From assembly GCF_001573155.1 (NCBI RefSeq), contig NZ_JRWG01000004.1, positions 124,001-188,000 on the forward strand: a stretch of 64,000 bases of DNA, written 5' to 3'. Of this stretch, positions 1 to 64,000 are shown one piece after another. Source of the stretch: Aequorivita aquimaris (GTDB lineage: Bacteria > Bacteroidota > Bacteroidia > Flavobacteriales > Flavobacteriaceae). The position numbers and the translations under genes are program-made. Under the pieces are notes generated by a model. The model searched no databases. It saw only the letters and a list, made by a program, of their open reading frames with translations, and was not told where the DNA came from. Positions within the stretch are counted from its first letter, which is position 1. Each line of letters starts with the position of its first letter.

Positions 1-786
1 TTTTGAACTACTTTCAAGAGTTTCCTTTTCTTCCTTTTTATCTTCTTTTGAAGATTTTTCTTCTTTAGATAAAGACTTTCCGGCATTTTTGAAGTTTTCG
101 GCAACTCCAGAAACATCTGTTCCTTTTGGGCCGATGATTGCAAGCAGGGCATCAACTGAGGCTGATTCACCTTCGCCAACACCTATTTTTAAAAGTGTTC
201 CGGAATAGAATGATTCAAATTCCATGGTTGCTTTATCGGTTTCAATTTCAGCGAGAATATCGCCCTCTTCTACTTTATCGCCTTCCTTTTTTAACCAAGA
301 TGCAACAGTTCCCTCTGTCATTGTATCGCTCAAACGTGGCATTGTAATAATTTCAACGCCGTCGGGAAGTTCAGCAGAATCAGAGGAGTTTTTTTCCTCA
401 GAATTCGTTTTCGAATCTTCCTGCTTCTCTTTCTTTGCAGCGGTTTTATCCTCCTTTTTATCCGATGATTTTTTTTCTTCCTTGGAGTTATCTTCCTTCG
501 ATTTGGAATCGGAAGCTTTTCCATCAATCAAATCTGAAATATCCTCATCCTTACCACCGATTATCGCTAAAAGAGAATCTACTTTGGCGGTTTCCCCTTC
601 TTTTATGCCAATGTGTAGCAGTGTTCCTTCGTAGAAGGACTCAAACTCCATTGTGGCCTTATCGGTTTCAATTTCGGCAAGAATATCACCTTCCTTAACG
701 GCATCGCCCACTTTTTTAAGCCAGGTGGCTACCGTGCCTTCTTCCATCGTGTCGCTCAAACGCGGCATGTTTATTACTTCTGCCAT
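1..786 (-). CDS. pdhC: Pyruvate dehydrogenase E2, dihydrolipoamide acetyltransferase (N-terminal part, runs off the window)
   Basis: The first 262 residues are present; the peripheral-subunit-binding and catalytic acetyltransferase domains lie outside. Two lipoyl domains are visible, at about residues 1-78 and 148-225. Each carries the ETDKATMEF lipoylation motif, with the modified lysines at about K43 and K185. The domains are joined and followed by flexible linkers made mostly of Lys, Glu and Ser rather than the Ala/Pro linkers of many E2 proteins. E2 accepts the hydroxyethyl group from E1 and passes an acetyl group to CoA. The ATG lies three bases after the pdhA stop, so the two are co-transcribed. 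No start alternative is needed. Assignment as PDH rather than another 2-oxoacid dehydrogenase rests on the adjacent PDH-type E1-alpha. Confidence 0.93.
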   Translation of the reverse strand, partial: MAEVINMPRLSDTMEEGTVATWLKKVGDAVKEGDILAEIETDKATMEFESFYEGTLLHIGIKEGETAKVDSLLAIIGGKDEDISDLIDGKASDSKSKEDNSKEEKKSSDKKEDKTAAKKEKQEDSKTNSEEKNSSDSAELPDGVEIITMPRLSDTMTEGTVASWLKKEGDKVEEGDILAEIETDKATMEFESFYSGTLLKIGVGEGESASVDALLAIIGPKGTDVSGVAENFKNAGKSLSKEEKSSKEDKKEEKETLESSSK

Positions 787-789
787 TTC

Positions 790-1788
790 TTATAATTTAT
801 CTGATAAAAAAGGGTAATCTTCCTGCTCATATACAGCATCAAACATTACATTCTTTTCTGGATATGGAGACTCTTCTGCAAATTTTTCACATTCTTCAAC
901 CAACTCTTTTACTCTCTGGTCAATTTTTTTAATCTCCGCCTCCGTTGCCCATTTGTTTTCGTAAATCTGATGAAGCACGTATGTAATAGGATCTTCTTCC
1001 TGTTTTTTGGCAACCTCCTCTTTTGTACGGTAATGCTGTGCATCACTCATGGAATGCCCACGATAACGATAAGTGCGCAATTCCAAAAATGTAGGTCCAT
1101 CACCACGACGGGCGCGTTTTATGGCCTCATCCATTTCCTTTGCAACTACTTCCGGTTTCATTGCATCTACAGGTTTGCAGGGCATTTCATAACCCAAACC
1201 AAGTTTCCAAATATCAGTATGGTTGGCGGTTCTAGCTACGGAAGTTCCCATTGCGTAACCGTTGTTTTCCACGCAAAAAACCACAGGAAGCTTCCAAAGC
1301 ATGGCAAGGTTGAATGTTTCGTGCAGGGAGCCTTGGCGGGTTGCGCCATCGCCCATATAAGTAAGCGTTACAGCATCTCTTTCAAAATATTTATCTGCAA
1401 AGGCCAAACCGGCACCCAATGGAATTTGTCCCCCAACAATACCGTGCCCCCCATAAAAGCGGTGTTCTTTGGAAAAAATATGCATGGAGCCCCCCAAACC
1501 TTGTGAAGTTCCGGTGCCTTTTCCATACAGCTCTGCCATTACTTTTTTGGGATCAACACCCATCCCGATGGGCTGTACGTGGTTTCGATACGCGGTTATC
1601 ATTCGATCTTTTGAAAGGTCCATAGCGTGCAGAGCGCCCGCCAATACTGCTTCCTGACCGTTGTAAAGGTGTAGAAAACCCCTTACTTTTTGATTGATAT
1701 ATACTTGCGCCAGTTTATCTTCAAATTTGCGCCAAAAGAGCATGTTTTCGTACCAATCCAGATACGTTTTTTTGGTGATTTTCTTCAT
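790..1788 (-). CDS. pdhA: Pyruvate dehydrogenase E1 component, alpha subunit
   Basis: 332 aa, the usual length for a heterotetrameric E1-alpha. With E1-beta it decarboxylates pyruvate using thiamine diphosphate and reductively acetylates the E2 lipoyl groups. The ThDP/Mg binding motif is clear: GDGATRQG followed about 25 residues later by VENN. The phosphorylation-loop-like region with YRGHSMSD is also present. The gene starts with ATG and is followed after three bases by pdhC. Its partner E1-beta is not adjacent but at 55620-56600. A good Bacteroidota promoter lies 46 bp upstream of the ATG. Confidence 0.96.
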   Translation of the reverse strand: MKKITKKTYLDWYENMLFWRKFEDKLAQVYINQKVRGFLHLYNGQEAVLAGALHAMDLSKDRMITAYRNHVQPIGMGVDPKKVMAELYGKGTGTSQGLGGSMHIFSKEHRFYGGHGIVGGQIPLGAGLAFADKYFERDAVTLTYMGDGATRQGSLHETFNLAMLWKLPVVFCVENNGYAMGTSVARTANHTDIWKLGLGYEMPCKPVDAMKPEVVAKEMDEAIKRARRGDGPTFLELRTYRYRGHSMSDAQHYRTKEEVAKKQEEDPITYVLHQIYENKWATEAEIKKIDQRVKELVEECEKFAEESPYPEKNVMFDAVYEQEDYPFLSDKL

Positions 1789-1834
1789 CTATCTGCTATA
1801 AGTATTCCCAAGGGGAAATTTTTTAAACGGATAA

Positions 1835-1867
1835 CAAAAATAGGACTTTATATGCTGAAATCACAAA
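1835..1867 (-). promoter_or_regulatory. Promoter of pdhA-pdhC
   Basis: On the minus strand TTTG (1867-1864), a 21-base spacer and TATTTTTG (1842-1835) match the Bacteroidota consensus TTTG-N17-23-TAnnTTTG. The predicted leader is about 40 bases. The -7 element continues as TATTTTTGTTATCC, nearly identical to the sequence upstream of pdhB. Confidence 0.65.
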
Positions 1868-1908
1868 TTGTAATTCACAAATAAATACTTCTGGAAAATT
1901 TCTTGAGT

Positions 1909-2391
1909 TTAAAGGTATTTCGCATCAAACCCCAAAGGCAGCAAATCCATCACGGAAGCTACATTAATGACATCTCCGGTTTCGCCCATAAAATAGATTG
2001 CAATGGGGCTTTTCTGTTTTTGTTCATACTCCGCCAAAGCTTGGCGGCAAGCACCGCATGGGGCAATGGCTTCTGTTACTTCGTGGCTTTCGGCGCGCAC
2101 GGTAATTGCAAGATCGGTTATCGTTTCATTAGGAAAATTGGCACCCGCACTGAATACCGCAACCCTTTCGGCACAAAGTCCCGATGGAAAAGCCGCATTT
2201 TCCTGATTGTTTCCTATAACAATTTCTCCTGAAGAAAGCCGAACTGCTGCCCCAACTCTAAAACGTGAATAAGGCGCATAAGCATTTTCACGTGCTTGCT
2301 GCGCCTTATTCATCAATTCTTGAATGTCTTTTGGAAGTTCGGAAATGGATTCGAAAACTTCTAATGCGATTTCAATTTTTTGTTTTTTCAA
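1909..2391 (-). CDS. cdd: Cytidine deaminase
   Basis: 160 aa; homotetrameric, zinc-dependent enzyme converting cytidine and deoxycytidine to the uridine forms in pyrimidine salvage. The zinc site is visible as the CAERVA motif (Cys ligand plus catalytic Glu) and PCGACRQ (two Cys ligands). It is somewhat longer at the N terminus than the 130-140 aa enzymes. The start is TTG (TTG AAA AAA), with no ATG or GTG in a suitable place upstream. It lies four bases after the porV stop codon and is probably transcribed with porV. Confidence 0.95.
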   Translation of the reverse strand: MKKQKIEIALEVFESISELPKDIQELMNKAQQARENAYAPYSRFRVGAAVRLSSGEIVIGNNQENAAFPSGLCAERVAVFSAGANFPNETITDLAITVRAESHEVTEAIAPCGACRQALAEYEQKQKSPIAIYFMGETGDVINVASVMDLLPLGFDAKYL

Positions 2392-2395
2392 ACTA

Positions 2396-3565
2396 TTAAT
2401 ATTCGTCGTAGGTATCGCCGAAGTTGAAAGTCAGACCAAAACGAAGGGTCCCGTCCAATGGGCTGTTTGCCAATTTGGAAGTAGAGAACAAATACGAAAT
2501 ATCGATATTGATTGCGGTGTAACGAAAACCTGCTCCGATTGAAGCAAACTTTCTTGAACCCTTATCATCACTTTCGTTAAAATAACCTCCCCTAAAAGCA
2601 AAAACATCTTGGTACCAATATTCCGCACCCAAAGCCCAAGTAAATTCTTTCAACTCTTCGCTGAAACCATCAGGAGCATCGCCAAATGATGAAAACATTC
2701 CTCCGAAAAAGCTTTCGTTATAATAATCATCTTCATTATTAATGAAACCATCGTTGTTTGAATCGCTAGGTGTTGGAACCAAAAGCTTATTAACTTGTGC
2801 AGACACACCAACTTTATTGTATTCGTCAAGAATAAAATCAAAACCACCACCCAAAGCAAGGTTTGTTGGCAGGTTACTTTCTGAACCTACTTCATCATAT
2901 TTTAGCTTCGGACCTATGTTTGAAATATTGAAACCCATTCTCCAGCGACCGTCAAAATCGTTATAAGGTATTTCTTCACTTTGGTAATATCCAGCAATAT
3001 CAACAGCAAATGAATTTGCGGCAGAAGCATCTGCCAAGGCAGTTTGAAGTTTCAGATCTGAACGAATATATCTACCGGCAACGGCCATTGCAAAACGCTC
3101 GCTAAGTCTAAGGGAGTATGAAACGTCAAACAGCAATTCGTTTGGTTTAACCAGCAAAGGCTCTTCATCTGCTGTTTGGCGTAACTCAATCTCTCCATTA
3201 CTGAAATAACGGAAACTAGCTGCTACAGCACTACGTTCGTTCAATCTATTATAATAAGTTAAATTTCCTAAGAATATATCGTTCACCAATTTGCTTAAGT
3301 AAGGAGTGTATGTTACCCCAACTCCTTGTTTTGATAAAGAGAAGGCGTATTTTGCTGGATTCCATTGTTGTGAAAAAGCATCGGCAGAGGTAGTAACCCC
3401 TATATCACCCATACCTGCTGCACGTGGATCTGCAGCTATCAAAATAAAAGGAACACCTGTTGTGATTACGCGATTCTCGATTCCTGTATTTTCGTTACCC
3501 GGATCTTGCGCCATACCCTTAAAGGCAACTAAACTTAATAAAATTGGAATAAATAATTTCTTCAT
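2396..3565 (-). CDS. porV: Type IX secretion system outer-membrane protein PorV (LptO)
   Basis: 389 aa with an N-terminal signal peptide ending at GMAQ, then the PorV-typical start of the barrel (GVPFILIAADPRAAGMGDIG, QWNPAKYAF). PorV is a FadL-like 14-strand barrel that receives secreted cargo from the SprA translocon and carries it to the PorU sortase. It lies directly downstream of porU, separated by 34 bp, and divergent to gldJ, an arrangement known from Flavobacterium. It ends in FGDTYDEY. Function is assigned from family knowledge and context; both are strong. Confidence 0.95.
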   Translation of the reverse strand: MKKLFIPILLSLVAFKGMAQDPGNENTGIENRVITTGVPFILIAADPRAAGMGDIGVTTSADAFSQQWNPAKYAFSLSKQGVGVTYTPYLSKLVNDIFLGNLTYYNRLNERSAVAASFRYFSNGEIELRQTADEEPLLVKPNELLFDVSYSLRLSERFAMAVAGRYIRSDLKLQTALADASAANSFAVDIAGYYQSEEIPYNDFDGRWRMGFNISNIGPKLKYDEVGSESNLPTNLALGGGFDFILDEYNKVGVSAQVNKLLVPTPSDSNNDGFINNEDDYYNESFFGGMFSSFGDAPDGFSEELKEFTWALGAEYWYQDVFAFRGGYFNESDDKGSRKFASIGAGFRYTAINIDISYLFSTSKLANSPLDGTLRFGLTFNFGDTYDEY

Positions 3566-3581
3566 ATTAAATAATTTTGGA

Positions 3582-3589
3582 CAAATATA
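3582..3589 (-). promoter_or_regulatory. Possible porV promoter -7 element
   Basis: TATATTTG on the minus strand, 17 bp upstream of the porV ATG in the porU-porV gap, matches TAnnTTTG. No good TTTG -33 box is seen at the right distance, so porV may instead depend on read-through from porU. Confidence 0.35.
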
Positions 3590-3599
3590 ATTTTAATTT

Positions 3600-6500
3600 T
3601 TAAAGGATTACTAGTTTCTCGAATTTTTCAACCCGCTGATTGGTTAACGAAGATCTCACCGTTATCTTGTACACATACACCCCTTTTCCGATACGGTCCC
3701 CAAAATCATCACGCCCGTCCCAAGTAATTTCACGGCACAGATAGCTTCCGGATGGTGGCAGGGTAGCGTTTTGGGTCCAAACTACTTTTCCGGTTACGGT
3801 AAAAACTTGGACTTGCACATTCAAGGTTTCATCGGGCCTGTTATGATTGAACCAAAACTGGGTATAATTTACAAATGGATTGGGATAATTAAGTACGCGG
3901 GTAATTTCGAGCTTGTCGTTCCCAGCAACGATAAACTGTATTTCAGCGGTAGAAGAGTTATTATAAACATCCCACGCCTTGAGGGTAAGTGTATGCAACC
4001 CATCTTCGAGATCTCGGAATTTATATGTAGCTTTCCCTTTGGAATAATCGTCAACATCAGCTTGATAAAATTCATTCAGTAAAAATGGGTTGGACTCATC
4101 TCCGTCTAAAATTGCAACTATATCGTGACCAATACCACTTGCTGTATTAATACCGTTGGGATCTTCCAGCTTTGCAAGCAACATCGGGGAATCGTCGGTT
4201 ATACCCCCTGAAACAAAACTTTCATCATTCATATATAGTTTAATTAAAGGACCTTCATTATCCTCGGGTGCGTTTTCGTTTAAACCACCCACATCTAAGT
4301 CTAAACTCACGCCTGCTTGATCCTCAAATGTATTATCTCGTTTGGAATACAAGCTTACTCTCCCTTTGCCTACAGGTATTTGTATATCCCGGGGAACTAC
4401 AAATTCAAATTCAAACACACCATTGGAAACGGTGGCCTGCCCATTGAAAATTCCCTCGCCCAAGGTTATAAAATCCATCACAAAGTTGAAATTATCGTTA
4501 TCCAAGGTCTGGCGCATTACGTTTTTATCAAACACCTTTGCCTCAAGAATACCATTATAATCTGTCATAAGCATTCCTGATTCATTTAAAACCTCACCTT
4601 CAAGTTTTATTTTACTCAAGGCTTTTAATGTATCTGTAGCTTGGCCAATGGGCACTCCATTTAGTTTTGTTAACCGAATACTTTTTTTAGGAAAAGCCAA
4701 GTTCATGGCCGGATCGCCAATATAAAATACGACACGTCTTAAATCGCTATCAATTTCCTGTTTAGAGAGACGGAGTCCCTCAGCAGGTGTATTTGGCACA
4801 TCCCTTCCGTATCCAAAAAGATTATCTGCCAGTAATTGGTTAAACTCAACTCCCGTAGAAATATAGATTGCCCGAGTAGTAGTTACCAAAGAAATAGCGC
4901 CGCCTTGCCTGTTTTGATATGTGAGCTCCCCAGCCGTTATGCGCAAAGGATTGTCAAACTTTGTAAACTCGCAGGTTACCGTTACCATACAAGGAAGGTT
5001 GTCCTTGTTAGTGAGGTTTTGGGCTGCTTCTTTTGTGTAGATGTATTCTGAAGCGAGTCCGTCTTCACCTCCGTGCCCAAAGTAATCAATGATTATTGCC
5101 CCAACGTCAAAAGCGCTTTTTATGGCTTCGTTCACCTCTGGATATCTATTCCCTCCGGCGGAAGCTTCTTGCTGATAGGCATCAGTATGAATTTTTTTTA
5201 CGTTTATGAAAGGTTTCTCCTGTGAAATTTCATCGCCAAGTGCATCCAGTTTTAGCTCCAACTGTTCTTCGTTATCTTTATCGATATCGTCTGATATTAA
5301 TACGAAATTGGTTCTCCAGTTGCCATAGGAACTTTCAGAAGTATATTTTATTATTTTGTCTACCATTGCATTGGCGAGCGAAACATCATCTGCCAATATT
5401 CTTCCCATAGCTATATCCAACAAATCATTGTCATCCCTGCCCGTACCAATGGCGCCCTCGCATTCGTCCATATTTCCGAAGAAATCATCAGACATATAAG
5501 ATTGTGCAATGCTTACACCCGTAAGGGTCTGGAAGGTTGGCACAATATTATTGTTGTTTGCAAGTCTATTTTTATAATCGATGGAAGCATCACCGATAAT
5601 GCCCACATATTTTACGCGTTTTGCTTCTGTGGATGCATTATGGTAAACGTAGCGCACAAAGTTTCTGATAGCGCTGATATCCTGCCTCCCCGAGCTGAAT
5701 TCTTCATAAATCTTATCTGTGGTAACAACCTTTACATTTAAACCCTGTAGGTTTTTATGGTATGTAGCCAACCGCAAAGCAGGCTGAATAAGGAATGGGG
5801 CAGTAATTATAATGTAATCAACATCTTGAAAATTACCTGAGGCATCTTTAAAAATAGTGCCTTTCAAATTTTGGTTCTGAACTACCGGCTGTGCTGTTTT
5901 AATGGGGACAAAATAGTTATTTGGGTTTATCGCTACATATTCGCGAACCTCACCAAGTGTCTGTTTAAAGCTAAAGGTGGATGCGTTCCCTTCATTTTGT
6001 TTGGAAGTTATAAATTGCATATCGGTAACATCCCAAACTTGTGAAAACTGGGAAGCATTACTAATTTGATATTCACCCACGCCAGCCAGTGTAGTTGCAG
6101 CCTTATATCGGAAATTAAACTGCCCATCCACTCCGCTCAATTTGCGGACTGCCCACAATCCTATATAGTCCAAATATGCTATGCTCGATGGATTACCGGC
6201 ATTGTTGTACATTAAATCTACCTGTACTGATTCATTACTTGCTGCAATTTCCTCATAATAATCATCTAAATCCAACAACCCCCCTATTCCCAATCTGCTA
6301 AATGTAATTGGATCCAAGCTCGTGCTGTTTACGGTTACAGCCATAGAGGTATTACTTTCAGAGGCCGCAGCAGATTTGATAATTAACTGCATAGGCTTGC
6401 CTGCAACTATATTCGGAAATTCAAAAGTAAAACTTTGTTCATTTTCAATATCAAAACGATTGCCGAACCACTTTCTACCTAACTTCGTAGGGCTTTCTTC

Positions 6501-7436
6501 GTCTTCCTCGTGAAATTTATAATCGTCAAATTCATTGATAGTAAACTCCACAGCGCCCGTAGGTTCTACCATGGCCCTTACTCTCTTGCCAGGGGCCCCA
6601 TCGGCAGTGATGTAGTAATATGATTCATTACTATATGGGTTTAGGTTTGAGTCGTTTTCTTCAACATAACCCTCGGTATTGGTTCCATAGAATAAAATAT
6701 AATCGTTCCCATCAAAAGAGCCATCTTCTTCACCCACAACCTGGATTGCGTTTTCGGGAAGGTCAAAAAATTTGTTTTCTGAATTTAGCAACGGCAAAGA
6801 TTTTCCGCCGAAACCATATACTTTTATATTTCTTGGATTGATACCGTCGGTATTCATTCCCAAACTGCTCAGGAAAGATTTGTCAATTTTATGGATGCCC
6901 GTTTTTTCTACCTTAAATTTAAACCATTTGCCTGTAGCAAGTACAGAGTTTATGATTTCTGGAGTAAAATCGGGACAGGCTTGTGGAGAATAACGGTAAT
7001 CTACATTAAAGGATATAACTTTTTGGTAGCCCCCAGAAGTTTTAACAATAGGTGAGATTTTCAATATTGTGAAAAGCTTATCCCTAGACCGGGTGCTACC
7101 TATACTATATTCCAGATTGTTCGGCACCAGCTCTGTATTGATTTTGTTCAATTCTGCCGAGGAAACGGAACCATAACGAACATTGGTAATTCTTAAAGAA
7201 TTTTTATCAGCAATGTTCGCATCTTCCCATTTTGTTTGGTAGATGACCCTCTCCTTGTTTAATTGAAGCTTTAAGGACGCGATAGCCTTTTCTTTCGCAG
7301 AAACTGATGATTTATTAACTCCGACACTGCTGGCAGTTGGACTGGAATCTCCCCAATCTATGGTTACACTTTTTGACTGTGCCTTTCCTATAAAAGGCAT
7401 AACAAATAAAATAAAAAGAAGTATTGCTTTTCTCAT
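3600..7436 (-). CDS. porU: Type IX secretion system C-terminal signal peptidase/sortase PorU
   Basis: 1278 aa from the ATG that begins a good signal peptide (MRKAILLFILF...GKAQ); the open frame extends 14 codons further but without a signal-like sequence. The gingipain-type C25 peptidase domain is in the middle: the catalytic His in DYFGHGGE (about residue 789) and Cys in TVTCEFTKFD (about 821), a spacing of about 32 as in the family. The C terminus has a sorting-domain-like fold (NYPNPF...KVVW...KLVIL). PorU removes the C-terminal domain of T9SS cargo at the cell surface and attaches the cargo to lipopolysaccharide. It lies upstream of porV in the same orientation and divergent to gldJ. Confidence 0.95.
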   Translation of the reverse strand: MRKAILLFILFVMPFIGKAQSKSVTIDWGDSSPTASSVGVNKSSVSAKEKAIASLKLQLNKERVIYQTKWEDANIADKNSLRITNVRYGSVSSAELNKINTELVPNNLEYSIGSTRSRDKLFTILKISPIVKTSGGYQKVISFNVDYRYSPQACPDFTPEIINSVLATGKWFKFKVEKTGIHKIDKSFLSSLGMNTDGINPRNIKVYGFGGKSLPLLNSENKFFDLPENAIQVVGEEDGSFDGNDYILFYGTNTEGYVEENDSNLNPYSNESYYYITADGAPGKRVRAMVEPTGAVEFTINEFDDYKFHEEDEESPTKLGRKWFGNRFDIENEQSFTFEFPNIVAGKPMQLIIKSAAASESNTSMAVTVNSTSLDPITFSRLGIGGLLDLDDYYEEIAASNESVQVDLMYNNAGNPSSIAYLDYIGLWAVRKLSGVDGQFNFRYKAATTLAGVGEYQISNASQFSQVWDVTDMQFITSKQNEGNASTFSFKQTLGEVREYVAINPNNYFVPIKTAQPVVQNQNLKGTIFKDASGNFQDVDYIIITAPFLIQPALRLATYHKNLQGLNVKVVTTDKIYEEFSSGRQDISAIRNFVRYVYHNASTEAKRVKYVGIIGDASIDYKNRLANNNNIVPTFQTLTGVSIAQSYMSDDFFGNMDECEGAIGTGRDDNDLLDIAMGRILADDVSLANAMVDKIIKYTSESSYGNWRTNFVLISDDIDKDNEEQLELKLDALGDEISQEKPFINVKKIHTDAYQQEASAGGNRYPEVNEAIKSAFDVGAIIIDYFGHGGEDGLASEYIYTKEAAQNLTNKDNLPCMVTVTCEFTKFDNPLRITAGELTYQNRQGGAISLVTTTRAIYISTGVEFNQLLADNLFGYGRDVPNTPAEGLRLSKQEIDSDLRRVVFYIGDPAMNLAFPKKSIRLTKLNGVPIGQATDTLKALSKIKLEGEVLNESGMLMTDYNGILEAKVFDKNVMRQTLDNDNFNFVMDFITLGEGIFNGQATVSNGVFEFEFVVPRDIQIPVGKGRVSLYSKRDNTFEDQAGVSLDLDVGGLNENAPEDNEGPLIKLYMNDESFVSGGITDDSPMLLAKLEDPNGINTASGIGHDIVAILDGDESNPFLLNEFYQADVDDYSKGKATYKFRDLEDGLHTLTLKAWDVYNNSSTAEIQFIVAGNDKLEITRVLNYPNPFVNYTQFWFNHNRPDETLNVQVQVFTVTGKVVWTQNATLPPSGSYLCREITWDGRDDFGDRIGKGVYVYKITVRSSLTNQRVEKFEKLVIL

Positions 7437-7580
7437 TAGTACCAATAACGCTTCAAATATACACTTAGTATAAGCCAATATTTTTAAACTTTTTCTCTAT
7501 TGTGGTATTAGGATAATAATTTTAAAACTAATACGTTTGCATTCGGGATTGGTCGTAAAACCTTTTAAAACCCCACAGCG

Positions 7581-7602
7581 CAATAATAACAAAATATTAT
7601 TG
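7581..7602. repeat. 8-bp perfect inverted repeat between porU and gldJ
   Basis: CAATAATA (7581-7588) and TATTATTG (7595-7602) around a 6-base AT spacer, in the 220-bp divergent intergenic region. Possible operator for both directions; it lacks a T-run that would make it a terminator. Confidence 0.45.
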
Positions 7603-7656
7603 TGTTTTTGTCGTTAATTACTATATTGCGAACCCAATTTTATCATATTTGAATCT

Positions 7657-9333
7657 ATGATGTTAAGAAAAAACCTAGCATTAAAGCTATTTGTTACTGT
7701 AATAGTGGCCTCACTCTTTGTAGGTTGCAACAAAACTAGGGACTACAAAAACAGTTCCCGTGCCACTGGTTGGAAAATGAACGCCAAAGAAGGCGGCTTT
7801 CAGTATGACCCCCAAACCAAAGAACAGGAAACTGGCCCAGGGCTAGTATTTGTTGAAGGTGGAACCTTCACTATGGGAAGAGTTCAGGACGATCCAATGC
7901 ACGATTGGAACAACTCTCCAAATCAACAGCACGTACAATCCTTTTATATGGATGAAACAGAGGTTACAAACCTTATGTATCTTGAATACTTAGATTGGTT
8001 GAAAAAAGTATTCCCACCTTCTGATGAAAACTACAGAAGAATATATGAAGGCGCAGTACCAGATACACTTGTATGGAGAAACCGCTTAGGTTTTAATGAG
8101 GTTATGACCAATAACTATCTTCGTCATCCTGCGTATGCAGAATATCCAGTGGTTGGTGTTAGTTGGGTACAGGCAGTTGAATTCAGCAATTGGAGAACAG
8201 ACCGTGTAAACGAAATGGTTTTGGAAACCGCAGGTGTTACCGCTAGAAACGCTCGTTACGACGTTGAACCTGGCGAAACTTTCAACACGGAAACATATTT
8301 AAACGCTCCAACCCTAACCTACGGAGGCAATGATTCTATTACCCGTGGTGGAAAAAAATCAGAATCCATTGCAAAAAGAAGCAAAGACAGCACAAACTTA
8401 TATATTCAGCGTAAAGATGGCTTATTAATGCCTTCCTACCGTCTGCCAACCGAGGCAGAGTGGGAATATGCAGCACTTGGCCTAGTGGGTCTTCGTAATT
8501 ATAATGTTTATAGAGGAAAGAAAAAGTATCCTTGGGAAGGTCAGTACACTCGCTCTGGAAAAAGAAGATCTCGAGGTGACCAATTGGCAAACTTTAAGCA
8601 AGGTGATGGTGATTACGGAGGAATAGCAGGATGGAGTGATGACGGTGCAGATATAACTGCACAAGTAAAATCATACGAGCCAAACGACTTCGGACTTTAT
8701 GATATGGCCGGAAACGTTGCAGAATGGGTTGCCGATGTTTACCGTCCGATTGTAGATGATGAGTTCAACGACTTTAACTATTACCGTGGAAACGTTTATA
8801 CCAAAAATGCGATTGGTGAAGACGGGAAAGTAAAAGTGGTTACTATGGATTCCATAATTTATGACACTCTGAGCAATGGAAAAATTGTAGCCCGCAACTT
8901 ACCTGGGGAAATTCTTCAAGTGCCGGTTGATGAAAACGAAACTTATTTGCGCACAAACTTCTCCGAAAGCGATAACCGTGATTACAGAGATGGTGACAAA
9001 CGTTCGTCCCGTTACTATCAATCATTCGCTGACGATGAAAGCGAAAGTGGTGATGGAACAAACCGTATGTACAATTCGCCCATCCAAAAAGTTTATGCTG
9101 ATAGCACTGGTGCATTAGATCGTCAATATGACAAATCTTCAAGCAGAACAACTTTGGTGGACAATGAAGTTCGCGTTTATAAAGGCGGTTCTTGGAGAGA
9201 TCGCGATTATTGGCTAGATCCAGCACAGAGACGTTATTTCCCTCAGGATATGGCAACAGACTATATCGGGTTTAGATGCGCCATGAGCCGCGTGGGTTCA
9301 AAATCCAAAAAAGGAAAGCGACCTAGAAACTAA
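7657..9333 (+). CDS. gldJ: Gliding motility lipoprotein GldJ
   Basis: 558 aa. A lipoprotein signal ends at SLFVGC (Cys about residue 24). The rest is a formylglycine-generating-enzyme (FGE-sulfatase) fold: LVFVEGGTFTMG near residue 66, VTNLMYLEYLDWL, SYRLPTEAEWEYAALG, NDFGLYDMAGNVAEWVADVY and a final YKGGSWRDR...YIGFRCAMS. GldJ is required for gliding and T9SS function and stabilises GldK and other Gld proteins. The first two codons are both ATG. It is divergent from porU and porV, a conserved flavobacterial cluster, and ends in a basic tail (KKGKRPRN). Confidence 0.95.
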   Translation: MMLRKNLALKLFVTVIVASLFVGCNKTRDYKNSSRATGWKMNAKEGGFQYDPQTKEQETGPGLVFVEGGTFTMGRVQDDPMHDWNNSPNQQHVQSFYMDETEVTNLMYLEYLDWLKKVFPPSDENYRRIYEGAVPDTLVWRNRLGFNEVMTNNYLRHPAYAEYPVVGVSWVQAVEFSNWRTDRVNEMVLETAGVTARNARYDVEPGETFNTETYLNAPTLTYGGNDSITRGGKKSESIAKRSKDSTNLYIQRKDGLLMPSYRLPTEAEWEYAALGLVGLRNYNVYRGKKKYPWEGQYTRSGKRRSRGDQLANFKQGDGDYGGIAGWSDDGADITAQVKSYEPNDFGLYDMAGNVAEWVADVYRPIVDDEFNDFNYYRGNVYTKNAIGEDGKVKVVTMDSIIYDTLSNGKIVARNLPGEILQVPVDENETYLRTNFSESDNRDYRDGDKRSSRYYQSFADDESESGDGTNRMYNSPIQKVYADSTGALDRQYDKSSSRTTLVDNEVRVYKGGSWRDRDYWLDPAQRRYFPQDMATDYIGFRCAMSRVGSKSKKGKRPRN

Positions 9334-9354
9334 AATTTCAAAATTTATAAAAAC

Positions 9355-9388
9355 AGCCCTCCTGGCATACAGCTTCGGAGGGTTTTTT
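9355..9388 (+). terminator. Rho-independent terminator of gldJ
   Basis: CCCTCC (9357-9362) pairs with GGAGGG (9377-9382), followed by six T; flanking A and T tracts extend the stem. Confidence 0.85.
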
Positions 9389-9402
9389 AGTATATTTATT
9401 TT

Positions 9403-10683
9403 ATGAATATAGCAACTCTCCATCACTATTTTTTACAGAGTAACGGAATAAGCACAGATACTCGTAAAATATTCAGGGACTGTCTTTTCTTCGCTTTAAA
9501 AGGTGAAAATTTTAACGGAAATCTTTTCGCCCAGGAAGCATTGGACAAAGGTGCATTTAAGGTTGTAGTGGATGAAGAAGCTTTTCATAAATCAAACGGG
9601 GAAACAATTTTAGTTGAAAATGTACTTTTGGCGCTTCAACAATTGGCTAGTTTTCATAGAAAATATTTAGCCCTTCCTATTATTTCCCTTACTGGAAGTA
9701 ATGGAAAAACTACTTCCAAAGAACTTATTAACGCAGTTCTTTCCCAAAAATTCAACACTGTTGCAACAGAGGGTAATTTAAATAACCACATAGGCGTTCC
9801 CTTAACGCTTTTGAAGATGAATAAGCAAACTGAAATAGGTATTGTTGAAATGGGCGCTAACCATTTAGGCGAAATCAGATTGCTGAGCGAAATTGCACAG
9901 CCCGATTACGGTTACATTACAAACTTCGGGAAGGCGCATTTGGAGGGATTTGGAAGTCTTGAAGGCGTAGTACAGGGCAAAACCGAACTTTATCAATATC
10001 TGAAAAAAAACAATAAAAAAGTTTTTGTCAATGCCAATGACCCTAAGCAAATGACCAATTCAGAAGAAATTGACAGAATAACGTTTGGCACTGAACAGAG
10101 TCATTTCAATATTGAATTATTGGACAGTTCGCACCATCTTTTGGTAGCGTTTGACGGCACAAAAATTCAAAGTAATTTAGTAGGGGCGTATAATTTTGTA
10201 AACCTTTCCGCAGCCATTGCAATAGGCTCCTATTTTAAAGTTTCGTCTGAAAATATTAAAGCTGGAATTGAAGCATATGTGCCCACCAATAATCGCTCGC
10301 AGTTAATAACAAAAGGCTCTAACAGCATTTTAATGGACGCCTATAACGCCAATCCAACAAGTATGCTTGCTGCTTTGGAGAATTTTAAACAAACCAAAGG
10401 CGGAAACAAAATATTGTTTTTGGGAGATATGTTTGAACTGGGAAAGGATGCCGACAAAGAGCACCAAAACATCGTTAATTTTTTAATAGAAAATCCTTTT
10501 GGAAAAGTCTATTTTATAGGAAGCAATTTCTTTAAAGCCTCGAACACTGCTTCTCATATAAAGCAGTTTGAAACTTTTGAAGAGTTAAAAAAGGAGCTCA
10601 TAAGCGAAAGTCCCAGCAATGCTACAATCTTAATTAAAGCCTCCCGTGGCATGGCCTTGGAAAGGATCTTGGACATTATTTAA
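9403..10683 (+). CDS. murF: UDP-N-acetylmuramoyl-tripeptide--D-alanyl-D-alanine ligase
   Basis: 426 aa. Cytoplasmic ATP-dependent ligase adding D-Ala-D-Ala to the UDP-MurNAc tripeptide, the last cytoplasmic step of the stem peptide. Visible motifs are the P-loop LTGSNGKTTSKE (about residue 104), the EMGANH stretch, NNHIGVPLTLL, the NRSQ loop and the late DAYNANPTSM motif typical of MurF. It starts with ATG 15 bp after the gldJ terminator and is therefore probably transcribed separately. It ends two bases before the stop of a convergent tail-tube gene, and no terminator is visible between them. Confidence 0.95.
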   Translation: MNIATLHHYFLQSNGISTDTRKIFRDCLFFALKGENFNGNLFAQEALDKGAFKVVVDEEAFHKSNGETILVENVLLALQQLASFHRKYLALPIISLTGSNGKTTSKELINAVLSQKFNTVATEGNLNNHIGVPLTLLKMNKQTEIGIVEMGANHLGEIRLLSEIAQPDYGYITNFGKAHLEGFGSLEGVVQGKTELYQYLKKNNKKVFVNANDPKQMTNSEEIDRITFGTEQSHFNIELLDSSHHLLVAFDGTKIQSNLVGAYNFVNLSAAIAIGSYFKVSSENIKAGIEAYVPTNNRSQLITKGSNSILMDAYNANPTSMLAALENFKQTKGGNKILFLGDMFELGKDADKEHQNIVNFLIENPFGKVYFIGSNFFKASNTASHIKQFETFEELKKELISESPSNATILIKASRGMALERILDII

Positions 10684-10685
10684 GC

Positions 10686-11108
10686 TTATTGAAAGTAGCT
10701 GTAAGCGAATTCTACACTTTCTATGACCATATTATTATCCACATCTGAAACAATCCATTTTACCGGGTAAGCGTTTGTAAATATCCAAGATTTTAGCGGT
10801 GTGCCATCGTTGTCCAATAAGTTAATAATTATGGTTTTGGTTTCTAGCAAATCATCTGGATTACCTCCCAAAATTTTATTGCACCAAATTATAATTTCAG
10901 AATATTTCGAAGCCATACCTCGTTTTAAAACCAAGTTTGAGAGTTTTGCCGAAATAGAAACACGATGTTTGAAGCTGTTATCGGAAATTCCGTCTGTGTT
11001 CATTTCCATCGAAATTCCAGATAACTCCTTAAAAACAATACTGTCGATTGCTGTTTCATCACTAAAACTAAGTTGAAAATAAAAAGCCATGGGAAGAAAC
11101 TCATTCAT
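10686..11108 (-). CDS. Phage/contractile-injection tail-tube-like protein (gp19 family), second of a pair
   Basis: 140 aa. The pattern resembles the T4 gp19/Hcp-like tube fold and the preceding gene: FYFQLSF near the start, F.ELSGISMEMN, RVSISAKLSNLVLKRGM, WCNKILGG, IIINLLDNDG.PL.SWIFTNAYPVKW and a C-terminal VIESVEFAY. The ATG directly follows the TAG of the upstream paralogue with no spacing, so the two are translationally coupled. No sheath, baseplate, spike, protease or AAA+ gene is nearby. In complete injection systems such paired tube proteins form the inner tube and its cap or adaptor. The function of this isolated pair is unknown. The two are diverged, so this is not a recent duplication. 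Confidence 0.75.
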   Translation of the reverse strand: MNEFLPMAFYFQLSFSDETAIDSIVFKELSGISMEMNTDGISDNSFKHRVSISAKLSNLVLKRGMASKYSEIIIWCNKILGGNPDDLLETKTIIINLLDNDGTPLKSWIFTNAYPVKWIVSDVDNNMVIESVEFAYSYFQ

Positions 11109-11564
11109 CTATCCGTTTTTAATAGTTAAACCTTCATGGCGGAGTTCTAAAGTTTCTACAGCAACTTCATTTGCATCCGATTTCATATCAGTTGCTGTTA
11201 CTTTTGTGGACCAAGCATTGTCTAAAGTCCAAGTCATTACAAGGCTTCCAGCTTCGTCCAAAAGTTGGATGATAACAGTTTCTTTTTTTATGGTATTCAT
11301 TTTTATGGCATCATACCATTTTCTGAAATTGATGTCATTTATAAAGAGGCCCTTCTTCAAGGTTACATTTCCTTTTTTAGTGATACCCGGCATATCTATC
11401 GTAGAAAATTTCACGCTATCATTGTGCCTATATTCTATTACTTGTGGTTCAATATCTAAGCCTGAAACTTCTTGAAAGGAAGCCTCATTATCCTGTGAAC
11501 CTAAATGTACTGTAAAGTATAATTTGGGTAAAGGCCAATTACTACCTTGCGCTTCTCCTGCCAT
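11109..11564 (-). CDS. Phage/contractile-injection tail-tube protein (gp19 family), first of a pair
   Basis: 151 aa and no signal peptide. It is a recognisable member of the conserved phage-tail region/gp19 family: PLPKLYFTVHLG, SFQEVSGLDIEPQ, KFSTIDMPGITKKGNVTLKKG, FRKWYDAI, VIIQLLDEAGSLVMTWTLDNAWSTKV, and VETLELRHEGL at the end. Such proteins form the inner tube of contractile tails, pyocins and extracellular contractile injection systems. The following gene is a diverged paralogue. Both are read towards murF and lie between murF and tRNA-Val(GAC). No other tail gene exists in the window. It may be a remnant, or may supply tubes to an apparatus encoded elsewhere. Confidence 0.85.
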   Translation of the reverse strand: MAGEAQGSNWPLPKLYFTVHLGSQDNEASFQEVSGLDIEPQVIEYRHNDSVKFSTIDMPGITKKGNVTLKKGLFINDINFRKWYDAIKMNTIKKETVIIQLLDEAGSLVMTWTLDNAWSTKVTATDMKSDANEVAVETLELRHEGLTIKNG

Positions 11565-11647
11565 TTTATATAGTATAAAAGTGATTATATAATATTAGTT
11601 ATAAAATCCTTGATTCCTATAAGTACTACTACGTATATTATAGAAAC

Positions 11648-11678
11648 AAAAAAATCCCGAAGAATATTCTCATCGGGA
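11648..11678 (-). terminator. Terminator downstream of tRNA-Val(GAC)
   Basis: On the minus strand TCCCGA pairs with TCGGGA (11673-11678 with 11655-11660) around a 12-base loop, followed by seven T. It separates the tRNA from the tail-tube genes. Confidence 0.75.
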
Positions 11679-11689
11679 CCTTTTTATGT

Positions 11690-11730
11690 TGGGTCATACT
11701 GTTCCGAAGCATCGGAAGAACAGTGACTTT
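11690..11730 (-). pseudogene. Degenerate copy of the 3' end of tRNA-Val
   Basis: The 12 bases TGGGTCATACTG (11690-11701) and the nine bases CAGTGACTT (11721-11729) repeat the acceptor and T-stem of the tRNA-Val gene 14 bp away. The T-loop is replaced by an 18-19-base stretch that forms its own hairpin. The anticodon and D arms are missing. It is either a decayed second tRNA gene or an insertion/recombination scar. Confidence 0.6.
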
Positions 11731-11743
11731 AAATATTATTTTG

Positions 11744-11818
11744 TGGGTCATACTGGATTCGAACCAGTGACTTCTACCCTGTCAAGGTAACACTCTGAAC
11801 CAACTGAGTTAATGACCC
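11744..11818 (-). tRNA. tRNA-Val (anticodon GAC)
   Basis: A complete cloverleaf can be folded: acceptor GGGTCAT/ATGACCC, D arm ACTC...GAGT, anticodon stem TTACC/GGTAG with loop TTGACAG, T arm CACTG-GTTCGAATC-CAGT. The anticodon GAC reads GUC and GUU. Discriminator A; CCA is not encoded. A weak promoter core, TATCTTCGC, lies at 11840-11832. Confidence 0.93.
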
Positions 11819-11871
11819 TTTTTTATTAAATGCGAAGATACAAATTCCAAAATCTAAAAGAAACAAGATAT

Positions 11872-12852
11872 TTATTTGTCGAATTTTTTTATAGGTTTCT
11901 TTTTTATCATTCCGCCTTTTGCGTCCTTCACCGAAGTCATAATCATAAACGCCTGCGAATCAATCTTATCTACTTCCGTCTTCAATTTACTCATTTCCAA
12001 ACGTGTAATTACAGTATATACCACATCTACGGGCTTTCGGGTCTCACCTTCTTTTGCAAACCCATTTTCGGCTTTAAAAATAGTACAGCCACGGCCCATT
12101 TTTTCAATAATGGCCAAGCGTATTTCCTCATTCTTTTCTGAAATAATGGTTATTCCCATAAACTCCTCAATACCGTCAATCACAAAATCCACCGTTTTTG
12201 AAGCGGCGAAATAGGTAAGGATTGCATACAATGCGATTTCCGTGGAAAGAAAATAGGCCGCCGTTATAAAAATGATCACATTGAAAATCATAATTACATT
12301 CCCCACAGTTAGACTTGTCTTTCGGCTTATGTATATCGCCAAAATCTCAGTGCCATCAATAATGGCGCCGCCTCGTATAGCCAACCCTATACCCAATCCT
12401 AGAAAAAGTCCACCGAAGGAAGCCACCAAAATTTTATCGTCAGTCATTACCGGATAGGGAGTCAGCGCAACCGCAGTTGCCAAAAGTATAATGCCCAGCA
12501 CACTTTTTATTGCAAACCTTCTACCTACCGAAAAATAAGCCAATGCTAAAAATGGGAGGTTAAAACACACCAATAATAGTGGAAATGAAATACCCGCCAG
12601 TTCATTTACCATTAGTGAAATACCCGTTACCCCACCATCGATAAAACTGTTTGGCATCAAAAAACCTCGCAGCCCGAAAGAAGCCGAAATTACACCCAAC
12701 AGCAAGTAGAAAAAATCCCAGACTTCGTGCGTTACTTCTATCTCCAGATTTTTTACACGTTTTTCAAAAGGCTCAGAAATCTGTGAAGGCTTTTTGTGCT
12801 TTTGACGGTTTTTTACAACGTTGACTATTATGCTTTTAAAGAATGGGTTCAA
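11872..12852 (-). CDS. YitT family membrane protein (DUF161/DUF2179)
   Basis: 326 aa. A basic cytoplasmic N terminus of about 45 residues precedes five or six hydrophobic segments carrying the YitT hallmark GFLMPNSFIDGGVTGISL and GGAIIDGTEILAIY. A C-terminal cytoplasmic DUF2179 domain follows (IISEKNEEIRLAIIEKMGRGCTIF...VDVVYTVITRLE). Function of the family is unsettled; transport is assumed. The start is TTG: an in-frame TAA lies five codons upstream and no ATG occurs before the first membrane segment. It lies between two tRNA-Val genes on the same strand. Confidence 0.9.
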   Translation of the reverse strand: MNPFFKSIIVNVVKNRQKHKKPSQISEPFEKRVKNLEIEVTHEVWDFFYLLLGVISASFGLRGFLMPNSFIDGGVTGISLMVNELAGISFPLLLVCFNLPFLALAYFSVGRRFAIKSVLGIILLATAVALTPYPVMTDDKILVASFGGLFLGLGIGLAIRGGAIIDGTEILAIYISRKTSLTVGNVIMIFNVIIFITAAYFLSTEIALYAILTYFAASKTVDFVIDGIEEFMGITIISEKNEEIRLAIIEKMGRGCTIFKAENGFAKEGETRKPVDVVYTVITRLEMSKLKTEVDKIDSQAFMIMTSVKDAKGGMIKKKPIKKFDK

Positions 12853-12930
12853 GGATTTTTGTTTTTAAAATATGAATTCAGCCAAAGTTAAACTTATTAA
12901 TTTTAATATGAAATGTGGAATAGTACAATA

Positions 12931-12961
12931 AAAAAACCGAAGCTTTCACTTCGGTTTTTTT
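12931..12961. terminator. Bidirectional terminator between tRNA-Val(TAC) and the YitT gene
   Basis: AAAAAACCGAAG and CTTCGGTTTTTT form a perfect 12-bp stem around a 6-base loop, with A and T tracts on both sides. Confidence 0.88.
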
Positions 12962-12970
12962 AAGATCTGG

Positions 12971-13045
12971 TGGGCGATGAGGGGTTCGAACCCCCGACCC
13001 CCTCGGTGTAAACGAGGTGCTCTGAACCAGCTGAGCTAATCGCCC
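12971..13045 (-). tRNA. tRNA-Val (anticodon TAC)
   Basis: Cloverleaf: acceptor GGGCGAT/ATCGCCC, D arm GCTC...GAGC, anticodon stem CCTCG/CGAGG with loop TTTACAC, T arm GGGGG-TTCGAAC-CCCC-like. The anticodon TAC reads GUA and GUG. After the discriminator A, CCA is encoded (down to 12968), unlike the GAC gene. Confidence 0.95.
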
Positions 13046-13061
13046 TCATTGTTTTGAGGTT

Positions 13062-13093
13062 GCAAATATAAGTTAGTTTTTAATTCCCGCAAA
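13062..13093 (-). promoter_or_regulatory. Promoter of tRNA-Val(TAC)
   Basis: Minus strand TTTG (13093-13090), 19-base spacer, TATATTTGC (13070-13062): a full match to the Bacteroidota consensus, placing the start about 10 bases before the mature tRNA. Confidence 0.75.
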
Positions 13094-13110
13094 CATTTAA
13101 TTGAAAAAAA

Positions 13111-14289
13111 TTACAAAACCTCCGCAACCACAAAAGTACTTCCGCCAACAAATACCAAATCATTCGGTAAAGCGGCCTTTAAAGCAGTTCCGTAAGCCTT
13201 TGATACCGAAATGTATTCTTCTCCCAACAATCCAAATCCTCTGGCTTTGGTCAATAATAGTGACGCTTCCAAACCCCGTGGAATATTCGGCTTACAGAAA
13301 TAATAGGCTGCATTCTTTGGGAAAAGTGGCAAAACGGAAGCCAAATCCTTATCGCTAACAACGCCAAGAACAATATGAAGTTTTTGAAAATCTTCGCTTG
13401 CAAGCTGTTCCATCACCAATTGTAAACCTTCTTTATTGTGAGCCGTATCGCAAATCACTTTTGGATTATTTTTTAAAAGCTGCCAACGGCCCATTAATCC
13501 CGTGTTTCTAACTGTATTCATTAAGCCTTTTTGGATATTTTCTTCTGAAATATCCCAGCCTCTTTTTTGAAGAATTCGCAGGGTTGAAATTACAGTCCGT
13601 ATATTTTTTTTCTGATAAAAACCTTGCAAATCTGAAGTATAATTGGAAGCATCACAAGTTTCGGCAAAAACAATTGGCGCATTTTTTTCCAAAGCAATTT
13701 TTTCAAACACTGGTTTTGTTTCAGGCAATGTTTCTCCAATAATAATAGGCACTCCTGTTTTAATTATCCCCGCTTTTTCAGATGCAACTTTTTCCAAAGT
13801 GTTTCCCAAAAACTGGGTGTGGTCCAAACCTATATTGGTAATTACCGAAACTTCGGGCGTTATGATATTGGTACTGTCCAACCTGCCGCCCATACCCACT
13901 TCAATTATGGCAATATCCACTTTTTCACTTCGGAAATAGTCAAACGCCAAACCCACGGTCATTTCAAAAAAAGAGAGTTGATTGCTCTCAAAAAAAGGTT
14001 TGTGATTTTCAACAAAATTTGAAACATATTGTTCCGAAATCATTTCGCCATTAATCTTTATCCGCTCCCTAAAATCCTTTAAATGCGGCGAAGTATAAAG
14101 TCCCGTTTTATAGCCAGCTTCCTGAAAAACCGATGCCAACATGTGGCTGGTGCTGCCCTTGCCATTGGTGCCAGCTATGTGCACGCTTTTAAAACTTTTT
14201 TCGGGATTTTTTAAATATTGGGCAAGATTGAGGGTTGCGGCTAAATCTGCTTTATAGGCAGACTGCCCCACCCTTTGGTACATGGGCAA
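13111..14289 (-). CDS. folC: Bifunctional folylpolyglutamate synthase/dihydrofolate synthase
   Basis: 392 aa from the first conventional start codon (TTG). The Mur-ligase-type ATP site is HIAGTNGKGSTSHMLAS, followed by GLYTSPHLKDFRERI, VGMGGRLDSTNI, the NIGLDHTQFLG motif and a C-terminal domain with CDTAHNKEG. It adds L-glutamate to dihydropteroate and to folates. The conserved N-terminal helix of the family (ETIAWLFAQLPMYQRVG) continues in frame upstream of the TTG, but no ATG, GTG or TTG exists there before an in-frame TAG. The real start may be ATC (14328) or ATT (14337), or there is a frameshift. It is downstream of the TonB-like gene and in the same orientation. Confidence 0.93.
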   Translation of the reverse strand: MPMYQRVGQSAYKADLAATLNLAQYLKNPEKSFKSVHIAGTNGKGSTSHMLASVFQEAGYKTGLYTSPHLKDFRERIKINGEMISEQYVSNFVENHKPFFESNQLSFFEMTVGLAFDYFRSEKVDIAIIEVGMGGRLDSTNIITPEVSVITNIGLDHTQFLGNTLEKVASEKAGIIKTGVPIIIGETLPETKPVFEKIALEKNAPIVFAETCDASNYTSDLQGFYQKKNIRTVISTLRILQKRGWDISEENIQKGLMNTVRNTGLMGRWQLLKNNPKVICDTAHNKEGLQLVMEQLASEDFQKLHIVLGVVSDKDLASVLPLFPKNAAYYFCKPNIPRGLEASLLLTKARGFGLLGEEYISVSKAYGTALKAALPNDLVFVGGSTFVVAEVL

Positions 14290-14465
14290 CTGTGCAAAAA
14301 GCCAGGCAATGGTCTCTGGATAGTTGATGGCGGAAATTGTTAATATTATTTTTTGCCTTTTCCTTTTTGTAATCCCCGGCTATAATCATAGGCAAGGCAC
14401 TAGAAAGGCATTCTTGCTTAGGGGTTAAAGATAAATAAAAAACGAGATTTTTTAAGAGCAATCTA

Positions 14466-15284
14466 CTACTGCGAGAGGCTGAACCTATAAATAATTTTAC
14501 CTATTTGTTTAGCGGGCGCTTTTTCGTCGGCATTAAATTTTGTGGCCAAAGCGGCTCTTTTGGCGGGCTCCAATAAACAACGGGAATTGTTTGTTGTACC
14601 ACGTACACCGGGCGTTGCACTAATCACTCTTCCGCTGCGGTCCACTTCAATGCTAACCACAACCGTTCCAGCCTCGTTGCAATCCTGTACAAACTTTTCC
14701 TTATTCAGCGCTTTTCTTCCACCGAGTAAATAATTGCCATCGCCATCCAAACCTTTGCCGGTGCCGTAATACGCACTTGCGTTGGGATCGCCATCGGGGC
14801 TTCCCTTGTCACCCGGGTTAGCGTCGTTGCCTTCGCCTCCTTTTGCGGTTCCGTCACTTTTTGGGCCGTTTAAAATACTTGAAAGCGCATCGGTGGTAGC
14901 TTTATCGGGTTTGGGATCTGGCTTTTTTACTTCTTTTTTAGGCTGTTCCTTTACTTGAGTTTCAGTTTGCTCCTTTTTGGGTTTTTCGTTTTTAATTACT
15001 GGCGCATCTTCATTGTCTTGGGTAACTACTTCTTCCTTTATTTCAGACTTTGGCTGTGAAACAGGTTGAGCTGTGGTTTTTTGTGGTGCGGACTGAATTT
15101 TTTCAGTGGGTTGTATGTTTCCACTACCAGTATCGGTGGTTCCAAAATTTACCGCTATGCCCTGCTCCAATGGTGGGTCCATATATTTCATTCCCACATA
15201 AAACAAAAGAATAAGAATGATTACATGCACGATTACCGTGATGGTCATACTTTTTCGTTTATGTTCAGTATCGAGCAGGCTCAT
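14466..15284 (-). CDS. TonB/TolA-like energy transducer
   Basis: 272 aa. A short cytoplasmic N terminus and one membrane segment (about residues 14-34, ITVIVHVIILILLFYVG) are followed by a long linker rich in Lys, Pro, Glu and Gln. A Gly/Asp-rich stretch (about 145-185) comes next, and then a C-terminal domain of TonB/TolA type (GTVVVSIEVDRSGRVISATPG...AALATKFNADEKAPAKQIGKIIYRF). It couples the proton gradient used by ExbBD to outer-membrane transporters. It lies 55 bp downstream of exbD in the order exbB-exbD-tonB. Confidence 0.88.
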   Translation of the reverse strand: MSLLDTEHKRKSMTITVIVHVIILILLFYVGMKYMDPPLEQGIAVNFGTTDTGSGNIQPTEKIQSAPQKTTAQPVSQPKSEIKEEVVTQDNEDAPVIKNEKPKKEQTETQVKEQPKKEVKKPDPKPDKATTDALSSILNGPKSDGTAKGGEGNDANPGDKGSPDGDPNASAYYGTGKGLDGDGNYLLGGRKALNKEKFVQDCNEAGTVVVSIEVDRSGRVISATPGVRGTTNNSRCLLEPAKRAALATKFNADEKAPAKQIGKIIYRFSLSQ

Positions 15285-15339
15285 GGGTGAGAATTATTAT
15301 TTCTTTTCTTTTTCAAAAAATATGCCGAGACGCATTTTA

Positions 15340-15732
15340 TTAGTTCGGACGAACCGCTAGCACTACTTTAAAATTGTTGCGGTTTGCAATATCCATTACA
15401 AAAACGGCATCTTCAATGGGCACTCCCTCTTCGGCGCGTAGAATGATAGTAGGTTCTTCTTGCCCGGCAAGTGTTTTTTTCAATTCGCTCTCTATGCTGT
15501 ATTCGCTCACACGTTCTTTATCTACATAATAAGCGCCATCTTTTGTGATGCTGACGGAAGCTTTCTGCACATTTGACGTTTTTCCCTTTGCCTTCGGAAG
15601 TATCAAATCCAAAGCATCTGGTGTTATTGCAGGCGAAGTGAGCAGGAAAAACACCAATAACAGAAACACAATGTCTGTCATGGAACTCATGCTGAACTCG
15701 GCGCTTACTTTATTTCTTCCTCTTAAGTTCAT
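15340..15732 (-). CDS. exbD: ExbD/TolR family biopolymer transport protein
   Basis: 130 aa with one membrane segment near residues 15-37 (MSSMTDIVFLLLVFFLLTSP). It contains the conserved proton-accepting Asp in SMTDIVFLLL, and then a periplasmic domain ending VVLAVRPN. Partner of ExbB in the inner-membrane proton motor. The ATG overlaps the exbB stop by one base (TAATG), indicating translational coupling. Confidence 0.93.
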   Translation of the reverse strand: MNLRGRNKVSAEFSMSSMTDIVFLLLVFFLLTSPAITPDALDLILPKAKGKTSNVQKASVSITKDGAYYVDKERVSEYSIESELKKTLAGQEEPTIILRAEEGVPIEDAVFVMDIANRNNFKVVLAVRPN

Positions 15733-16430
15733 TAAGCAGGTTCATTTAAAATGTCAAGGAAATCCACAGCCGTGGCTTCCATTTGGTGCACCACCTTATC
15801 TGTTTTTACAACCAAATGGTTGTAGCCCATATAGGCAATAATACCCACAATCAAACCTGCAACCGTCGTCGTCATTGCCGTGTAAATACCTTCAGCAAGA
15901 CTTCCCATTTCGGCCTGGCCGCTACTGGTGGCAAGTTGGTGGAAAGCCAAGACCATCCCGATTACGGTTCCCAAGAAACCAATCATAGGGGCTGCTCCCG
16001 CTATAGTCGCCAAAACACTTACGTTTTTTTCGAGTCTGTACACTTCCAAACGCCCTGCATTTTCAATTGCAGTGTTGATGTCTTCCAAAGGGCTTCCTAT
16101 TCGGGAAATTCCTTTTTCGGTCAAATGTGAAACCGGCGTATTATTCTGCGCGCATAATACTTTTGCAGCTTGGATATTTCCTTTGGCAACATGATCGCGT
16201 ATTTGATGCATAAAGTTGCTGTCCATTTTGGAAGCGGCCTTAATTGCGAAAAGGCGTTCAAAGTAAATATAAACCGCAACAAACAGCAGTACAAAAAGTA
16301 CCAATATTATTACTTGTCCTGCCACCCCTCCATTTAAAAGGAGGTCCATTATGGATAGGGTTTTCTCTTCAGAAATAGGTTCAAGATCCTGCGCTACTTC
16401 AGCACCCTCTTGAATAAAGAAGTTTAACAT
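15732..16430 (-). CDS. exbB: MotA/TolQ/ExbB proton-channel family protein
   Basis: 232 aa. A first membrane segment at about residues 35-57 and two more in the second half carry the conserved ExbB pattern (VLATIAGAAPMIGFLGTVIGM, and EGIYTAMTTTVAGLIVGIIAYMGYN). It forms the pentameric channel around ExbD. The N terminus (about 30 residues) is acidic. It lies 48 bp downstream of nhaD and overlaps exbD, so it is probably in one transcript with both. Confidence 0.94.
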   Translation of the reverse strand: MLNFFIQEGAEVAQDLEPISEEKTLSIMDLLLNGGVAGQVIILVLFVLLFVAVYIYFERLFAIKAASKMDSNFMHQIRDHVAKGNIQAAKVLCAQNNTPVSHLTEKGISRIGSPLEDINTAIENAGRLEVYRLEKNVSVLATIAGAAPMIGFLGTVIGMVLAFHQLATSSGQAEMGSLAEGIYTAMTTTVAGLIVGIIAYMGYNHLVVKTDKVVHQMEATAVDFLDILNEPA

Positions 16431-16478
16431 AAAAAAGGTTTTGTTTTAGTGAATAACGGTATATGGTTTCAGAAATTG

Positions 16479-17858
16479 TTATGCATTGTGAAATAGCACT
16501 CTTTCTATTAAAAGGAATACCCCCGCACCAGCTATAAACCCTATGAATGCGAGCCAGGTAATCTTTTTAAGATACCAGATAAAGTCTATACGCTCCATAC
16601 CCATTGCGGCCACACCAGCGGCAGACCCAATGATGAGCATACTTCCACCCGTTCCGGCAGAATAAGCAATGAAATGCCACAAGACGGAATCCATCGGCAA
16701 ATCGTACATTCCCATAGATGCCGCTACCAGCGGCACATTGTCTATTATTGCGGATAAAATACCCAGCAATATAACCACCACGTCCTGATTTGGTATGGCA
16801 TTCTGCAATACTTCGGCCAGATAGCGCAAGGTTCCTACCTCTTCCCCATTTACAACGCCATATACAAGACTTTCCAATCCTGCAACTGCCATCAAAATAC
16901 CGAGGAAAAAAAGAATACTGGAAATTTCAATTCGCGAAAGGGCTTTATGTGCGGAATACAGGTGTCTTCTTTCCTTGCTGAAATCTTCTTCGGGATGGAT
17001 ATATTCCGAAACAAGCCATACCACGCCCAAGGCAAGCATCATCCCCATATAGGGCGGAAGATGCGTCAAGGTCTTGAATACCGGTACTGAAACAATCATT
17101 CCCAACCCCAAAAAGAGCATCGTTCTACTACTTAAAAGAGCCTCCTCTGCTTTGTCCTCGCGGGCATCCACATCTATCATTCCGCGGAAAGCGGGCATAT
17201 AGCTGGCAATAACGAAAGGCAACGCAAAACAAACGATGGACGGTATCACCACATATTCAATAAGGCCTGCGGCAGATACTTTTTTCGCAATCCATAACAT
17301 GGTTGTTGTAACATCGCCAATTGGAGACCAAGCGCCACCGGCATTTGCCGCAATAACTACCATAGCCGCATACCATAAACGGTCCTCTCTTCGGTGAATC
17401 AATTTTCTTAATAGTGTAATCAATACGATGGTTGCGGTAAGGTTATCAATAATTGCCGAAAGGAAGAACGCCAATATCCCGATAATCCATAGAAGCTTTC
17501 GCTTGCTTTTGGTTTTCACGGCACTCTTTAATACTTCAAAACCGCGATGAAGATCAATAATCTCCACAATGGTCATCGCTCCAATTAGGAATATAAGGAT
17601 TTCGGCAGTTTTTCCTAAATGGTGAAGGAGCGTGCCTTCAAAGCCTTCCATAGCATGCTCTCCTCCGGAAAGAAAATTAAACGCCTGCTCTTCTGTATTA
17701 ATCACGTCAAACCATCCACTGGTAAAACCGATAGCCAAAACTGCCCAAATAAGCGACGCCATTATAAGTGCCGGTACCGTTTTATCAAGCTTTAGGGGAT
17801 GTTCCAGAGTGATGGAAAGATATCCGATTACAAAAATTAAAATGATAATTGATTCCAT
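16479..17858 (-). CDS. nhaD: Sodium:proton antiporter NhaD
   Basis: 459 aa, about 12 membrane segments. It has the ion-transporter-superfamily repeats with the NhaD motifs NLTATIVLITLLRKLI, ANAGGAWSPIGDVTTTMLW and AIIDNVPLVAASMGMYD. It exports Na+ or Li+ in exchange for protons, typical of marine and alkaline-tolerant bacteria. It lies 22 bp after the amino-acid dehydrogenase gene and 48 bp before exbB. Confidence 0.93.
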   Translation of the reverse strand: MESIIILIFVIGYLSITLEHPLKLDKTVPALIMASLIWAVLAIGFTSGWFDVINTEEQAFNFLSGGEHAMEGFEGTLLHHLGKTAEILIFLIGAMTIVEIIDLHRGFEVLKSAVKTKSKRKLLWIIGILAFFLSAIIDNLTATIVLITLLRKLIHRREDRLWYAAMVVIAANAGGAWSPIGDVTTTMLWIAKKVSAAGLIEYVVIPSIVCFALPFVIASYMPAFRGMIDVDAREDKAEEALLSSRTMLFLGLGMIVSVPVFKTLTHLPPYMGMMLALGVVWLVSEYIHPEEDFSKERRHLYSAHKALSRIEISSILFFLGILMAVAGLESLVYGVVNGEEVGTLRYLAEVLQNAIPNQDVVVILLGILSAIIDNVPLVAASMGMYDLPMDSVLWHFIAYSAGTGGSMLIIGSAAGVAAMGMERIDFIWYLKKITWLAFIGFIAGAGVFLLIERVLFHNA

Positions 17859-17880
17859 AATAGATGTTGATTATTGAAAA

Positions 17881-19107
17881 TTATAATAGTTGCTTGAGGG
17901 CAATTTCAAAAGCGGTCTTGCTAATATTTGTTTTGGTACTGTTGTTATCAAAAGTATTTTGTATTGCGTTTTTAATGGTTATGGAAGTATCGTTAAAGAT
18001 AGCCTCGTCCGTCATTTGCACCCTGCGCTCCATAAAATATGCGAAAACGCGCGCCATGCCGCAATTGCTTATAAAATCTGGTATCAAACTTACGCGCTCA
18101 TCGGTAAATTCCATAATGGGTCCAAAGAAAATTTCCTTATCGGCAAAGGGAACATTGGCCCCACAACTTATTACCTCAAGGCCGGTTTCTATCATTTGCG
18201 AAATCTGTACTTTCGTAATCAAGCGCGATGCGGCGCAGGGCGCAAAAATTTCCGTTTCCAGTTTCCAGATTTTTTCATTTATTTCATCAAAAGGAATCAT
18301 CTTATCGGCAACCAAGGTATTGCCGTCCTTTTTAAGAAAAAGTTGTTTGATCTCTTCAAAAGAAAAACCGTCCTTATCGATTATTCCGCCGTCGCGATCA
18401 ATTATGCCCACAACCTTGGCGCCCATTTGCGAAAGATAGTATGCCGCGGCTGCCCCCACATTTCCGAAACCTTGCACGATGGCGCGTTTCCCTTTTACAT
18501 TGCCGCCGTAAATATCGTAATAATGGCGCACGGCTTCTGCCACGCCATAGCCTGTAATCATATCGGCCACGGTATATTTTCTGGAAACATCTGGTGAGAA
18601 ATTCACATTTTCCAAAACTTTTATAACACCTTGGCGCAACTGCCCAATTCTGTTGATTTTATCTGCTTCCGTTGGGGAAAAATGTCCGTTAAAAACGCCT
18701 TCTTGCGGATGCCAAACAGCACTCTGCTCCGTCATCGGGATTACTTCGTGTATTTCATCAACATTCAGATCGCCGCCGGTGCCATAATAGGCTTTCAGCA
18801 AAGGCGAGACTGCCTTAAACCAGCGTTCCAAAACACCTTTTTTACGAGGATCGGAAGGATCAAAGTTAATCCCGCTTTTGGCTCCGCCAATTGCGGGCCC
18901 GGCCACGGTAAATTTCACTTCCATTGTTTTGGCGAGCGAGAGCACTTCATTGGCATCAAGCCCTTTTCGCATACGCGTTCCGCCCCCCGCAGCACCGCCG
19001 CGCAAGGAGTTTATGACCGTCCAGCCTTCGGCCTCGGTTTCGGGGTCATTCCAATGAAAAACTATTTCGGGATCTTTTTCTTCGTACTTTTTGAGTAATT
19101 CCTTCAT
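17881..19107 (-). CDS. Glu/Leu/Phe/Val dehydrogenase family protein
   Basis: 408 aa, between the lengths of leucine dehydrogenase (about 365) and glutamate dehydrogenase (about 420-450). The N-terminal catalytic domain has the Gly-rich segment, the catalytic Lys in AIGGAKSGINFDP and the catalytic Asp in GTGGDLNVDE. The Rossmann domain has VQGFGNVGAAAAYYL followed by IDRDGG (NAD-type acidic residue). It catalyses reversible oxidative deamination of an amino acid; the sequence alone does not settle whether Glu or branched-chain substrates are used. Probably the first gene of a transcript with nhaD, exbB, exbD and tonB. Confidence 0.9.
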   Translation of the reverse strand: MKELLKKYEEKDPEIVFHWNDPETEAEGWTVINSLRGGAAGGGTRMRKGLDANEVLSLAKTMEVKFTVAGPAIGGAKSGINFDPSDPRKKGVLERWFKAVSPLLKAYYGTGGDLNVDEIHEVIPMTEQSAVWHPQEGVFNGHFSPTEADKINRIGQLRQGVIKVLENVNFSPDVSRKYTVADMITGYGVAEAVRHYYDIYGGNVKGKRAIVQGFGNVGAAAAYYLSQMGAKVVGIIDRDGGIIDKDGFSFEEIKQLFLKKDGNTLVADKMIPFDEINEKIWKLETEIFAPCAASRLITKVQISQMIETGLEVISCGANVPFADKEIFFGPIMEFTDERVSLIPDFISNCGMARVFAYFMERRVQMTDEAIFNDTSITIKNAIQNTFDNNSTKTNISKTAFEIALKQLL

Positions 19108-19158
19108 TAAATGTGGAGAGTTAAGTCACTCCTTCGCTAAAGCTTCGCAGTGTGAGGA

Positions 19159-19166
19159 CAAATATA
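19159..19166 (-). promoter_or_regulatory. Possible promoter -7 element of the dehydrogenase/nhaD/exbBD operon
   Basis: TATATTTG on the minus strand, 51 bp upstream of the ATG, matches TAnnTTTG; a clear TTTG -33 box is lacking. The leader contains a CACT...AGTG hairpin with two copies of GCGAAG (19127-19152), which looks like a dispersed intergenic repeat. Confidence 0.45.
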
Positions 19167-19204
19167 AAAAACTTGTGAGGGTTTAGATTTATTTTAAGTG
19201 AAAT

Positions 19205-20266
19205 TTATGGATAGAATATTTTTCCCGAGGAATGATTTTTTAAAGCTCCCGTAACGCTGGCCAAACAATTCACCTCACCTCGAAGTTTCAGTACGCCCAA
19301 AAGTCCAAAAATTAGGGCCTCTTTGTATTCCACGATGTCAGGGGAAGGAATAACAACCTCAACCAAAGCGAGCTTTTTCAATCTTTCAATCAAAAAAGAA
19401 TTGTACGCCCCGCCTCCAGTTATTAAAACGGAAGCATTTCCAGCTAATTGTTTTGCAAGTTGTATGGCAATATGCTCAGTAAAAGTTCGCAAAATATTCT
19501 CGGAAGAAATTTCAGAAGCTTCCAATAACGAAAAAATGTACTTTTTTACCCATTCCAAACCCAGGGATTTCGGGGGTTTTTCATCATAAAAAGAAAGTGC
19601 GTTTAATTTTTCAAGCAACCCTTCGTCCAAGTTCCCGGAAGCGGCTAGTTTTCCGTCTTCGTCAAAATCCTTTCCCAGTTTTTCAGCATATTTGTTTAAA
19701 ACAATATTCGCGGGGCAAATATCAAACGCAATCCGTTGCCCATCTTTTTCAAAGGAACAATTAGCAAAACCGCCCAGATTCAAACAATAATCGTATTCGG
19801 AAAAAAGCAACTTATCTCCTATGGGCACCAGCGGCGCGCCTTGTCCGCCAAGTTCCACATCCTGCACCCTAAAATCACAAACCACAGTGTGGCCGATCGT
19901 TTTTGAAATGCGCGGCAGATTGCCTATTTGATATGTAAAACCCTTTTCGGGCTGGTGCAAGATGGTATGGCCATGGCTGCAGACCGCGTCAATTTCAAGA
20001 ATGTTATGTTTTTTTATGAATTTTAAAATTTCTTCGGATAGCTTTTCGCTGTATTTAAAATCCAGCCGCTCCAATTTCTCTTTGGAATAATTTATGGCTT
20101 CGCGAAGTTCGTTCTTCCAAAATGAAGAATATGGAACAGTCTCGGCGGAAAGGATATTAAAATTCCACTTTCCATTAGAATAGTCAAAAACAATTTCAGC
20201 CAAATCAATCCCGTCCAGCGAAGTGCCGCTCATTACGCCAACAATATGATATTTCTGTTTTTTCAA
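19205..20266 (-). CDS. anmK: Anhydro-N-acetylmuramic acid kinase
   Basis: 353 aa, ASKHA-fold kinase that hydrolyses and phosphorylates 1,6-anhydroMurNAc during peptidoglycan recycling. Motifs: VGVMSGTSLDGIDLAEIVF at the N terminus, CSHGHTILHQPEKGFTYQIG, VVCDFRVQDVELGGQGAPLVPIGD and VLITGGGAYNSFL. The start is TTG (TTG AAA AAA CAG), with an in-frame TAA three codons upstream. Its 5' side faces the divergently read acyl-CoA dehydrogenase across a repeat-rich gap of about 225 bp. Confidence 0.95.
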   Translation of the reverse strand: MKKQKYHIVGVMSGTSLDGIDLAEIVFDYSNGKWNFNILSAETVPYSSFWKNELREAINYSKEKLERLDFKYSEKLSEEILKFIKKHNILEIDAVCSHGHTILHQPEKGFTYQIGNLPRISKTIGHTVVCDFRVQDVELGGQGAPLVPIGDKLLFSEYDYCLNLGGFANCSFEKDGQRIAFDICPANIVLNKYAEKLGKDFDEDGKLAASGNLDEGLLEKLNALSFYDEKPPKSLGLEWVKKYIFSLLEASEISSENILRTFTEHIAIQLAKQLAGNASVLITGGGAYNSFLIERLKKLALVEVVIPSPDIVEYKEALIFGLLGVLKLRGEVNCLASVTGALKNHSSGKIFYP

Positions 20267-20310
20267 ATAATTTTAATTTACAGATATGAAAGATACATTT
20301 GAAAAGCTTG

Positions 20311-20430
20311 AAATCCCAAATTACAAGCACCAAATTCCAAAACATTTTTTTTTGGAATTTGGAATTTGGGGTTTGGTGCCTTTTGTTTTTTGGAATTTGG
20401 AATTTGGTGCTTCTTTATTATTTGGGATTT
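20311..20430. repeat. Intergenic inverted and direct repeat built on TTTGGAA units
   Basis: The left arm (20311-20342) holds AAATCCCAAATTACAAGCAC followed by CAAATTCCAAAA. The right arm (20385-20430) holds its imperfect reverse complement, and a further copy of the right-arm core (GGAATTTGGAATTTGG) sits between them (20354-20377). It can fold into a long hairpin. The right end overlaps the -33 box of the following promoter. Confidence 0.7.
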
Positions 20431-20454
20431 GCTTTATTTTTAAAGTACATTTGC
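20421..20454 (+). promoter_or_regulatory. Promoter of the acyl-CoA dehydrogenase gene
   Basis: TTTG (20421-20424), 21-base spacer, TACATTTGC (20446-20454): full Bacteroidota match, 37 bp upstream of the ATG. Confidence 0.7.
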
Positions 20455-20491
20455 AATTCTTTAAAATGAACCTTTTTCAAAAATAAAGCCT

Positions 20492-21634
20492 ATGGATTTC
20501 AGTCTATCCGAAGAACAATTGATGATTCGCGATGCCGCTCGCGATTTTGCCCGAACAGAGTTGCTTCCGGGCGTTATAGAACGCGATAACCACCAAAAAT
20601 TTCCGACCGAACAAGTCAAGAAAATGGGCGAGCTCGGTTTTCTGGGGATGATGGTTGACCCCAAATATGGGGGCGGAGGAATGGACACCGTTAGTTATGT
20701 GTTGGTAATGGAAGAGCTTAGTAAAATAGACGCTTCCTGCTCCGTTATCGTTTCGGTGAACAATTCATTGGTATGTTACGGCCTGCAAGCTTATGGCAGC
20801 GAGGACCAAAAACAAAAATATCTCACCAAGTTAGCAACTGGTGAAAAACTTGGCGCCTTCTGTTTAAGTGAGCCTGAAGCGGGCAGCGATGCTACATCAC
20901 AAAAAACAACTGCCATTGACAAAGGCGACCATTATATTTTGAACGGTACCAAAAACTGGATTACCAATGGTGGAACCGCAGATTATTATTTGGTAATCGC
21001 GCAGACCGATAAGGAGAAAAAACACAAGGGCATCAATGCATTTATAGTTGAAAAAGGCTGGGAAGGTTTTGAAATTGGCCCAAAGGAAGACAAGCTTGGC
21101 ATCCGCGGGAGCGATACACATTCCTTGATTTTTAATGACGTAAAAGTTCCGAAGGAAAACAGAATTGGCGAAGACGGCTTCGGCTTTAAATTCGCAATGA
21201 AAACACTTTCCGGCGGAAGGATAGGCATCGCCGCACAAGCTTTGGGGATTGCCGCTGGAGCTTATGATCTTGCCCGTGAATATTCCAAGGTGCGCAAAGC
21301 TTTTGGCACCGAAATATGCAACCATCAGGCCATTGCCTTTAAACTTGCCGATATGCACACCAGCATTGAAGCAGCCCGCCATTTGGTGATGAAAGCAGCT
21401 TGGGACAAGGATAACGGCAACAACTATGATATGAGCGGCGCCATGGCGAAACTGTACGCCAGCCAAGTAGCCATGGACGTAACCGTGGAAGCGGTACAGG
21501 TTCACGGCGGAAATGGCTATGTTAAGGAATATCACGTAGAACGTTTGATGCGTGATGCGAAAATCACCCAGATTTACGAAGGCACTTCAGAGATTCAGAA
21601 GATTGTTATTTCTCGAGGACTTTTAAGGGACTAA
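20492..21634 (+). CDS. Acyl-CoA dehydrogenase (short-chain/butyryl type)
   Basis: 380 aa, the standard length of soluble FAD-dependent acyl-CoA dehydrogenases. Motifs: FCLSEPEAGSDATSQKT (FAD and substrate contact), the WITNGG loop, the RIGIAAQALGIAAGAYDLA helix, and the catalytic base Glu in IYEGTSEIQ near the C terminus, the position used by short-chain and butyryl-CoA enzymes. It forms the trans-2 double bond and passes electrons to electron-transfer flavoprotein, both subunits of which are encoded at 56.8-58.5 kb. Monocistronic: own promoter and a terminator candidate behind it. Confidence 0.94.
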   Translation: MDFSLSEEQLMIRDAARDFARTELLPGVIERDNHQKFPTEQVKKMGELGFLGMMVDPKYGGGGMDTVSYVLVMEELSKIDASCSVIVSVNNSLVCYGLQAYGSEDQKQKYLTKLATGEKLGAFCLSEPEAGSDATSQKTTAIDKGDHYILNGTKNWITNGGTADYYLVIAQTDKEKKHKGINAFIVEKGWEGFEIGPKEDKLGIRGSDTHSLIFNDVKVPKENRIGEDGFGFKFAMKTLSGGRIGIAAQALGIAAGAYDLAREYSKVRKAFGTEICNHQAIAFKLADMHTSIEAARHLVMKAAWDKDNGNNYDMSGAMAKLYASQVAMDVTVEAVQVHGGNGYVKEYHVERLMRDAKITQIYEGTSEIQKIVISRGLLRD

Positions 21635-21661
21635 GAAAAAATAGATCTAACCTTTAGTTTA

Positions 21662-21681
21662 CCCTGAGCGCAGCCGAAGGG
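21662..21681. repeat. REP-like palindrome CCCTGAGCGCAGCCGAAGGG
   Basis: Short imperfect palindrome (CCCT...AGGG) with core GAGCGCAG-CGAAGGG. A related GAGCGCAGTC core occurs at 59393-59402, and a less similar Gly/Cys-rich hairpin at 58674-58696. It resembles dispersed intergenic repeats common in flavobacterial genomes. Confidence 0.5.
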
Positions 21682-21702
21682 CACGATCAAACAGAACATC
21701 AA

Positions 21703-21735
21703 ACCCGTCCAAAGTGGCGGGTATTTAATTTTATT
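21703..21735 (+). terminator. Probable terminator of the acyl-CoA dehydrogenase gene
   Basis: ACCCGTCC pairs with GGCGGGT (one bulged T) around a five-base loop, followed by an AT-rich tail with two T tracts. Confidence 0.5.
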
Positions 21736-21799
21736 ATATTAATATTGAAGTACAACGACTAAAATTATTATCTTACATATAATTTAAAATTCAACTCTT

Positions 21800-24235
21800 A
21801 TGAAAACACAGTTAGGAGTATTGTTTTCCATTTTTGTATTCACAGTTTCGAATGCGCAAATCGGATTTCAGGAGAATATTATTACTGATAATGCTGATGG
21901 TACCAATGGAGCTGCTGATGTATATTCAGCTGATATAGATGGTGATGGAGATAAGGATTTAATTTCAGCATCTTTTTTGGATAATAAAATAGCTTGGTAT
22001 GAAAATTTGGATGGGCAAGGAAATTTCGGGTCTCAAAATGTTATTACTACCAATGCAGAAGGGGCAAATTCTGTTTTTGCAGCCGATTTAGATGGAGATG
22101 GAGATATGGATGTTCTTTCAAGCTCTTACTTATATAATTATAATAAGGTAGCCTGGTACGAAAATATTGATGGACTAGGTACTTTCGGTCCACAACAAAT
22201 TTTCCCTTTAGGTAGCTATGGCAATACAATTAGAACTAGATCCGTAGTTGCTGCTGATTTAGATGGAGATAACGACAGAGACGTTATAGCTACCTCTTAT
22301 GACCAAATATCTTGGTTTGAAAATTTGGATGGCCAAGGTTTATTTGACGAAAAAAATCCAATTGGTGGTGCAGATGAACCTACATCAGTTTCTATTCACG
22401 ATATTGATGGAGATGGTGATAATGACATTCTTGTATCAGAGTATTCATCTGTTAAATGGTTTAAAAATGAAGGGAATGGTAATTTTGTTCGTGAATGGAT
22501 TACATTAAACGTAACCAACGCAAATTCTGCATATGCAACTGATTTAGATGGGGATGGTGATTTAGATGTAATATCAGCATCTAATGACTCTATAGTTGCT
22601 TGGTACGAAAATTTTAACGGCCTATTTGGTGCTCAACAAATAATTTCAACAAATACAAGTGGAGCATCCTCCGTTTATACATCAGATATTGATGGGGATG
22701 GCGATAATGATATTGCAGTAGCAGCTTCTGAAGCTATTCTTTTGTATAAAAATGATGCAAATGGTAATTTTTCCCAAACAACAATTACAACAGATGTAAA
22801 TACTGGAAAGTCTGTATTTATAACAGATTTAGATGGAGACGGTGATTTAGATATAACGTCAGCATCTTTCATCGATGACAAAATAGCTTGGTATAAAAAT
22901 TTAGATGGATTGGGAAACTTTGGAACCCAGCTATTGGTATCTGATTCTCAAGGCGCAAATGGGGCTTATTATGCAAGTTCTGCCGATATTGATTCTGATG
23001 GAGATTTAGACATAATTTCAACCTCACAAAACGATAGCAAAATAGCTTGGTATAAAAATCTTGATGGAAATGGCACTTTCGGAATGCAGCAGGTTATTTC
23101 TACTACTGTAAATGGTGCTAGTATAGCATGTATTGAAGATATTGATGGAGATGGATATCCAGATATTGTAGGCGGAAGTTTTACTTCCGGAAAGCTTGCT
23201 TGGTTTAAAAACAATGATGGGCAAGGTAATTTTGATCCTCAACAAATTATTGCGACCGATCTTCCAGGAATAAATTCCCTTTCAGCAATAGACTTAGATG
23301 GAGATGCAGATTTGGACCTACTAGTTTCTTCGGAATTTTATTCCTCAAAATTAGCCTGGTATGAAAATGTAGACGGTGCTGGAACTTTTGGACCTGAGCA
23401 TACTCTTGAAAATGGAAATGGTCTCGGTAACTTTGCCCAGCCTGCCGATCTGGATGGAGATGGCGACATGGATATTATTGGAATTGTTCGATCTAATGGC
23501 ACTTTGACTTGGTATGAGAACGAAAATGGATCTGGAAGTTTTATTGAACACAACTTGGGTAATACTTGGTATGATTATAGAATTTATCCAGCCGATAAAG
23601 AGGGAGATGGCGACATAGATTTTATTGCTTCTAACTGGATGCATTTAGCATGGTATATAAACTTAGATGGCTTTGGAAATTTTAGTCAACCTCAGCCCAT
23701 AGATCTTTATGATAACTTTTATTTATCAATAGTATTTTCAGATATAGATAATGATGGTGATGAAGATATTATCTCTGGAGACCCATCATATGATAACCAA
23801 CTCTTATTTTGGCGTGAAAATACAGATGGACAAGGAAATTTTGGCCCCGAAAATACAATTTCAACTATTAATACTTTGACTTCTATTAACATTGGCGATA
23901 TAAATAATGATGGAGATATGGACATACTAATATCTGCGGAAGGTGACGATAAAATTGCATGGTTTGAAAACACGGGGCCTCTTAATATTCAAGAAAATGT
24001 TTTCCAAAATGTTTTCATCTATCCCAATCCCACAAATGGAATAATAAATATTCAATCAAAAGAAACTATTGTATCGGTCATTATTTACAACCAATTAGGC
24101 CAATTGATTTTAGAAGAAAGCAATGTTGAAGGAATCAATAGAGTCAACATAGAAAAATTAAACGAAGGGATTTATTTCGTAAAATTAAAAACTTTTAATG
24201 CGGAGGTTATAATCAAGAAATTAGTTAAAAAATAA
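21800..24235 (+). CDS. Secreted FG-GAP/VCBS-repeat protein with T9SS type A sorting domain
   Basis: 811 aa. Signal peptide of about 20 residues ending at SNAQ. Fourteen repeats of about 50 residues follow, each with a calcium-binding DxDGDGDxD loop and most with an AWYENLDGxGxFG strand. The number fits two seven-bladed beta-propellers. The last 75 residues are a T9SS type A sorting domain (FIYPNPTNGIINI...LNEGIYFVKL...IIKKLVKK). It is exported by the Sec system, crosses the outer membrane by T9SS and should be cut and anchored by PorU. Role unknown; adhesion or ligand binding is the usual guess. The repeats make the gene locally repetitive at DNA level, which may cause length variation. Confidence 0.92.
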   Translation: MKTQLGVLFSIFVFTVSNAQIGFQENIITDNADGTNGAADVYSADIDGDGDKDLISASFLDNKIAWYENLDGQGNFGSQNVITTNAEGANSVFAADLDGDGDMDVLSSSYLYNYNKVAWYENIDGLGTFGPQQIFPLGSYGNTIRTRSVVAADLDGDNDRDVIATSYDQISWFENLDGQGLFDEKNPIGGADEPTSVSIHDIDGDGDNDILVSEYSSVKWFKNEGNGNFVREWITLNVTNANSAYATDLDGDGDLDVISASNDSIVAWYENFNGLFGAQQIISTNTSGASSVYTSDIDGDGDNDIAVAASEAILLYKNDANGNFSQTTITTDVNTGKSVFITDLDGDGDLDITSASFIDDKIAWYKNLDGLGNFGTQLLVSDSQGANGAYYASSADIDSDGDLDIISTSQNDSKIAWYKNLDGNGTFGMQQVISTTVNGASIACIEDIDGDGYPDIVGGSFTSGKLAWFKNNDGQGNFDPQQIIATDLPGINSLSAIDLDGDADLDLLVSSEFYSSKLAWYENVDGAGTFGPEHTLENGNGLGNFAQPADLDGDGDMDIIGIVRSNGTLTWYENENGSGSFIEHNLGNTWYDYRIYPADKEGDGDIDFIASNWMHLAWYINLDGFGNFSQPQPIDLYDNFYLSIVFSDIDNDGDEDIISGDPSYDNQLLFWRENTDGQGNFGPENTISTINTLTSINIGDINNDGDMDILISAEGDDKIAWFENTGPLNIQENVFQNVFIYPNPTNGIINIQSKETIVSVIIYNQLGQLILEESNVEGINRVNIEKLNEGIYFVKLKTFNAEVIIKKLVKK

Positions 24236-24271
24236 TTTTCAAAAATCAAAACATTCCTATAATAGGTTTTT

Positions 24272-26155
24272 TTATAAGAAGAAATTCCAAACCAATCCAA
24301 ACCGCAGCACATTATCACGATACGGATAGCCCGGTGCGGCAAAATATTCGTTCTTTCCGCCGAAAAGTGCGGTAAAGTTTTCATAAATAAAGTAAATACG
24401 CGTCTGCCGTATTTTCGCATTAAAGAAAATATCTACTAACGGAAAACCGCCCAATTCCTGCTCGTTCTGTACATAAAACTCCGCGAGTACAGGGTCGTAA
24501 GCATTCATGTTGTATTTGGTGAAATATTTAAAACCCACCCCAGTCTGCAAAAACAAAGCGCGTTTAAACCAGTGGTCTTCAAAATAAAGCGTGTTTCTCG
24601 TGATGAGCTGTGGCACGTTAAAAACGGTTTCGCCACTCAACACCTGCTGGTACATCACGGTATTTTCCAATCCAAAATGCCCAAATTTAAATTCCTTTTC
24701 AGCCTTTATCTTTAAATAATCTACCCGTTCCGAAGCCTGCAATGGCGAAGGTGTGCTGTCATTTTCCTTGATTCCGAAGTAGGCGTAATCGTCAATTCCC
24801 GTATAGCTTACAGACGCATTTCCAAATTTTTTGGTGTTTATTTGAAATTTCAGTTCCTGGGTTTTTACATTATTCAGCTCGGTCTTCCAATTGTAATTTT
24901 GGTAATCACTTTGGTACAGCAAAAAGTTGAAATTGGGCGCCACCGAATGTACGGTTATGGAGGCTTCCGCATTATAATCTTCATTTAAATCAAACGAAGC
25001 GGCTCCTTGCAGAAAGTTTCCGTCAAAATCGCCTGCCACATTTATCGCCCCTTTTCCACGAAGCTTAAATCCTCGGTATTCCTTTTCGTACGCCGCACCA
25101 GCTTCAATAATATTTCCTTTAATCCTGTTGGGTATGCGCTGTTCGTCTAAAATCAATACCGAATTGTAGCCGTAGTTAAAATCATTATAGCCCACCCAAG
25201 CCGTAATTTTTCCGATAAGCGAGTTGTTAAAATCGGCATACGCCTTTACGTTGAAATCTTCAAGTTTCGTTTTAGTAAATAAATCAGTTGCTTCATACGA
25301 GGACCCAAATTCTGCAAATGACGTGGTTTGGTTGTATCGGAAAAACTTATCCTCATAGCTCAACACATTCCCGAGCGTTAAAACTGAATAGCCCGTACTG
25401 TCGCGCTGGCTCAACAATTCGTAATAATGATCGCCGTAAAAACGGAGCCCCTCCAGTTTGTTTTCGGCATTTTCAAATTTAACATCCAACCGTCCACGGT
25501 CGCGAAATTCGGGATCGTCATTTATAAAAAGTTGCAAGGAATTATTGGTCAACCCGCCATTTTCCTCATTCAAAATATCCTGTGCGGCTACGTGGGCACG
25601 TGCGACGTAGCGTTTGCTTTTGGTGTGGTAATTTGCAGTAAAAAGAAAATTTCCGGTACTCGTTAAAATATGTTGGTATTTCCCCAATGACCGAACCCCT
25701 TTATAGCCAATTGAAAAGTTGAATTGCGGGGAAGTATTCACCGTAAAAAAAGCATCCAGCTGCTGCCCCTGCTCGTAGGCAGTTTTAAAGTAAAGTTCCG
25801 TTAATGGCGTGGGCACATTAAAATAATTTACATCTTCAATTTCCTTATAATTGAAATGATGCGACTGAGCCACAAAAAGCGGTTTCAAATTCAACCTGTC
25901 AAAAGAATAGGCAAGTGAATTATATGTCTGCCCCACGTTTGAAAATTGTAGCAGTTCAAAATTGTCCCTTCTCAAATAATTAAACTTATATTTTTTCTCG
26001 ATTGAGAGCGTAGTATCTACGAATGTTGTATCGCGTGCCGTTGAAATTATTTTGTAGTAATCAATTGGCGGTTTTTCTTTAGTTGCATTTGGAGTTTGCG
26101 AAAACACAGTTGCCGAGGCACATAGAAGAAGTAAGAGCAAAAGTGTGTTTCTCAT
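24272..26155 (-). CDS. Putative porin (Porin_10 family outer-membrane beta-barrel)
   Basis: 627 aa with a signal peptide ending at TVFSQ. The mature N terminus is soluble (IDYYKIISTARDTTFVDTTLSIEKKYKFNYLRRDNFELL), followed by many alternating-residue strands rich in Tyr, Phe and Asn (for example FKTAYEQGQQLDAFFTVNT). The protein ends in the aromatic-terminated strand FGLVWNFFL, typical of barrels inserted by BamA. This matches the Bacteroidota 'putative porin' family. Transported substrate unknown. Convergent with the FG-GAP gene; the only hairpin between them is a weak CCTA/TAGG stem followed by seven T (24256-24271). Confidence 0.85.
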   Translation of the reverse strand: MRNTLLLLLLLCASATVFSQTPNATKEKPPIDYYKIISTARDTTFVDTTLSIEKKYKFNYLRRDNFELLQFSNVGQTYNSLAYSFDRLNLKPLFVAQSHHFNYKEIEDVNYFNVPTPLTELYFKTAYEQGQQLDAFFTVNTSPQFNFSIGYKGVRSLGKYQHILTSTGNFLFTANYHTKSKRYVARAHVAAQDILNEENGGLTNNSLQLFINDDPEFRDRGRLDVKFENAENKLEGLRFYGDHYYELLSQRDSTGYSVLTLGNVLSYEDKFFRYNQTTSFAEFGSSYEATDLFTKTKLEDFNVKAYADFNNSLIGKITAWVGYNDFNYGYNSVLILDEQRIPNRIKGNIIEAGAAYEKEYRGFKLRGKGAINVAGDFDGNFLQGAASFDLNEDYNAEASITVHSVAPNFNFLLYQSDYQNYNWKTELNNVKTQELKFQINTKKFGNASVSYTGIDDYAYFGIKENDSTPSPLQASERVDYLKIKAEKEFKFGHFGLENTVMYQQVLSGETVFNVPQLITRNTLYFEDHWFKRALFLQTGVGFKYFTKYNMNAYDPVLAEFYVQNEQELGGFPLVDIFFNAKIRQTRIYFIYENFTALFGGKNEYFAAPGYPYRDNVLRFGLVWNFFL

Positions 26156-26217
26156 TGGGTATAAAGTTTCAGCGCAAAGGTAAATTTTTAAACGGAAATA
26201 GTTATTTTTAATTTTCT

Positions 26218-26817
26218 ATGTTGAAACTTAAAATCAATTCCCATTTATTGGAATGCGGCACCGATGAAGCAGGACGAGGCTGTTTGGCAGGGCCCGTTAC
26301 CGCCGCTGCAGTAATTCTTCCCGATGATTTTAAGCATCCATTTTTGAATGACAGCAAGCAACTTTCCGAAAAAAAACGACTGGAACTTAAAGCTATTATC
26401 GAGCGCGAAGCCATCTGTTTCAATGTGGTTCACGTGATGATGGACGAGATTGACAAAATAAATATACTAAACGCCTCCATTTTAGGAATGCACCGCGCCA
26501 TTAACGGACTCTCCTGCCCTCCCGAATTTATTGCCGTTGACGGAAACCGATTTAAACCTTTTGAGAAAATTCCTTTTGAATGTGTGGTAAAAGGCGATGG
26601 GAAATTTCTGCATATTGCCGCTGCCTCCATTTTGGCAAAAACATATCGGGACGAATATATGGCGGCGCTTCACCAGAAGTTTCCGCAGTACAATTGGAAG
26701 CAGAACAAGGGCTACCCTACCAAAGAACATCGCGAAGCCATTTGCGTTCATGGAAGTACTGTTTTTCACAGAAAAAGTTTCAAACTTTTACCACTGCAAC
26801 TTGAACTCAAGCTATAA
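26218..26817 (+). CDS. rnhB: Ribonuclease HII
   Basis: 199 aa, usual length. It cleaves RNA in RNA-DNA hybrids and at single ribonucleotides misincorporated in DNA. Catalytic residues sit in [15 protein letters not shown] (Asp-Glu), [11 protein letters not shown] (Asp) and [13 protein letters not shown] (Asp). It is divergent from the porin gene, with 62 bp between the two starts. Confidence 0.96.
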
Positions 26818-26922
26818 GCTACACAATACTGCTGTGATAAAGAATTTGGGCTGTTGAAAACCCGTCAATAAACTATTTCAACTAAACATAGAACCATCGC
26901 TTTTCCTTGCTACTTTTGTGTT

Positions 26923-29397
26923 ATGAGAAAAATTCTGGGGAAACTTTTAGCACTTTTACTTTTTGTGCCAATGCTTTTGGGGGTTTTTGGAAGTTGCGAT
27001 AAAACACCTCCAAAAACAGGCACTTTAATGGATTTTGTTCCCGAAGGAGCCTCGGTGGTTTTTAAGATTTCAAACTTTGAAAACCTGCAGGCCGATATCG
27101 AGGCCAATTCCCTGCTTTCAAAATTTGAAAAGACCGCTCCCTATTCCTATTTTGCCGAAAAAAAAGTCCTGCTGAAAAACCTGCATCCCGCCTCGCAGAG
27201 CTTGCTGTGCATCAATAAAGTGAACGATTCCACTTCGGCTTATACCTTTATCTCCAAGCAGACAAAAAACCTTTTTCAGCCGGATTCGTTAAAAAACAAG
27301 ACCATTGAAACCTTGCAATTTGACGAGCAATCATTCCAAAGAATAACGGTTGATCGGGGCCTGCCTGCCGCAGGTACGGAAATTGCCTATTCCGCAATCA
27401 TTGATAGCGTTTTCGTGCTTTCCTCTTCGCAACAGATTTTGCAGGATATTCTAAAAGGAAGGACCGAACGGGACGAAACTTTCAAAAAAGTGTTCAACCT
27501 GCCTTCATCAAACGGTTGTACAGCTTTACTGCGCGGCAATACAATTGCGCTTAACGATTCCACAAAAATAAATTTCACGTCGTGGAGCGCGCTGGACGTG
27601 GCGATAGCGCCCGAATCCTTTACCGCCATTGGCATAACGCTCGCCACGGACACCATCCCGCAATTGCTGAATGTTTTTGAGGGCCAAGTGCCGCAGCAGA
27701 ACGATGTGGCCGCCCTCGTGCCAACGGACGCGCTGGGCGCTGTGAGCTTTACTTTTAACGACGCCGAAACATTTCAAAAGAAATTGCGCGCATTTCGGGG
27801 TGAAAAGGAAACCGTAAAAACCACCGGGATTTTCGGTTCGGCAAGCGAAGTGGGAAATATCCAGCTTAAAAATGGGAACGCAATTTTTATAAAAAGCATC
27901 GATGCTTCACTGACCAATGATGCTTTGGCGCGCTATCTCACTTCCCACAGTATCTTCCGGGAAATTGAGATCAGCAGCTTTGGCGAGCCACAATTATTTA
28001 AGCAAACCTTTTCGCCCCTCATAAATTCCGAAACGGCAAGCTACGTCTTCCAACTTGAAAACTTCTTCGTTTTTACCGAAAACGAAAGCACTGCCGAAGA
28101 ACTGATCAGTTCCTTCCAAAATAATAATACGCTGAAAAACACTTCCTATTTTGAAAACACCGCCAAAGATTTGAGCACGGCATCATCGCTTTTAATCTAT
28201 AAAATGCAGGGAGCGTTTTCGGAAGCCATTTCAGGGTTTTTCAATTCGAATAGCGGTGCGGACATCAAAAATATTTCTTTTGGGGAATTTCCGCTGGCGG
28301 CGCTGCAATTCAGCTTCGACAGAAATTTTGCGCACCTAACCCTTAGCTGCAAAGAGGCGGGCGCCACTGCAAAAAGTGTGTCGGCCAAGGTTTCGGAAAA
28401 ATTCAATATAAGCCTGGAGAGCCCTCTTTTAAACGCCCCACAATTGATAGAAAGCAACAACGGCAGCAGCAATGTGGCCGTACAGGATATTGCCAATACC
28501 CTCTATTTTATTTCGGGAAGCGGAAAAATTCTTTGGACAAAAAAATTGGGCGCCCCCATTTTGGGGGAAATTGAAACGGTGGAAATTGCGGGCGGCGGCA
28601 ACAAACAGATTGCCTTCGCCACTTCGGATGCATTCTATATTTTGGACAGAAATGGGAAGGACGCCAAAGGATTTCCCATAAAATTTAAGGACAAGGTAAC
28701 CCAGCCCCTTTCGGTTTTTGATTACGACAACAATAGGAATTATCGTTTCGTGATCGTTCAAGGGAAAGAGGTGTTAATGTATGACAAAAACGGAAAAGCC
28801 GTAAAAGGTTTCGGTTTCAACAGAGCGAAGAGCAACATTGTGCAGTCGCCCGTCCACATCAGGATGGGCAACAAGGATTATATAGTGGTTGCCGAGGAAA
28901 ACGGCAAACTGAATATTTTGAGCCGCGTGGGCAAATCGAGGGTTTCGGTTTCAAAAAGTTTTAATTTTTCTGAAATTCCCGTTGCCGAGGAAGACAATAC
29001 TTTTGTGGTAATTACAAAGGAAAATACAAAAGAGCGCATTTCGCAGGACGGAAAGGTTTCTTCCCAAAAACTGGATGTGGGCAGCAATTATTGGTTCGCT
29101 ATTTTGGGCAATACGAAAGTTACCTTGGACGACAACCTTTTGCGAATTAATGGAAAACTGGCTGAATTGCCATTGGGACTTTACACCAGACCGGAAATCT
29201 TCAACATAAGTAGAAATAGCTACATTACCATAACCGAAACCCAGGAAAAAAAGGTCTTTGTTTTTGATAAAAATGGCGAGCTTTTGAATGGGTTTCCCGT
29301 TTATGGCACCTCTGCGGCTTCAATGGGAGCGGCCAGTCCAAAAAATCTTGTGGTGAAAGGCGACGCCAAAAATGTGGTGTATTACAGTATCAATTAA
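26923..29397 (+). CDS. Large lipoprotein of unknown function
   Basis: 824 aa. Probable lipoprotein signal ending LLGVFGSC (Cys about residue 24). The first about 480 residues have no motif I recognise but show repeated 'level-meter' features of Bacteroidota DUF3352-like periplasmic proteins (FVPEGASVVFKISNFENL, FFVFTENESTAEELISSF). From about residue 500 there is a propeller-like part with recurrent DKNGKxxKGFP motifs (GSGKILWTKKLGAPI, FYILDRNGKDAKGFPI, VLMYDKNGKAVKGFGF, VFVFDKNGELLNGFPV). It is more GC-rich than its neighbours. A TACTTTTG -7-like box ends only four bases before the ATG, so the mRNA may be nearly leaderless. No function is claimed. Confidence 0.85.
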   Translation: MRKILGKLLALLLFVPMLLGVFGSCDKTPPKTGTLMDFVPEGASVVFKISNFENLQADIEANSLLSKFEKTAPYSYFAEKKVLLKNLHPASQSLLCINKVNDSTSAYTFISKQTKNLFQPDSLKNKTIETLQFDEQSFQRITVDRGLPAAGTEIAYSAIIDSVFVLSSSQQILQDILKGRTERDETFKKVFNLPSSNGCTALLRGNTIALNDSTKINFTSWSALDVAIAPESFTAIGITLATDTIPQLLNVFEGQVPQQNDVAALVPTDALGAVSFTFNDAETFQKKLRAFRGEKETVKTTGIFGSASEVGNIQLKNGNAIFIKSIDASLTNDALARYLTSHSIFREIEISSFGEPQLFKQTFSPLINSETASYVFQLENFFVFTENESTAEELISSFQNNNTLKNTSYFENTAKDLSTASSLLIYKMQGAFSEAISGFFNSNSGADIKNISFGEFPLAALQFSFDRNFAHLTLSCKEAGATAKSVSAKVSEKFNISLESPLLNAPQLIESNNGSSNVAVQDIANTLYFISGSGKILWTKKLGAPILGEIETVEIAGGGNKQIAFATSDAFYILDRNGKDAKGFPIKFKDKVTQPLSVFDYDNNRNYRFVIVQGKEVLMYDKNGKAVKGFGFNRAKSNIVQSPVHIRMGNKDYIVVAEENGKLNILSRVGKSRVSVSKSFNFSEIPVAEEDNTFVVITKENTKERISQDGKVSSQKLDVGSNYWFAILGNTKVTLDDNLLRINGKLAELPLGLYTRPEIFNISRNSYITITETQEKKVFVFDKNGELLNGFPVYGTSAASMGAASPKNLVVKGDAKNVVYYSIN

Positions 29398-29497
29398 TCG
29401 ATAACAAATTAGAAACTAATTTATTAGTCGCTAAATTCTCGATTTGGTTCAGGGAATTTGCGTAAATTTAAATCGCAAACCAACCTTTTTGAACTTT

Positions 29498-32434
29498 ATG
29501 AGAGCGCTCCTCTGCCTCTTTCTTTTGCTATTGGCTAATACTGCTTTTGGCCAAAACGAATTGCGCGAAAAAAAACCTTCGAAACGCGATTCCTTGATTC
29601 TTGCCGATTTCAAAAAAAAGGTTTCACAATCCATCAACGCAAACCCGGATAGTGCGTTAATTTATATTAAACAATTTCGAAAATTTAGCTCCCAAAACAA
29701 CTATCTGGTTAGTCTCACGGAAGCCGATTATCTCTATGCGCACTATTTCCGAAGAATACAAAAACCCGATTCTGCCCTGTTTTATTTCAAAAAGCAGATT
29801 GACGCCGCAAAGAAAATTGATTATTTCCGCGGTATGGCACAAGGATACAATGGACTTTGCAGAACCTATTATTTAATCGGGGAAATTGAAAACTCAATCA
29901 ATGCCGGAAACCAGGCGCTTAGATATGTGCAAAAAATTGACGATCCCGGGAATTTTATTTTGGCCGACACCCGAAACGCTTTGGCAATTGCCTATTCCCG
30001 TCAGAACAAAATGGAAACTGCCATCGCGCATTTGTTGGCTGTAGATTCCCTTCACAAAAAGCAACCCATCCGCGAGGACATAATTGCCGCCGCCTACCAA
30101 AGTTTGGGCAATATCTACCTCGAACTTAAGGACTATAACGCCGCCGAGACATATTACTTAAAAGCCAATAGAGAGTTCGAAAAAATTCCCGGAGCGGGTG
30201 ATTTCTATTTTCACACTACCAATGTTTTTTTGGGACAGGTTTATTATCATAAAGGGCAATTGGAAAAAGCGGACAATATTCTTTCAAAAACACTTCTTTT
30301 TTATGAAAAAATAAAGGATGAAAGAACTGTTGCAGAAATAAACAATTATCTGGGACTAGTAAATCTGGACAAAGGAAACCTCAACCAAGCAGAAGCCCAC
30401 TTGCTGACCGCCTTTAATTTTCAACAAAAAAATGAATACTCGCTAGAGGCAGCCCAATCGGCACTGCAACTTGGAAAGCTTAACATTCAAAGAGGAAACC
30501 CCGCTGCGGCCATTGAATTTTTGGAAAATGCACTTGCTTTCAACACTAGCATAAAGAATGGAATGATAGCCCAAAAAGCCCACTCTCTTTTGGCAGAGGC
30601 CTATGCGCTGCAAGGAAATTATAAAGCTGCGTTTGCAAATTCCCAAGTCGCAAAAAAGATAAATGATTCTATCCAATTGGTAGAGATTGCTGAAAAAATC
30701 AAGGAAATAGAAGGAATTTACCAAACCGAAAGCAGGGATCGGGAAATTGCCTTGTTAACAACTAAAAACGCACTTGCAGAGCAGCAAAAACGAAACCAAC
30801 GCAATATACTATGGGGAGTTCTGGCCCTTATCGCCATTGCTGGAATTTTTGTTTTTTTTCAGTTTAAAAACCGACAGAAAACCACTAAAAAATTACTTGA
30901 GTTAGACAATGCAAAAAATACATTCTTTGCAAATATTTCACATGAATTCCGAACTCCTCTTACATTGATAAATGGTCCAATTGAAGATCAACTGGCTTCA
31001 GACCGACTGTCGCCGTCGGAAAGAAAAAATTTAAGGGCAGCACTTAGAAATTCACAACGGCTAAAGGACTTGGTAGATCAGCTATTGGCATTGGCCAAAT
31101 TGGAAAGCGGCAATTTAAAATTAAATATTCAGTGTACCAACTTGCCCGATTTCTTGATAGCGCACGCCGAAGCCTTTACCTTTAGCTGCAGTGAAAAGCA
31201 TATAGATTTTTCCATAGCGGTGCCGAATGATGAAAAAGAAGATTGGTTTGATCAGGACATTTTGGAAAAAATACTTTATAATTTAATTGGCAATGCAATA
31301 AAGTACACACCAGAAAATGGATCAATAACCTTAAAGGGCGCAAGAGTAGATAACAAGTATGAAATTTCAATAATAAACTCTGGAAAGTATATTCCACTGG
31401 AGCAGCAAGAAAAAATCTTTGAACGCTTCTATCAAACAAGCTCCAAAAATCCCGGGACCGGTATTGGTCTTTCCCTTACAAAGGAATTAACTGAAGTTCA
31501 CAAGGGCTGCATCTCTATAAAAAGTGAGGAGAGTGGCTTCACGGAATTTAAAGTACAAATACCCGTGAATAAAAATATTTATTCTGACCAAGAAATTTTT
31601 TCAGAATGCGAAGAATCTGGACAACCCGAAAAACCTGCTATTTTTGAATTATCTGCCCAAAAGGAAATCATTTTGCCCGAAGATGCGCCAACCATCTTGG
31701 TAATAGACGATAGCAAAGACATTCGCGATTATGTGAGTTCTATTTTTGAATATACCTTCACCGTCCATACTGCAAGTAATGGTAAGGAGGCCTTTGAAAT
31801 TGCAATTGAAGTAATCCCAGATATTGTTATAAGTGATGTAATGATGCCTGGCGAAGACGGTTTTACATTTACAAAGCACTTAAAAGAACACCAACTTACC
31901 TCTCACATACCTGTAATACTGCTTACCGCCAAAACGCAGATTACAACAAAACTGGAAGCAATGGGCATCGGCGCAGATGCCTATATTACTAAACCTTTTA
32001 ATAGTCAATTACTGAAAGCTTCAGTTGAAAATCTTATTGAAAACCGAAGAAGGCTTCAGCAACGCTTTGCACAGGAAGTGGTCCTAATTCCGAAAGATAT
32101 TGCTATTTCTTCTGCGGACGAAAAATTCCTGGATTTGCTTCAGAAGGTTTTGGATAAAAATATAACTGATTCAAACTTTACGATTGAAGGTTTTGGGAAA
32201 GAAATGGGCGTGAGCCGCATGCAATTGCACCGAAAATTAAAAGCATTGACAGGACAATCAGCTTCCGAATTCTTAAAAACGCAACGGCTTAAATTGGCTT
32301 TAAAATTATTAAAGGAGAAAAAGATTTCCATTGCTGAAGTTGGTTATACAGTCGGTTTTAACGACCCGTCGTATTTTACCAAATGCTTCAAACAAGAGTT
32401 TGGACGTTCTCCTTCTGAATATTTCTCCACATAA
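29498..32434 (+). CDS. Hybrid two-component regulator: TPR sensor, histidine kinase, receiver and AraC-type DNA-binding domain
   Basis: 978 aa from the ATG that begins a signal peptide (MRALLCLFLLLLANTAFGQ); the open frame extends 18 codons upstream from a TTG without a signal. Order: periplasmic TPR repeats (about 30-400), one membrane helix (about 436-456), HisKA with phospho-His in ANISHEFRTP (about 483), HATPase (NLIGNAIKYTPENG and GTGIGLSLTKEL), receiver (about 731-845, ILVIDDSKD and phospho-Asp in ISDVMMPGEDG), and an AraC helix-turn-helix domain (about 890-977). It senses a periplasmic signal and binds DNA directly. TPR sensors differ from the propeller sensors of polysaccharide-utilisation hybrids, and no susC/susD genes are near. 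The target may be the small secreted-protein genes downstream (inference). Confidence 0.93.
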   Translation: MRALLCLFLLLLANTAFGQNELREKKPSKRDSLILADFKKKVSQSINANPDSALIYIKQFRKFSSQNNYLVSLTEADYLYAHYFRRIQKPDSALFYFKKQIDAAKKIDYFRGMAQGYNGLCRTYYLIGEIENSINAGNQALRYVQKIDDPGNFILADTRNALAIAYSRQNKMETAIAHLLAVDSLHKKQPIREDIIAAAYQSLGNIYLELKDYNAAETYYLKANREFEKIPGAGDFYFHTTNVFLGQVYYHKGQLEKADNILSKTLLFYEKIKDERTVAEINNYLGLVNLDKGNLNQAEAHLLTAFNFQQKNEYSLEAAQSALQLGKLNIQRGNPAAAIEFLENALAFNTSIKNGMIAQKAHSLLAEAYALQGNYKAAFANSQVAKKINDSIQLVEIAEKIKEIEGIYQTESRDREIALLTTKNALAEQQKRNQRNILWGVLALIAIAGIFVFFQFKNRQKTTKKLLELDNAKNTFFANISHEFRTPLTLINGPIEDQLASDRLSPSERKNLRAALRNSQRLKDLVDQLLALAKLESGNLKLNIQCTNLPDFLIAHAEAFTFSCSEKHIDFSIAVPNDEKEDWFDQDILEKILYNLIGNAIKYTPENGSITLKGARVDNKYEISIINSGKYIPLEQQEKIFERFYQTSSKNPGTGIGLSLTKELTEVHKGCISIKSEESGFTEFKVQIPVNKNIYSDQEIFSECEESGQPEKPAIFELSAQKEIILPEDAPTILVIDDSKDIRDYVSSIFEYTFTVHTASNGKEAFEIAIEVIPDIVISDVMMPGEDGFTFTKHLKEHQLTSHIPVILLTAKTQITTKLEAMGIGADAYITKPFNSQLLKASVENLIENRRRLQQRFAQEVVLIPKDIAISSADEKFLDLLQKVLDKNITDSNFTIEGFGKEMGVSRMQLHRKLKALTGQSASEFLKTQRLKLALKLLKEKKISIAEVGYTVGFNDPSYFTKCFKQEFGRSPSEYFST

Positions 32435-32554
32435 CATAACCTGGCTCTAAAGCCTGCTAATACTGCCTATGTTACATATGTTATAGCATCGGTTACAAAA
32501 TTCACAGTACTTTTTAAGGTAACAACTTACTTTTACTTCACCTTTTTCCCTGTT

Positions 32555-32704
32555 ATGAAAAAAAGTAAACAATATTCCGGCAAACTGGAAATTGTTCCGG
32601 GAAAACAGATTTTTTTAAACATAAATAATCTGGCAAGAGGAATATACACTTTAAAAATAATACTAAATAATAAAGTAGTAAAAGAAGTAACCTTTAAAAA
32701 GTAA
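32555..32704 (+). CDS. Orphan T9SS sorting-domain-like peptide (49 aa)
   Basis: A 49-codon frame ATG to TAA. The second half (LNINNLARGIYTLKI then NNKVVKEVTFKK) matches the last two or three strands of a type A T9SS C-terminal domain, as in the cargo proteins of this window (GMYFLVVKNGNKVTTKKIVKN). No signal peptide and no cargo domain precede it. The same frame stays open back to the stop codon of the upstream regulator. It is either the remnant of a deleted cargo gene or an expressed mini-CTD. Confidence 0.45.
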   Translation: MKKSKQYSGKLEIVPGKQIFLNINNLARGIYTLKIILNNKVVKEVTFKK

Positions 32705-32723
32705 ACCATAAAAATCAAATATT

Positions 32724-33032
32724 ATGAAAATAGCTTTAACCATCTTATTCATTTGTGCAGCCAGTATTTGCAATGCACAATTTTTGGACAAACTGGGAGA
32801 CAGAGCTGCCAACGCCGTGGAACGTACGGTAGAAAGACGTGTAGATAAAGAAACCACAAAAAGTACGGACCGTGTGCTGGACACCATTGTAGATTCTCCC
32901 AAAAAGAAAAAAAAGAAAGAGAAAAAAAGAAAGAAGAAATCTTCTAGCGGAAACGTAATTGGCGGAGATCCTGTGGATGATACTACACAGTCAAAAAGCC
33001 AACAAAACGAAGAAGGCATTATAGAAGAATAA
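32724..33032 (+). CDS. Small secreted lysine-rich protein of unknown function
   Basis: 102 aa. Signal peptide ending at ICNAQ. The mature protein begins FLDKLGDRAANAVERTVERRVDKETTKSTDRVLDTI (an amphipathic, probably helical part), then a 13-residue run of Lys, Arg and Glu (KKKKKKEKKRKKK), then a short Ser/Gly and acidic tail. The N-terminal helix resembles the segment that precedes OmpA domains in some flavobacterial proteins, but no OmpA domain is present here. Starts 19 bp after the orphan sorting-domain peptide. Confidence 0.7.
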   Translation: MKIALTILFICAASICNAQFLDKLGDRAANAVERTVERRVDKETTKSTDRVLDTIVDSPKKKKKKEKKRKKKSSSGNVIGGDPVDDTTQSKSQQNEEGIIEE

Positions 33033-33159
33033 AAGAGCATTTAACTTAGTTTTTGGAACTCTATAACCTCATTGTGTCGATACAAAGCAGCTATTATATT
33101 TATGGTTGTTATTTTTCTCCCCGTATTCACTAATTAGAAATTTTAAAAAATTAGAAATT

Positions 33160-33699
33160 ATGAGAAATTCAGTCATTTTGAGCATTTTATTACTGAGCCT
33201 AAGCCTAACAAGCTGTAAGACCACTATTCCAGACAGAGATTCCGTGGTGCCAACAATATACTTTCAATTAACTGGCAGTGGACTTTCCACGGGCGATGTA
33301 GAGATAACAGAAACTTTTGATTTTGATAATCAAGCATTGTACTTGGAAAGAAACAAAACCTACAACGTACTTCTCTCTGGTAAAGATTCTGGCGGGGTTT
33401 CTCACATAACTTGGGAACTTCCCAACAATGCCATTGTAGAAATACCCGAGCCCATTCCAAGCCCTTGGACCGACGGTGCTGGAAGCATTGGCACTAGACT
33501 ATTACAGGTTGAAGGCGATCGTTCAGACCCGCGATCTTCCATACTATTGGGCACTAAAATAATTGGACGAACTTTAGATTCAGGCGGAACCGAGAATAGA
33601 GATTTTGTTTTCACCGTTAAAGACTACCACGATAACACATTTAACAAAACCTTGAGGGTAATCATTGGCGCGGGACCTACGCGTATTGGACCAAGATAG
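33160..33699 (+). CDS. Predicted lipoprotein of unknown function
   Basis: 179 aa from the ATG of a lipoprotein signal (MRNSVILSILLLSLSLTSC, Cys at 19); the frame is open for 18 codons upstream without a signal. The mature part is mostly beta-strand-like with a Pro-rich middle (EIPEPIPSPW) and FVFTVKDYHDNTFNKTLRVIIG near the end, resembling an Ig-like or Hyr-like fold. No family recognised. It lies 22 bp before the TapB-like gene and may share its transcript. Confidence 0.75.
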   Translation: MRNSVILSILLLSLSLTSCKTTIPDRDSVVPTIYFQLTGSGLSTGDVEITETFDFDNQALYLERNKTYNVLLSGKDSGGVSHITWELPNNAIVEIPEPIPSPWTDGAGSIGTRLLQVEGDRSDPRSSILLGTKIIGRTLDSGGTENRDFVFTVKDYHDNTFNKTLRVIIGAGPTRIGPR

Positions 33700-33721
33700 T
33701 AATTAACCTAAAATAATATTT

Positions 33722-34411
33722 ATGATCAAGACATTCATTATTTCATTATTGTTATTAGCAACAGTATTTCCACAAGCGAGTGCACAAACTGGCTGCAGTA
33801 AGTTTTATCCCTTAAAGGAAGGAACAAAGGCCGAATTAACATCTTATGATAAAAAAGGGAAAATAGCTGCAGTAGTAGATTATACTATTTTAAACAAAAC
33901 CCAGACTTCCGAAGGGGAAGTTGCCACAATGAAATCTTCCATTAAGGATGACAAAGGGAAACTGATAGCCGAAACAGAATATGACGTTACCTGCGATGGG
34001 ACCAAAATTTCAATTGACTACAACTCGATGGTAAGCCCTATGATGATGGAGCAATTTCAGAATATGGAATATGATATTAGCGGGGTTGATTTGGAAATTC
34101 CCAACAACCTATCCGTAGGTCAAGAGCTTCCAGATGCCGAAATGAATATGAAAATAAGCATGAGCGGCATTAACATGAATATGGATTTGACCATAACAAA
34201 CAGAAAAGTAATTGGCAAGGAAGACGTAACAACTCCTGCCGGAACGTTCTCTTGTTTTGTGATAACCTACGATATGACCACAAAAATGGGAATGACCCAA
34301 ACAAGTAATTCAAAACAATGGATCGCCGAAGGCGTAGGGATGGTTAAACAGGAAGACTATCAAAGAGGAAAAGTATCTTCTAGCAGCGTACTCACTAAAT
34401 TTTCAAAGTAA
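33722..34411 (+). CDS. TapB-like (DUF3108-like) secreted protein
   Basis: 229 aa. Signal peptide ending at ASAQ. The mature protein begins CSKFYPLKEGTKAELTSYDKKGK and has the pattern of the Bacteroidota TapB/DUF3108-like family: TYDVTCDGTKISID-like strand, TTPAGTFSCFVITYDM, WIAEGVGMVKQEDY. A Met-rich middle region (NMKISMSGINMNMDL) is unusual. Predicted periplasmic or surface protein; function unknown. Confidence 0.75.
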   Translation: MIKTFIISLLLLATVFPQASAQTGCSKFYPLKEGTKAELTSYDKKGKIAAVVDYTILNKTQTSEGEVATMKSSIKDDKGKLIAETEYDVTCDGTKISIDYNSMVSPMMMEQFQNMEYDISGVDLEIPNNLSVGQELPDAEMNMKISMSGINMNMDLTITNRKVIGKEDVTTPAGTFSCFVITYDMTTKMGMTQTSNSKQWIAEGVGMVKQEDYQRGKVSSSSVLTKFSK

Positions 34412-34432
34412 ACTAAAACCAAATTAAATTTC

Positions 34433-34466
34433 AAAAACCGAGGCTTAGGCTTCGGTTTTTTCTTTT
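34433..34466. terminator. Bidirectional terminator overlapping the end of lipB
   Basis: AAAAACCGA (34433-34441) pairs with TCGGTTTTT (34452-34460), extended by GGC/GCT-type inner pairs. The lipB stop codon (34445-34447) and its last codons lie inside the hairpin. Confidence 0.85.
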
Positions 34467-35158
34467 ATTTCGGCTTCAAAAAGCATCAGAAAATGTTTTA
34501 ACAACCTTACTTTTACTTCCGCTAGGCTAATTTTTGTTTTACCCAATTCAACATTTAAAGAGGTAACCGCCTTTCCCCTAATTCCACAGGGAATCATATG
34601 GTCAAAATAACCCAGATCGGTATTCACATTTAAAGCAAAGCCGTGCATGGTAACCCAACGACTTGCCCGCACGCCCATAGCACAAATTTTTCTTGCAAAG
34701 GGAGTGCCCACATCTAGCCATACACCTGTTTCTCCTTTACTCCGCTCAGCTTTTAAGCCATATTCTGCCAAGGTGAGAATAATCATTTCTTCCAAAAGAC
34801 GCATGTATTTATGAATATCGGTAAAGAAGTTTTCCAGATCCAATATCGGATAACCCACAATTTGTCCTGGACCGTGATATGTAATATCACCTCCTCGATT
34901 TATTTTATAAAATGAAGCGTTTATTTCAGCAAGTTTTTTTTCAGAAATAAGTAGATTCTCAACATGGCCGCTTTTTCCAAGGGTATACACATGCGGATGT
35001 TCAACAAAAAGGAAGAAATTGGGCGTTTCATATTGCAAATTCTCTTTACTGTTTTTGCTTTTTATCTGTAAAATCTTTTGAAAAAGATTCTCCTGGTAAT
35101 CCCAAATTTCTTTGTAATCCCTTAACCCCAAATCATTTATTTCCAAATATTTGTTCAA
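34445..35158 (-). CDS. lipB: Octanoyltransferase (lipoyl(octanoyl) transferase)
   Basis: 237 aa. Transfers octanoate from acyl carrier protein to lipoyl domains, such as those of the E2 encoded at the start of this window. Motifs: RGGDITYHGPGQIVGYPI, active-site Lys in ARKICAMGVRASRWVTMHG and active-site Cys in HMIPCGIRGKAVTSL. The start is TTG, directly preceded by an in-frame TAA, and the first residues (NKYLEINDLGLRDYKEIWDYQ) match the family N terminus, so no other start is plausible. Confidence 0.95.
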   Translation of the reverse strand: MNKYLEINDLGLRDYKEIWDYQENLFQKILQIKSKNSKENLQYETPNFFLFVEHPHVYTLGKSGHVENLLISEKKLAEINASFYKINRGGDITYHGPGQIVGYPILDLENFFTDIHKYMRLLEEMIILTLAEYGLKAERSKGETGVWLDVGTPFARKICAMGVRASRWVTMHGFALNVNTDLGYFDHMIPCGIRGKAVTSLNVELGKTKISLAEVKVRLLKHFLMLFEAEIKEKTEA

Positions 35159-35338
35159 TTATTCTTTAGATTTTTTTGCGAACCAAAATTATCAATTAAT
35201 AATGTTTGAGATGGGTATTTCTATGCTTTTTTGAAGTTTTTTATACTTTTTCTTAAAGTTAATTTCTTAAAAATTTATTAAATTCCTTCAAGACTCTTAT
35301 CTTTACGGTTCTAAACATTCATATAAACTACATCTAAA

Positions 35339-37582
35339 ATGAAAAAAAGTACTTTTAAACCATTTCTGATTGTATGTCTTTTGCTTTTAAGCTTTGGATT
35401 GCAAGCACAGAATGCGTTGTGGAGCAAAGTATCGCCCACAGAGACGCAAAACCGACAGAAAGTCTTCCGCAATGCTATGCCGCAGGACTTTAACCTTTAT
35501 TCCCTGAACACAACAGCTCTTAAGAACCAGTTGCATAATGCACCTGAAAGATTTACACGTCTTTCAAATGTTGTAATTGAGCTTCCAACAAATAATGGCG
35601 AAATACAACGTTTCCGCGTTTATGAAGCTTCTATTATGGAGCCAGCGCTTCAGGCACAACACCCAAACATTCGTTCATACGCAGCCCAAGGTATTGATGA
35701 TCCTTCTGCCGTTGCTCGTTTTAGTGTTTCAAATGTAGGAGTACACGTGATGATTTCATCTCTAAACTATTCTACTATCTACATTGATCCTTACACTCAG
35801 GACAAAACTTACTATATAGCTTATAATAGAGATCAGGTTCCTGCAGATCCTAATGCCCCAGTATGTATGGCTGAGGATAACGAAATTATCGATATGCCAT
35901 TAGATTACAGAAATGCTGATGATGGAGTTCTTAGAACATACCGTCTTGCCTTGGCTTGTACTGGTGAATATGCACAATACCACCTTAACCAACAAGGAAT
36001 AGACCCAGGAGAGCCAGACCCTGTTAAGAAGGCTGCTGTACTTTCTGCCATGAACGTTTCTATGACACGTGTAAATGGTGTCTATGAAAGAGATGCCTCT
36101 CTTACTATGGTAATAATTGCAAATAATACCGATATTATATACTTAAATTCAGCAACGGACCCGTACACAAATAACAGTGGAGGTACAATGTTAGGTCAAA
36201 ATCAAACCACTTGTGATAACGTAATAGGAAATGCCAATTATGACATTGGGCACGTATTTAGTACTGGCGGTGGTGGAATCGCTGGTTTACGCGTACCATG
36301 TGTAACAGGTCAAAAAGCAAGAGGTGTTACTGGATTAACTGCTCCTATAGGAGATATATTTAATATTGACTTTGTGGCTCACGAAATGGGACATCAATTT
36401 GGCGCTAACCACACCTTCAACAACTCTTGTGGTAACAATAGATATGCTCCAACTGCAGTAGAGCCAGGAAGCGGTTCTTCTATTATGGGTTACGCAGGTA
36501 TTTGTCCTCCTAATGTACAAAACAATAGCGACGATTATTTTACAGCTATAAGCATTCAAGAAATTTGGAACTTTATTAAAAACGGTTCCGGACAATGTGC
36601 TACACAAACTCCAACCAACAACCTACCTCCCACTGCAGATGCTGGTCCTGATTATACACTTCCCATATCTACTCCATTTATCTTAAAAGGTATTGCTAGT
36701 GATCCAGATGGAGATGTATTATCACATTGCTGGGAACAGATGAACCCACAGGTTGCTCCTATGCCACCTCAAAATAGTTCAACCTCTGGCCCAGCTTTTA
36801 GAACCAATGATCCTATTGGCTCTCCTGACAGATATATGCCCGCAATTGGAACTGTACTTGCTGGAAACACCCAAAGCACTTGGGAAGTGGTACCTTCTGT
36901 AGGAAGAACTATGAATTTCAGATATACCGTTCGCGACAATGTTGCCGGAGGTGCCGCCTCGGCAAGCGACAACGTATTGTTAACTTTTGATGGAGGTTCT
37001 GGTCCATTTGTAGTTACATCACAAAACACAGCCACTACTTGGACTATCGGAAATACCGAAACCGTGACTTGGGATGTTGCAGGAACCGATGTAGCTCCAG
37101 TAGATAGCCCTAATGTGGACATCTGGTTTTCTACCGATAACGGCCAGACATACCCAATTGCAGTTGCATTGAACTTACCAAACAACGGAAGCGCAGTTGT
37201 TAATGTACCAAACCTTAACACTACTACGGGTAGATTGATGGTTATGTCATCAAACAATATCTTTTACGATGTTAACAATGCTACAATTACTGTTGATGGC
37301 GTAGTAGGTGTTGAGGACTTTACATTTGATAATTTCTCAGTGTATCCAAACCCTTCAAGTGGGACTTTCAACCTTACTTTTACACCAGCTTCAAACGATA
37401 AGATTGAAATTTCGCTTTACGATTTAAGAGGAAGAGTAATCAACCAATACACTTTTGATGATGCTTCTACTTCAAGTACTTTCAGCAAGCAGTTGGAGTA
37501 TAGCTATATCGATAGTGGAATGTATTTCCTTGTAGTGAAGAATGGCAACAAAGTAACTACTAAGAAGATTGTGAAAAATTAA
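35339..37582 (+). CDS. Secreted reprolysin-like zinc metalloprotease with T9SS type A sorting domain
   Basis: 747 aa. Signal peptide ending at LQAQ, a propeptide-like region of about 180 residues, then a metzincin catalytic domain. The zinc motif HEMGHQFGANH (His, His, His with catalytic Glu) is at about residue 347, with the Met-turn SIMGYAGIC about 40 residues later. Next comes a PKD-like domain (TADAGPDYTLPISTPFILKG) and a further beta domain. The C terminus is a type A sorting domain (VYPNPSSGTFNL...GMYFLVVKNGNKVTTKKIVKN). Predicted to be exported by T9SS and cleaved by PorU. A TATCTTTA box lies at 35298-35305. Confidence 0.93.
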   Translation: MKKSTFKPFLIVCLLLLSFGLQAQNALWSKVSPTETQNRQKVFRNAMPQDFNLYSLNTTALKNQLHNAPERFTRLSNVVIELPTNNGEIQRFRVYEASIMEPALQAQHPNIRSYAAQGIDDPSAVARFSVSNVGVHVMISSLNYSTIYIDPYTQDKTYYIAYNRDQVPADPNAPVCMAEDNEIIDMPLDYRNADDGVLRTYRLALACTGEYAQYHLNQQGIDPGEPDPVKKAAVLSAMNVSMTRVNGVYERDASLTMVIIANNTDIIYLNSATDPYTNNSGGTMLGQNQTTCDNVIGNANYDIGHVFSTGGGGIAGLRVPCVTGQKARGVTGLTAPIGDIFNIDFVAHEMGHQFGANHTFNNSCGNNRYAPTAVEPGSGSSIMGYAGICPPNVQNNSDDYFTAISIQEIWNFIKNGSGQCATQTPTNNLPPTADAGPDYTLPISTPFILKGIASDPDGDVLSHCWEQMNPQVAPMPPQNSSTSGPAFRTNDPIGSPDRYMPAIGTVLAGNTQSTWEVVPSVGRTMNFRYTVRDNVAGGAASASDNVLLTFDGGSGPFVVTSQNTATTWTIGNTETVTWDVAGTDVAPVDSPNVDIWFSTDNGQTYPIAVALNLPNNGSAVVNVPNLNTTTGRLMVMSSNNIFYDVNNATITVDGVVGVEDFTFDNFSVYPNPSSGTFNLTFTPASNDKIEISLYDLRGRVINQYTFDDASTSSTFSKQLEYSYIDSGMYFLVVKNGNKVTTKKIVKN

Positions 37583-37606
37583 GTTCCAAGATTAAGAACT
37601 TATAAA

Positions 37607-37654
37607 AAAGAGAAAAGAACAGTATTATTCCTGTTCTTTTCTCTTTCTTTTTTA
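37607..37654 (+). terminator. Strong terminator of the metalloprotease gene
   Basis: AAAGAGAAAAGAACAG (37607-37622) and CTGTTCTTTTCTCTTT (37631-37646) form a perfect 16-bp stem around an 8-base loop, followed by C and six T. Confidence 0.92.
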
Positions 37655-37782
37655 GGAATATCTGTATAAACAGTCGCTTTAAAATGTTCCATTGAAACCA
37701 TCCTCGCTAATAAACCGGGCTTTAAGGAAGCTTTTGAAATAAAGATTGGTTCGGGATGTAAATTCTGTTTGACTAAATCCTG

Positions 37783-37814
37783 AAAAAAAAAGACCCGTAG
37801 TTAACAGGTCTTTT
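37783..37814 (-). terminator. Terminator of the minus-strand lipoprotein genes
   Basis: Minus strand: AAAAGACC (37814-37807) pairs with GGTCTTTT (37794-37787) around a 12-base loop, and the T-run continues for nine T. Confidence 0.8.
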
Positions 37815-37900
37815 CAGTTTAATTATTTGAGTTTTAAGTCATAGAAACGCCGCTTTTAAAAAAACTATTGACTACCGACTATAGCCTACGTACTACCTCA

Positions 37901-38440
37901 TCACAGTTTAACCGTTTCTGAGATATTTGAGATTACCTGCGAAGTCTTTTCCACCTCAAAATTTAGGTTAAACGTAAGGGTTTTATTATTTGCAGAAACA
38001 GATAACTCTCCATTGCTAATTGGGTAATAACCTGCCTCGCCCTTACAAAAACAATGCTTGCCGTACAACAATTTCACATCGCTTAATGAAGCATTTACCT
38101 TGCTAATATTTTCAACCGCAGCGGGTATTTCAAAATGAATGGTTTCAGAATAGTTGCCATCGGCTGTTCCTTCCGGCCCTTCTTTCAAATAAGTGTATTC
38201 CACAACAGTGTTCTTTCCGGCAACCATTTCTGGATAAATAGCTCCTGTACCATCTTCCTTTATAATAAGGTTCATGTTTTTATGAATTTTTACAGTGCAA
38301 TTGCCTTCTTCAGGACAACCGGTTACACGTTCATTTAATTGTCCCATAGTAGCGGTTTTTTCTGTTGAGGTTACTGTTCCCGTCTGCGTTTTGCAGGCGT
38401 TTATCATCAGTAGTGGAATTAAAAAATAAAATGCTTTCAT
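37901..38440 (-). CDS. Predicted lipoprotein of unknown function
   Basis: 179 aa from the ATG starting MKAFYFLIPLLMINAC (lipobox Cys at 16); a longer frame upstream lacks a signal and overlaps the preceding gene. The mature protein has CTVKIHKNMNLIIKEDGTGAIYPEM, a short Cys motif HCFCKGEAGYYPISNG and a mostly beta-type composition. Four cysteines beyond the lipid Cys suggest disulphides. No family recognised. It lies 55 bp downstream of another lipoprotein gene. Confidence 0.75.
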   Translation of the reverse strand: MKAFYFLIPLLMINACKTQTGTVTSTEKTATMGQLNERVTGCPEEGNCTVKIHKNMNLIIKEDGTGAIYPEMVAGKNTVVEYTYLKEGPEGTADGNYSETIHFEIPAAVENISKVNASLSDVKLLYGKHCFCKGEAGYYPISNGELSVSANNKTLTFNLNFEVEKTSQVISNISETVKL

Positions 38441-38495
38441 AGTGTTAAGTTTTATGTTAGTATTACTTAATATACAAATACGTTGCCGAAATTTG

Positions 38496-39236
38496 CTATT
38501 TTTCCAAAACCACCTCAAGATCCAGCACATCTGGATTCTTAAAATATTCAATAAACGGCTTTTGAAGAATCACAGTTTTTCCGTCAGCCGAAAAAGTGGC
38601 TTCAGGATTGGATGTTTTCTTAATTTTCTTTGGAAAAGTATATTTCAACGTATAATTAGACCCACCCATAAAGGCTTCGGCCTGCTTCATACTATCCACT
38701 TGCTGCTGGTGGAGTTTTTTATCTTTTATATAGGCGTCGCGTTTAAAAACACCTTTTTTGAAAGTATAATTAACACCCACAATCTCTGGTGAATCCTCCT
38801 CTTTTTTTATTTCGGTGTTGGAATCTGGATTGGGCATTATATTGCTTGCCTGTTCTAGCCCATTCAAAATATCGTTAGCCTCGCTTATATCTTTAAAATT
38901 TGTTGAAATATCGTAAACCATTTCAGAAGATTCCGTATCCATCTTCATATGGATATTAAAGTTTTCCAGCTTTTTCAGTTTATCCTGTTCCGTTTTTGAA
39001 AGTTTGGAGATACTGTCTTTTTTCGTTTCCAAAAAATGTTTCATAGCTATAATAGTATCCATTTTTACACTCATAGAATCAGTTAGGGCAGATCCCCCAA
39101 AGGCCATCATTTCGTTCAGATTGACCTCCACGGCCATAGTGCCGCTTCCGTCCTCGTTCATGACCATAGTTTCGGTAAACTGACAGCTTACCAAAGCAAG
39201 CGCCACAGTATAAAGAGCAAGTAATCTTAGTTTCAT
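38496..39236 (-). CDS. Predicted lipoprotein of unknown function
   Basis: 246 aa. Lipoprotein signal with lipobox ALVSC (Cys about 18), followed by the repeated 'MNEDGSGTMAVEVNLNEMMAF' type strand seen in several Bacteroidota lipoproteins with an LRAM-like fold (MVMNEDGSG). A charged helical middle (KKDSISKLSKTEQDKLKKLE) and a C terminus FSADGKTVILQKPFIEYFKNPDVLDLEVVLEK follow. Starts four bases after the YqaE gene; the two are probably co-transcribed with the next lipoprotein. Confidence 0.78.
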   Translation of the reverse strand: MKLRLLALYTVALALVSCQFTETMVMNEDGSGTMAVEVNLNEMMAFGGSALTDSMSVKMDTIIAMKHFLETKKDSISKLSKTEQDKLKKLENFNIHMKMDTESSEMVYDISTNFKDISEANDILNGLEQASNIMPNPDSNTEIKKEEDSPEIVGVNYTFKKGVFKRDAYIKDKKLHQQQVDSMKQAEAFMGGSNYTLKYTFPKKIKKTSNPEATFSADGKTVILQKPFIEYFKNPDVLDLEVVLEK

Positions 39237-39240
39237 CGGT

Positions 39241-39399
39241 CTATCTATTTGGGTTGTTTAAAATAATCAGCGCAGCTATTACACCGGGAATCCACCCGCA
39301 AACTGTAAGTATAAAAACAATTAATACAGAACCGCAACCTTTACCAATTACGGCAAGGGGCGGAAATAGGATTGCAAGCAGAACACGCCATAAACTCAT
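39241..39399 (-). CDS. YqaE/Pmp3 family small membrane protein
   Basis: 52 aa: MSLWRVLLAILFPPLAVIGK then GCGSVLIVFILTVCGWIPG and VIAALIILNNPNR. This is the two-helix pattern of the UPF0057/Pmp3 family (ILFPPLAV, then GWIPGVIHA-like turn), linked in other organisms to membrane potential and salt stress. Its stop is separated by four bases from the start of the following lipoprotein gene. Confidence 0.9.
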   Translation of the reverse strand: MSLWRVLLAILFPPLAVIGKGCGSVLIVFILTVCGWIPGVIAALIILNNPNR

Positions 39400-39559
39400 A
39401 GAAACAAAGCTACAATATATATTCGTTATTTTCAGACTTAGTTAATTAGGGATATGAAATTTAAATTTCTGTAAAATCTTACGATAGTAAATCTTGGATC
39501 GTATATTATAAATCCCTCATTTTCGTATTTGCTGCTTCGTATTTCGTACTTCAATTACC

Positions 39560-39568
39560 TATCTTTGC
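39560..39568 (+). promoter_or_regulatory. Promoter -7 element of lysS
   Basis: TATCTTTGC is a perfect TAnnTTTGC match 24 bp upstream of the ATG; only a weak TTCG lies at -33 (39536-39539). Confidence 0.6.
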
Positions 39569-39592
39569 AAACTTATTTTTAGAAACAATTAT

Positions 39593-41284
39593 ATGCAACT
39601 GTCTGAACTGGAAATCATCCGAAGAGAAAAACTACAACAACTGCGCAATATGGGCATTAATCCCTACCCCGCAGACCTGTACCCCGTTACCGATACTTCA
39701 AAAAAAATAAAAGAGAATTTCGAGGAAGGAAAAAAGGTAGTTATCGCCGGCAGATTGATGTCCCGAAGAATTCAAGGAAAAGCTTCTTTTGCCGAACTTC
39801 AGGATGCAGATGGCCGCATACAGGTGTATTTTAACCGTGATGAAATCTGTACGAGCGAAGACAAAACCCTTTATAATGAAGTCTATAAAAAACTGCTGGA
39901 CATAGGCGATTTTATAGGCATTGAAGGCGAACTATTCAAAACCCAAGTAGGTGAAAAAACCGTAATGGTAAAAAACTTCACCTTACTTAGCAAAGCTTTA
40001 AAACCGTTGCCACAGCCACGGGTTGATGCCGAGGGCAAGGTACACGACGCCTTTACTGACCCCGAACAACGCTACCGTCAGCGCTATGCCGACTTGGTGG
40101 TAAATCCCCACGTAAAGGAGATTTTCGTAAAGCGCACCAAGCTTTTTAATGCCATGCGAACTTTTTTTAACGAGCGTGGCTATTTTGAAGTGGAAACTCC
40201 CGTTCTTCAACCAATTCCCGGAGGCGCTGCTGCGAGACCATTCATCACACATCACAACTCCTTGGACATTCCATTGTATATGCGCATTGCAAATGAACTG
40301 TACCTAAAAAGATTGATCGTAGGCGGTTTTGATGGCGTATATGAGTTTTCAAAAAACTTCCGCAACGAAGGTATGGACCGTACTCATAATCCTGAATTTA
40401 CCGCCATGGAAATTTACGTTTCCTATAAAGATTACAACTGGATGATGGATTTCTGCGAGCAATTGCTTGAATTTTGCGCCATGGAAGTTAATGGTACCAC
40501 CAAAGCAACCTTCGGAAAACATGAAATAGACTTTAAGGCGCCCTACCCAAGAGTAACTATGGCAGAGTCAATTAAGCATTTCACAGGTTTTGATATCACT
40601 GGAAAAAGTGAGGACGAAATCCGAAAGGCAGCTTTGGATATGAAAATTCCTGTGGATGATACTATGGGCAAAGGAAAACTGATTGATGAAATTTTCGGCG
40701 AAAAGTGCGAGGGCAATTACATTCAGCCAACCTTTATTACAGATTACCCAAAGGAAATGAGTCCACTATGTAAAGAACACCGCGACAATCCTGAACTTAC
40801 CGAACGTTTTGAGCTTATGGTATGTGGAAAGGAAATAGCAAACGCATACAGCGAACTCAACGACCCAATAGACCAGCGCGAGCGTTTTGAGGCACAACTA
40901 AAACTCGCAGACAGAGGCGATGACGAAGCAACCGCCTTTATAGATTATGATTTTCTTCGCGCTTTGGAATACGGCATGCCGCCCACCAGCGGTATGGGCA
41001 TTGGGATGGACCGTTTAATAATGTTCCTTACCAACAACGCCTCGATACAAGAAGTACTTTTCTTCCCACAAATGCGCCCCGAAAAGAAAAAAGTGGAAAT
41101 GACCGAGGACGAAAAAACGGTTTATACACTTTTAAAAGCCAACTCTCCAATCGCTCTAGAAGATTTAAAAACCCAAAGTGGCCTCAGCAACAAAAAATGG
41201 GACAAGGCCATAAAGGGGCTCACCGCCTCCAAAGTTGCAAAGGTTGAAAAGACGAATGAAAATTTGATGGTTTCGGTTTTATAA
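39593..41284 (+). CDS. lysS: Lysyl-tRNA synthetase (class II)
   Basis: 563 aa against about 505 in E. coli. An N-terminal OB-fold anticodon-binding domain is followed by the class II core. Motif 2 FRNEGMDRTHNPEFTAMEIY and motif 3 GMGIGMDRLIMFLT are intact. The final about 60 residues (from about 503) form an extra basic helical extension (EDEKTVYTLLKANSPIALED...KKWDKAIKGLTASKVAKVEK) that looks like a winged-helix module, as in other Bacteroidota LysRS. Monocistronic with its own promoter and terminator. Confidence 0.97.
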   Translation: MQLSELEIIRREKLQQLRNMGINPYPADLYPVTDTSKKIKENFEEGKKVVIAGRLMSRRIQGKASFAELQDADGRIQVYFNRDEICTSEDKTLYNEVYKKLLDIGDFIGIEGELFKTQVGEKTVMVKNFTLLSKALKPLPQPRVDAEGKVHDAFTDPEQRYRQRYADLVVNPHVKEIFVKRTKLFNAMRTFFNERGYFEVETPVLQPIPGGAAARPFITHHNSLDIPLYMRIANELYLKRLIVGGFDGVYEFSKNFRNEGMDRTHNPEFTAMEIYVSYKDYNWMMDFCEQLLEFCAMEVNGTTKATFGKHEIDFKAPYPRVTMAESIKHFTGFDITGKSEDEIRKAALDMKIPVDDTMGKGKLIDEIFGEKCEGNYIQPTFITDYPKEMSPLCKEHRDNPELTERFELMVCGKEIANAYSELNDPIDQRERFEAQLKLADRGDDEATAFIDYDFLRALEYGMPPTSGMGIGMDRLIMFLTNNASIQEVLFFPQMRPEKKKVEMTEDEKTVYTLLKANSPIALEDLKTQSGLSNKKWDKAIKGLTASKVAKVEKTNENLMVSVL

Positions 41285-41312
41285 ACACTACTTAAATACA
41301 GATTAATTTCGT

Positions 41313-41346
41313 AATTGGGCTACCATTGAGGTGGCCCAATTCTTTT
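41313..41346 (+). terminator. Terminator of lysS
   Basis: AATTGGGC pairs with GCCCAATT, continued by TACC/GGTG inside, then CTTTTAT. The T tail is short. Confidence 0.6.
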
Positions 41347-41359
41347 ATAAAAGTTAGAA

Positions 41360-41433
41360 ACCACCGCCCGCACTTTTTTTCTCCTTTTTGGCATAAGGGG
41401 TCTGACATCCCTGCCAGAAACGTGAGCGGTGGT
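41360..41433. ncRNA. Candidate structured RNA element (nested hairpin)
   Basis: Outer arms ACCACCGC-CC-GCAC (41360-41373) and GTG-A-GCGGTGGT (41422-41433) pair with a small bulge. Inside, TGGCA/TGCCA (41389-41393, 41412-41416) and AGGG/CCCT (41396-41399, 41409-41412, sharing one base) nest around a small loop. It is not followed by a T-run and does not match a riboswitch class I know. Confidence 0.35.
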
Positions 41434-41706
41434 ATATAATTTTTAAAATGATAACCTAAAATTTAAAAAACACTCCACTGCCCACAATAACCACTTAGCC
41501 AAACACACCTTTCAGTGAGCAAAACAAACTTTTCAAAGAACATTTTAATGAAAACTAAAAACAAATATTTATTCCTCTTTACAATTCACTTTACATAATC
41601 AAAAAATTAAATATCAAGACTGACATCTTACACCTCACAACCCCCCATTAAACCATTTCCAAATTCCTGCGTCATACTTACAGTAAACAATAAAAAACAC
41701 AAAGTG

Positions 41707-42135
41707 ATGAAAAAAGCAATGATAATCCTTATGGCACTTACCACCTTCGCCATTACCGCACAAAACAAAAGTGAGGACAGAAAAGAAAACCGCAGTCAGC
41801 TAAGAGAAAACCTAACCCCCGAACAACGTGCCGAGCTACATACAAAAAAAATGACCCTCGATTTAAACTTAAACGAAACCCAACAGGCACAAATAAACCA
41901 ATTATTGTTGAAAATGCACAATAATAGGCCAGAACGCACCAAGAACAGAAAAGAAATGACCGATGCCCAAAAATTTGAGGCCAAAAATACAATGCTTGAC
42001 AGACGAATAGCTATGAAAAAGGAAATGAAAAAGATACTTACCGAGGAACAATTTACCAAATGGGAAAACGGAAAGCAACACCAAGAGCGCCGGTTCAAGA
42101 ATAAAAAGAGAAAAGAAAAACGCAGCGAAGATTAA
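41707..42135 (+). CDS. Small periplasmic LTxxQ-like (Spy/CpxP-like) protein
   Basis: 142 aa from the ATG (a GTG codon directly before it is an alternative). Signal peptide ending at AITAQ. The mature protein is almost wholly charged helix: LTPEQRAELHTKKMTLDLNLNETQQAQI, a second half KKEMKKILTEEQFTKWENG, and a Lys/Arg-rich tail. LTPEQ and LTEEQ match the twin LTxxQ signature of Spy/CpxP-type periplasmic chaperones and metal or envelope-stress sensors. The next gene has a similar C-terminal motif. Exact role unknown. Confidence 0.8.
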   Translation: MKKAMIILMALTTFAITAQNKSEDRKENRSQLRENLTPEQRAELHTKKMTLDLNLNETQQAQINQLLLKMHNNRPERTKNRKEMTDAQKFEAKNTMLDRRIAMKKEMKKILTEEQFTKWENGKQHQERRFKNKKRKEKRSED

Positions 42136-42230
42136 TAAAACCTTAAAAAGCATTTTTTTGGCGCAATTATTGTTTTAATTATAGACAAATTGGTTACATT
42201 AGTAACTTGTAAAAAACAAAAATTAAAACA

Positions 42231-42578
42231 ATGAAAAACCTACTAACAGTATTTGCATTTGCAGTAACTATGCTTTTGGGAGTTCAAACAACCTCAGCCC
42301 AGCAGCTATCCCAAGATCAAAGCAGACCAGAAGTAATAGCCAAAACAGAAGCCGCAAAGCTCACCGAAGCTTTAGACCTTTCTGGCGATCAAAGCCGTAC
42401 CATCTTTAGAGCCTTGGTAGCAAAACAAGTTGGCTATCAAAAAAATGTGGATGGAAAAGACGCCTCAAGCGCAGCAGTAATAGCAGAAAAGAAAAAAATT
42501 GACGCTCAGTTAAAAGATGCGATGAAAAAAACGCTTACTGATGATCAATACTCTAAATGGCTTAAAATGAATAATTAG
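42231..42578 (+). CDS. Small periplasmic protein, related to the preceding LTxxQ-like protein
   Basis: 115 aa. Signal peptide ending at TSAQ. The mature helical protein begins QLSQDQSRPEVIAKTEAAKLTEALDLSGDQ and ends KKTLTDDQYSKWLKMNN, parallel to KKILTEEQFTKWENG in the upstream protein. A GTTAC-ATTA-GTAAC inverted repeat lies about 30 bp upstream of the ATG and may be an operator. Followed by a strong terminator. Confidence 0.78.
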   Translation: MKNLLTVFAFAVTMLLGVQTTSAQQLSQDQSRPEVIAKTEAAKLTEALDLSGDQSRTIFRALVAKQVGYQKNVDGKDASSAAVIAEKKKIDAQLKDAMKKTLTDDQYSKWLKMNN

Positions 42579-42599
42579 TGATTAATTATATTTAAAACC

Positions 42600-42636
42600 A
42601 AGGCCCTTTCTAAATTTAGAAAGGGCCTTTTTTTTT
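42600..42636 (+). terminator. Terminator after the LTxxQ-like gene
   Basis: AAGGCCCTTTCTAA and TTAGAAAGGGCCTT form a near-perfect stem with a two-to-four-base loop, then a run of seven more T. Confidence 0.9.
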
Positions 42637-42684
42637 CATATGAAATTTTAAAAATTATCAAATGCGTGCTCTGGATCCGTTTTT

Positions 42685-43974
42685 TTAAATAAGATTCTTT
42701 GCTACTTTTCCACAAGCAGCAATAGTAACATCCAAATCTTCGTAGCTTAACGCATCACAAATAAACCAAGTTTCAAAAGCACTGGGTGCAATATAAACGC
42801 CTTCATTAAGCAAACCGTGGAAAAACCTTTTAAAATTTTCATTGTTAGCAGCAGCTGCAGATTCAAAATCGGTCACTGGCATATCAGAAAAATGGACAGA
42901 AATCATTGAGCCAACCCGATTAATTGTAAACTTTATTCCTTCAGAATTGAGTGCAGCCTCCATCCCTTTATGCAAATATTCAGTCTTCTTGTTTATTGAA
43001 TCGTAAATATCTCTTTTCTCATTCAATTCCTTTAGCATTGCCAATCCGGCAGCCATCGCCAGTGGATTTCCACTTAAGGTCCCCGCTTGATATACTGGAC
43101 CTATAGGCGCCAAATGATTCATAATTTCTTCTCTTGCGGCAAAGGCTCCCACTGGTAATCCGCCTCCTATTACTTTTCCAAAAGTTACAATATCAGCTTT
43201 TATGCCGTATAATTCCTGAGCTCCGCCAGCAGCCAATCTAAACCCGGTCATTACTTCATCAAAAATCAAAAGGATATTGTTTTCATCACAAAGTTTTCGC
43301 AAGCCTTCCAAAAAACCTTTTGCCGGTGGAATGCAACCCATATTTCCAGCTACGGGCTCTAAAATGATACAGGCAATTTCGTTCTTATTAGCAGAAATTA
43401 CTTCTTCTACATTATCCAAATCATTATAGGTGGCAAGCAGCGTGTCTTTTGCAGTACCTTGGGTTACCCCTGGACTGTTGGGCGCGCCGAAGGTAACGGC
43501 TCCGCTTCCAGCTTGAATTAAAAAAGAATCACTATGCCCGTGATAACATCCTGCAAATTTTATAATTTTTTCCTTCCCCGTAAAACCTCTGGCCAACCGC
43601 ACAGCGCTCATACAAGCTTCGGTACCGCTATTCACAAAACGTATCTTATCAATATTGGGTACCATAGCTACAGCCAGTGCGGCTATTTCAGTTTCAATTT
43701 CCGTAGGCATTCCAAAAGAGGTGCCCTTTTTTGCCTTTTCAATTACAGCATTAACTACAGGCTCGTGAGCGTGCCCTAAAATCATAGGTCCCCAAGAGTT
43801 TATATAATCGATAAGCTTGTTTCCATCAGCATCATATAAGTAAGCACCCTTGGCATTTTCAACAAAAACAGGAGTGCCCCCCACCGCTTTAAAAGCTCGA
43901 ACTGGAGAATTGACGCCACCGGGAATTACTTTTTGTGCCGCTGCAAATAGAGCACTACTTCTTTGATATTTCAT
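42685..43974 (-). CDS. hemL: Glutamate-1-semialdehyde 2,1-aminomutase
   Basis: 429 aa, normal length. PLP enzyme converting glutamate-1-semialdehyde to 5-aminolevulinate in C5-pathway heme synthesis. Motifs: [16 protein letters not shown] at the N terminus, [30 protein letters not shown]-like [14 protein letters not shown] and the PLP-binding Lys in [16 protein letters not shown] (about residue 265). Followed upstream by glucosaminidase and PLP-deaminase genes, all on the minus strand. Confidence 0.97.
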
Positions 43975-44040
43975 ATTAATATATGGGTGTTTTAATTTTT
44001 TTTGAAGAAGGTTTTAGTTTTTACTAACCACTACAATTGA

Positions 44041-44877
44041 TTACTGATTTTTTACAGGATGCAGGTACAGCACCTGCCCAATTGAAAGATCATTACTTTT
44101 TAAACCATTGTATTTTTTAAGTGTTTCAACAGTAAGATTAAATCTTCTAGAAATGCTGTAAAGTGTGTCGCCAGCCTGGACGGAATAAGTTCCGATTTTT
44201 GAATCATCGGGATCTATGGCGCTCAACCTTCTCCCCAAAACCTCATCATCATAAGCGGTAAGATTATATCTTTCAATAATGCCTATAAGCTTGTCAGGGT
44301 ATTTTGGATCTGTGGCATAACCTGCTTTTCGCAATCCTTTTGCCCAACCTTTATAATCGTCTTTTCTAAGTTTAAATAAATCTTGATAGCGGCTGCGCTG
44401 GGTTAAAAAGAGAGAATGGTCTCTATAGGAATATTTGGGGTCGTTGTATTTTCTGAAACATTCACCGCGTTCATCATCATCGTGATATACACGATCTCCT
44501 TCCCAACCTGTATGGCATTTAATCCCGAAGTGGTTGTTGGCCTTCATAGTAAGTTCCCCTGCCCCAGCGCCACTTTCTAAAATGCCCTGCGCAAGGGTTA
44601 TGCTTGCTGGTATTCCGTACTGAAGCATTTCTTCCTTGGCAATTTGAGCGTATTCATTTATATAATTTGCAACGCGTTCGCTATAGGGAATATTTATCGG
44701 CACTACTACAACCTCTGGTTCTTCTGCCTTTGTATCCTTTTCCTTTACGGTTTGATTTACCCTAACAACACGTTCGGTATTATGTTTTTTTCGGTACTTG
44801 GTCGCGGTTTTTTTTGATTTGCAACTGCTAAAACAAACGATAACTACAAGAAGAAGGATAGTAATTCTGCCAATCAT
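44041..44877 (-). CDS. Glucosaminidase (GH73) lipoprotein with LysM domain
   Basis: 278 aa from the ATG of the signal peptide MIGRITILLLVVIVCFSSC (lipobox Cys at 19); a TTG three codons upstream is an alternative start. A Lys-rich linker follows, then a GH73-type N-acetylglucosaminidase domain: ASITLAQGILESGAGAGELTMKANNHFGIKC with the catalytic Glu in ILESG, and FRKYNDPKYSYRDHSLFL. The final 50 residues are one LysM domain (YSVQAGDTLYSISRRFNLTVETLKKYNG...IGQVLYLHP). It cleaves or remodels peptidoglycan while bound to the envelope. One base separates its ATG from the upstream stop. Confidence 0.93.
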   Translation of the reverse strand: MIGRITILLLVVIVCFSSCKSKKTATKYRKKHNTERVVRVNQTVKEKDTKAEEPEVVVVPINIPYSERVANYINEYAQIAKEEMLQYGIPASITLAQGILESGAGAGELTMKANNHFGIKCHTGWEGDRVYHDDDERGECFRKYNDPKYSYRDHSLFLTQRSRYQDLFKLRKDDYKGWAKGLRKAGYATDPKYPDKLIGIIERYNLTAYDDEVLGRRLSAIDPDDSKIGTYSVQAGDTLYSISRRFNLTVETLKKYNGLKSNDLSIGQVLYLHPVKNQ

Positions 44878-44878
44878 T

Positions 44879-45802
44879 TTATTCAATTATAGGAAGGTTT
44901 TTCTTTTTCAACTTTTGATTCATTCCGGCAATACCCTGCAGGCCTCCAGTATGGATCGCAAAAATACGGCTATTTTCTTTGAAATGCCCCTTTTTTAAAA
45001 GATCCATAATGCCAAACATCATTTTTCCGGTATAGATTGGATCCAACGGAATATTGGCTTCTCTTTTAAACCTATTAATGAAACGTATCAAATCAGCATC
45101 TATTTTACCATAGCCACCAAAACAATACGCATCTGTGATAGAGAAATTGGTTTTTGATGTATATTTCCCAATTTCTTCCGATTGAAAAGTTCCCTTTAAA
45201 GCCGAAAATCCAAGAACTTGTTGATCTTTCCTTGAAGCTTTTACCAGTCCGGCCATAGTACCGCCAGTACCCACAGGCACACATATATAATCAGCATTTT
45301 CTGAAACATTCTCTAAAATTTCCTCACATCCTTGGACCGCCAAGACATTTGTACCCCCTTCGGGAAGTATATAAATATCGCCAAACTGTTTCTTTAAATG
45401 ATTAATGAAATTAGTTTCGGTTTTCTGTCTATAAGCTTCACGCGAAATAAAATATAACTGCATACCACAATCCTGAGCAAAGGAAAGTGTAGTGTTTTCA
45501 AATATTTTACTTTCAAGCTCCTCCCCCCGAATAATTCCAATAGTTTTAAAGTTCAGTTCTTTGCCAGCGGCTGCAACTGCAGCTATATGATTTGAAAAAG
45601 CCCCTCCGAATGTAAGTAAGGTTTCATAACCGTTAGCTTTGGCAAATTGGATATTGTATTTAAGTTTTCTGAACTTGTTGCCTGATACAAAAGGATGCAA
45701 CATATCATCTCGCACCACATGTAGCGAAAATGGATTCAATCCAAACGAAGAAAGGGAAATATTCACCAAGCTACGATTTCTGAAGTTAAAAAAAAGGTTC
45801 AT
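44879..45802 (-). CDS. ACC deaminase/D-cysteine desulfhydrase family PLP enzyme
   Basis: 307 aa from the ATG at 45802; the frame continues 17 codons further to a GTG with a hydrophobic stretch that is probably not translated. Fold-type II PLP enzyme: GLNPFSLHVVRDDMLHPFVSGNKFRKLKYN (Lys-PLP in GNKFRKL), TFGGAFSNHIAAVAAAG, and the phosphate-binding VPVGTGGTMAGLV. Activity may be D-cysteine desulfhydrase or 1-aminocyclopropane-1-carboxylate deaminase; the sequence does not decide. It sits with the glucosaminidase and hemL as in other flavobacteria. Confidence 0.9.
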   Translation of the reverse strand: MNLFFNFRNRSLVNISLSSFGLNPFSLHVVRDDMLHPFVSGNKFRKLKYNIQFAKANGYETLLTFGGAFSNHIAAVAAAGKELNFKTIGIIRGEELESKIFENTTLSFAQDCGMQLYFISREAYRQKTETNFINHLKKQFGDIYILPEGGTNVLAVQGCEEILENVSENADYICVPVGTGGTMAGLVKASRKDQQVLGFSALKGTFQSEEIGKYTSKTNFSITDAYCFGGYGKIDADLIRFINRFKREANIPLDPIYTGKMMFGIMDLLKKGHFKENSRIFAIHTGGLQGIAGMNQKLKKKNLPIIE

Positions 45803-45986
45803 TCCTACAAAGATAATAAGACTTATACCATATAAAAGCCAGAAAGGCCTCACAGGGACAGTAGTCCAAAAAAATTAAAAAAGCAAACCAATGTCAGAAA
45901 AAACTTAAATAAATGTGAAAAAATGTAGGAAACAACTGATAAATAGTAATTTACAGAAAACAAAAACAAACATTTTATCCGAAAAA

Positions 45987-46019
45987 TTTGCACTTTATCG
46001 AAATTTTATCATATTATTG
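45987..46019 (+). promoter_or_regulatory. Promoter of the tandem secreted-protein operon
   Basis: TTTG (45987-45990), 21-base spacer, TATTATTG (46012-46019), close to the Bacteroidota consensus, 27 bp before the first ATG. No terminator is visible until 51841. Confidence 0.5.
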
Positions 46020-46046
46020 TACCAATATTTTCAACAACCCCAAATT

Positions 46047-46865
46047 ATGAAAATAAAACTACCTACAATGTGGTCAGCTTTTGCGACCGCTCTTTTCTTG
46101 GCTCATAGCCTTTCCTACGCTCAGGTGGGGATAAATACTACCACACCCAACGGAATTTTAGAAGTGAACAGCTCCAATCAAGGCGTGGTACTGCCGCGCT
46201 TGGCCCTCACAGCCACAAATGTTATGGCACCTGCTACTAATCCACAATTAAGTGCGATTCCAATTGGCACAACTGTTTACAATACCAATTCCACATCAAC
46301 GGGGGCCAATGATGTTTATCCAGGAATCTATGTATGGGATGGAACTAAATGGATTAATCAATTCACCAAGAAAGATATTAAAATTATTAAACAGTCTCCT
46401 TTGGGTTATCGACCACTATCACAAGACGGCTTTATATATATTGGCAATTTGGGGAGTCAATATTTTACCCCTAAATATTCAGGAAGATATAAAATAGAAG
46501 TTAGTATGAACTACGGCGCCGGCAGTCCCAGAGATGTCAGCGGCGACTTTAGAGCACTAACTGAAGAAGGAAATTTTCTATTTACCTTTAATAGTAGTAA
46601 TTATATAATTCCAGCAAAAGCATATAGTACAAAGTCCGGAAGTAATAGTGGTCAAAATTATTTCCTAATTTGGGAACAATATTCTAAAATCTTATATGTA
46701 GATCTGATTGCTAAAGTTCCCTATAATTTTAGTTTACAATTTGATCAACTGCCTGCACCAGATTATGCAAATAATGGAAATTCTACCGGATATCCTAATG
46801 GAGGGGCGGGATATATTGGGTATGATATTCCTTGTTCTGTTGAATTTATGTTTTTAGACGAATAA
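46047..46865 (+). CDS. Secreted protein of a tandem triplet, copy 1
   Basis: 272 aa from the ATG of the signal peptide (MKIKLPTMWSAFATALFLAHSLSYAQ); an in-frame extension of 44 codons upstream has no signal. The mature N terminus VGINTTTPNGILEVNSSNQG is the 'VGIGTT.PNG.LEV' head seen in flavobacterial surface and tail-fibre-like proteins. A linker repeat-like block with YPGIYVWDGTKWINQF follows. The C-terminal half resembles a jelly-roll/C1q-like domain (YFTPKYSGRYKIEVSMNYG...YIGYDIPCSVEFMFLDE). There is no T9SS sorting domain. Function unknown. First of three paralogues and a larger cargo gene. Confidence 0.85.
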   Translation: MKIKLPTMWSAFATALFLAHSLSYAQVGINTTTPNGILEVNSSNQGVVLPRLALTATNVMAPATNPQLSAIPIGTTVYNTNSTSTGANDVYPGIYVWDGTKWINQFTKKDIKIIKQSPLGYRPLSQDGFIYIGNLGSQYFTPKYSGRYKIEVSMNYGAGSPRDVSGDFRALTEEGNFLFTFNSSNYIIPAKAYSTKSGSNSGQNYFLIWEQYSKILYVDLIAKVPYNFSLQFDQLPAPDYANNGNSTGYPNGGAGYIGYDIPCSVEFMFLDE

Positions 46866-46903
46866 GTTAAAAACTTTATATATCGACCTTTAAATACTAA
46901 TAT

Positions 46904-47716
46904 ATGAAACTTCTGAAATTCATTCTGTTTTTAATATCATTTGGAACGATGGCACAAGTAGGCATAGGCACGACTTCTCCAAATGGGATTATGGAAATTA
47001 ATAGCTCAATATCTGGGCTGGTTTACCCTGTTGTAGCACTTACCGCCACAAATTCCCAGACTCCAGTTTTAAATCCTAATTCTGGAACGCTTGTACCTGG
47101 AACTGTTGTTTATAATACAAATTTAAACAATGCTGGAATTAATAGTGTATATCCGGGCACCTATATGTGGGACGGGTCCAATTGGATACCGCAATTTAGC
47201 AAAAGACACTCAGAGATTTTTTTTCAAAATCCCACTGTTTTGAGGACCGAATCAGATTTAACCAATCAGGATGTGCCAGGATTAGGCGTTACTGAGAATA
47301 AATTCTTTAGAACAAAATATAACGGATATTATAGAGTTGAGATTCGCGTAAACTTCGGAGGAGGTAGAGTAACCTCACCGGTTCCCGGAGATGATAATGC
47401 AGCTTTTCAGGACGGCACCTTTAAATTTAATTTTAATGGCACTACATATCCTGTAAATGTGAAGTCAATCTCTACGTATGATTTATCTAGTGGATCAACG
47501 GTTTTCTACGAGGGCGTATGGAAAGAATCTTATCTCGTATTATTTTTAGATTTAGTGGCCGCAACAGATTATTATTTCAGCCTAACTTTTTCACAATCGC
47601 CAGCGCCAGCTTTTAATAATAATGGAGAATTTGGCGATGGCCGAGGTTATGTAGGAAAAGACATTCCATGTTCGATAGAATTTACTTATATAGAAGACTA
47701 TACTGGTGATATCTAA
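46904..47716 (+). CDS. Secreted protein of a tandem triplet, copy 2
   Basis: 270 aa. Signal peptide ending at TMAQ, then VGIGTTSPNGIMEINSSISG, YPGTYMWDGSNWIPQF, the core KFFRTKYNGYYRVEIRVNFGGG and the end GYVGKDIPCSIEFTYIEDYTGDI. Same layout as its neighbours and clearly homologous, but with diverged loops, so the duplication is not recent. It starts 38 bp after copy 1 and ends 21 bp before copy 3, with no promoter or terminator between. Confidence 0.85.
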   Translation: MKLLKFILFLISFGTMAQVGIGTTSPNGIMEINSSISGLVYPVVALTATNSQTPVLNPNSGTLVPGTVVYNTNLNNAGINSVYPGTYMWDGSNWIPQFSKRHSEIFFQNPTVLRTESDLTNQDVPGLGVTENKFFRTKYNGYYRVEIRVNFGGGRVTSPVPGDDNAAFQDGTFKFNFNGTTYPVNVKSISTYDLSSGSTVFYEGVWKESYLVLFLDLVAATDYYFSLTFSQSPAPAFNNNGEFGDGRGYVGKDIPCSIEFTYIEDYTGDI

Positions 47717-47737
47717 ACCAAATAACTAGACCCCATT

Positions 47738-48556
47738 ATGAAACGCAATAATTTTTTTAAAGAAAAATATCTTCTGTTTTTACTATTAGTATTAACAAGT
47801 ACAGTTGTCTTTTCACAAATTGGCATAGGAACTATAAAGCCAGAAGGCATGCTGGATTTGGAAAGTTCCCAATATGGATTGGTCTATCCTCGCGTGGCTC
47901 TGGTCAAGACAAATCAACAGTTGCCAGTAACAAATCCGAACGGAGGCAATTTAGTAGCCGGAACCGTGGTTTATAATACAAGCACTACCAGTACAGGAGA
48001 CCATGATGTTTATCCGGGAGTTTATGTTTGGGATGGTGCGGCGATAAACCCTAAATGGATTCCTCAATTTATTTTAGAACATTCAGCGCTCTTCGCGCAA
48101 AATCCCTTAAATTTTAGTGTGCCCTTGAGTGGTGGGTTTAGAGATGTTCCCAATCTTGGAAATGGCAAAACTTTTAAAGCAAAATATACTGGCATATATC
48201 GCATAGAGGCTAACTTCAATTTTGGAGCGGGCCAGGCTCTTAATCCTAGCGGTTCAGAAAGTGTTAGAATGGCCACCCAAGAAGGTTATTTTCGTTTTAT
48301 TTTTAACGGAACAAATTATGACATATATACCCACGCCTACTCAATAAAGAACAATATTACCAATCAAAACTTTAATCGGTTTCGTCACGACTCATCCTTA
48401 ATTTTGTACTTAAATTTAAGCGCGGGTCAAACCTACCCATTCAGACTTCAAATGGATCTTCAGGTATCCAATACAAGTGATTATGATACTGCAACCAATG
48501 GAATTGTTGGTATAGACGTTCCCTGCACCATCGAATTTACATATATTAATGAATAG
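47738..48556 (+). CDS. Secreted protein of a tandem triplet, copy 3
   Basis: 272 aa. Signal peptide ending at VVFSQ, then IGIGTIKPEGMLDLESSQYG, YPGVYVWDGAAINPKWIPQF, the core TFKAKYTGIYRIEANFNFGAG and the end GIVGIDVPCTIEFTYINE. The head domain has LDL in place of the LEV/MEI of the others, and the loop before PKWIPQF is longer. No sorting domain. It lies 56 bp before the choice-of-anchor-B cargo gene, suggesting joint expression. Confidence 0.85.
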   Translation: MKRNNFFKEKYLLFLLLVLTSTVVFSQIGIGTIKPEGMLDLESSQYGLVYPRVALVKTNQQLPVTNPNGGNLVAGTVVYNTSTTSTGDHDVYPGVYVWDGAAINPKWIPQFILEHSALFAQNPLNFSVPLSGGFRDVPNLGNGKTFKAKYTGIYRIEANFNFGAGQALNPSGSESVRMATQEGYFRFIFNGTNYDIYTHAYSIKNNITNQNFNRFRHDSSLILYLNLSAGQTYPFRLQMDLQVSNTSDYDTATNGIVGIDVPCTIEFTYINE

Positions 48557-48612
48557 ATCAATCAGATAAGATAACGACAACCCATTATTCACTACAAATA
48601 GACCATGACATT

Positions 48613-51600
48613 ATGAAAGGTAATCTACTTTTAATTATTACAATTTGTTTCTTTGGTGCGACCGCCCAAACCCCTTGTGTCAATGGTTTTGCTACAGTTG
48701 GTGGCAAAAGTTACCCTTGCAACGGTTTGACTTTACAAAGCTATATATCTGCGGCTACAATGAATGCTGCAGAAGCACAGGACTCATGGGGCTGGACCGA
48801 TCCTCAGAGCGGTAAGGAATATGCAATAGTTGCATTGGACAATGGTACCGCCTTTGTTGATATCAGCAATCCTACAAATCCAAAATATCTTGCTAGATTA
48901 AACACGCAAGTATCCTCCAGCCTATGGCGAGATGTAAAAGTGTACAAAGATCACGCATTTATTGTAAGTGATGCCAATGGCAATCACGGGATGCAAATTT
49001 TTGATCTGAGAAGATTGCGAACGCTTACCGGTAGCTCTCCGGTTACCTTTACAAAATCACAAACCGATGGTAATTTGTTTTGGGACGGCACCGGCTCCAG
49101 TGGAAGGGGAAGTGCACATAATATTGTTGTTAATGAAGCCTCTGGCTATGCCTATATTTTAGGTTCACCAGGTTATAACAGTGGGGGACCGATTGTAGTA
49201 AAATTAGACAATAATAATGATGGCATACCTAATGATCCCGTTGTGGTAAAACTATATTCTACATTAGGCTATTGCCACGATGCCGAAGTGGTAATTTACG
49301 ATGGCCCAGACCCAGATTATCAAGGCAGAGAAATTATGATTGGTGCATTTAGCGGAAATAATAAAGTAAACATTATTGATTTCACTAACAAATCAAACCC
49401 TTCGGTAATATCATCTGTTACGTATTCCAATAAGTATTATACCCATCAAGGCTGGTTTACGGAGGATAAACGTTTCTTTATTGCAGGGGATGAAAAAGAT
49501 GAAGAATTAGCTGGTTTAAATACTCGCACTTTGGTCTTTAATGTCGAAGACCTTGACAATCCAACATTATTTTACACATATTCTGGTTCAACTCCAGCTA
49601 TTGACCATAATGGATATATTAATGGAAATAGATACTACTTAGCCAATTATGCGGCGGGTGTTCGAATTATAAAAGTGGATGGTCTGTATAACCAGAACCC
49701 AGGTATGACTGAAATAAATTATTTCGATTGCTTTCCACAAAATAATAACGCCGCTTTCAACGGTACGTGGAACGTTTACCCATATTTTTCAAGTGGAAAT
49801 ATAATTGCGACCGGCTTCGGAGATGGGAATATAAATGGAGACGGGGGACTCTTTATTATCAAAGATCCACTCTACGATAATATTTCACCCATTGCCAACT
49901 GTCAGAACTACACAGCGGTCTTAGATAAAAATACTGGCAGTGTTACAATTACAGCGGACGATATTGATAATGGTTCAACAGATAATTTTGGAATTACAAA
50001 AAGAACTATAACTGCAGGGCAAACAACATTTACCTGTAAAGATGTTGGACAAACATTTAATATAACCCTAACCGTAGAAGACGACTATGCAAACAAAGCT
50101 TCATGTACTGCCGTGGTTACTGTTGCTGCGCCAACAACAATTTACTCAGGAAGCAGTTGGAGTAATGGAGCCCCAGGTCCTGGCTCAAATGCGATAATAA
50201 GTAGCAACTACGATACATCCTCCAAAGGAAGCATTAATGCATGTACTTGTGAAGTTGACGCCAACAAAACCCTAACAGTTGCCGCAGAAGATTATATTAA
50301 CATCACAAAAGATATTACCGTAAACGGTAATCTAATTGTAGAACATCAAGGTAGCGTGGTACAATCTGACGATAGTGCAGTGGTCACCAACAACGGTACT
50401 ATTAATGTAAACTACACAACCCCTTTTATGCTCCCCCGCGTATTCTTGGTAATGGGAAGCCCCATGACAGTTGAAACTCGGGATGGTGTTTTTGCCGATT
50501 CTTATATGTTCTTAAATCACCTTACTGAAAACTTTGTTCCCAATCCAGATGTTGAAGATCAGTTTCCTCTTGCCGAAAACTTTGCCGATGATAATAGGGA
50601 TAACTGGGTGCTATATTCAGGAACAATAAATCCAGGAGAAGGTTATATTTCCCGTCCACAACTGAACGGCAATGACGGAAATAAAACCTATGACATGACC
50701 TTCGAACAAGGCACTTTGAACACAGGCGAAGTAAATTTCACAGTAAAATATAACGGTAACAGAAACAGCAGCCCTAACGTACTAGCAAATCCGTACCCTT
50801 CTGCAATCAGTGCCGCAGATTTCATTAATGCAAACACAATGGTAAACGAGGTCTATTTTTGGAATCCAAATACACCTCCTAGCCCATCCCTTCCGGGTGC
50901 CTATGCAATGAATTTTAGCATGGAAGATATTTCTATGTATAACCTTTCGGGCGGAACCTATGCTCCATCAGACCCAACACAAACCCCTCCAAGTGAATAT
51001 ATTTCTACAGGACAAGGTTTTGGTATAAAAGCAACTGCGGCAGGTATAGCAAGTTTCAGCAACAGTATGCGGGTTATTGATAACAATAATACGGCACCAA
51101 GGCCGTCACAGGACGGTATAGACCGTGTATGGATCAGTGTTGAAAACGAACAATACAATATGCGCAATAATACACTTATAGCCTTTTCACCCTATGCCAC
51201 AAGTGGTATTGACGCTGGGTATGATAGTAGAAGATTGGCTACGGTATTGTCACTCTATACCCACTTAGAAGATGGTTCAGAAGAATTGGGCATTCAAAGT
51301 CGCGAAACTTTTGAGGATGGCGCTAAAATACTTATGGGCTTCTCTTCTCTTTTAGACGAAAACCTTGAGTACACTATTTCTGTAAAAGATTTTCAGGGAG
51401 CTAGCTTAGAAAACGCTTCTATATTTTTAATAGACAATGAACTTAACACGCGTACCAATTTATCTCAGGATGACTATACTTTTAAAGTAGGAAAAGGCAC
51501 ATACGACCGTCGATTTACCATCCAATTTAAAAGCAACGAAATTTTGGGCGACGAAGGCGCAGGTCTTGCCAACGTATCGGTATATCCAAATCCCACTAAC

Positions 51601-51801
51601 AATATTTTAAATGTTGTATCTCCTGAAGCCAAGGTCAACACTGTTGAGATATATGATATAAGTGGAAGAATCCTCCGAAATATAGACCTATCCACAACTA
51701 CCCATTACCAAATAGACTTAAGCAATCTTCAAAATGCAATCTATTTTGTTAAGATAAGTACAGAAATAGGAGAAGTAACAAAACAAATTGTCAAACAATA
51801 A
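48613..51801 (+). CDS. Secreted choice-of-anchor B family protein with T9SS type A sorting domain
   Basis: 1062 aa. Signal peptide ending at GATAQ. Residues 25-430 have LVIVD-like repeats typical of choice-of-anchor B proteins (WGWTDPQSGKEYAIVALDNGTAFVDISNP, VKVYKDHAFIVSDANGNHGMQIFDL, ILGSPGYNSGGPIVVKLDN). An HYR-like Ig domain follows (PIANCQNYTAVLDKNTGSVTITADDIDNGSTDNFGI), then a beta region, and a long domain of about 350 residues (FMLPRVFLVMGSPM...LANPYPSAISAADFI). The C-terminal sorting domain is VYPNPTNNILNV...LQNAIYFVKISTEIGEVTKQIVKQ. It should be exported by T9SS and anchored by PorU. Ligand unknown. Confidence 0.92.
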   Translation: MKGNLLLIITICFFGATAQTPCVNGFATVGGKSYPCNGLTLQSYISAATMNAAEAQDSWGWTDPQSGKEYAIVALDNGTAFVDISNPTNPKYLARLNTQVSSSLWRDVKVYKDHAFIVSDANGNHGMQIFDLRRLRTLTGSSPVTFTKSQTDGNLFWDGTGSSGRGSAHNIVVNEASGYAYILGSPGYNSGGPIVVKLDNNNDGIPNDPVVVKLYSTLGYCHDAEVVIYDGPDPDYQGREIMIGAFSGNNKVNIIDFTNKSNPSVISSVTYSNKYYTHQGWFTEDKRFFIAGDEKDEELAGLNTRTLVFNVEDLDNPTLFYTYSGSTPAIDHNGYINGNRYYLANYAAGVRIIKVDGLYNQNPGMTEINYFDCFPQNNNAAFNGTWNVYPYFSSGNIIATGFGDGNINGDGGLFIIKDPLYDNISPIANCQNYTAVLDKNTGSVTITADDIDNGSTDNFGITKRTITAGQTTFTCKDVGQTFNITLTVEDDYANKASCTAVVTVAAPTTIYSGSSWSNGAPGPGSNAIISSNYDTSSKGSINACTCEVDANKTLTVAAEDYINITKDITVNGNLIVEHQGSVVQSDDSAVVTNNGTINVNYTTPFMLPRVFLVMGSPMTVETRDGVFADSYMFLNHLTENFVPNPDVEDQFPLAENFADDNRDNWVLYSGTINPGEGYISRPQLNGNDGNKTYDMTFEQGTLNTGEVNFTVKYNGNRNSSPNVLANPYPSAISAADFINANTMVNEVYFWNPNTPPSPSLPGAYAMNFSMEDISMYNLSGGTYAPSDPTQTPPSEYISTGQGFGIKATAAGIASFSNSMRVIDNNNTAPRPSQDGIDRVWISVENEQYNMRNNTLIAFSPYATSGIDAGYDSRRLATVLSLYTHLEDGSEELGIQSRETFEDGAKILMGFSSLLDENLEYTISVKDFQGASLENASIFLIDNELNTRTNLSQDDYTFKVGKGTYDRRFTIQFKSNEILGDEGAGLANVSVYPNPTNNILNVVSPEAKVNTVEIYDISGRILRNIDLSTTTHYQIDLSNLQNAIYFVKISTEIGEVTKQIVKQ

Positions 51802-51840
51802 ACAATAAATCCCCACAATCAATTATTCACTTAACCTAGA

Positions 51841-51868
51841 AAAGACCGCTCTCAGGCGGTCTTTTTTT
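51841..51868 (+). terminator. Terminator of the tandem secreted-protein operon
   Basis: AAAGACCGC and GCGGTCTTT form a perfect 9-bp stem around a 6-base loop, followed by four further T. Confidence 0.9.
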
Positions 51869-52049
51869 ATTTTATCAAACCCATACACAGCAATTTTAAA
51901 ACTTGGTAAATTAAATCAATCTATGTCTGTGTAGTTCCAATCTTGATAACAAATACCTTCAGAAGATTGGCACCCCGCGCAAACATAGGATAACGGTTCA
52001 CTCCACCATCGGCTTCTAAACCCACAAAAAACAACATGCAACCCAAAAC

Positions 52050-52802
52050 TTAAACTTCCACTCCTAGCACCTCCACCCCCACAGCATTTGCACTTTTAAA
52101 TAAATAATAAGTCCCCTTCACCTCCTGATAAAACTTTAATCCCAGAACTGCTATGTGCATCCCAGCAATTTCAGGCTCCTCAACACTAAGCTCAAAAGAG
52201 TTTTCATCATAAGTTTTGTCAATATAAAACGGAGCACTCATCTTCAATTTGTAGTTTAAAGCATTAAAATCAAAATGCAGCAATCCCAAACTAAGTGCCA
52301 TATGCGTAGCGCCACTTGGAAAACTTACATGCCTAACATCAAAATTCGTAATCGCACAGCTTCGTGTAGCAAAATCATAATTGACTGACGCTCCAAGCGT
52401 ATCTATAACATTACAAGCCGGTGTAAATTCAAAATTGCGGAGAAGATCCAAGCCTAAAGGTGTTGCCAATCCATTCCCCACAGTTCTTTTACCTCTAAGA
52501 CTCACACGATCCATAGATTTTATCATAGTGAATAAAGTCATCATCCTACCGTGCAGCAAGCCGTCCTTACGCACACAAAGAAAAGGTGCTAATGAAATCC
52601 GAAAAGCCTTTTTTATCTTGCTACACGTTCCAAACTCACTCGCATTCTCCCGCACACGCACCATAGAATCCTTCTTTTTAATGTCATTACTCTTAAATCC
52701 ACCACCCGCACTTCGTGCCAAATCCCCACCATTGGGGGTTGAATAAAAGTTGGTATCTCCTATAGTACCCTTTAACCGAATTAATCCAATTTGTTTTGCC
52801 AT
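52050..52802 (-). CDS. Conserved hypothetical protein, unknown function
   Basis: 250 aa, no signal peptide and no membrane segment. It begins MAKQIGLIRLKGTIGDTNFY and STPNGGDLARSAGGGFKSNDI, which I recognise only as the head of a Bacteroidota hypothetical family. A basic middle part (SMVRVRENASEFGTCSKIKKAF) is followed by beta-rich sequence. The C terminus GVEVLGVEV follows LKFYQEVKGTYYLFK. No function is known to me. It is preceded by about 120 bp of very AT-rich repetitive DNA and is isolated from other genes. Confidence 0.8.
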   Translation of the reverse strand: MAKQIGLIRLKGTIGDTNFYSTPNGGDLARSAGGGFKSNDIKKKDSMVRVRENASEFGTCSKIKKAFRISLAPFLCVRKDGLLHGRMMTLFTMIKSMDRVSLRGKRTVGNGLATPLGLDLLRNFEFTPACNVIDTLGASVNYDFATRSCAITNFDVRHVSFPSGATHMALSLGLLHFDFNALNYKLKMSAPFYIDKTYDENSFELSVEEPEIAGMHIAVLGLKFYQEVKGTYYLFKSANAVGVEVLGVEV

Positions 52803-52821
52803 AATGTTTATTATCAGACAT

Positions 52822-52945
52822 CTAAATATATATAAAATTATTTAAAATATATGATTAAAGTATATTTATAGCGTATTTAAAACATATTTATAATATATCT
52901 ATAGCGTATTTATAGCGTATTATTAAAATATAATACAATATAATA
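52822..52945. repeat. AT-rich low-complexity repeat with recurring TATTTATAGCGTA units
   Basis: About 125 bp upstream of the 250-aa gene with imperfect repeats of TATTTATA(GCGTA) and ATATAATAC. TATAGCGTAT occurs three times. It may be a promoter region, a protein-binding array or decayed DNA. Confidence 0.6.
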
Positions 52946-53088
52946 CCCCTTTATCCTCTCTAAGGAGTAAGCTTTAAAAAGAAAAAACTAAATGTAAATC
53001 TAAAAACCCCATAGCACGGATTAGCAATCCGTCCTTGCCTTAATATGTATAAAAGAAAAATGTCTACAAAATATATAGTGAAGAAAAA

Positions 53089-55581
53089 TTAAAAAGAAAA
53101 CCCAAAAACTCCAGTAATGCCAAATTCCCGGACACCAGGATTGTCAAGATAATTCCCTCGGAAATTGAAGTCTAATCTAAAAACCCGGAAGATGTTACCA
53201 ACGCCCACACTCCATTCCCAATAAATATCCTCAGGGGCTTGGTAAACTATATTTGAAGCATTCAAGTCTTTATTCTCCTGTGAAATAGTTCCATATACAG
53301 CCCTAAAACCAACTACTTCACGAAGATCCAGCTTTCTAAGAAGTGGTATTCTTGAGAAAATCCTTCCTCCAAAATTATGCTGTAAATGAAGAGATGCATA
53401 GGTATCACTTACAAATTCATAATAATCCAACTGTGTAAAACTGTTATAAAGGCTAAAATAAGTTTGGTTTCCTGGGATGGGATTCAACAAGCTTAATGGT
53501 ACGGCTCCTATGGTAGTGCCGACCTCAACTGTTGAGAGTAAACGTCCTAACCCCCCAATGTTCCAGGGCTGTGTATAAAGCGCCTGCACCTTTTTATATT
53601 CAAAATCACCGCCCATTACGTCTTTTAAACCAAAACTATAACCTGCATAGAATGACGGAAAATCCCCCTCATTAATGACTGTGCGTTCCACGCCATACCC
53701 AGAGGTCTTTCTCCCTGGAGCGTACAAAAAGCCTAACTGTATCTCGGCCTGTTTTAATTCGCTTTTCACTTCTCCCGTGAAAACGCCGTCTTCCATTACT
53801 TTATAATCAATACTGAAAGTATCGGTAGCAGATTTTAGGGTTCGGTAAGAGCCCGTTAGTCTTAAAATAAAGTTTTTCCAAGGTTCAATATCAAAACCTA
53901 TTGTGCTGAGATTTATTCGTGACAGCCTATCATTAGCCCCCACAGACAATAACGAAGAAGATGCAAGGCTGCGTCCCAAAACATCATTACTGTTGGTTAG
54001 ACTTGCCCCTGTCTGTTCCACATCGCGGCGGTTGCCACCAAAAACCGTTAACCTTGATTTTCTATCTAAAAGCCATTTCCCTGAAATTCCATACTTAAAT
54101 CGCTGGTCTTTGAAACCATAGGCTCCAAAACCTTCCAGTCGCCAAGGATCATTTTGGCTAAAATAGGTCCTTCCTCCTAAACGAATACGCAAACCTTCTG
54201 CTTCATTGAAGCCGAAAATTGAAAATACCGGACCAACGTCAAAATTGTTTACTTCGTAATAACCACTGGCCAAGGTTGCGCCCACATTATAAAGCGCTTT
54301 AAAACGCCGAACTGTCTTTAAGGTGTCAAGCATTTTATAAACTCCCTTTTCATCCTTACTCAGCTTTTCCATGCGGTTTTCTTCCCAAAATTCATCAGGC
54401 CTGTTGTAGACCTCATATTGGTATGGATCTACTTGTTCGTTGTAAAATTTTTTCCCTTTAGGAAGATTGAAGGAATAATTATCATAAAGCGTAGTGCGCT
54501 TACCATAAACTCCTTTTGCAGTTTCCTTTTTTTGAAAACTAAAATCACTCATAAAGTAATCTCGTGTAATCAAAAAGATAGAATCATTCAATACATCAAA
54601 TTCCTGTTCTATATACACATCGCGCACCCAGTTTAAGTTGGCGCTTTTTGAGGCCTGCAGATTTATTTCCTTAATAGCCCAAGTAGTATCATTTACCCAA
54701 AAATCACCCTTAAAGGTAAGCTCATTCTTTCGTCGAGGGTAGTATACAATATTATAACACCATTTGTTGTCACGATAGGCGCTGTCGCGAAGCACATAGT
54801 TGTAAACGTCTATACCAGTTCGGGATAGGGGACTGGTAAATGCTTTATCAAAAAACTTTAAATAATTGTCATAAACATCATATTCGCTGTAAAGATCTTT
54901 TACAAAAGCAATAAGAGTTTGGTTATTTTCAAAACCAGAGTTTTTGTTTCCCTGCAGTATTTCCTTTTCTTCATTCAGGAGATTGTCACCATATACCTTT
55001 GAAGCCGCTTCGTTTATAAATATTGGTAGATAAGTGTTTCCCGTAATGTTTGAAGTATCTGTCTGTTCAAAAACAAACTCCATTCCCTTGAAAATCCTAC
55101 TTTTTATAAGTGCGCTGTCTATTGTGTTTAGGTCAAACTCAAGTTTTTCGTATTTATCGTATTGGTATTGTTTAAATTTTTTAACGCCATTCTCCCTTCG
55201 GTTTTCCCAAATTTTCCGAAGTATATCAATAGCTGGATTGTTCTTTTTTGAAGTTTTTCCACTGTAAACAACCACTTCATCCAGTGCGTCGGCACTCTCT
55301 TCCATAACCACTTCCATATTGTAAGTGCTTCGCGAAGTAAGCTCAACTTCCTTAGTCGCATAGCCAATAAATGAAAATATAACTGACTTGTAAGTTTTAT
55401 CGCTTTCCAAATAAAACCGTCCGTTTTCGTCAGAGATAGTTCCTTCCTGTGAATCCTTAAAAATTACGTTGGCAAAGGCAACCGGATAATCAGTGGCATC
55501 TTTAATAACACCGCTAACTTTGGTTTGGGCAAAAACCGAAGCACCAATGACAATAAAAAAAGACAGAAGAAGGTACTTCAT
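53089..55581 (-). CDS. DUF5686 family outer-membrane protein with carboxypeptidase-regulatory-like domain
   Basis: 830 aa. Signal peptide ending at SVFAQ. A CarboxypepD_reg-like beta-sandwich (VSGVIKDATDYPVAFANVIFKDSQEGTISDENGRFYL) spans about residues 20-100. The DUF5686 region follows, starting NPAIDILRKIWENRRENGVKKFKQYQYDKYEKLEFDL. It is a long barrel-like region with many aromatic strands, and it ends REFGITGVFGFSF, a typical BamA-recognised last strand. Likely outer-membrane barrel or TonB-dependent-receptor-like surface protein; substrate unknown. It ends 38 bp before the pdhB stop, both on the minus strand. Confidence 0.9.
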   Translation of the reverse strand: MKYLLLSFFIVIGASVFAQTKVSGVIKDATDYPVAFANVIFKDSQEGTISDENGRFYLESDKTYKSVIFSFIGYATKEVELTSRSTYNMEVVMEESADALDEVVVYSGKTSKKNNPAIDILRKIWENRRENGVKKFKQYQYDKYEKLEFDLNTIDSALIKSRIFKGMEFVFEQTDTSNITGNTYLPIFINEAASKVYGDNLLNEEKEILQGNKNSGFENNQTLIAFVKDLYSEYDVYDNYLKFFDKAFTSPLSRTGIDVYNYVLRDSAYRDNKWCYNIVYYPRRKNELTFKGDFWVNDTTWAIKEINLQASKSANLNWVRDVYIEQEFDVLNDSIFLITRDYFMSDFSFQKKETAKGVYGKRTTLYDNYSFNLPKGKKFYNEQVDPYQYEVYNRPDEFWEENRMEKLSKDEKGVYKMLDTLKTVRRFKALYNVGATLASGYYEVNNFDVGPVFSIFGFNEAEGLRIRLGGRTYFSQNDPWRLEGFGAYGFKDQRFKYGISGKWLLDRKSRLTVFGGNRRDVEQTGASLTNSNDVLGRSLASSSLLSVGANDRLSRINLSTIGFDIEPWKNFILRLTGSYRTLKSATDTFSIDYKVMEDGVFTGEVKSELKQAEIQLGFLYAPGRKTSGYGVERTVINEGDFPSFYAGYSFGLKDVMGGDFEYKKVQALYTQPWNIGGLGRLLSTVEVGTTIGAVPLSLLNPIPGNQTYFSLYNSFTQLDYYEFVSDTYASLHLQHNFGGRIFSRIPLLRKLDLREVVGFRAVYGTISQENKDLNASNIVYQAPEDIYWEWSVGVGNIFRVFRLDFNFRGNYLDNPGVREFGITGVFGFSF

Positions 55582-55619
55582 AAATTTATGGGACTGATAT
55601 TTTTTTAGGGAATATAAAG

Positions 55620-56600
55620 TTAGTCTCTATAAAGAACTTTCTTTACAGCCTTAACAACATCTTCACTATTAGGCAGCCATTCTTCCAATAAATTAGGAGA
55701 AAACGGCGCGGGTGTATCGGCAGTATTAATTTTTACGATAGGAGCGTCCAAATAATCGAAAATTCGGTTTTGAACCTGGTAAGTTATTTCAGTAGAAACG
55801 TTTCCGAAAGGCCAAGCTTCTTCCAAAATTACCAAACGGTTGGTTTTTTTTACTGATTCAAAAATGGCTTCATAATCCAAAGGACGGATGGTTCTTAAAT
55901 CAATTATTTCACACTCAATACCTTCTTCAGCAAGGGTTTCAGCTGCCTTATACGCTTCTTTTATAATTTTTCCGAAGGAAACAACGGTTACATCATTTCC
56001 TTTTCTTTTAATATCGGCAACCCCAAGCGGAATTAAGTATTCTCCTTCGGGCACTTCATCCTTATCGCCATACATCTGTTCACTCTCCATAAAAATCACT
56101 GGATCGTCATCGCGGATGGCGCTTTTCAACAAACCTTTTGCATCAGCCGGATTACTTGGCACTACTACTTTCAGCCCCGGACAGTTTGCGTACCAGCTTT
56201 CAAAAGCCTGACTATGTGTTGCCGCAAGTTGACCGGCGGAAGCTGTTGGTCCACGGAAAACGATTGGGATATTAAACTGCCCACCGCTCATTTGGCGCAT
56301 TTTGGCAGCATTGTTAATTATTTGATCAATGGCAACCAAAGAAAAGTTGAAGGTCATAAACTCTACAATTGGCCTATTGCCGTTCATGGCAGAGCCCACG
56401 GCAATACCTGAAAACCCCAATTCGGAAATTGGAGTATCAATAACCCGTTTTGCGCCAAACTCGTCGAGCATTCCCTTACTGGCTTTATAAGCCCCATTAT
56501 ATTCGGCAACTTCCTCGCCCATTAAATATATAGATTCGTCGCGACGCATTTCTTCGCTCATCGCCTCGGCTATTGCCTCTCTGAATTGTAGTGTCTTCAT
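55620..56600 (-). CDS. pdhB: Pyruvate dehydrogenase E1 component, beta subunit
   Basis: 326 aa, usual length. Motifs: LMGEEVAEYNGAYKASKGM, DTPISELGFSGIAVGSAMNGNRPIVEFMTF with the ThDP-contact Glu, GGQFNIPIVFRGPTASAGQLAATHSQAFE and the C-terminal IILRTIRPLD-type ECEIIDLRTIRPLDYEAIFESV. It pairs with E1-alpha encoded at 790-1788, so the complex is split over two loci about 54 kb apart. The nearest gene downstream is the DUF5686 gene. A promoter resembling that of pdhA precedes it. Confidence 0.96.
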   Translation of the reverse strand: MKTLQFREAIAEAMSEEMRRDESIYLMGEEVAEYNGAYKASKGMLDEFGAKRVIDTPISELGFSGIAVGSAMNGNRPIVEFMTFNFSLVAIDQIINNAAKMRQMSGGQFNIPIVFRGPTASAGQLAATHSQAFESWYANCPGLKVVVPSNPADAKGLLKSAIRDDDPVIFMESEQMYGDKDEVPEGEYLIPLGVADIKRKGNDVTVVSFGKIIKEAYKAAETLAEEGIECEIIDLRTIRPLDYEAIFESVKKTNRLVILEEAWPFGNVSTEITYQVQNRIFDYLDAPIVKINTADTPAPFSPNLLEEWLPNSEDVVKAVKKVLYRD

Positions 56601-56643
56601 CTGTCTAAATTGAAATGTAAATAACTGAAATTTTTCAGGGATA

Positions 56644-56652
56644 GCAAAAATA
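56644..56652 (-). promoter_or_regulatory. Promoter -7 element of pdhB
   Basis: Minus strand TATTTTTGC, 43 bp before the ATG, continuing as TATTTTTGCTATCC. Thirteen of the 14 positions equal the pdhA promoter sequence. A TTTG at -33 is not seen. Confidence 0.6.
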
Positions 56653-56704
56653 CTATAATTACCATCTGTTTAGGTATTATTTTTTCACTTTTAATCAAAA
56701 TTTA

Positions 56705-56718
56705 TTATGCGTGCATAA
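56705..56718. promoter_or_regulatory. Candidate operator between pdhB and etfB
   Basis: Inverted repeat TTATGC-GT-GCATAA in the divergent region, about 100 bp before the etfB ATG and about 50 bp upstream of the pdhB -7 box. A TAACTTCGC box that could serve etfB follows at 56740-56748. Confidence 0.4.
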
Positions 56719-56819
56719 CAAAAAAAGGAAATATATTCTTAACTTCGCACACGAGCAATTTGAAACCCTTTCGGTTTTTTTCAATTGCTGAAATCTACAA
56801 TCCAAAAACACTTTTAAAG

Positions 56820-57560
56820 ATGAAAATATTAGTCTGTATAAGTCACGTACCGGACACTACCTCAAAAATCAATTTTACCGATAGCGATACCAAGTTTGAC
56901 ACAAACGGGGTTCAATTTGTAATCAATCCAAACGACGAGTTTGGCCTTACCCGCGCCATGTGGTTTAAGGAAAAACAAGGCGCTACCGTACATGTGGTAA
57001 ACGTGGGCGGTGCCGAAACCGAGCCTACACTTCGCAAGGCATTGGCCATTGGCGCCGATGAAGCAATTCGTATAAACACTCCAGCAACCGATGGTTTTTC
57101 AGTTGCAAAACAGCTTGCAAATGTTGCAAAAGAAGGCGGTTACGATTTGGTAATCGGAGGTCGAGAATCTATTGATTACAACGGCGGGATGGTTCCAGGA
57201 ATGGTTGCCAAATTAATTGGCGCAAACTTCGTAAATACCTGCATCGGCCTGGAAGTGGAAGGCGACAAAGCCACCGCAATCCGCGAAATTGATGGTGGGA
57301 AGGAAACCCTTAAAACATCACTGCCATTGGTAATTGGCGGACAGAAAGGCTTGGTTGAGGAAAGCGATCTTCGCATCCCGAACATGCGCGGTATTATGCA
57401 GGCCCGTACAAAACCATTGAACGTAAAGGAACCTGTGGACGCAAATGCCGAAACAAACACGGTGTCATTTCAAAAACCTGCTCCAAAAGGGGCGGTAAAA
57501 CTGGTGGACAGCGTAGATGAATTGGTAAATCTTCTTCATAATGAAGCGAAGGTAATTTAA
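56820..57560 (+). CDS. etfB: Electron transfer flavoprotein, beta subunit
   Basis: 246 aa from the ATG that begins MKILVCISHVPDTTSKINF; the frame runs on 20 codons upstream without a family match. Motifs: VINPNDEFGLTRAMWFKEKQGATVHVV, GADEAIRI and the FAD/AMP-binding stretch YDLVIGGRESIDYNGGMVPGMVA. With EtfA it accepts electrons from acyl-CoA dehydrogenase, as encoded at 20.5 kb, and passes them to the ETF:quinone pathway. It lies 19 bp before etfA in one transcript. A hairpin (GCAATTTGAAACC with a mirrored GGTTT...CAATTGC, about 56755-56788) sits in the leader. Confidence 0.94.
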   Translation: MKILVCISHVPDTTSKINFTDSDTKFDTNGVQFVINPNDEFGLTRAMWFKEKQGATVHVVNVGGAETEPTLRKALAIGADEAIRINTPATDGFSVAKQLANVAKEGGYDLVIGGRESIDYNGGMVPGMVAKLIGANFVNTCIGLEVEGDKATAIREIDGGKETLKTSLPLVIGGQKGLVEESDLRIPNMRGIMQARTKPLNVKEPVDANAETNTVSFQKPAPKGAVKLVDSVDELVNLLHNEAKVI

Positions 57561-57579
57561 GAATCAAAAAAAGAAAGAC

Positions 57580-58548
57580 ATGTCAGTTTTAGTATATACA
57601 GAATCAGAAGAAGGAAAAATCAAAAAAATAGCACTGGAAGCAGTTTCGTACGCAAAGGGAATTGCAGACCAAATGGGAACTTCGGTTACCGCGGTCAGCA
57701 TTAATGCGAATGACGTTTCAGAATTGGGAAAATACGGCGCTTCAAAAATTTTGCAGGTTTCCAATGACAAATTGAACAAATTCAACGGCGAAGCGTATGC
57801 AGATACAATTGGACAGGCCGCAAAAAACGAAGGCGCACAAGTTATCGTATTAACTTCCAGCGCAAACAGTAAGTTTTTAGCCCCTACTTTGGCGGTAAAT
57901 CTTGAAGCCGGTTATGTGGCAAACGTAATTTCACTTCCGGAAAGCACCTCACCGTTTAAGGTAAAGCACAGCGTTTTTACGAACAAAGCTTTCGCAACTA
58001 CCGAAATTAAAACCGATATTAAAATAATCGGATTGGGAAAAAATTCATACGGATTGAAGGAAAATGAAACTTCCGCCACAACAGAAGCTTTTTCACCAAA
58101 TCTCGACGCCCACGATTTTGATATGGAAATTGTTTCCGTAGATAAAGCAACCGACAAAGTAACGATCGCCGATGCCGAAATAGTGGTTTCCGGCGGCCGT
58201 GGCCTTAAGGGTCCAGAAAACTGGGGAATGATTGAAGACCTTGCCAAAACATTGGGCGCGGCCACCGCTTGCTCCAAACCTGTGAGCGACATGGGCTGGA
58301 GACCGCATAGCGAGCACGTTGGGCAAACGGGTAAACCCGTAGCGTCAAATCTGTACATCGCCATTGGTATTTCCGGTGCCATCCAGCATTTGGCAGGTAT
58401 CAACGCTTCAAAAGTTAAAGTAGTTATCAACAATGATCCTGAGGCTCCTTTCTTTAAGGCCGCAGACTACGGCATAGTGGGCGATGCTTTTGAAATTGTA
58501 CCGAAACTCACCGAAAAATTAAAGGAATTTAAAGCGCAAAACGCATAA
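57580..58548 (+). CDS. etfA: Electron transfer flavoprotein, alpha subunit
   Basis: 322 aa, usual length. The FAD domain motif is clear in the second half: VSGGRGLKGPENWGMIEDLAKTLGAATACSKPVSDMGWRPHSEHVGQTGK, and APELYIA-type SNLYIAIGISGAIQHLAGINASKVKVVINNDPEAPFF near the C terminus. The DNA here has frequent GCG and GGC codons like etfB. Followed by a strong hairpin terminator. Confidence 0.95.
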   Translation: MSVLVYTESEEGKIKKIALEAVSYAKGIADQMGTSVTAVSINANDVSELGKYGASKILQVSNDKLNKFNGEAYADTIGQAAKNEGAQVIVLTSSANSKFLAPTLAVNLEAGYVANVISLPESTSPFKVKHSVFTNKAFATTEIKTDIKIIGLGKNSYGLKENETSATTEAFSPNLDAHDFDMEIVSVDKATDKVTIADAEIVVSGGRGLKGPENWGMIEDLAKTLGAATACSKPVSDMGWRPHSEHVGQTGKPVASNLYIAIGISGAIQHLAGINASKVKVVINNDPEAPFFKAADYGIVGDAFEIVPKLTEKLKEFKAQNA

Positions 58549-58570
58549 TTTTTTATTAATTTGTGCCCCG

Positions 58571-58619
58571 AAAAAGGCTGTTTAAATCTAGGAAACACCC
58601 TCTATTTAAACAGCTTTTT
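58571..58619 (+). terminator. Terminator of etfBA
   Basis: GCTGTTTAAAT (58577-58587) and ATTTAAACAGC (58604-58614) form a perfect 11-bp stem, with A and T tracts on both sides. Confidence 0.88.
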
Positions 58620-58673
58620 CTTATTTTTATACTTTAATGACAATCTCTTTGCCAAAAAACTTGGAACCTGTCA

Positions 58674-58696
58674 CCCTAAGTCCGCCGCAGGGCGGG
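58674..58696. repeat. Short GC-rich hairpin in the leader of the bifunctional-nuclease gene
   Basis: CCGCC (58682-58686) and GGCGG (58691-58695) around GCAG, preceded by CACCCTAAGT; similar in style to the REP-like element at 21662-21681. Confidence 0.4.
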
Positions 58697-58713
58697 AATT
58701 TGAAACCTCGATA

Positions 58714-59337
58714 ATGAGTTTAGTAAAACTGACCATAAAAGGAATATCCTACAGCCAAACGCAAAATGGCGCCTATGCCCTTATTTTGAATGAGGTAGAT
58801 GGCGAACGGAAACTCCCTATCGTCATCGGCGCTTTTGAAGCTCAGTCCATTGCCATCGCCCTGGAAAAAGACATAACCCCTCCACGACCCCTTACACACG
58901 ACCTTTTTAAGAATTTCGCTGATCGTTTTGAAATTGTCATCAAGCAGGTAATTATCCACAAATTGGTGGACGGCGTTTTTTACTCCAGCATCATTTGCGA
59001 ACGCGACAAGATTGAAGAAATTATCGACGCCCGTACTAGCGATGCCATTGCCTTGGCACTTCGGTTTAAGGCACCTATTTTTACCTATAAAAATATTTTG
59101 GACAAGGCAGGGATTTATCTGAAAACATCTGCCTCCAAAAAATCGCTTTCAAAAAAGGAAGAAGCTGTTATTGAAAATTTGATTTTAGGGGAAGACAAGG
59201 AGTCAGTTAAGCCTACAGGCCAAGATTACACAAAATTTAGCCTGAGTGAACTGAACAAAATGTTGGAGGACGCCGTAAAAAGCGAAAATTACGAGAAGGC
59301 GGCAAGTATCCGCGATGAGATTTCAAAAAGAGAATAG
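58714..59337 (+). CDS. Bifunctional nuclease family protein (DUF151) with UVR-like C terminus
   Basis: 207 aa from the ATG beginning MSLVKLTIKGISYSQTQNGAY; the open frame upstream continues 51 codons through the GC-rich repeat and is not likely translated. The DUF151 core reads ILNEVDGERKLPIVIGAFEAQSIAIALEK, RPLTHDLFKNF and ARTSDAIALALRFKAPIFTYKNIL. The last 40 residues have a UVR-motif-like helix pair (SLSELNKMLEDAVKSENYEKAASIRDEISKRE). The family includes DNases and RNases of Bacteroidota; here the enzyme role is inferred. Confidence 0.9.
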   Translation: MSLVKLTIKGISYSQTQNGAYALILNEVDGERKLPIVIGAFEAQSIAIALEKDITPPRPLTHDLFKNFADRFEIVIKQVIIHKLVDGVFYSSIICERDKIEEIIDARTSDAIALALRFKAPIFTYKNILDKAGIYLKTSASKKSLSKKEEAVIENLILGEDKESVKPTGQDYTKFSLSELNKMLEDAVKSENYEKAASIRDEISKRE

Positions 59338-59371
59338 ATTCATTTATCGATTTTTAAAATTTAAAATATAG

Positions 59372-59421
59372 TCCCCTGGGCGAGCCTGCACCGAGCGCAG
59401 TCAAAGTGTCAAAGGGTCGGA
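59372..59421. repeat. REP-like intergenic element
   Basis: A GC-rich stretch with CCTGGGCGAGCC, CACCGAGCGCAGTC and GTGTCAAAGGGTCGG in the leader of the nucleoside transporter, in the style of the 21662-21681 element. Confidence 0.45.
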
Positions 59422-59434
59422 GTTTAAAAAGAAT

Positions 59435-61144
59435 ATGCAAAAATTCACACTCGTAGCCATTGTGCTATTTTTCTTCGGAAACACCTTCGCGCAAAGCATT
59501 GAAAAAACGTGGCAATTTTCAGAAGTAAAGGACGAGAACGGCCTCTCTCTTCTAAACATCAATCCCGAAAAAGATTTCCTGAAACTCGACAACGGCTTGT
59601 TTGAATATCAAGTGGCTAGCGACAGTCTTGTTTCCAAGGGCGATTATATGTTCCAGAATAATTTGCTGGTTCTTTTTTTCAATAAGCCCGCGGACAGCAT
59701 TAGAAGATTTCGGGTAGAACAGGTTACGGACAGCAGCCTTACCCTTTCGGAAAACAATTATAAGTATCAGTTAAAAACTTCCGGCCTTCAAAACGTTTCT
59801 GCTCTGGAGACGGTTGCGAAAACTTCAGAAATAATTCCCAGTCAAGGATTTTCCTTTCAAAGCCTATGGCGCGGGGTTTTGGGCATGGTTTCGCTTTTGA
59901 TTATCGCCTTCCTCTTCAGTTCAAATCGCAGGGCCATTAATTGGAAAACCGTAGGTATTGGCCTAGCCTTCCAATTGTTGATCGCCATTGGGGTTTTAAA
60001 AGTAGATTTTATAAAAAGTGGCTTTGAAGGGGTGGGCCAATTGTTCGTAAACGTGCTGGACTATACCAAGGCGGGAAGCGAATTTCTCTTTGGCGGAATG
60101 CTGGATATAAACTCCTTCGGTTTCATCTTCGCCTTTCAGGTTTTACCCACCATTATCTTTTTCTCCGCCCTTACCTCGGTACTTTTTTACTTCGGAATCA
60201 TTCAAGTAGTCGTAAAAGGAATGGGCTGGCTGCTCACCAAACTTTTGAATATTTCCGGTGCAGAAAGCCTTAGCGTGGCGGGAAATATCTTTTTGGGCCA
60301 AACGGAAGCGCCACTTCTCATTAAGGCCTATTTGGAAAAAATGAACAAGAGCGAAATGCTGCTTGTGATGATAGGCGGCATGGCCACTGTTGCGGGTGCG
60401 GTACTCGCTGCCTATATCGGCTTTTTGGGCGGCGACGACCCCGAACTTCGGTTGACCTTTGCCAAGCACCTTTTGGCCGCCTCGGTAATGGCAGCCCCGG
60501 GCGCTATCGTAATTTCAAAAATTTTGTACCCCCAGACCGAACCCATCAATACCGATGTGAAAGTTTCCTCAGAAAAAATCGGCTCCAACTTTTTGGATGC
60601 AATCGCAAATGGAACTACTGAAGGCCTGCGGCTTGCGGTAAACGTAGGCGCCATGTTGCTGGTTTTTGTGGCGTTCATCGCCATGCTCAACGGAATATTG
60701 GGCTGGGTGGGCGAAGTAACTTCAGTTAATGAATGGGTGGCTGCAAACTCCGCCTATCAAAGCCTTTCACTTGAGGCAATTCTCGGAACTATTTTCGCTC
60801 CGCTTATGTGGCTTATAGGTGTTGCCAAGGAAGATATGTTAATGATGGGCCAATTATTGGGAATTAAACTAGCGGCCAGTGAATTTGTGGGCTACATCCA
60901 GCTGGCAGAACTGAAAAACGTTACCAATGCGCTTCATCTTAATTATGAAAAGAGCATCATTATGGCAACCTACATGCTTTGTGGATTTGCAAATTTCGCT
61001 TCTATCGGTATTCAAATTGGAGGAATTGGCTCCCTAGCGCCCGGACAGCGAAAAACCCTTTCAAAATTTGGAATGAAAGCCTTGATTGGCGGGACGATCG
61101 CTTCGTTAATTTCCGCAACCATCGCAGGAATGATAATTGGCTAA
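59435..61144 (+). CDS. NupC/NupG concentrative nucleoside transporter with an extra N-terminal periplasmic domain
   Basis: 569 aa, against about 400 for plain CNT transporters. Signal peptide ending at NTFAQ, then a beta-rich domain of about 120 residues (IEKTWQFSEVKDENGLSLLNI, SKGDYMFQNNLLVLFFN, RFRVEQVTDSSLTLSENNYKYQL), in the style of a lipocalin-like domain. From about residue 140 the CNT transporter follows: GVLGMVSLLIIAFLFSSNRRAINWKTVGIGLAFQLL, the gate motif GAESLSVAGNIFLGQTEAPLLIKAYLEKM and CGFANFASIGIQIGGIGSLAPGQR. It imports nucleosides with Na+ or protons. Its last 4 bases overlap the end of the convergent gene. Confidence 0.9.
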   Translation: MQKFTLVAIVLFFFGNTFAQSIEKTWQFSEVKDENGLSLLNINPEKDFLKLDNGLFEYQVASDSLVSKGDYMFQNNLLVLFFNKPADSIRRFRVEQVTDSSLTLSENNYKYQLKTSGLQNVSALETVAKTSEIIPSQGFSFQSLWRGVLGMVSLLIIAFLFSSNRRAINWKTVGIGLAFQLLIAIGVLKVDFIKSGFEGVGQLFVNVLDYTKAGSEFLFGGMLDINSFGFIFAFQVLPTIIFFSALTSVLFYFGIIQVVVKGMGWLLTKLLNISGAESLSVAGNIFLGQTEAPLLIKAYLEKMNKSEMLLVMIGGMATVAGAVLAAYIGFLGGDDPELRLTFAKHLLAASVMAAPGAIVISKILYPQTEPINTDVKVSSEKIGSNFLDAIANGTTEGLRLAVNVGAMLLVFVAFIAMLNGILGWVGEVTSVNEWVAANSAYQSLSLEAILGTIFAPLMWLIGVAKEDMLMMGQLLGIKLAASEFVGYIQLAELKNVTNALHLNYEKSIIMATYMLCGFANFASIGIQIGGIGSLAPGQRKTLSKFGMKALIGGTIASLISATIAGMIIG

Positions 61145-61506
61145 TAGGCTCCTATCACGGTCTCTGCCCAATCGGCAGCTTCGTCAATACTTTTAAAGTA
61201 ACTGAAAGCTCCCTTAAAAAGGCCTTGTTCTTCCATAGCCTCAAACTTAACGTCCTCATTGTTGGAAACTATCGCAATCCCCATCACAGATTTGGAACTT
61301 GCCTTTTCATAAACAATAGGATTAACCGTTTTGGCCATTTCCCGGTTGGAGATTACCACACATTTTCTACCCCGATAATGGGAATCTATAATTTTGGTAA
61401 GTTCCTCAGCCTCCTCCAGGTCATAGAAATCTGAATTAAAGTGAAAGACCGCGTACAAAGGATAGCACTCCAATATACCCGTTGATAACTCGTACTGTTT
61501 TTCCAT
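61141..61506 (-). CDS. Conserved hypothetical protein, SpoIIAA-like/STAS-like
   Basis: 121 aa, no signal peptide. Alternating helix-strand composition (YPLYAVFHFNSDFYDLEEAEELTKIIDSHYRGRKCVVISNREMAKTV, FSYFKSIDEAADWAETVIGAY) resembles the SpoIIAA/STAS-like fold of regulator or lipid-binding proteins. The start MEKQYELSTGILECY and the final AADWAETVIGAY would fit. Convergent with and overlapping the nucleoside transporter by four bases. Function unknown. Confidence 0.7.
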   Translation of the reverse strand: MEKQYELSTGILECYPLYAVFHFNSDFYDLEEAEELTKIIDSHYRGRKCVVISNREMAKTVNPIVYEKASSKSVMGIAIVSNNEDVKFEAMEEQGLFKGAFSYFKSIDEAADWAETVIGAY

Positions 61507-61649
61507 TGGTCAAGGATTTCGAAATAAAATTAAATAAAATTTTAACATAATTTTAAAATCGTTGATAACTTATTTAAAAGCATTTCGCAAATAATTTGAG
61601 CATCCCCTTCCCTATTAGTATTTTAGACCGATAATTTATTTTTTTCGAA

Positions 61650-62474
61650 ATGAAACAATACCACGACCTTCTAAAGCACGTAATGGAAAATGGCAGCGTA
61701 AAACAAGACCGCACCGGCACCGGCACCAAGAGCGTTTTTGGCTACCAAATGCGGTTTGATTTAAGTGAAGGCTTCCCCATGGTCACCACTAAGAAACTAC
61801 ACCTGAAATCAATTATTTATGAACTCTTGTGGTTTTTGAATGGCGATACAAATGTGAAATATCTTCAAGAAAACGGGGTACGCATCTGGAACGAATGGGC
61901 CGATGAAAATGGCGACCTTGGCCCCGTTTACGGCCACCAATGGCGAAATTGGAACAGCGAGGAAATCGATCAGATTTCAGAAATAATAAAAACCCTAAAA
62001 ACCAATCCGGACAGCCGCCGAATGCTGGTTAGCGCTTGGAATCCCAGCGTATTGCCCGATACCTCAAAACCATTTGCCGAAAACGTGGCCAATGGCAAAG
62101 CGGCACTTCCACCCTGCCATGCCTTTTTCCAATTTTATGTTGCCGACGGAAAATTATCTTGCCAACTCTACCAGCGCAGTGCTGATATCTTTCTGGGCGT
62201 GCCTTTTAATATTGCTTCCTATGCCCTGTTGACGATGATGATGGCGCAGGTTTGTGGCTACCAAGCCGGTGATTTTGTCCACACCTTTGGCGATGCCCAT
62301 ATTTACAGCAACCATTTTGAACAGGTGGAACTCCAGCTATCGCGCCAGCCCCGCCCGTTGCCAAAAATGTTGCTCAATCCAGAAGTAAAAGATATATTTG
62401 GCTTCACTTTTGATGACTTTACGCTTGTGGACTACAATCCGCATCCGCACATAAAAGGCGCTGTTGCCATTTAA
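61650..62474 (+). CDS. thyA: Thymidylate synthase
   Basis: 274 aa; dUMP to dTMP with methylenetetrahydrofolate. Motifs: [19 protein letters not shown], the catalytic Cys in [12 protein letters not shown] (about 156), and the folate/dUMP region [20 protein letters not shown] and [20 protein letters not shown]. Start ATG follows an AT-rich leader. Downstream are two TonB-C proteins. Confidence 0.97.
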
Positions 62475-62494
62475 ACTAAACTTAATTCCTCAAA

Positions 62495-62929
62495 ATGAAA
62501 AACCTATTTATTGCCTTCTGCATACTTTTCTCAACTTCAGTTTTCGCCCAACAAGAATGGGGCGACGTTCAAAAAAATAAGGTAACCCTTATGGAGATTG
62601 CCCCTATCTGGCCCGGATGTGAAAAGGGAAGTGCGGCTGAACGCGACAATTGTTTCAACAATAAACTGGCTACCCACATTGCCCAAAATTTTAAATATCC
62701 GCCGGAAGCCTACAAGAAAAATGAGCAGGGAAGAGTAATTGTAGAGTTCATTATCAATGAACAAGGATTGGTTGAGGTAAAAAATGTTACCGGAGGCACC
62801 AAAGAATTGCAGGAAGAAGCCAAACGAAATATTATGGCAATCCCGAAAATGGCAAAACCCGGAATGATGGGAGGCAAACCGCGGCCCATAAAATTTACGG
62901 TTCCTTTTACCTTTAAAACCGGGAAATAA
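62495..62929 (+). CDS. Small periplasmic TonB-C-domain protein
   Basis: 144 aa. Signal peptide ending at VFAQ. The mature domain has APIWPGCEKGSAAERDNCFNNKLATHIAQNF, YPPEAYKKNEQGRVIVEFIINEQGLVEVKNVTGGTKELQEEA and a final strand GKPRPIKFTVPFTFKTG. This is a Bacteroidota 'energy transducer TonB' domain with two conserved Cys but without the cytoplasmic and membrane N-terminal part, so it probably does not transduce energy itself. It is followed after one base by a paralogue. Confidence 0.85.
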   Translation: MKNLFIAFCILFSTSVFAQQEWGDVQKNKVTLMEIAPIWPGCEKGSAAERDNCFNNKLATHIAQNFKYPPEAYKKNEQGRVIVEFIINEQGLVEVKNVTGGTKELQEEAKRNIMAIPKMAKPGMMGGKPRPIKFTVPFTFKTGK

Positions 62930-62930
62930 G

Positions 62931-63434
62931 ATGCTGAAAAAAATAGTTTTTTCTCTAGTTTTAATGTTCATTTCTTCTTTTTTATCCGCGCAGGAAGAAA
63001 CGGTAACCGAAGTTTCAAAATCTGAAATGACTAAGGCCGATGTACCTTATGCCGTGATTGAAAATGTTCCTGTATATCCAGGATGTGAAGGCAACGGCAA
63101 CCAGGAATTGAAACAATGCATGTCCACCAAAATTTCCGAATTTGTGAACCTTCATTTCAATATGAAGAAAGTTGAGGCCTTAAATTTACCTCCCAAGATT
63201 TATAGAACTTCGGTTCAATTCAAAATAAATAAAGAAGGCAAGGTGGTTGACGTTCGCGCCCGTGCAGAACATCCCGAGATTGAGAATGAAGCCGTTCGCG
63301 TTGTGAGCAACCTTCCCCAAATGCAACCGGGAAAACAAAGAGGAGAAGCAGTGGGCGTGCTGTATTCACTTCCTATAATTTTTAAAGTTGAACCTCCTAA
63401 AAGGGAAGATAAAAAGAGGAAAACAAAGAATTGA
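62931..63434 (+). CDS. Small periplasmic TonB-C-domain protein, paralogue of the preceding gene
   Basis: 167 aa. Signal peptide ending at FLSAQ. The mature domain has ENVPVYPGCEGNGNQELKQCMSTKISEFVNLHFN, then VQFKINKEGKVVDVRARAEHPEIENEAVRVVSNLPQMQPGKQRGEAVGVLYSLPIIF. The C-terminal tail is very basic (PPKREDKKRKTKN). The TAA of the upstream gene is followed by G and then this ATG, implying translational coupling. Role unknown. Confidence 0.83.
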   Translation: MLKKIVFSLVLMFISSFLSAQEETVTEVSKSEMTKADVPYAVIENVPVYPGCEGNGNQELKQCMSTKISEFVNLHFNMKKVEALNLPPKIYRTSVQFKINKEGKVVDVRARAEHPEIENEAVRVVSNLPQMQPGKQRGEAVGVLYSLPIIFKVEPPKREDKKRKTKN

Positions 63435-63500
63435 AAAAGCTAGTTTAACAACTGTTTAACGTAGGTTGAATAGTCTTCAACAATTTTAATATTTATATTT

Positions 63501-63534
63501 AAAGTGTCGTCAAAAAAATTGCGACACTTTTTTT
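63501..63534 (+). terminator. Terminator hairpin touching the egtB start codon
   Basis: AAAGTGTCG (63501-63509) and CGACACTTT (63522-63530) form a perfect 9-bp stem around a 12-base loop. The T-run extends to 63534 and the following base begins the ATG of the next gene. Confidence 0.85.
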
Positions 63535-64000
63535 ATGATTGCTACAGATACACTGGTTTCGTTCTTTCTCGAAACCCGCCAACATACAGAAGATATTTGC
63601 AAACCGCTGGAAATTGAGGATTACGTGGTACAGCCCATTGTGGACGTTTCTCCTCCCAAATGGCATTTGGGCCATACCTCCTGGTTTTTCGAAGAGTTTA
63701 TTCTGAAACCGCACAAACCAAATTACAAGCTCTTTCACGAAGATTTCGCCTTTGTTTTCAACAGTTATTATGAAAATGTGGGCAAACGCGTAATCAGAAA
63801 TGACCGCGGCAACCTCTCGCGGCCCGGCGTGGCAAAGGTTTACGATTACAGGCATTATGTCACCAATGAAATGAAGGATTTTCTTTCAGGGGAAATTTCC
63901 GCAGAGATTGAGAAAATTCTTTTAATAGGAATCCATCACGAAAAACAGCATCAGGAACTGCTTATTACAGATATAAAATACATTCTGGGAAATAACCCGT
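63535..64000 (+). CDS. EgtB-like sulfoxide synthase/DinB domain protein (N-terminal part, runs off the window)
   Basis: 155 residues present. It begins MIATDTLVSFFLETRQHTED, then a DinB-like domain with KWHLGHTSWFFEEF (His at 47) and GIHHEKQHQELL (His at 135 and 139), the iron-binding pattern of EgtB and related non-heme iron enzymes. EgtB joins cysteine derivatives to trimethylhistidine in ergothioneine synthesis; related ovothiol and selfoneine enzymes share the fold, and the C-terminal FGE-like domain lies outside the window. Its start codon directly follows the T-run of a terminator. Confidence 0.85.
   Translation, partial: MIATDTLVSFFLETRQHTEDICKPLEIEDYVVQPIVDVSPPKWHLGHTSWFFEEFILKPHKPNYKLFHEDFAFVFNSYYENVGKRVIRNDRGNLSRPGVAKVYDYRHYVTNEMKDFLSGEISAEIEKILLIGIHHEKQHQELLITDIKYILGNNP

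Follow-up and report, generated by a model that had tools for sequence, protein, structure and literature searches.

The locus and its two tube genes

The window, a 64-kb stretch of contig C4 in a genome of 3.15 Mb (G000), carries two adjacent genes on the minus strand between murF and tRNA-Val(gac). The gene tube1 (11109..11564) encodes a 151-aa inner-tube protein of the gp19 family that resembles Alg1/Cis1, and tube2 (10686..11108) encodes a 140-aa tube initiator or inner-tube adaptor of the same family that resembles Alg5/Cis5. The TAG of tube1 abuts the ATG of tube2, and the tube2 stop lies 2 bp away from the murF stop. A first-pass annotation had placed two gp19-type tube genes at 10686-11564, and the coordinates and the matches to Pfam and to eCIS tubes agree with this. 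It had also described them as fused head-to-tail; the TAG is indeed directly followed by ATG, but the genes are separate neighbors and are not fused. Apart from the pair, the 64 kb yielded no sheath, spike, AAA, cap or further CIS gene, in line with that annotation. Neither gp25 nor Baseplate_J lies beside the pair; in G000 both are confined to a separate eCIS on contig C1.

Both proteins match Phage_T4_gp19 (PF06841; 136.9 bits for tube1 and 84.8 bits for tube2, cut-off 28.2), with a match that covers model positions 2-134 of 134, and both pass NCBIfam TIGR02241 (106.1 and 65.7 vs. a cut-off of 62.4). They remain below the cut-offs of the NCBIfam equivalogs, tube1 scoring 25 bits vs. 220 for NF053769 (CIS1) and tube2 54 bits vs. 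260 for NF053770 (CIS5). The solved structure closest to tube1 is PDB 9r9h (E 8.5e-51), and 7adz, which is Alg1 of AlgoCIS, is matched at E 8.1e-40; the best matches of tube2 are 9rce_I and 7aeb_Y (Alg5) at E ~1e-20 (top E 1.4e-20). Because the Pfam scores are far over the cut-off and eCIS tubes are matched as well, the gp19 assignment is not a product of chance. The AlphaFold model of tube1 (mean pLDDT 74) has the AlgoCIS tube 7adz as its best Foldseek match (E 2.5e-12) and all of its top matches are CIS tubes, so that the earlier identification of tube proteins is borne out at the structural level; the fold of tube2 was judged by sequence only. If expressed, the pair would still yield gp19-fold proteins.

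AlgoCIS, the subtype Ib eCIS of Algoriphagus machipongonensis, uses Alg1 as inner tube and Alg5 as tube initiator (PMC8894135), and these are the proteins (PDB 7adz/7aeb/7aef) that tube1 and tube2, respectively, match. AlgoCIS is encoded by one complete cluster that includes the baseplate (Alg7, 9, 11, 12), whereas the window holds two tube genes. The eCIS of PDB 9r9h/9rce, which contains the nearest solved relative of tube1, also has a matching sheath, a matching tube2 and a VgrG-like spike, but 9rce differs in having a 1323-aa Baseplate_J protein. It was considered as a solved minimal system and rejected, since the Baseplate_J chain in 9rce indicates a full eCIS. No publication on an Aequorivita CIS or on PDB 9r9h was found in the literature.

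The murF site in the genus Aequorivita

The murF gene was located in 26 of the 28 genomes of the genus, and for 25 genomes the sequence from murF to yitT was examined, the comparison comprising one genome per species and including several fragmentary MAGs, with the absences in G014, G019, and G007 less certain. Tube genes occupy the site in 11 of these 25 genomes, G006 has tube2 only, and 13 sites are empty; conservation beside murF, raised by the first-pass annotation, thus extends to part of the genus only. The labels of the genes at these sites come from BLAST, with Pfam confirmation for G004, G001, the C1 eCIS of G000, the lone sheath described below and the short tape measure of G020. The largest cluster, in A. 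antarctica SW49 (G004), reads Pvc16-tube1-tube2-spike-TMP C-domain-AAA-DUF4280-tube2'. Five genes (tube1-tube2-spike-TMP C-domain-DUF4280) are present in G018 and G011, and a 39-codon stub of the lost AAA gene remains in the latter. The site of G001 carries Pvc16, a 622-aa sheath and tube1. The pair stands alone in G000, G005, G010, G014, and G019, and it is broken in G017 (a stop in tube2) and in G022 (a stop in tube1). Homologs of the AlgoCIS cap (Pvc16_N, Alg16A-like), sheath, spike, TMP, and AAA therefore occur at the site in relatives, but unlike AlgoCIS every version lacks a baseplate gene. Fuller tail clusters do exist at the site, as the annotation had considered, but they are partial and a full baseplate cluster was found there in no relative. 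The assembly splits yitT in G005 (L036) and murF in G010 (L037) by frame breaks, which are possibly sequencing errors.

These neighbors bear on whether the pair could be what is left of a tailed prophage. The Pfam family is named after gp19 of T4, and tail-tube matches exist in PHROG; these are weak (E 8e-11 and 2e-5) against the matches to eCIS tubes at E 1e-50. The neighbors at the site in relatives are of eCIS type (Pvc16 cap, CIS_TMP, eCIS spike). No capsid, portal, terminase or other phage head or packaging gene was recognized among the ORFs of the 25 sites, nor was an integrase, and no clear att pair was seen. A prophage remnant is thus extremely unlikely, and the integrated element considered by the first-pass annotation would have been an eCIS-type cluster: the two genes are an eCIS tube (Alg1-like) and an eCIS tube initiator (Alg5-like), not phage genes. 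A lone annotation of "phage tail tube" need imply neither a phage nor a function.

A second site in the genus raises the question of whether the parts of one machine have been dispersed. Between adk and obgE, eight relatives (L067-L074) carry a lone CIS sheath (~521 aa) that no tube gene adjoins, and six of these eight also have tubes at the murF site (Fisher p 0.02). One could therefore imagine a scattered contractile machine that does without a baseplate, its tubes, spike, and PAAR encoded at murF and its sheath at adk-obgE, where pairwise omega (0.08-0.17) indicates purifying selection. The association of lone sheath and tubes is not significant on the tree, however, and the lone sheath, which groups with L197, L199, and L202 in one of the baseplate-less lineages described below, differs in lineage from the sole sheath found at the murF site (G001), which groups with full-eCIS sheaths. 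The adk-obgE site of G000 holds its two standing neighbors only, with neither a sheath nor a remnant of one. The lone sheath was accordingly rejected as a partner of the window pair, and membership of the pair in such a machine appears improbable.

A complete eCIS on another contig

Contig C1 of G000 carries a complete eCIS at ~154904-180696 (L005, L006), with a Pvc16 cap, sheath, tube, tube initiator, CIS_tube/LysM hub, spike, gp25, Baseplate_J and tape measure. It also encodes a 921-aa protein that combines eCIS_core, OmpA and M35-peptidase regions and may be an eCIS cargo. The sheath/baseplate cluster that the first-pass annotation had proposed to look for, here sought with profiles and in selected stretches of the genome, is therefore present, and the pair is orphaned in its place but not in its genome, so that the word "orphan" holds for the window alone. 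The two tube genes of the C1 eCIS are 48% and ~27% identical to tube1, the higher value being that of the tube itself. Two smaller loci, both eCIS leftovers of a few genes, were noted in relatives: in G026 (L077) a lone sheath lies beside the gene that in G000 is the neighbor of the eCIS, and contig C22 of G004 (L205) holds a spike and a shortened tape measure.

The co-occurrence of a complete eCIS with the pair or its remnant in G000, G005, and G022 would suit a role as auxiliary tubes, perhaps conferring cargo specificity on the C1 eCIS, as is thought of T6SS orphan Hcp islands. Orphan hcp/vgrG/PAAR islands are common for T6SS (PMC13098142); there too tube, spike, and PAAR genes lie apart from the main machine, and the clusters of G018 and G011 are similar in content. 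The murF-site proteins, however, belong to eCIS families, no effector-immunity pair is seen, the genomes often have no complete system, and the decay is stepwise at one site. An eCIS baseplate protein is missing from eight of the 11 genomes that have tubes at the murF site, the three named above being those that have one; gp25 and Baseplate_J profiles found nothing in the remaining genomes save one sub-threshold gp25 match in G004. A tie between the pair and the presence of an eCIS is not supported, the trend being if anything opposite, and the two never moved together or changed in the same way in independent comparisons. The C1 eCIS has tubes of its own, tube1 is no more than 48% identical to its inner tube, no cargo gene adjoins the pair, and tube1 changes almost neutrally (see below). 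The suggestion that the pair supplies tubes to a system encoded elsewhere is consequently weak, and we regard it as quite unlikely.

tRNA-Val and the sequence upstream of tube1

The tRNA-Val(gac) gene lies at 11743..11818 on the minus strand (ARAGORN), and a partial copy of its T-arm and 3' end, with a hairpin, is found at ~11690..11730, both as first annotated. A hairpin followed by a T run (11655..11678, minus strand), read by eye and not listed by a terminator scan that allowed loops of <=8, is a probable terminator between the tRNA and tube1. Upstream of tube1 (11614..11635, minus strand) is the core of a conserved block, TACGTAGTAGTACTTATAGGAA..., which is probably the promoter or regulatory region of tube1. 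In every relative with tubes at murF, this block precedes whichever CIS gene comes first at the site, and a duplicate of it stands before the second tube2 of G004; elsewhere in 2.8 Mb of loci, only weak look-alikes were seen, in L091 and L197. The region upstream of the C1 eCIS contains TTATAGG/CCTATAA repeats, and a regulator common to that eCIS and the murF-site block is a possibility.

By comparison of alleles, the 3' half of the tRNA-Val in the window is of the type seen at occupied sites. This half reads CCAGTATGACCCA in 11 of the 11 occupied sites with a readable tRNA, G006 included, and CCAACATGGCCCA in nine of ten empty sites; the exception is G026 (CCAGTATAACCCA), where the site is empty yet the 3' half resembles the occupied type. 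G004, G014, and G011 have hybrid tRNAs that join the empty-site anticodon arm to the occupied-site 3' half, which is the trace expected from an insertion at the tRNA 3' half, and which exchange of haplotypes by homologous recombination would fit as well. Beyond the genus, Daejeonella, a member of another family, has an orphan tube pair that follows tRNA-Val(gac) in the same orientation, at a distance of 65 bp. The link between tRNA 3' half and occupancy, together with this second pair behind the same tRNA, fits an old integration. One compact cluster elsewhere lies behind tRNA-Arg.

By itself, the partial copy of the tRNA does not mark such an event. It is also present at the empty sites of G024, G013, G012, and G020, where it follows the local tRNA type, and is therefore not specific to insertion; the pair has such a copy on just one flank, the one facing the tRNA, and no flanking direct repeats were recognized. 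As a stand-alone integration scar it was rejected. In G001 a hairpin like the one in the partial copy interrupts the tRNA-Val.

Selection and exchange of alleles

Across most of the genus, tube1 and tube2 give pairwise omega values of 0.13-0.3; the spike gives 0.12-0.13 and murF ~0.05. In Aequorivita, purifying selection acts on the sheath and the spike, and the averages for tube1 and tube2, well below 1, imply that these two genes were selected until recently. Neither tube frame is interrupted in the window, and several relatives likewise keep both intact. On the branch leading to the window, polarized against G010, G004, and G014, tube1 shows 13 nonsynonymous and 2 synonymous changes, where neutrality predicts ~12:3 and an omega of 0.2 would give at least 13 out of 15 with P = 7.6e-4; this signal consists of 15 changes in one gene, a small number. 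On this branch tube1 appears to be evolving close to neutrality.

Near-neutral drift of this kind does not support the new use that the first-pass annotation had suggested. An example would be a cellular role for a tube that stands on its own, whether secreted or intracellular, and has nothing to do with injection. Solitary tube genes or pairs do occur in Ulvibacter, Daejeonella, Prolixibacteraceae, Pedobacter, and Pareuzebyella, as a new use might lead one to expect; against it are the long branches of the murF-site copies, some of which are broken, and the want of a conserved partner gene. We consider it very unlikely.

The murF-site copies of tube1 form one group, together with Ulvibacter (SH-aLRT 90); many of them sit on long terminal branches, and many full-eCIS tubes on short ones. 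Synonymous divergence is mosaic: between G000 and G005 it is 0.04 for tube1, 0.70 for tube2 and 0.14 for murF, and between G010 and G017 it is 0.04 for murF and 0.45 for tube1. This pattern indicates that alleles have been exchanged at the site. The tube2 genes of G014, G019, and G006 group with the murF-side tube2 copy of G004 (99/98), and recombination between two tube2 copies is a plausible cause of the deletion in these three genomes. The same route was rejected for the window, whose tube2 sits in another clade.

Origin of the pair

Given that the pair lacks partners from its own lineage in this genome and that tube1 is nearly unconstrained, the two genes are best read as a relic. They are probably retained from an eCIS-derived gene cluster and no longer under selection. 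In Aequorivita, such a cluster would be an old insertion into the gap that separates tRNA-Val(gac) from murF, and would either have come without a baseplate or have lost it first. It would then have been reduced through a stage with cap, two tubes, spike, short tape measure, ATPase, and PAAR to the two tube genes, and the window pair would now be heading toward pseudogene status. Homology, synteny, and a graded series of cluster sizes connect the sites, and we infer that the series runs by loss and not by gain, that the entry was at the tRNA and that function has been lost. Stepwise reduction at the tRNA-Val/murF site is the most economical account. It also comes closest to the "last trace of an integrated element" of the first-pass annotation, which fits best in view of the larger clusters at the same site and the link to the tRNA 3' half, but not in taking the partial tRNA copy as a scar. 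Auxiliary tubes, a scattered machine, and a new use are each possible for the window, and each is less supported than a relic.

Compact clusters without a baseplate in Bacteroidota

Outside the genus, most relatives of tube1 belong to a full eCIS, as at 50 of the loci scanned. Aureitalea sp. L0-47 and a Flavobacterium MAG, by contrast, have compact clusters that lack gp25, Baseplate_J, and a LysM hub and encode a protein of 267-269 aa together with sheath, tube1, tube2, spike, short TMP, AAA, and DUF4280; the cluster of Aureitalea sp. L0-47 includes Pvc16. Those of G226, G394, and G291 have a sheath, one or more tubes and a short TMP, with the spike present or not. Neither gp25 nor Baseplate_J was found anywhere in G226, a single-contig genome, or in G291, G264, G059, and G061. 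Clusters of this form, in which no baseplate gene is present and the tape measure consists of the C-terminal domain, were noted at L086, L087, L093, L197, L199, and L202. The p26x protein was examined as the cap adaptor Alg16B and set aside, since it has no PDB sequence match and agrees just in position and length.

Tape measures of the compact clusters are ~167-177 aa long, and their match to PF19268 is confined to the C-terminal part of the model, beginning at ~position 292. A tree of this domain, a quick one built on 168 columns, does not place the short forms in one clade (AU p 1.6e-88; at least six changes of state), and a single ancient family of short tape measures is rejected on these figures. 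The tape measure appears to have been trimmed to the same C-terminal domain in several independent lineages. Within Bacteroidota, baseplate-less eCIS clusters with this shortened tape measure have accordingly originated more than once. At L200, L201, L203, and L204, an intact short tape-measure gene (168-177 aa) stands by itself, the only CIS gene recognized in its vicinity.

It comes as a surprise that clusters often drop the baseplate while retaining tube, sheath, and spike. Loss of a baseplate gene abolishes particle production in PVC (PMC12210884), and Afp8 and Afp11 were present in 98.7% of loci in an eCIS survey (PMC8213781). Because surveys rest on baseplate genes (PMC8213781; PMC12210884), compact loci would be screened out by them. 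Such loci represent either an orderly route of decay or a machine that dispenses with the baseplate. We think it unlikely, though worth stating, that Bacteroidota carry a working class of baseplate-less contractile apparatus, made of cap, cap adaptor-like protein, sheath, tube, tube initiator, spike, PAAR, and AAA with a tape measure cut down to the C-terminal domain, an apparatus that would have been reached repeatedly from full eCIS, with genes sometimes dispersed and the window pair as an eroded outlier. The wider recurrence of baseplate-less eCIS clusters outweighs the result for the window, which is itself modest.

The reduced clusters of Aquiflexum and Cognataquiflexum (L125, L127, L131, L145) consist of sheath, tube, and tube or little more at tRNA-Thr. 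They resemble the murF site in that they remain behind a tRNA, and a congener, Cognataquiflexum aquatile (L126), keeps a full eCIS behind tRNA-Thr with the same neighbors as the reduced loci of the related species; they differ in the tRNA concerned, in having kept the sheath and in lineage. L126, set against these four loci, offers a ready model of eCIS decay.

Follow-up and report, generated by a model that had tools for sequence, protein, structure and literature searches.

Jelly-roll domains of the TNF/C1q type are commonly homotrimers, and the domains of this type in Pgp3, EDA-A1, BC2L-C, Caprin-2 and C1q assemble as trimers. C1q is built from three different chains (i.e. A, B and C). Three distinct chains with a predicted TNF/C1q-like fold are encoded in tandem in the window analysed here, a stretch of 64,000 nucleotides from Aequorivita aquimaris (contig NZ_JRWG01000004.1, positions 124,001 to 188,000). 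A first-pass annotation had described three homologous proteins of 270–272 aa upstream of a T9SS cargo, with intergenic gaps of 21–56 bp and a shared promoter and terminator. The open reading frames (ORFs) agree with this arrangement, the chains being 272, 270 and 272 aa in length and the successive gaps from chain 1 to the cargo, by ORF coordinates, 38, 21 and 56 bp. The features of the locus are as follows, in window coordinates.

45994..46019, + strand: promoter-like element TTTATCG-N11-TAnnnTTG with a putative function, ending 27 bp upstream of the chain 1 start
46047..46865, + strand: chain 1, 272 aa ORF; signal peptide, head domain and predicted TNF/C1q-like jelly roll (fold by homology to chain 2)
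46122..46370, + strand: head domain of chain 1, residues 26–108 (profile match)
46904..47716, + strand: chain 2, 270 aa ORF
46955..47203, + strand: head domain of chain 2, residues 18–100 (profile match)
47198..47704, + strand: predicted jelly-roll domain of chain 2, residues 99–267 (AlphaFold2 model and structure matches)
47738..48556, + strand: chain 3, 272 aa ORF; predicted fold by homology to chain 2
47816..48076, + strand: head domain of chain 3, residues 27–113 (profile match)
48613..51801, + strand: T9SS cargo of the choice-of-anchor B family, 1062 aa ORF
48673..49863, + strand: choice-of-anchor B (LVIVD) domain of the cargo, residues 21–417 (TIGR04312)
49903..51567, + strand: middle region of the cargo, residues 431–985 (predicted model; first ~76 residues Rib/PKD-like)
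51580..51798, + strand: T9SS type A sorting domain of the cargo, residues 990–1062 (Pfam and NCBIfam matches)
51838..51867, + strand: intrinsic-terminator-like hairpin of 13 pairs after the cargo (simple consensus scan)

Judged by its layout, the assignment of the three chains and the cargo to one putative transcription unit is supported. No + strand terminator-like site was detected between 46047 and 51801 by the simple consensus scan, which returned 7 sites across the region against 5.7 expected, and the hairpin follows the cargo. Of 46 trios, 20 had the TTTATCG-N11-TAnnnTTG pattern upstream of chain 1, against a background of 32 of 7000 random 250-bp stretches; the pattern had been composed after inspection of those same chain-1 upstream stretches. 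The Bacteroidota promoter motif (i.e. TTG-N17..23-TAnnTTTG) was present in just 3 of the 46 and fits less well, and the standard sigma-70 consensus was uninformative, with 30 sites against 23.7 expected. As a marker of a regulon in the window's genome the pattern was rejected, exact matches numbering 2 as compared to 2 in the control and matches with one mismatch 39 as compared to 48.

Each chain has a head domain and a C-terminal domain with a YPG-Y-WDG stretch between them, and a single conserved Cys lies close to the C terminus of each. Chain 2 is 44% identical to chain 1 and 43% identical to chain 3. The linker was found in all three as first described; the proposed VGIGTT.PNG head held as a common domain and not as an exact motif, which chain 1 (VGINTTTPNG) and chain 3 (IGIGTIKPEG) fit only approximately. 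By inspection, a signal peptide ends before Q(V/I)GI in all three chains. PMC5837995 gives a mature N terminus with Q as a general Bacteroidetes rule, under which this residue is not special to the trio. A T9SS sorting domain was absent from chains 1–3 and present on the fourth gene in both Pfam and NCBIfam searches, in agreement with the initial description. Since no Pfam or NCBIfam family exceeded its cut-off in the three chains, 'hypothetical protein' is their probable annotation; likewise, the head domain of the scanned chains had no Pfam model above cut-off and no NCBIfam model. One of 47 chains gave a weak PA14 match (E 0.00037), and sequence searches of solved structures yielded nothing useful (MTH1 rows at E 0.18–0.93 were taken as chance). 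Of 60 genomes sampled, at least 34 encoded the 'QVGIGTTTPN' head domain, the open frames that carry it ranging from 80 to 2069 aa, and the other head-domain proteins of these genomes were single genes or pairs. A phage or plasmid origin was rejected: a tblastn search with chain 2 against 50,697 phage and 72,556 plasmid records had no hit at E≤1e-3, and PHROGs gave weak matches to the head alone (best E 0.0076).

The jelly-roll/C1q-like C terminus proposed at the outset was supported by modelling of chain 2. An AlphaFold2 model with a pLDDT of 87 had 115 PDB matches at E≤0.001 (best 3.9e-5). Residues 99–267 matched the C-terminal domain of Pgp3 with a VIA Z of 10.5 (123 aligned, rmsd 2.8), followed by EDA-A1 (9.7), the BC2L-C N domain (9.4), Caprin-2 C1q (9.2) and the C1q head (8.5). 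The C-terminal domain of chain 2 is, as predicted by this model, a TNF/C1q-like jelly roll, and chains 1 and 3, together with the diverged (type 2) chains of relatives, would share the fold by homology to chain 2 alone. Because none of the 47 chains had a C1q or TNF match in Pfam, the chains are designated TNF/C1q-like in predicted fold and not as members of the C1q/TNF sequence families.

By curated cut-offs, the cargo is assigned to the choice-of-anchor B family (TIGR04312, E 2.5e-129, 431.7 bits against a cut-off of 100) and is a T9SS type A substrate (PF18962, E 1e-14; TIGR04183, E 3.3e-13, 49.4 bits against a cut-off of 23). SprA, the component searched as the criterion for a T9SS translocon, is encoded in the genome (2902.6 bits, over the cut-off). 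A second anchor-B protein lies elsewhere in the same genome (475-aa open frame). The first 76 residues of the cargo's middle region are Rib/PKD-like, with VIA Z values of up to 7.6 that fall below the tool's 'clear' level, and a structure search of the model gave no clear fold match beyond them. Elsewhere in the window's genome, this region recurs only over its first ~90 residues. The region is not trio-specific: open frames of 1,572–1,631 aa in three genomes (i.e. G004, G011 and G014) share residues ~473–1062 of the cargo. It is also common to anchor-B and DUF1028-type cargos.

Comparison of gene number in relatives, suggested as a check in the first-pass annotation, showed that chains with the jelly roll of this locus (type 1) are neither scattered nor alone. 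All 33 genomes with this domain type encoded three distinct chains as a set, giving 34 tandem trios of one-headed chains and no single or paired chains; runs were of three (32 loci) or six (1 locus) and never of one, two, four or five. These counts derive from the best candidates of each genome (at most nine scored), and additional members of high divergence may have escaped detection. In 296 genomes sampled from the order, a sample that still included members of the same family and in which the best 12 candidates or fewer per genome were scored, the type-1 domain was found only in the window's genome at E≤1e-8. The gene after the trio encoded an anchor-B/T9SS cargo in 29 of 34 sets. Trio and cargo were at separate loci in G004, G010, G017 and G234, and the cargo occupied its usual slot with no trio in G011 and G014; these arrangements argue against a strict four-part complex. 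Strict three-gene sets of type-1 chains are new here, and no description of such a three-chain set was found in titles or abstract openings among the literature matches listed. The bacteria that bear trios are marine and related, their sister genes standing in a fixed order and usually just before a gene for a surface-exported protein.

The diverged type comprised 12 trios, two pairs (G103 and G154) and two single one-headed members (G366 and G184). A DUF1028-MAM or Vps10-like cargo followed all 12 of these trios (Vps10-like in two), such that trio type tracks cargo type, type 1 occurring with anchor B. Sets of both types mostly occupied one shared chromosomal slot, next to two flanking genes that are conserved. 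Domain inserts were found exclusively in chain 2, in 11 of 46 trios, and were of two types, each with a single origin on the tree.

Chains also grouped by position. Among the 102 type-1 chains in a tree, single branches split off position 1 (34 rows, SH-aLRT 98) and position 3 (34 rows, SH-aLRT 99), and position 2 was nearly one group, needing 2 changes; in a 68-row tree with bootstraps each type-1 position formed one group (92/85, 90/83 and 98/97). Labels for the six type-and-position groups needed 8 changes as compared to a shuffled mean of 82.5. Distance correlations, calculated for 28 of the 34 type-1 trios, were high between chains (r 0.82, 0.82 and 0.90; partial 0.82–0.89 given the two flanking genes) and low between chains and flanking gene (r 0.15–0.43). 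Chain distances correlated with those of the anchor-B domain (partial 0.42–0.48, permutation P 0.001), the two halves of the cargo had a partial correlation of 0.23, and the middle region followed the flanking gene (r 0.88) and not the chains.

The hetero-oligomeric surface structure with the cargo that the first-pass annotation proposed is partly supported. These observations are best accommodated, at about even odds (probability roughly 0.5), by a three-chain secreted set that most likely forms an A-B-C hetero-trimer and works with the surface-displayed T9SS cargo. Chains 1–3 would be exported through Sec and the three different jelly rolls would pack round a threefold axis, by analogy with TNF and C1q domains. 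One chain of each kind may take a distinct place, as suggested by a number and an order that do not vary and by clades specific to position. Such a trimer would then constitute a surface binding head that adjoins, or is attached to, the anchor-B domain of the T9SS-exported cargo, a placement suggested by their adjacency and by co-variation. Having no sorting domain, the chains would cross the outer membrane bound to the cargo or by another route. Strict number, position clades, co-inheritance, cargo adjacency, predicted fold, inserts confined to chain 2 and the presence of SprA support this reading. It is weakened by the type-2 pairs and singles, by the trio-less cargos, by the trios at loci apart from a cargo, by the absence of C1q or TNF matches in Pfam and by the lack of a clear interface signature, only two alignment positions being conserved differently between chains. 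A bolder version, in which an obligate A-B-C hetero-trimer devoid of sorting signals hitchhikes, folded, on its own T9SS cargo while the trio type and the cargo type are exchanged jointly at a single chromosomal slot to give alternative surface heads, is unlikely.

Formation of three separate homotrimers, each with its own ligand, such that the operon supplies three binding heads together, is possible but the less probable reading. Homotrimers are the common state of TNF/C1q-type domains, the 43–44% identity to chain 2 leaves room for separate ligands, and the diverged type includes sets of two. The strict count of three, with no loss of a single chain in 34 type-1 sets, speaks against it, as does a closer agreement of distances among the chains than between the two halves of the cargo (partial 0.82–0.89 against 0.23). 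It is distinctly doubtful that chains and cargo are mechanistically unrelated and give congruent distances through exchange as a block, mostly at one slot. Chain co-variation may stem from such whole-block recombination and not from contact: the slot is mostly shared by both types, chain distances disagree with the flanking gene, and the type-1 set of G120, which belongs to another genus, clusters at each of the three positions with one and the same group of four Aequorivita sets. However, the trio is intact at a different place in G004, G010 and G017, and trio type matches cargo type although anchor-B and DUF1028 cargos share the middle region. Retention of ordinary tandem duplicates by chance, with no function as a set, is highly improbable, for although tandem duplicates are frequent and the remaining head proteins here are single or paired, number and order are conserved across the 102 type-1 chains, and the labels of all six type-and-position groups need 8 changes against 82.5.

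Were the hetero-trimer to be correct, the locus would represent an unusual bacterial case of a TNF/C1q-like assembly from three genes, whose genomic signature would suffice for finding further examples; were the chains to ride on the cargo, the T9SS would be able to export partner proteins with no sorting domain of their own. As compared to known systems, the cargo exceeds both curated cut-offs of the T9SS type A choice-of-anchor B family (TIGR04312 and TIGR04183) whereas the three upstream chains are, unlike that family, without any sorting domain. Flavobacteriaceae head-domain ('QVGIGTTTPN') proteins have the same N-terminal domain as the chains, but many differ in having other C-terminal parts and in being single genes. 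The predicted fold of chain 2 residues 99–267 is that of the trimeric TNF/C1q-type jelly rolls (i.e. the C1q head, the TNF family, the BC2L-C N-terminal lectin and the Pgp3 C-terminal domain). C1q has three different chains, as does the trio, and possesses a collagen stalk, whereas the chains described here, by inspection, carry a head domain instead.

The locus occupies one strand of the window (G000:C4:124001-188000), with gaps of 38, 21 and 56 bp between successive genes and a terminator-like hairpin 3' of the cargo gene:

46047-46865, + strand: chain 1, head domain plus C-terminal domain
46904-47716, + strand: chain 2, head domain plus C-terminal domain
47738-48556, + strand: chain 3, head domain plus C-terminal domain
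48613-51801, + strand: cargo, the next gene after chain 3
cargo residues 21-417: anchor-B domain (Pfam/NCBIfam)
cargo residues 990-1062: type A sorting domain (Pfam/NCBIfam)

By inspection, every chain carries a signal peptide. No T9SS sorting-domain model of Pfam or NCBIfam matched chains 1-3, and no family of either collection scored above its cut-off for these proteins. SprA is encoded in the same genome. A 510-aa protein (window 36050-37582), whose end is ~30% like the sorting domain of the cargo relatives, is likely to be another T9SS protein. Of the 46 trios, 20 had a promoter-like element, TTTATCG-N11-TAnnnTTG, upstream of chain 1, as compared to 32 of 7000 random stretches, using a pattern drafted after viewing those upstream stretches; no wider regulon for this element was found in the window's genome.

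Conservation of the count of three was examined with whole-genome searches. Chain 2 as query (E<=1e-10) detected three tandem members in 13 of 27 same-genus relatives, as confirmed on fetched loci. A profile of the type-1 C-terminal domain (E<=1e-12, at most nine candidates scored per genome) was positive in 22 of 397 family genomes, from 14 of 237 genera, with three matches in 18 genomes, four in one, five in two and six in one. The six matches (G261) were two successive trios and the surplus matches in genomes with four or five were two-headed proteins of 478-487 aa; those of G129, G344 and G350 have a C-terminal type-1 jelly roll. With three genomes common to both searches, 34 type-1 trios were obtained from 33 genomes (at most nine candidates per genome being scored in the 397-genome search), and no single or paired one-headed type-1 chains were detected in these 33 genomes by the combined searches. 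A second profile, for the homologous type-2 jelly roll (hhalign probability 98%, 118 columns), was positive in 16 of the 397 genomes, one being a cross-match to a type-1 chain. Type 2 comprised 12 trios (G013 included), pairs in G103 and G154, single one-headed members in G366 and G184, and a pair of two-headed genes in G263. An extra type-2 match in G103 was a 532-aa frame on a separate contig. In G261 (L084), both type-1 trios stand in a single row with the anchor-B cargo and with a type-2 trio plus the DUF1028-MAM cargo belonging to it.

The chains also group according to their place in the trio. A quick tree built from the 138 chains of the 46 trios split off type-1 chains 1 and 3 by one branch each (SH-aLRT 98 and 99, respectively); type-1 chain 2 required two changes, and the type-2 positions required 2, 3 and 3 changes. 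Each type-1 position formed one group in a bootstrapped 68-row tree (supports 92/85, 90/83 and 98/97), where the G103 pair clustered with positions 1 and 3, indicating that chain 2 is the absent one. Two further tandem head-protein trios from G021 and G009 (L054:7193-9816 and L055:8201-10484), whose C-terminal parts differ and in one case are rich in His-Xaa-His stretches, clustered by genome, on long branches, and so probably tripled separately. The jelly roll of chain 2 was interrupted, giving proteins of 435-458 aa, in 11 of the 46 trios (five type 1, six type 2), and no such inserts were found in chain 1 or chain 3 of any of the 46. In the type-2 inserts a MAM domain was recognised, by Pfam for G039 and G128 and by BLAST for the remaining four. 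On the tree, one change accounts for each kind of insert; two independent events, both at position 2, are only suggestive of chain 2 being set apart. A Cys within the last 16 residues was present in 34, 32 and 34 of the 34 type-1 chains 1, 2 and 3, respectively, and is the sole Cys of each of the window's chains.

Other head-domain proteins were encountered. Single head proteins of 246-269 aa with similar C-terminal ends were a conserved singleton in five genomes (L069:9165-9926, L070:9027-9785, L071:8168-8908, L072:8509-9249 and L077:8155-8964); these adjoin a conserved gene for a 941-968-aa product starting (K/N)RLFL(L/V)DAYALIFRGYYA. Two-headed proteins of 711-854 aa were often encoded directly upstream of a trio (e.g. 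L049:11360-13579, L052:5195-7369 and L064:7341-9665).

The gene after chain 3 encoded an anchor-B cargo in 29 of the 34 type-1 trios, counting that of G223 (L082), where it is broken into two frames (730 and 384 aa). For type 2, the next gene was DUF1028-MAM in 10 of 12 trios and Vps10-like in two; a sorting domain was seen in six of these cargos and the other six end at a contig edge. Pfam supplied the cargo names for G120, G103 and G037, and the remaining cargos of either type were named by BLAST matches to these. Most trios of both types share a slot next to a pair of conserved genes, which we read as a D-cysteine desulfhydrase-like gene and a glucosaminidase gene. In all 33 genomes with a type-1 trio a T9SS anchor-B protein is encoded, the one in G223 being the split cargo. 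Trio and cargo are nevertheless separable, because the cargo occupied the usual slot with the trio at another place (G004, G010, G017) or with no trio (G011, G014), and G234 had two T9SS anchor-B proteins, both away from the trio. The cargo middle region (window 49903-51567) and sorting domain recurred at 46-49% identity in frames of 1,572-1,631 aa in G004, G011 and G014. A structure search with a model of this region gave no clear fold match past its first 76 residues.

Distances were compared for the 28 of 34 type-1 trios in which an anchor-B cargo adjoins the chains and the two flanking genes are present (omitting G004, G010, G017, G234, G223 and the first G261 trio). Chain-chain correlations were 0.82, 0.82 and 0.90, with partial correlations of 0.82-0.89 after removal of the two flanking genes. 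Partial correlations of the chains were 0.42-0.48 with the anchor-B domain (permutation p 0.001) and 0.08-0.18 with the cargo middle region. The middle region tracked one flanking gene (raw 0.88), which the chains followed weakly (0.15-0.43). These values indicate, at the level of sequence divergence, that the three chains descend together as a single module with a loose link to the N-terminal part of the cargo. Block recombination would yield the same picture, and hence co-variation is not proof of contact.

A fold was predicted for chain 2 alone of the three chains, from an alignment of 47 of the 57 chains in hand. The ten exclusions were three chains of G010 (nearly identical to those of G017), one chain 2 that carries an insert (G039) and six chains whose C-terminal domains differ (G021 and G009). 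The model had a mean pLDDT of 87 and Foldseek returned 115 matches at E<=0.001 (best E 3.9e-5), searches that bear on residues 99-267 and barely probe the head domain. The first-pass annotation had proposed a hetero-oligomeric surface structure including the cargo. We put at about one half the probability that the chains form a hetero-trimer working with the cargo; such an assembly may have a binding role and may reach the surface through a putative link to the cargo. In the predicted model, residues 99-267 resemble the jelly rolls of TNF and C1q and similar ones from bacteria and phages, with VIA Z scores of 10.5 against the C-terminal domain of Pgp3, 9.7 against EDA-A1, 9.6 against RANKL, 9.4 against the BC2L-C N domain, 9.2 against the Caprin-2 C1q domain and 8.5 against the C1q head. 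TNF, C1q and similar jelly rolls form trimers.
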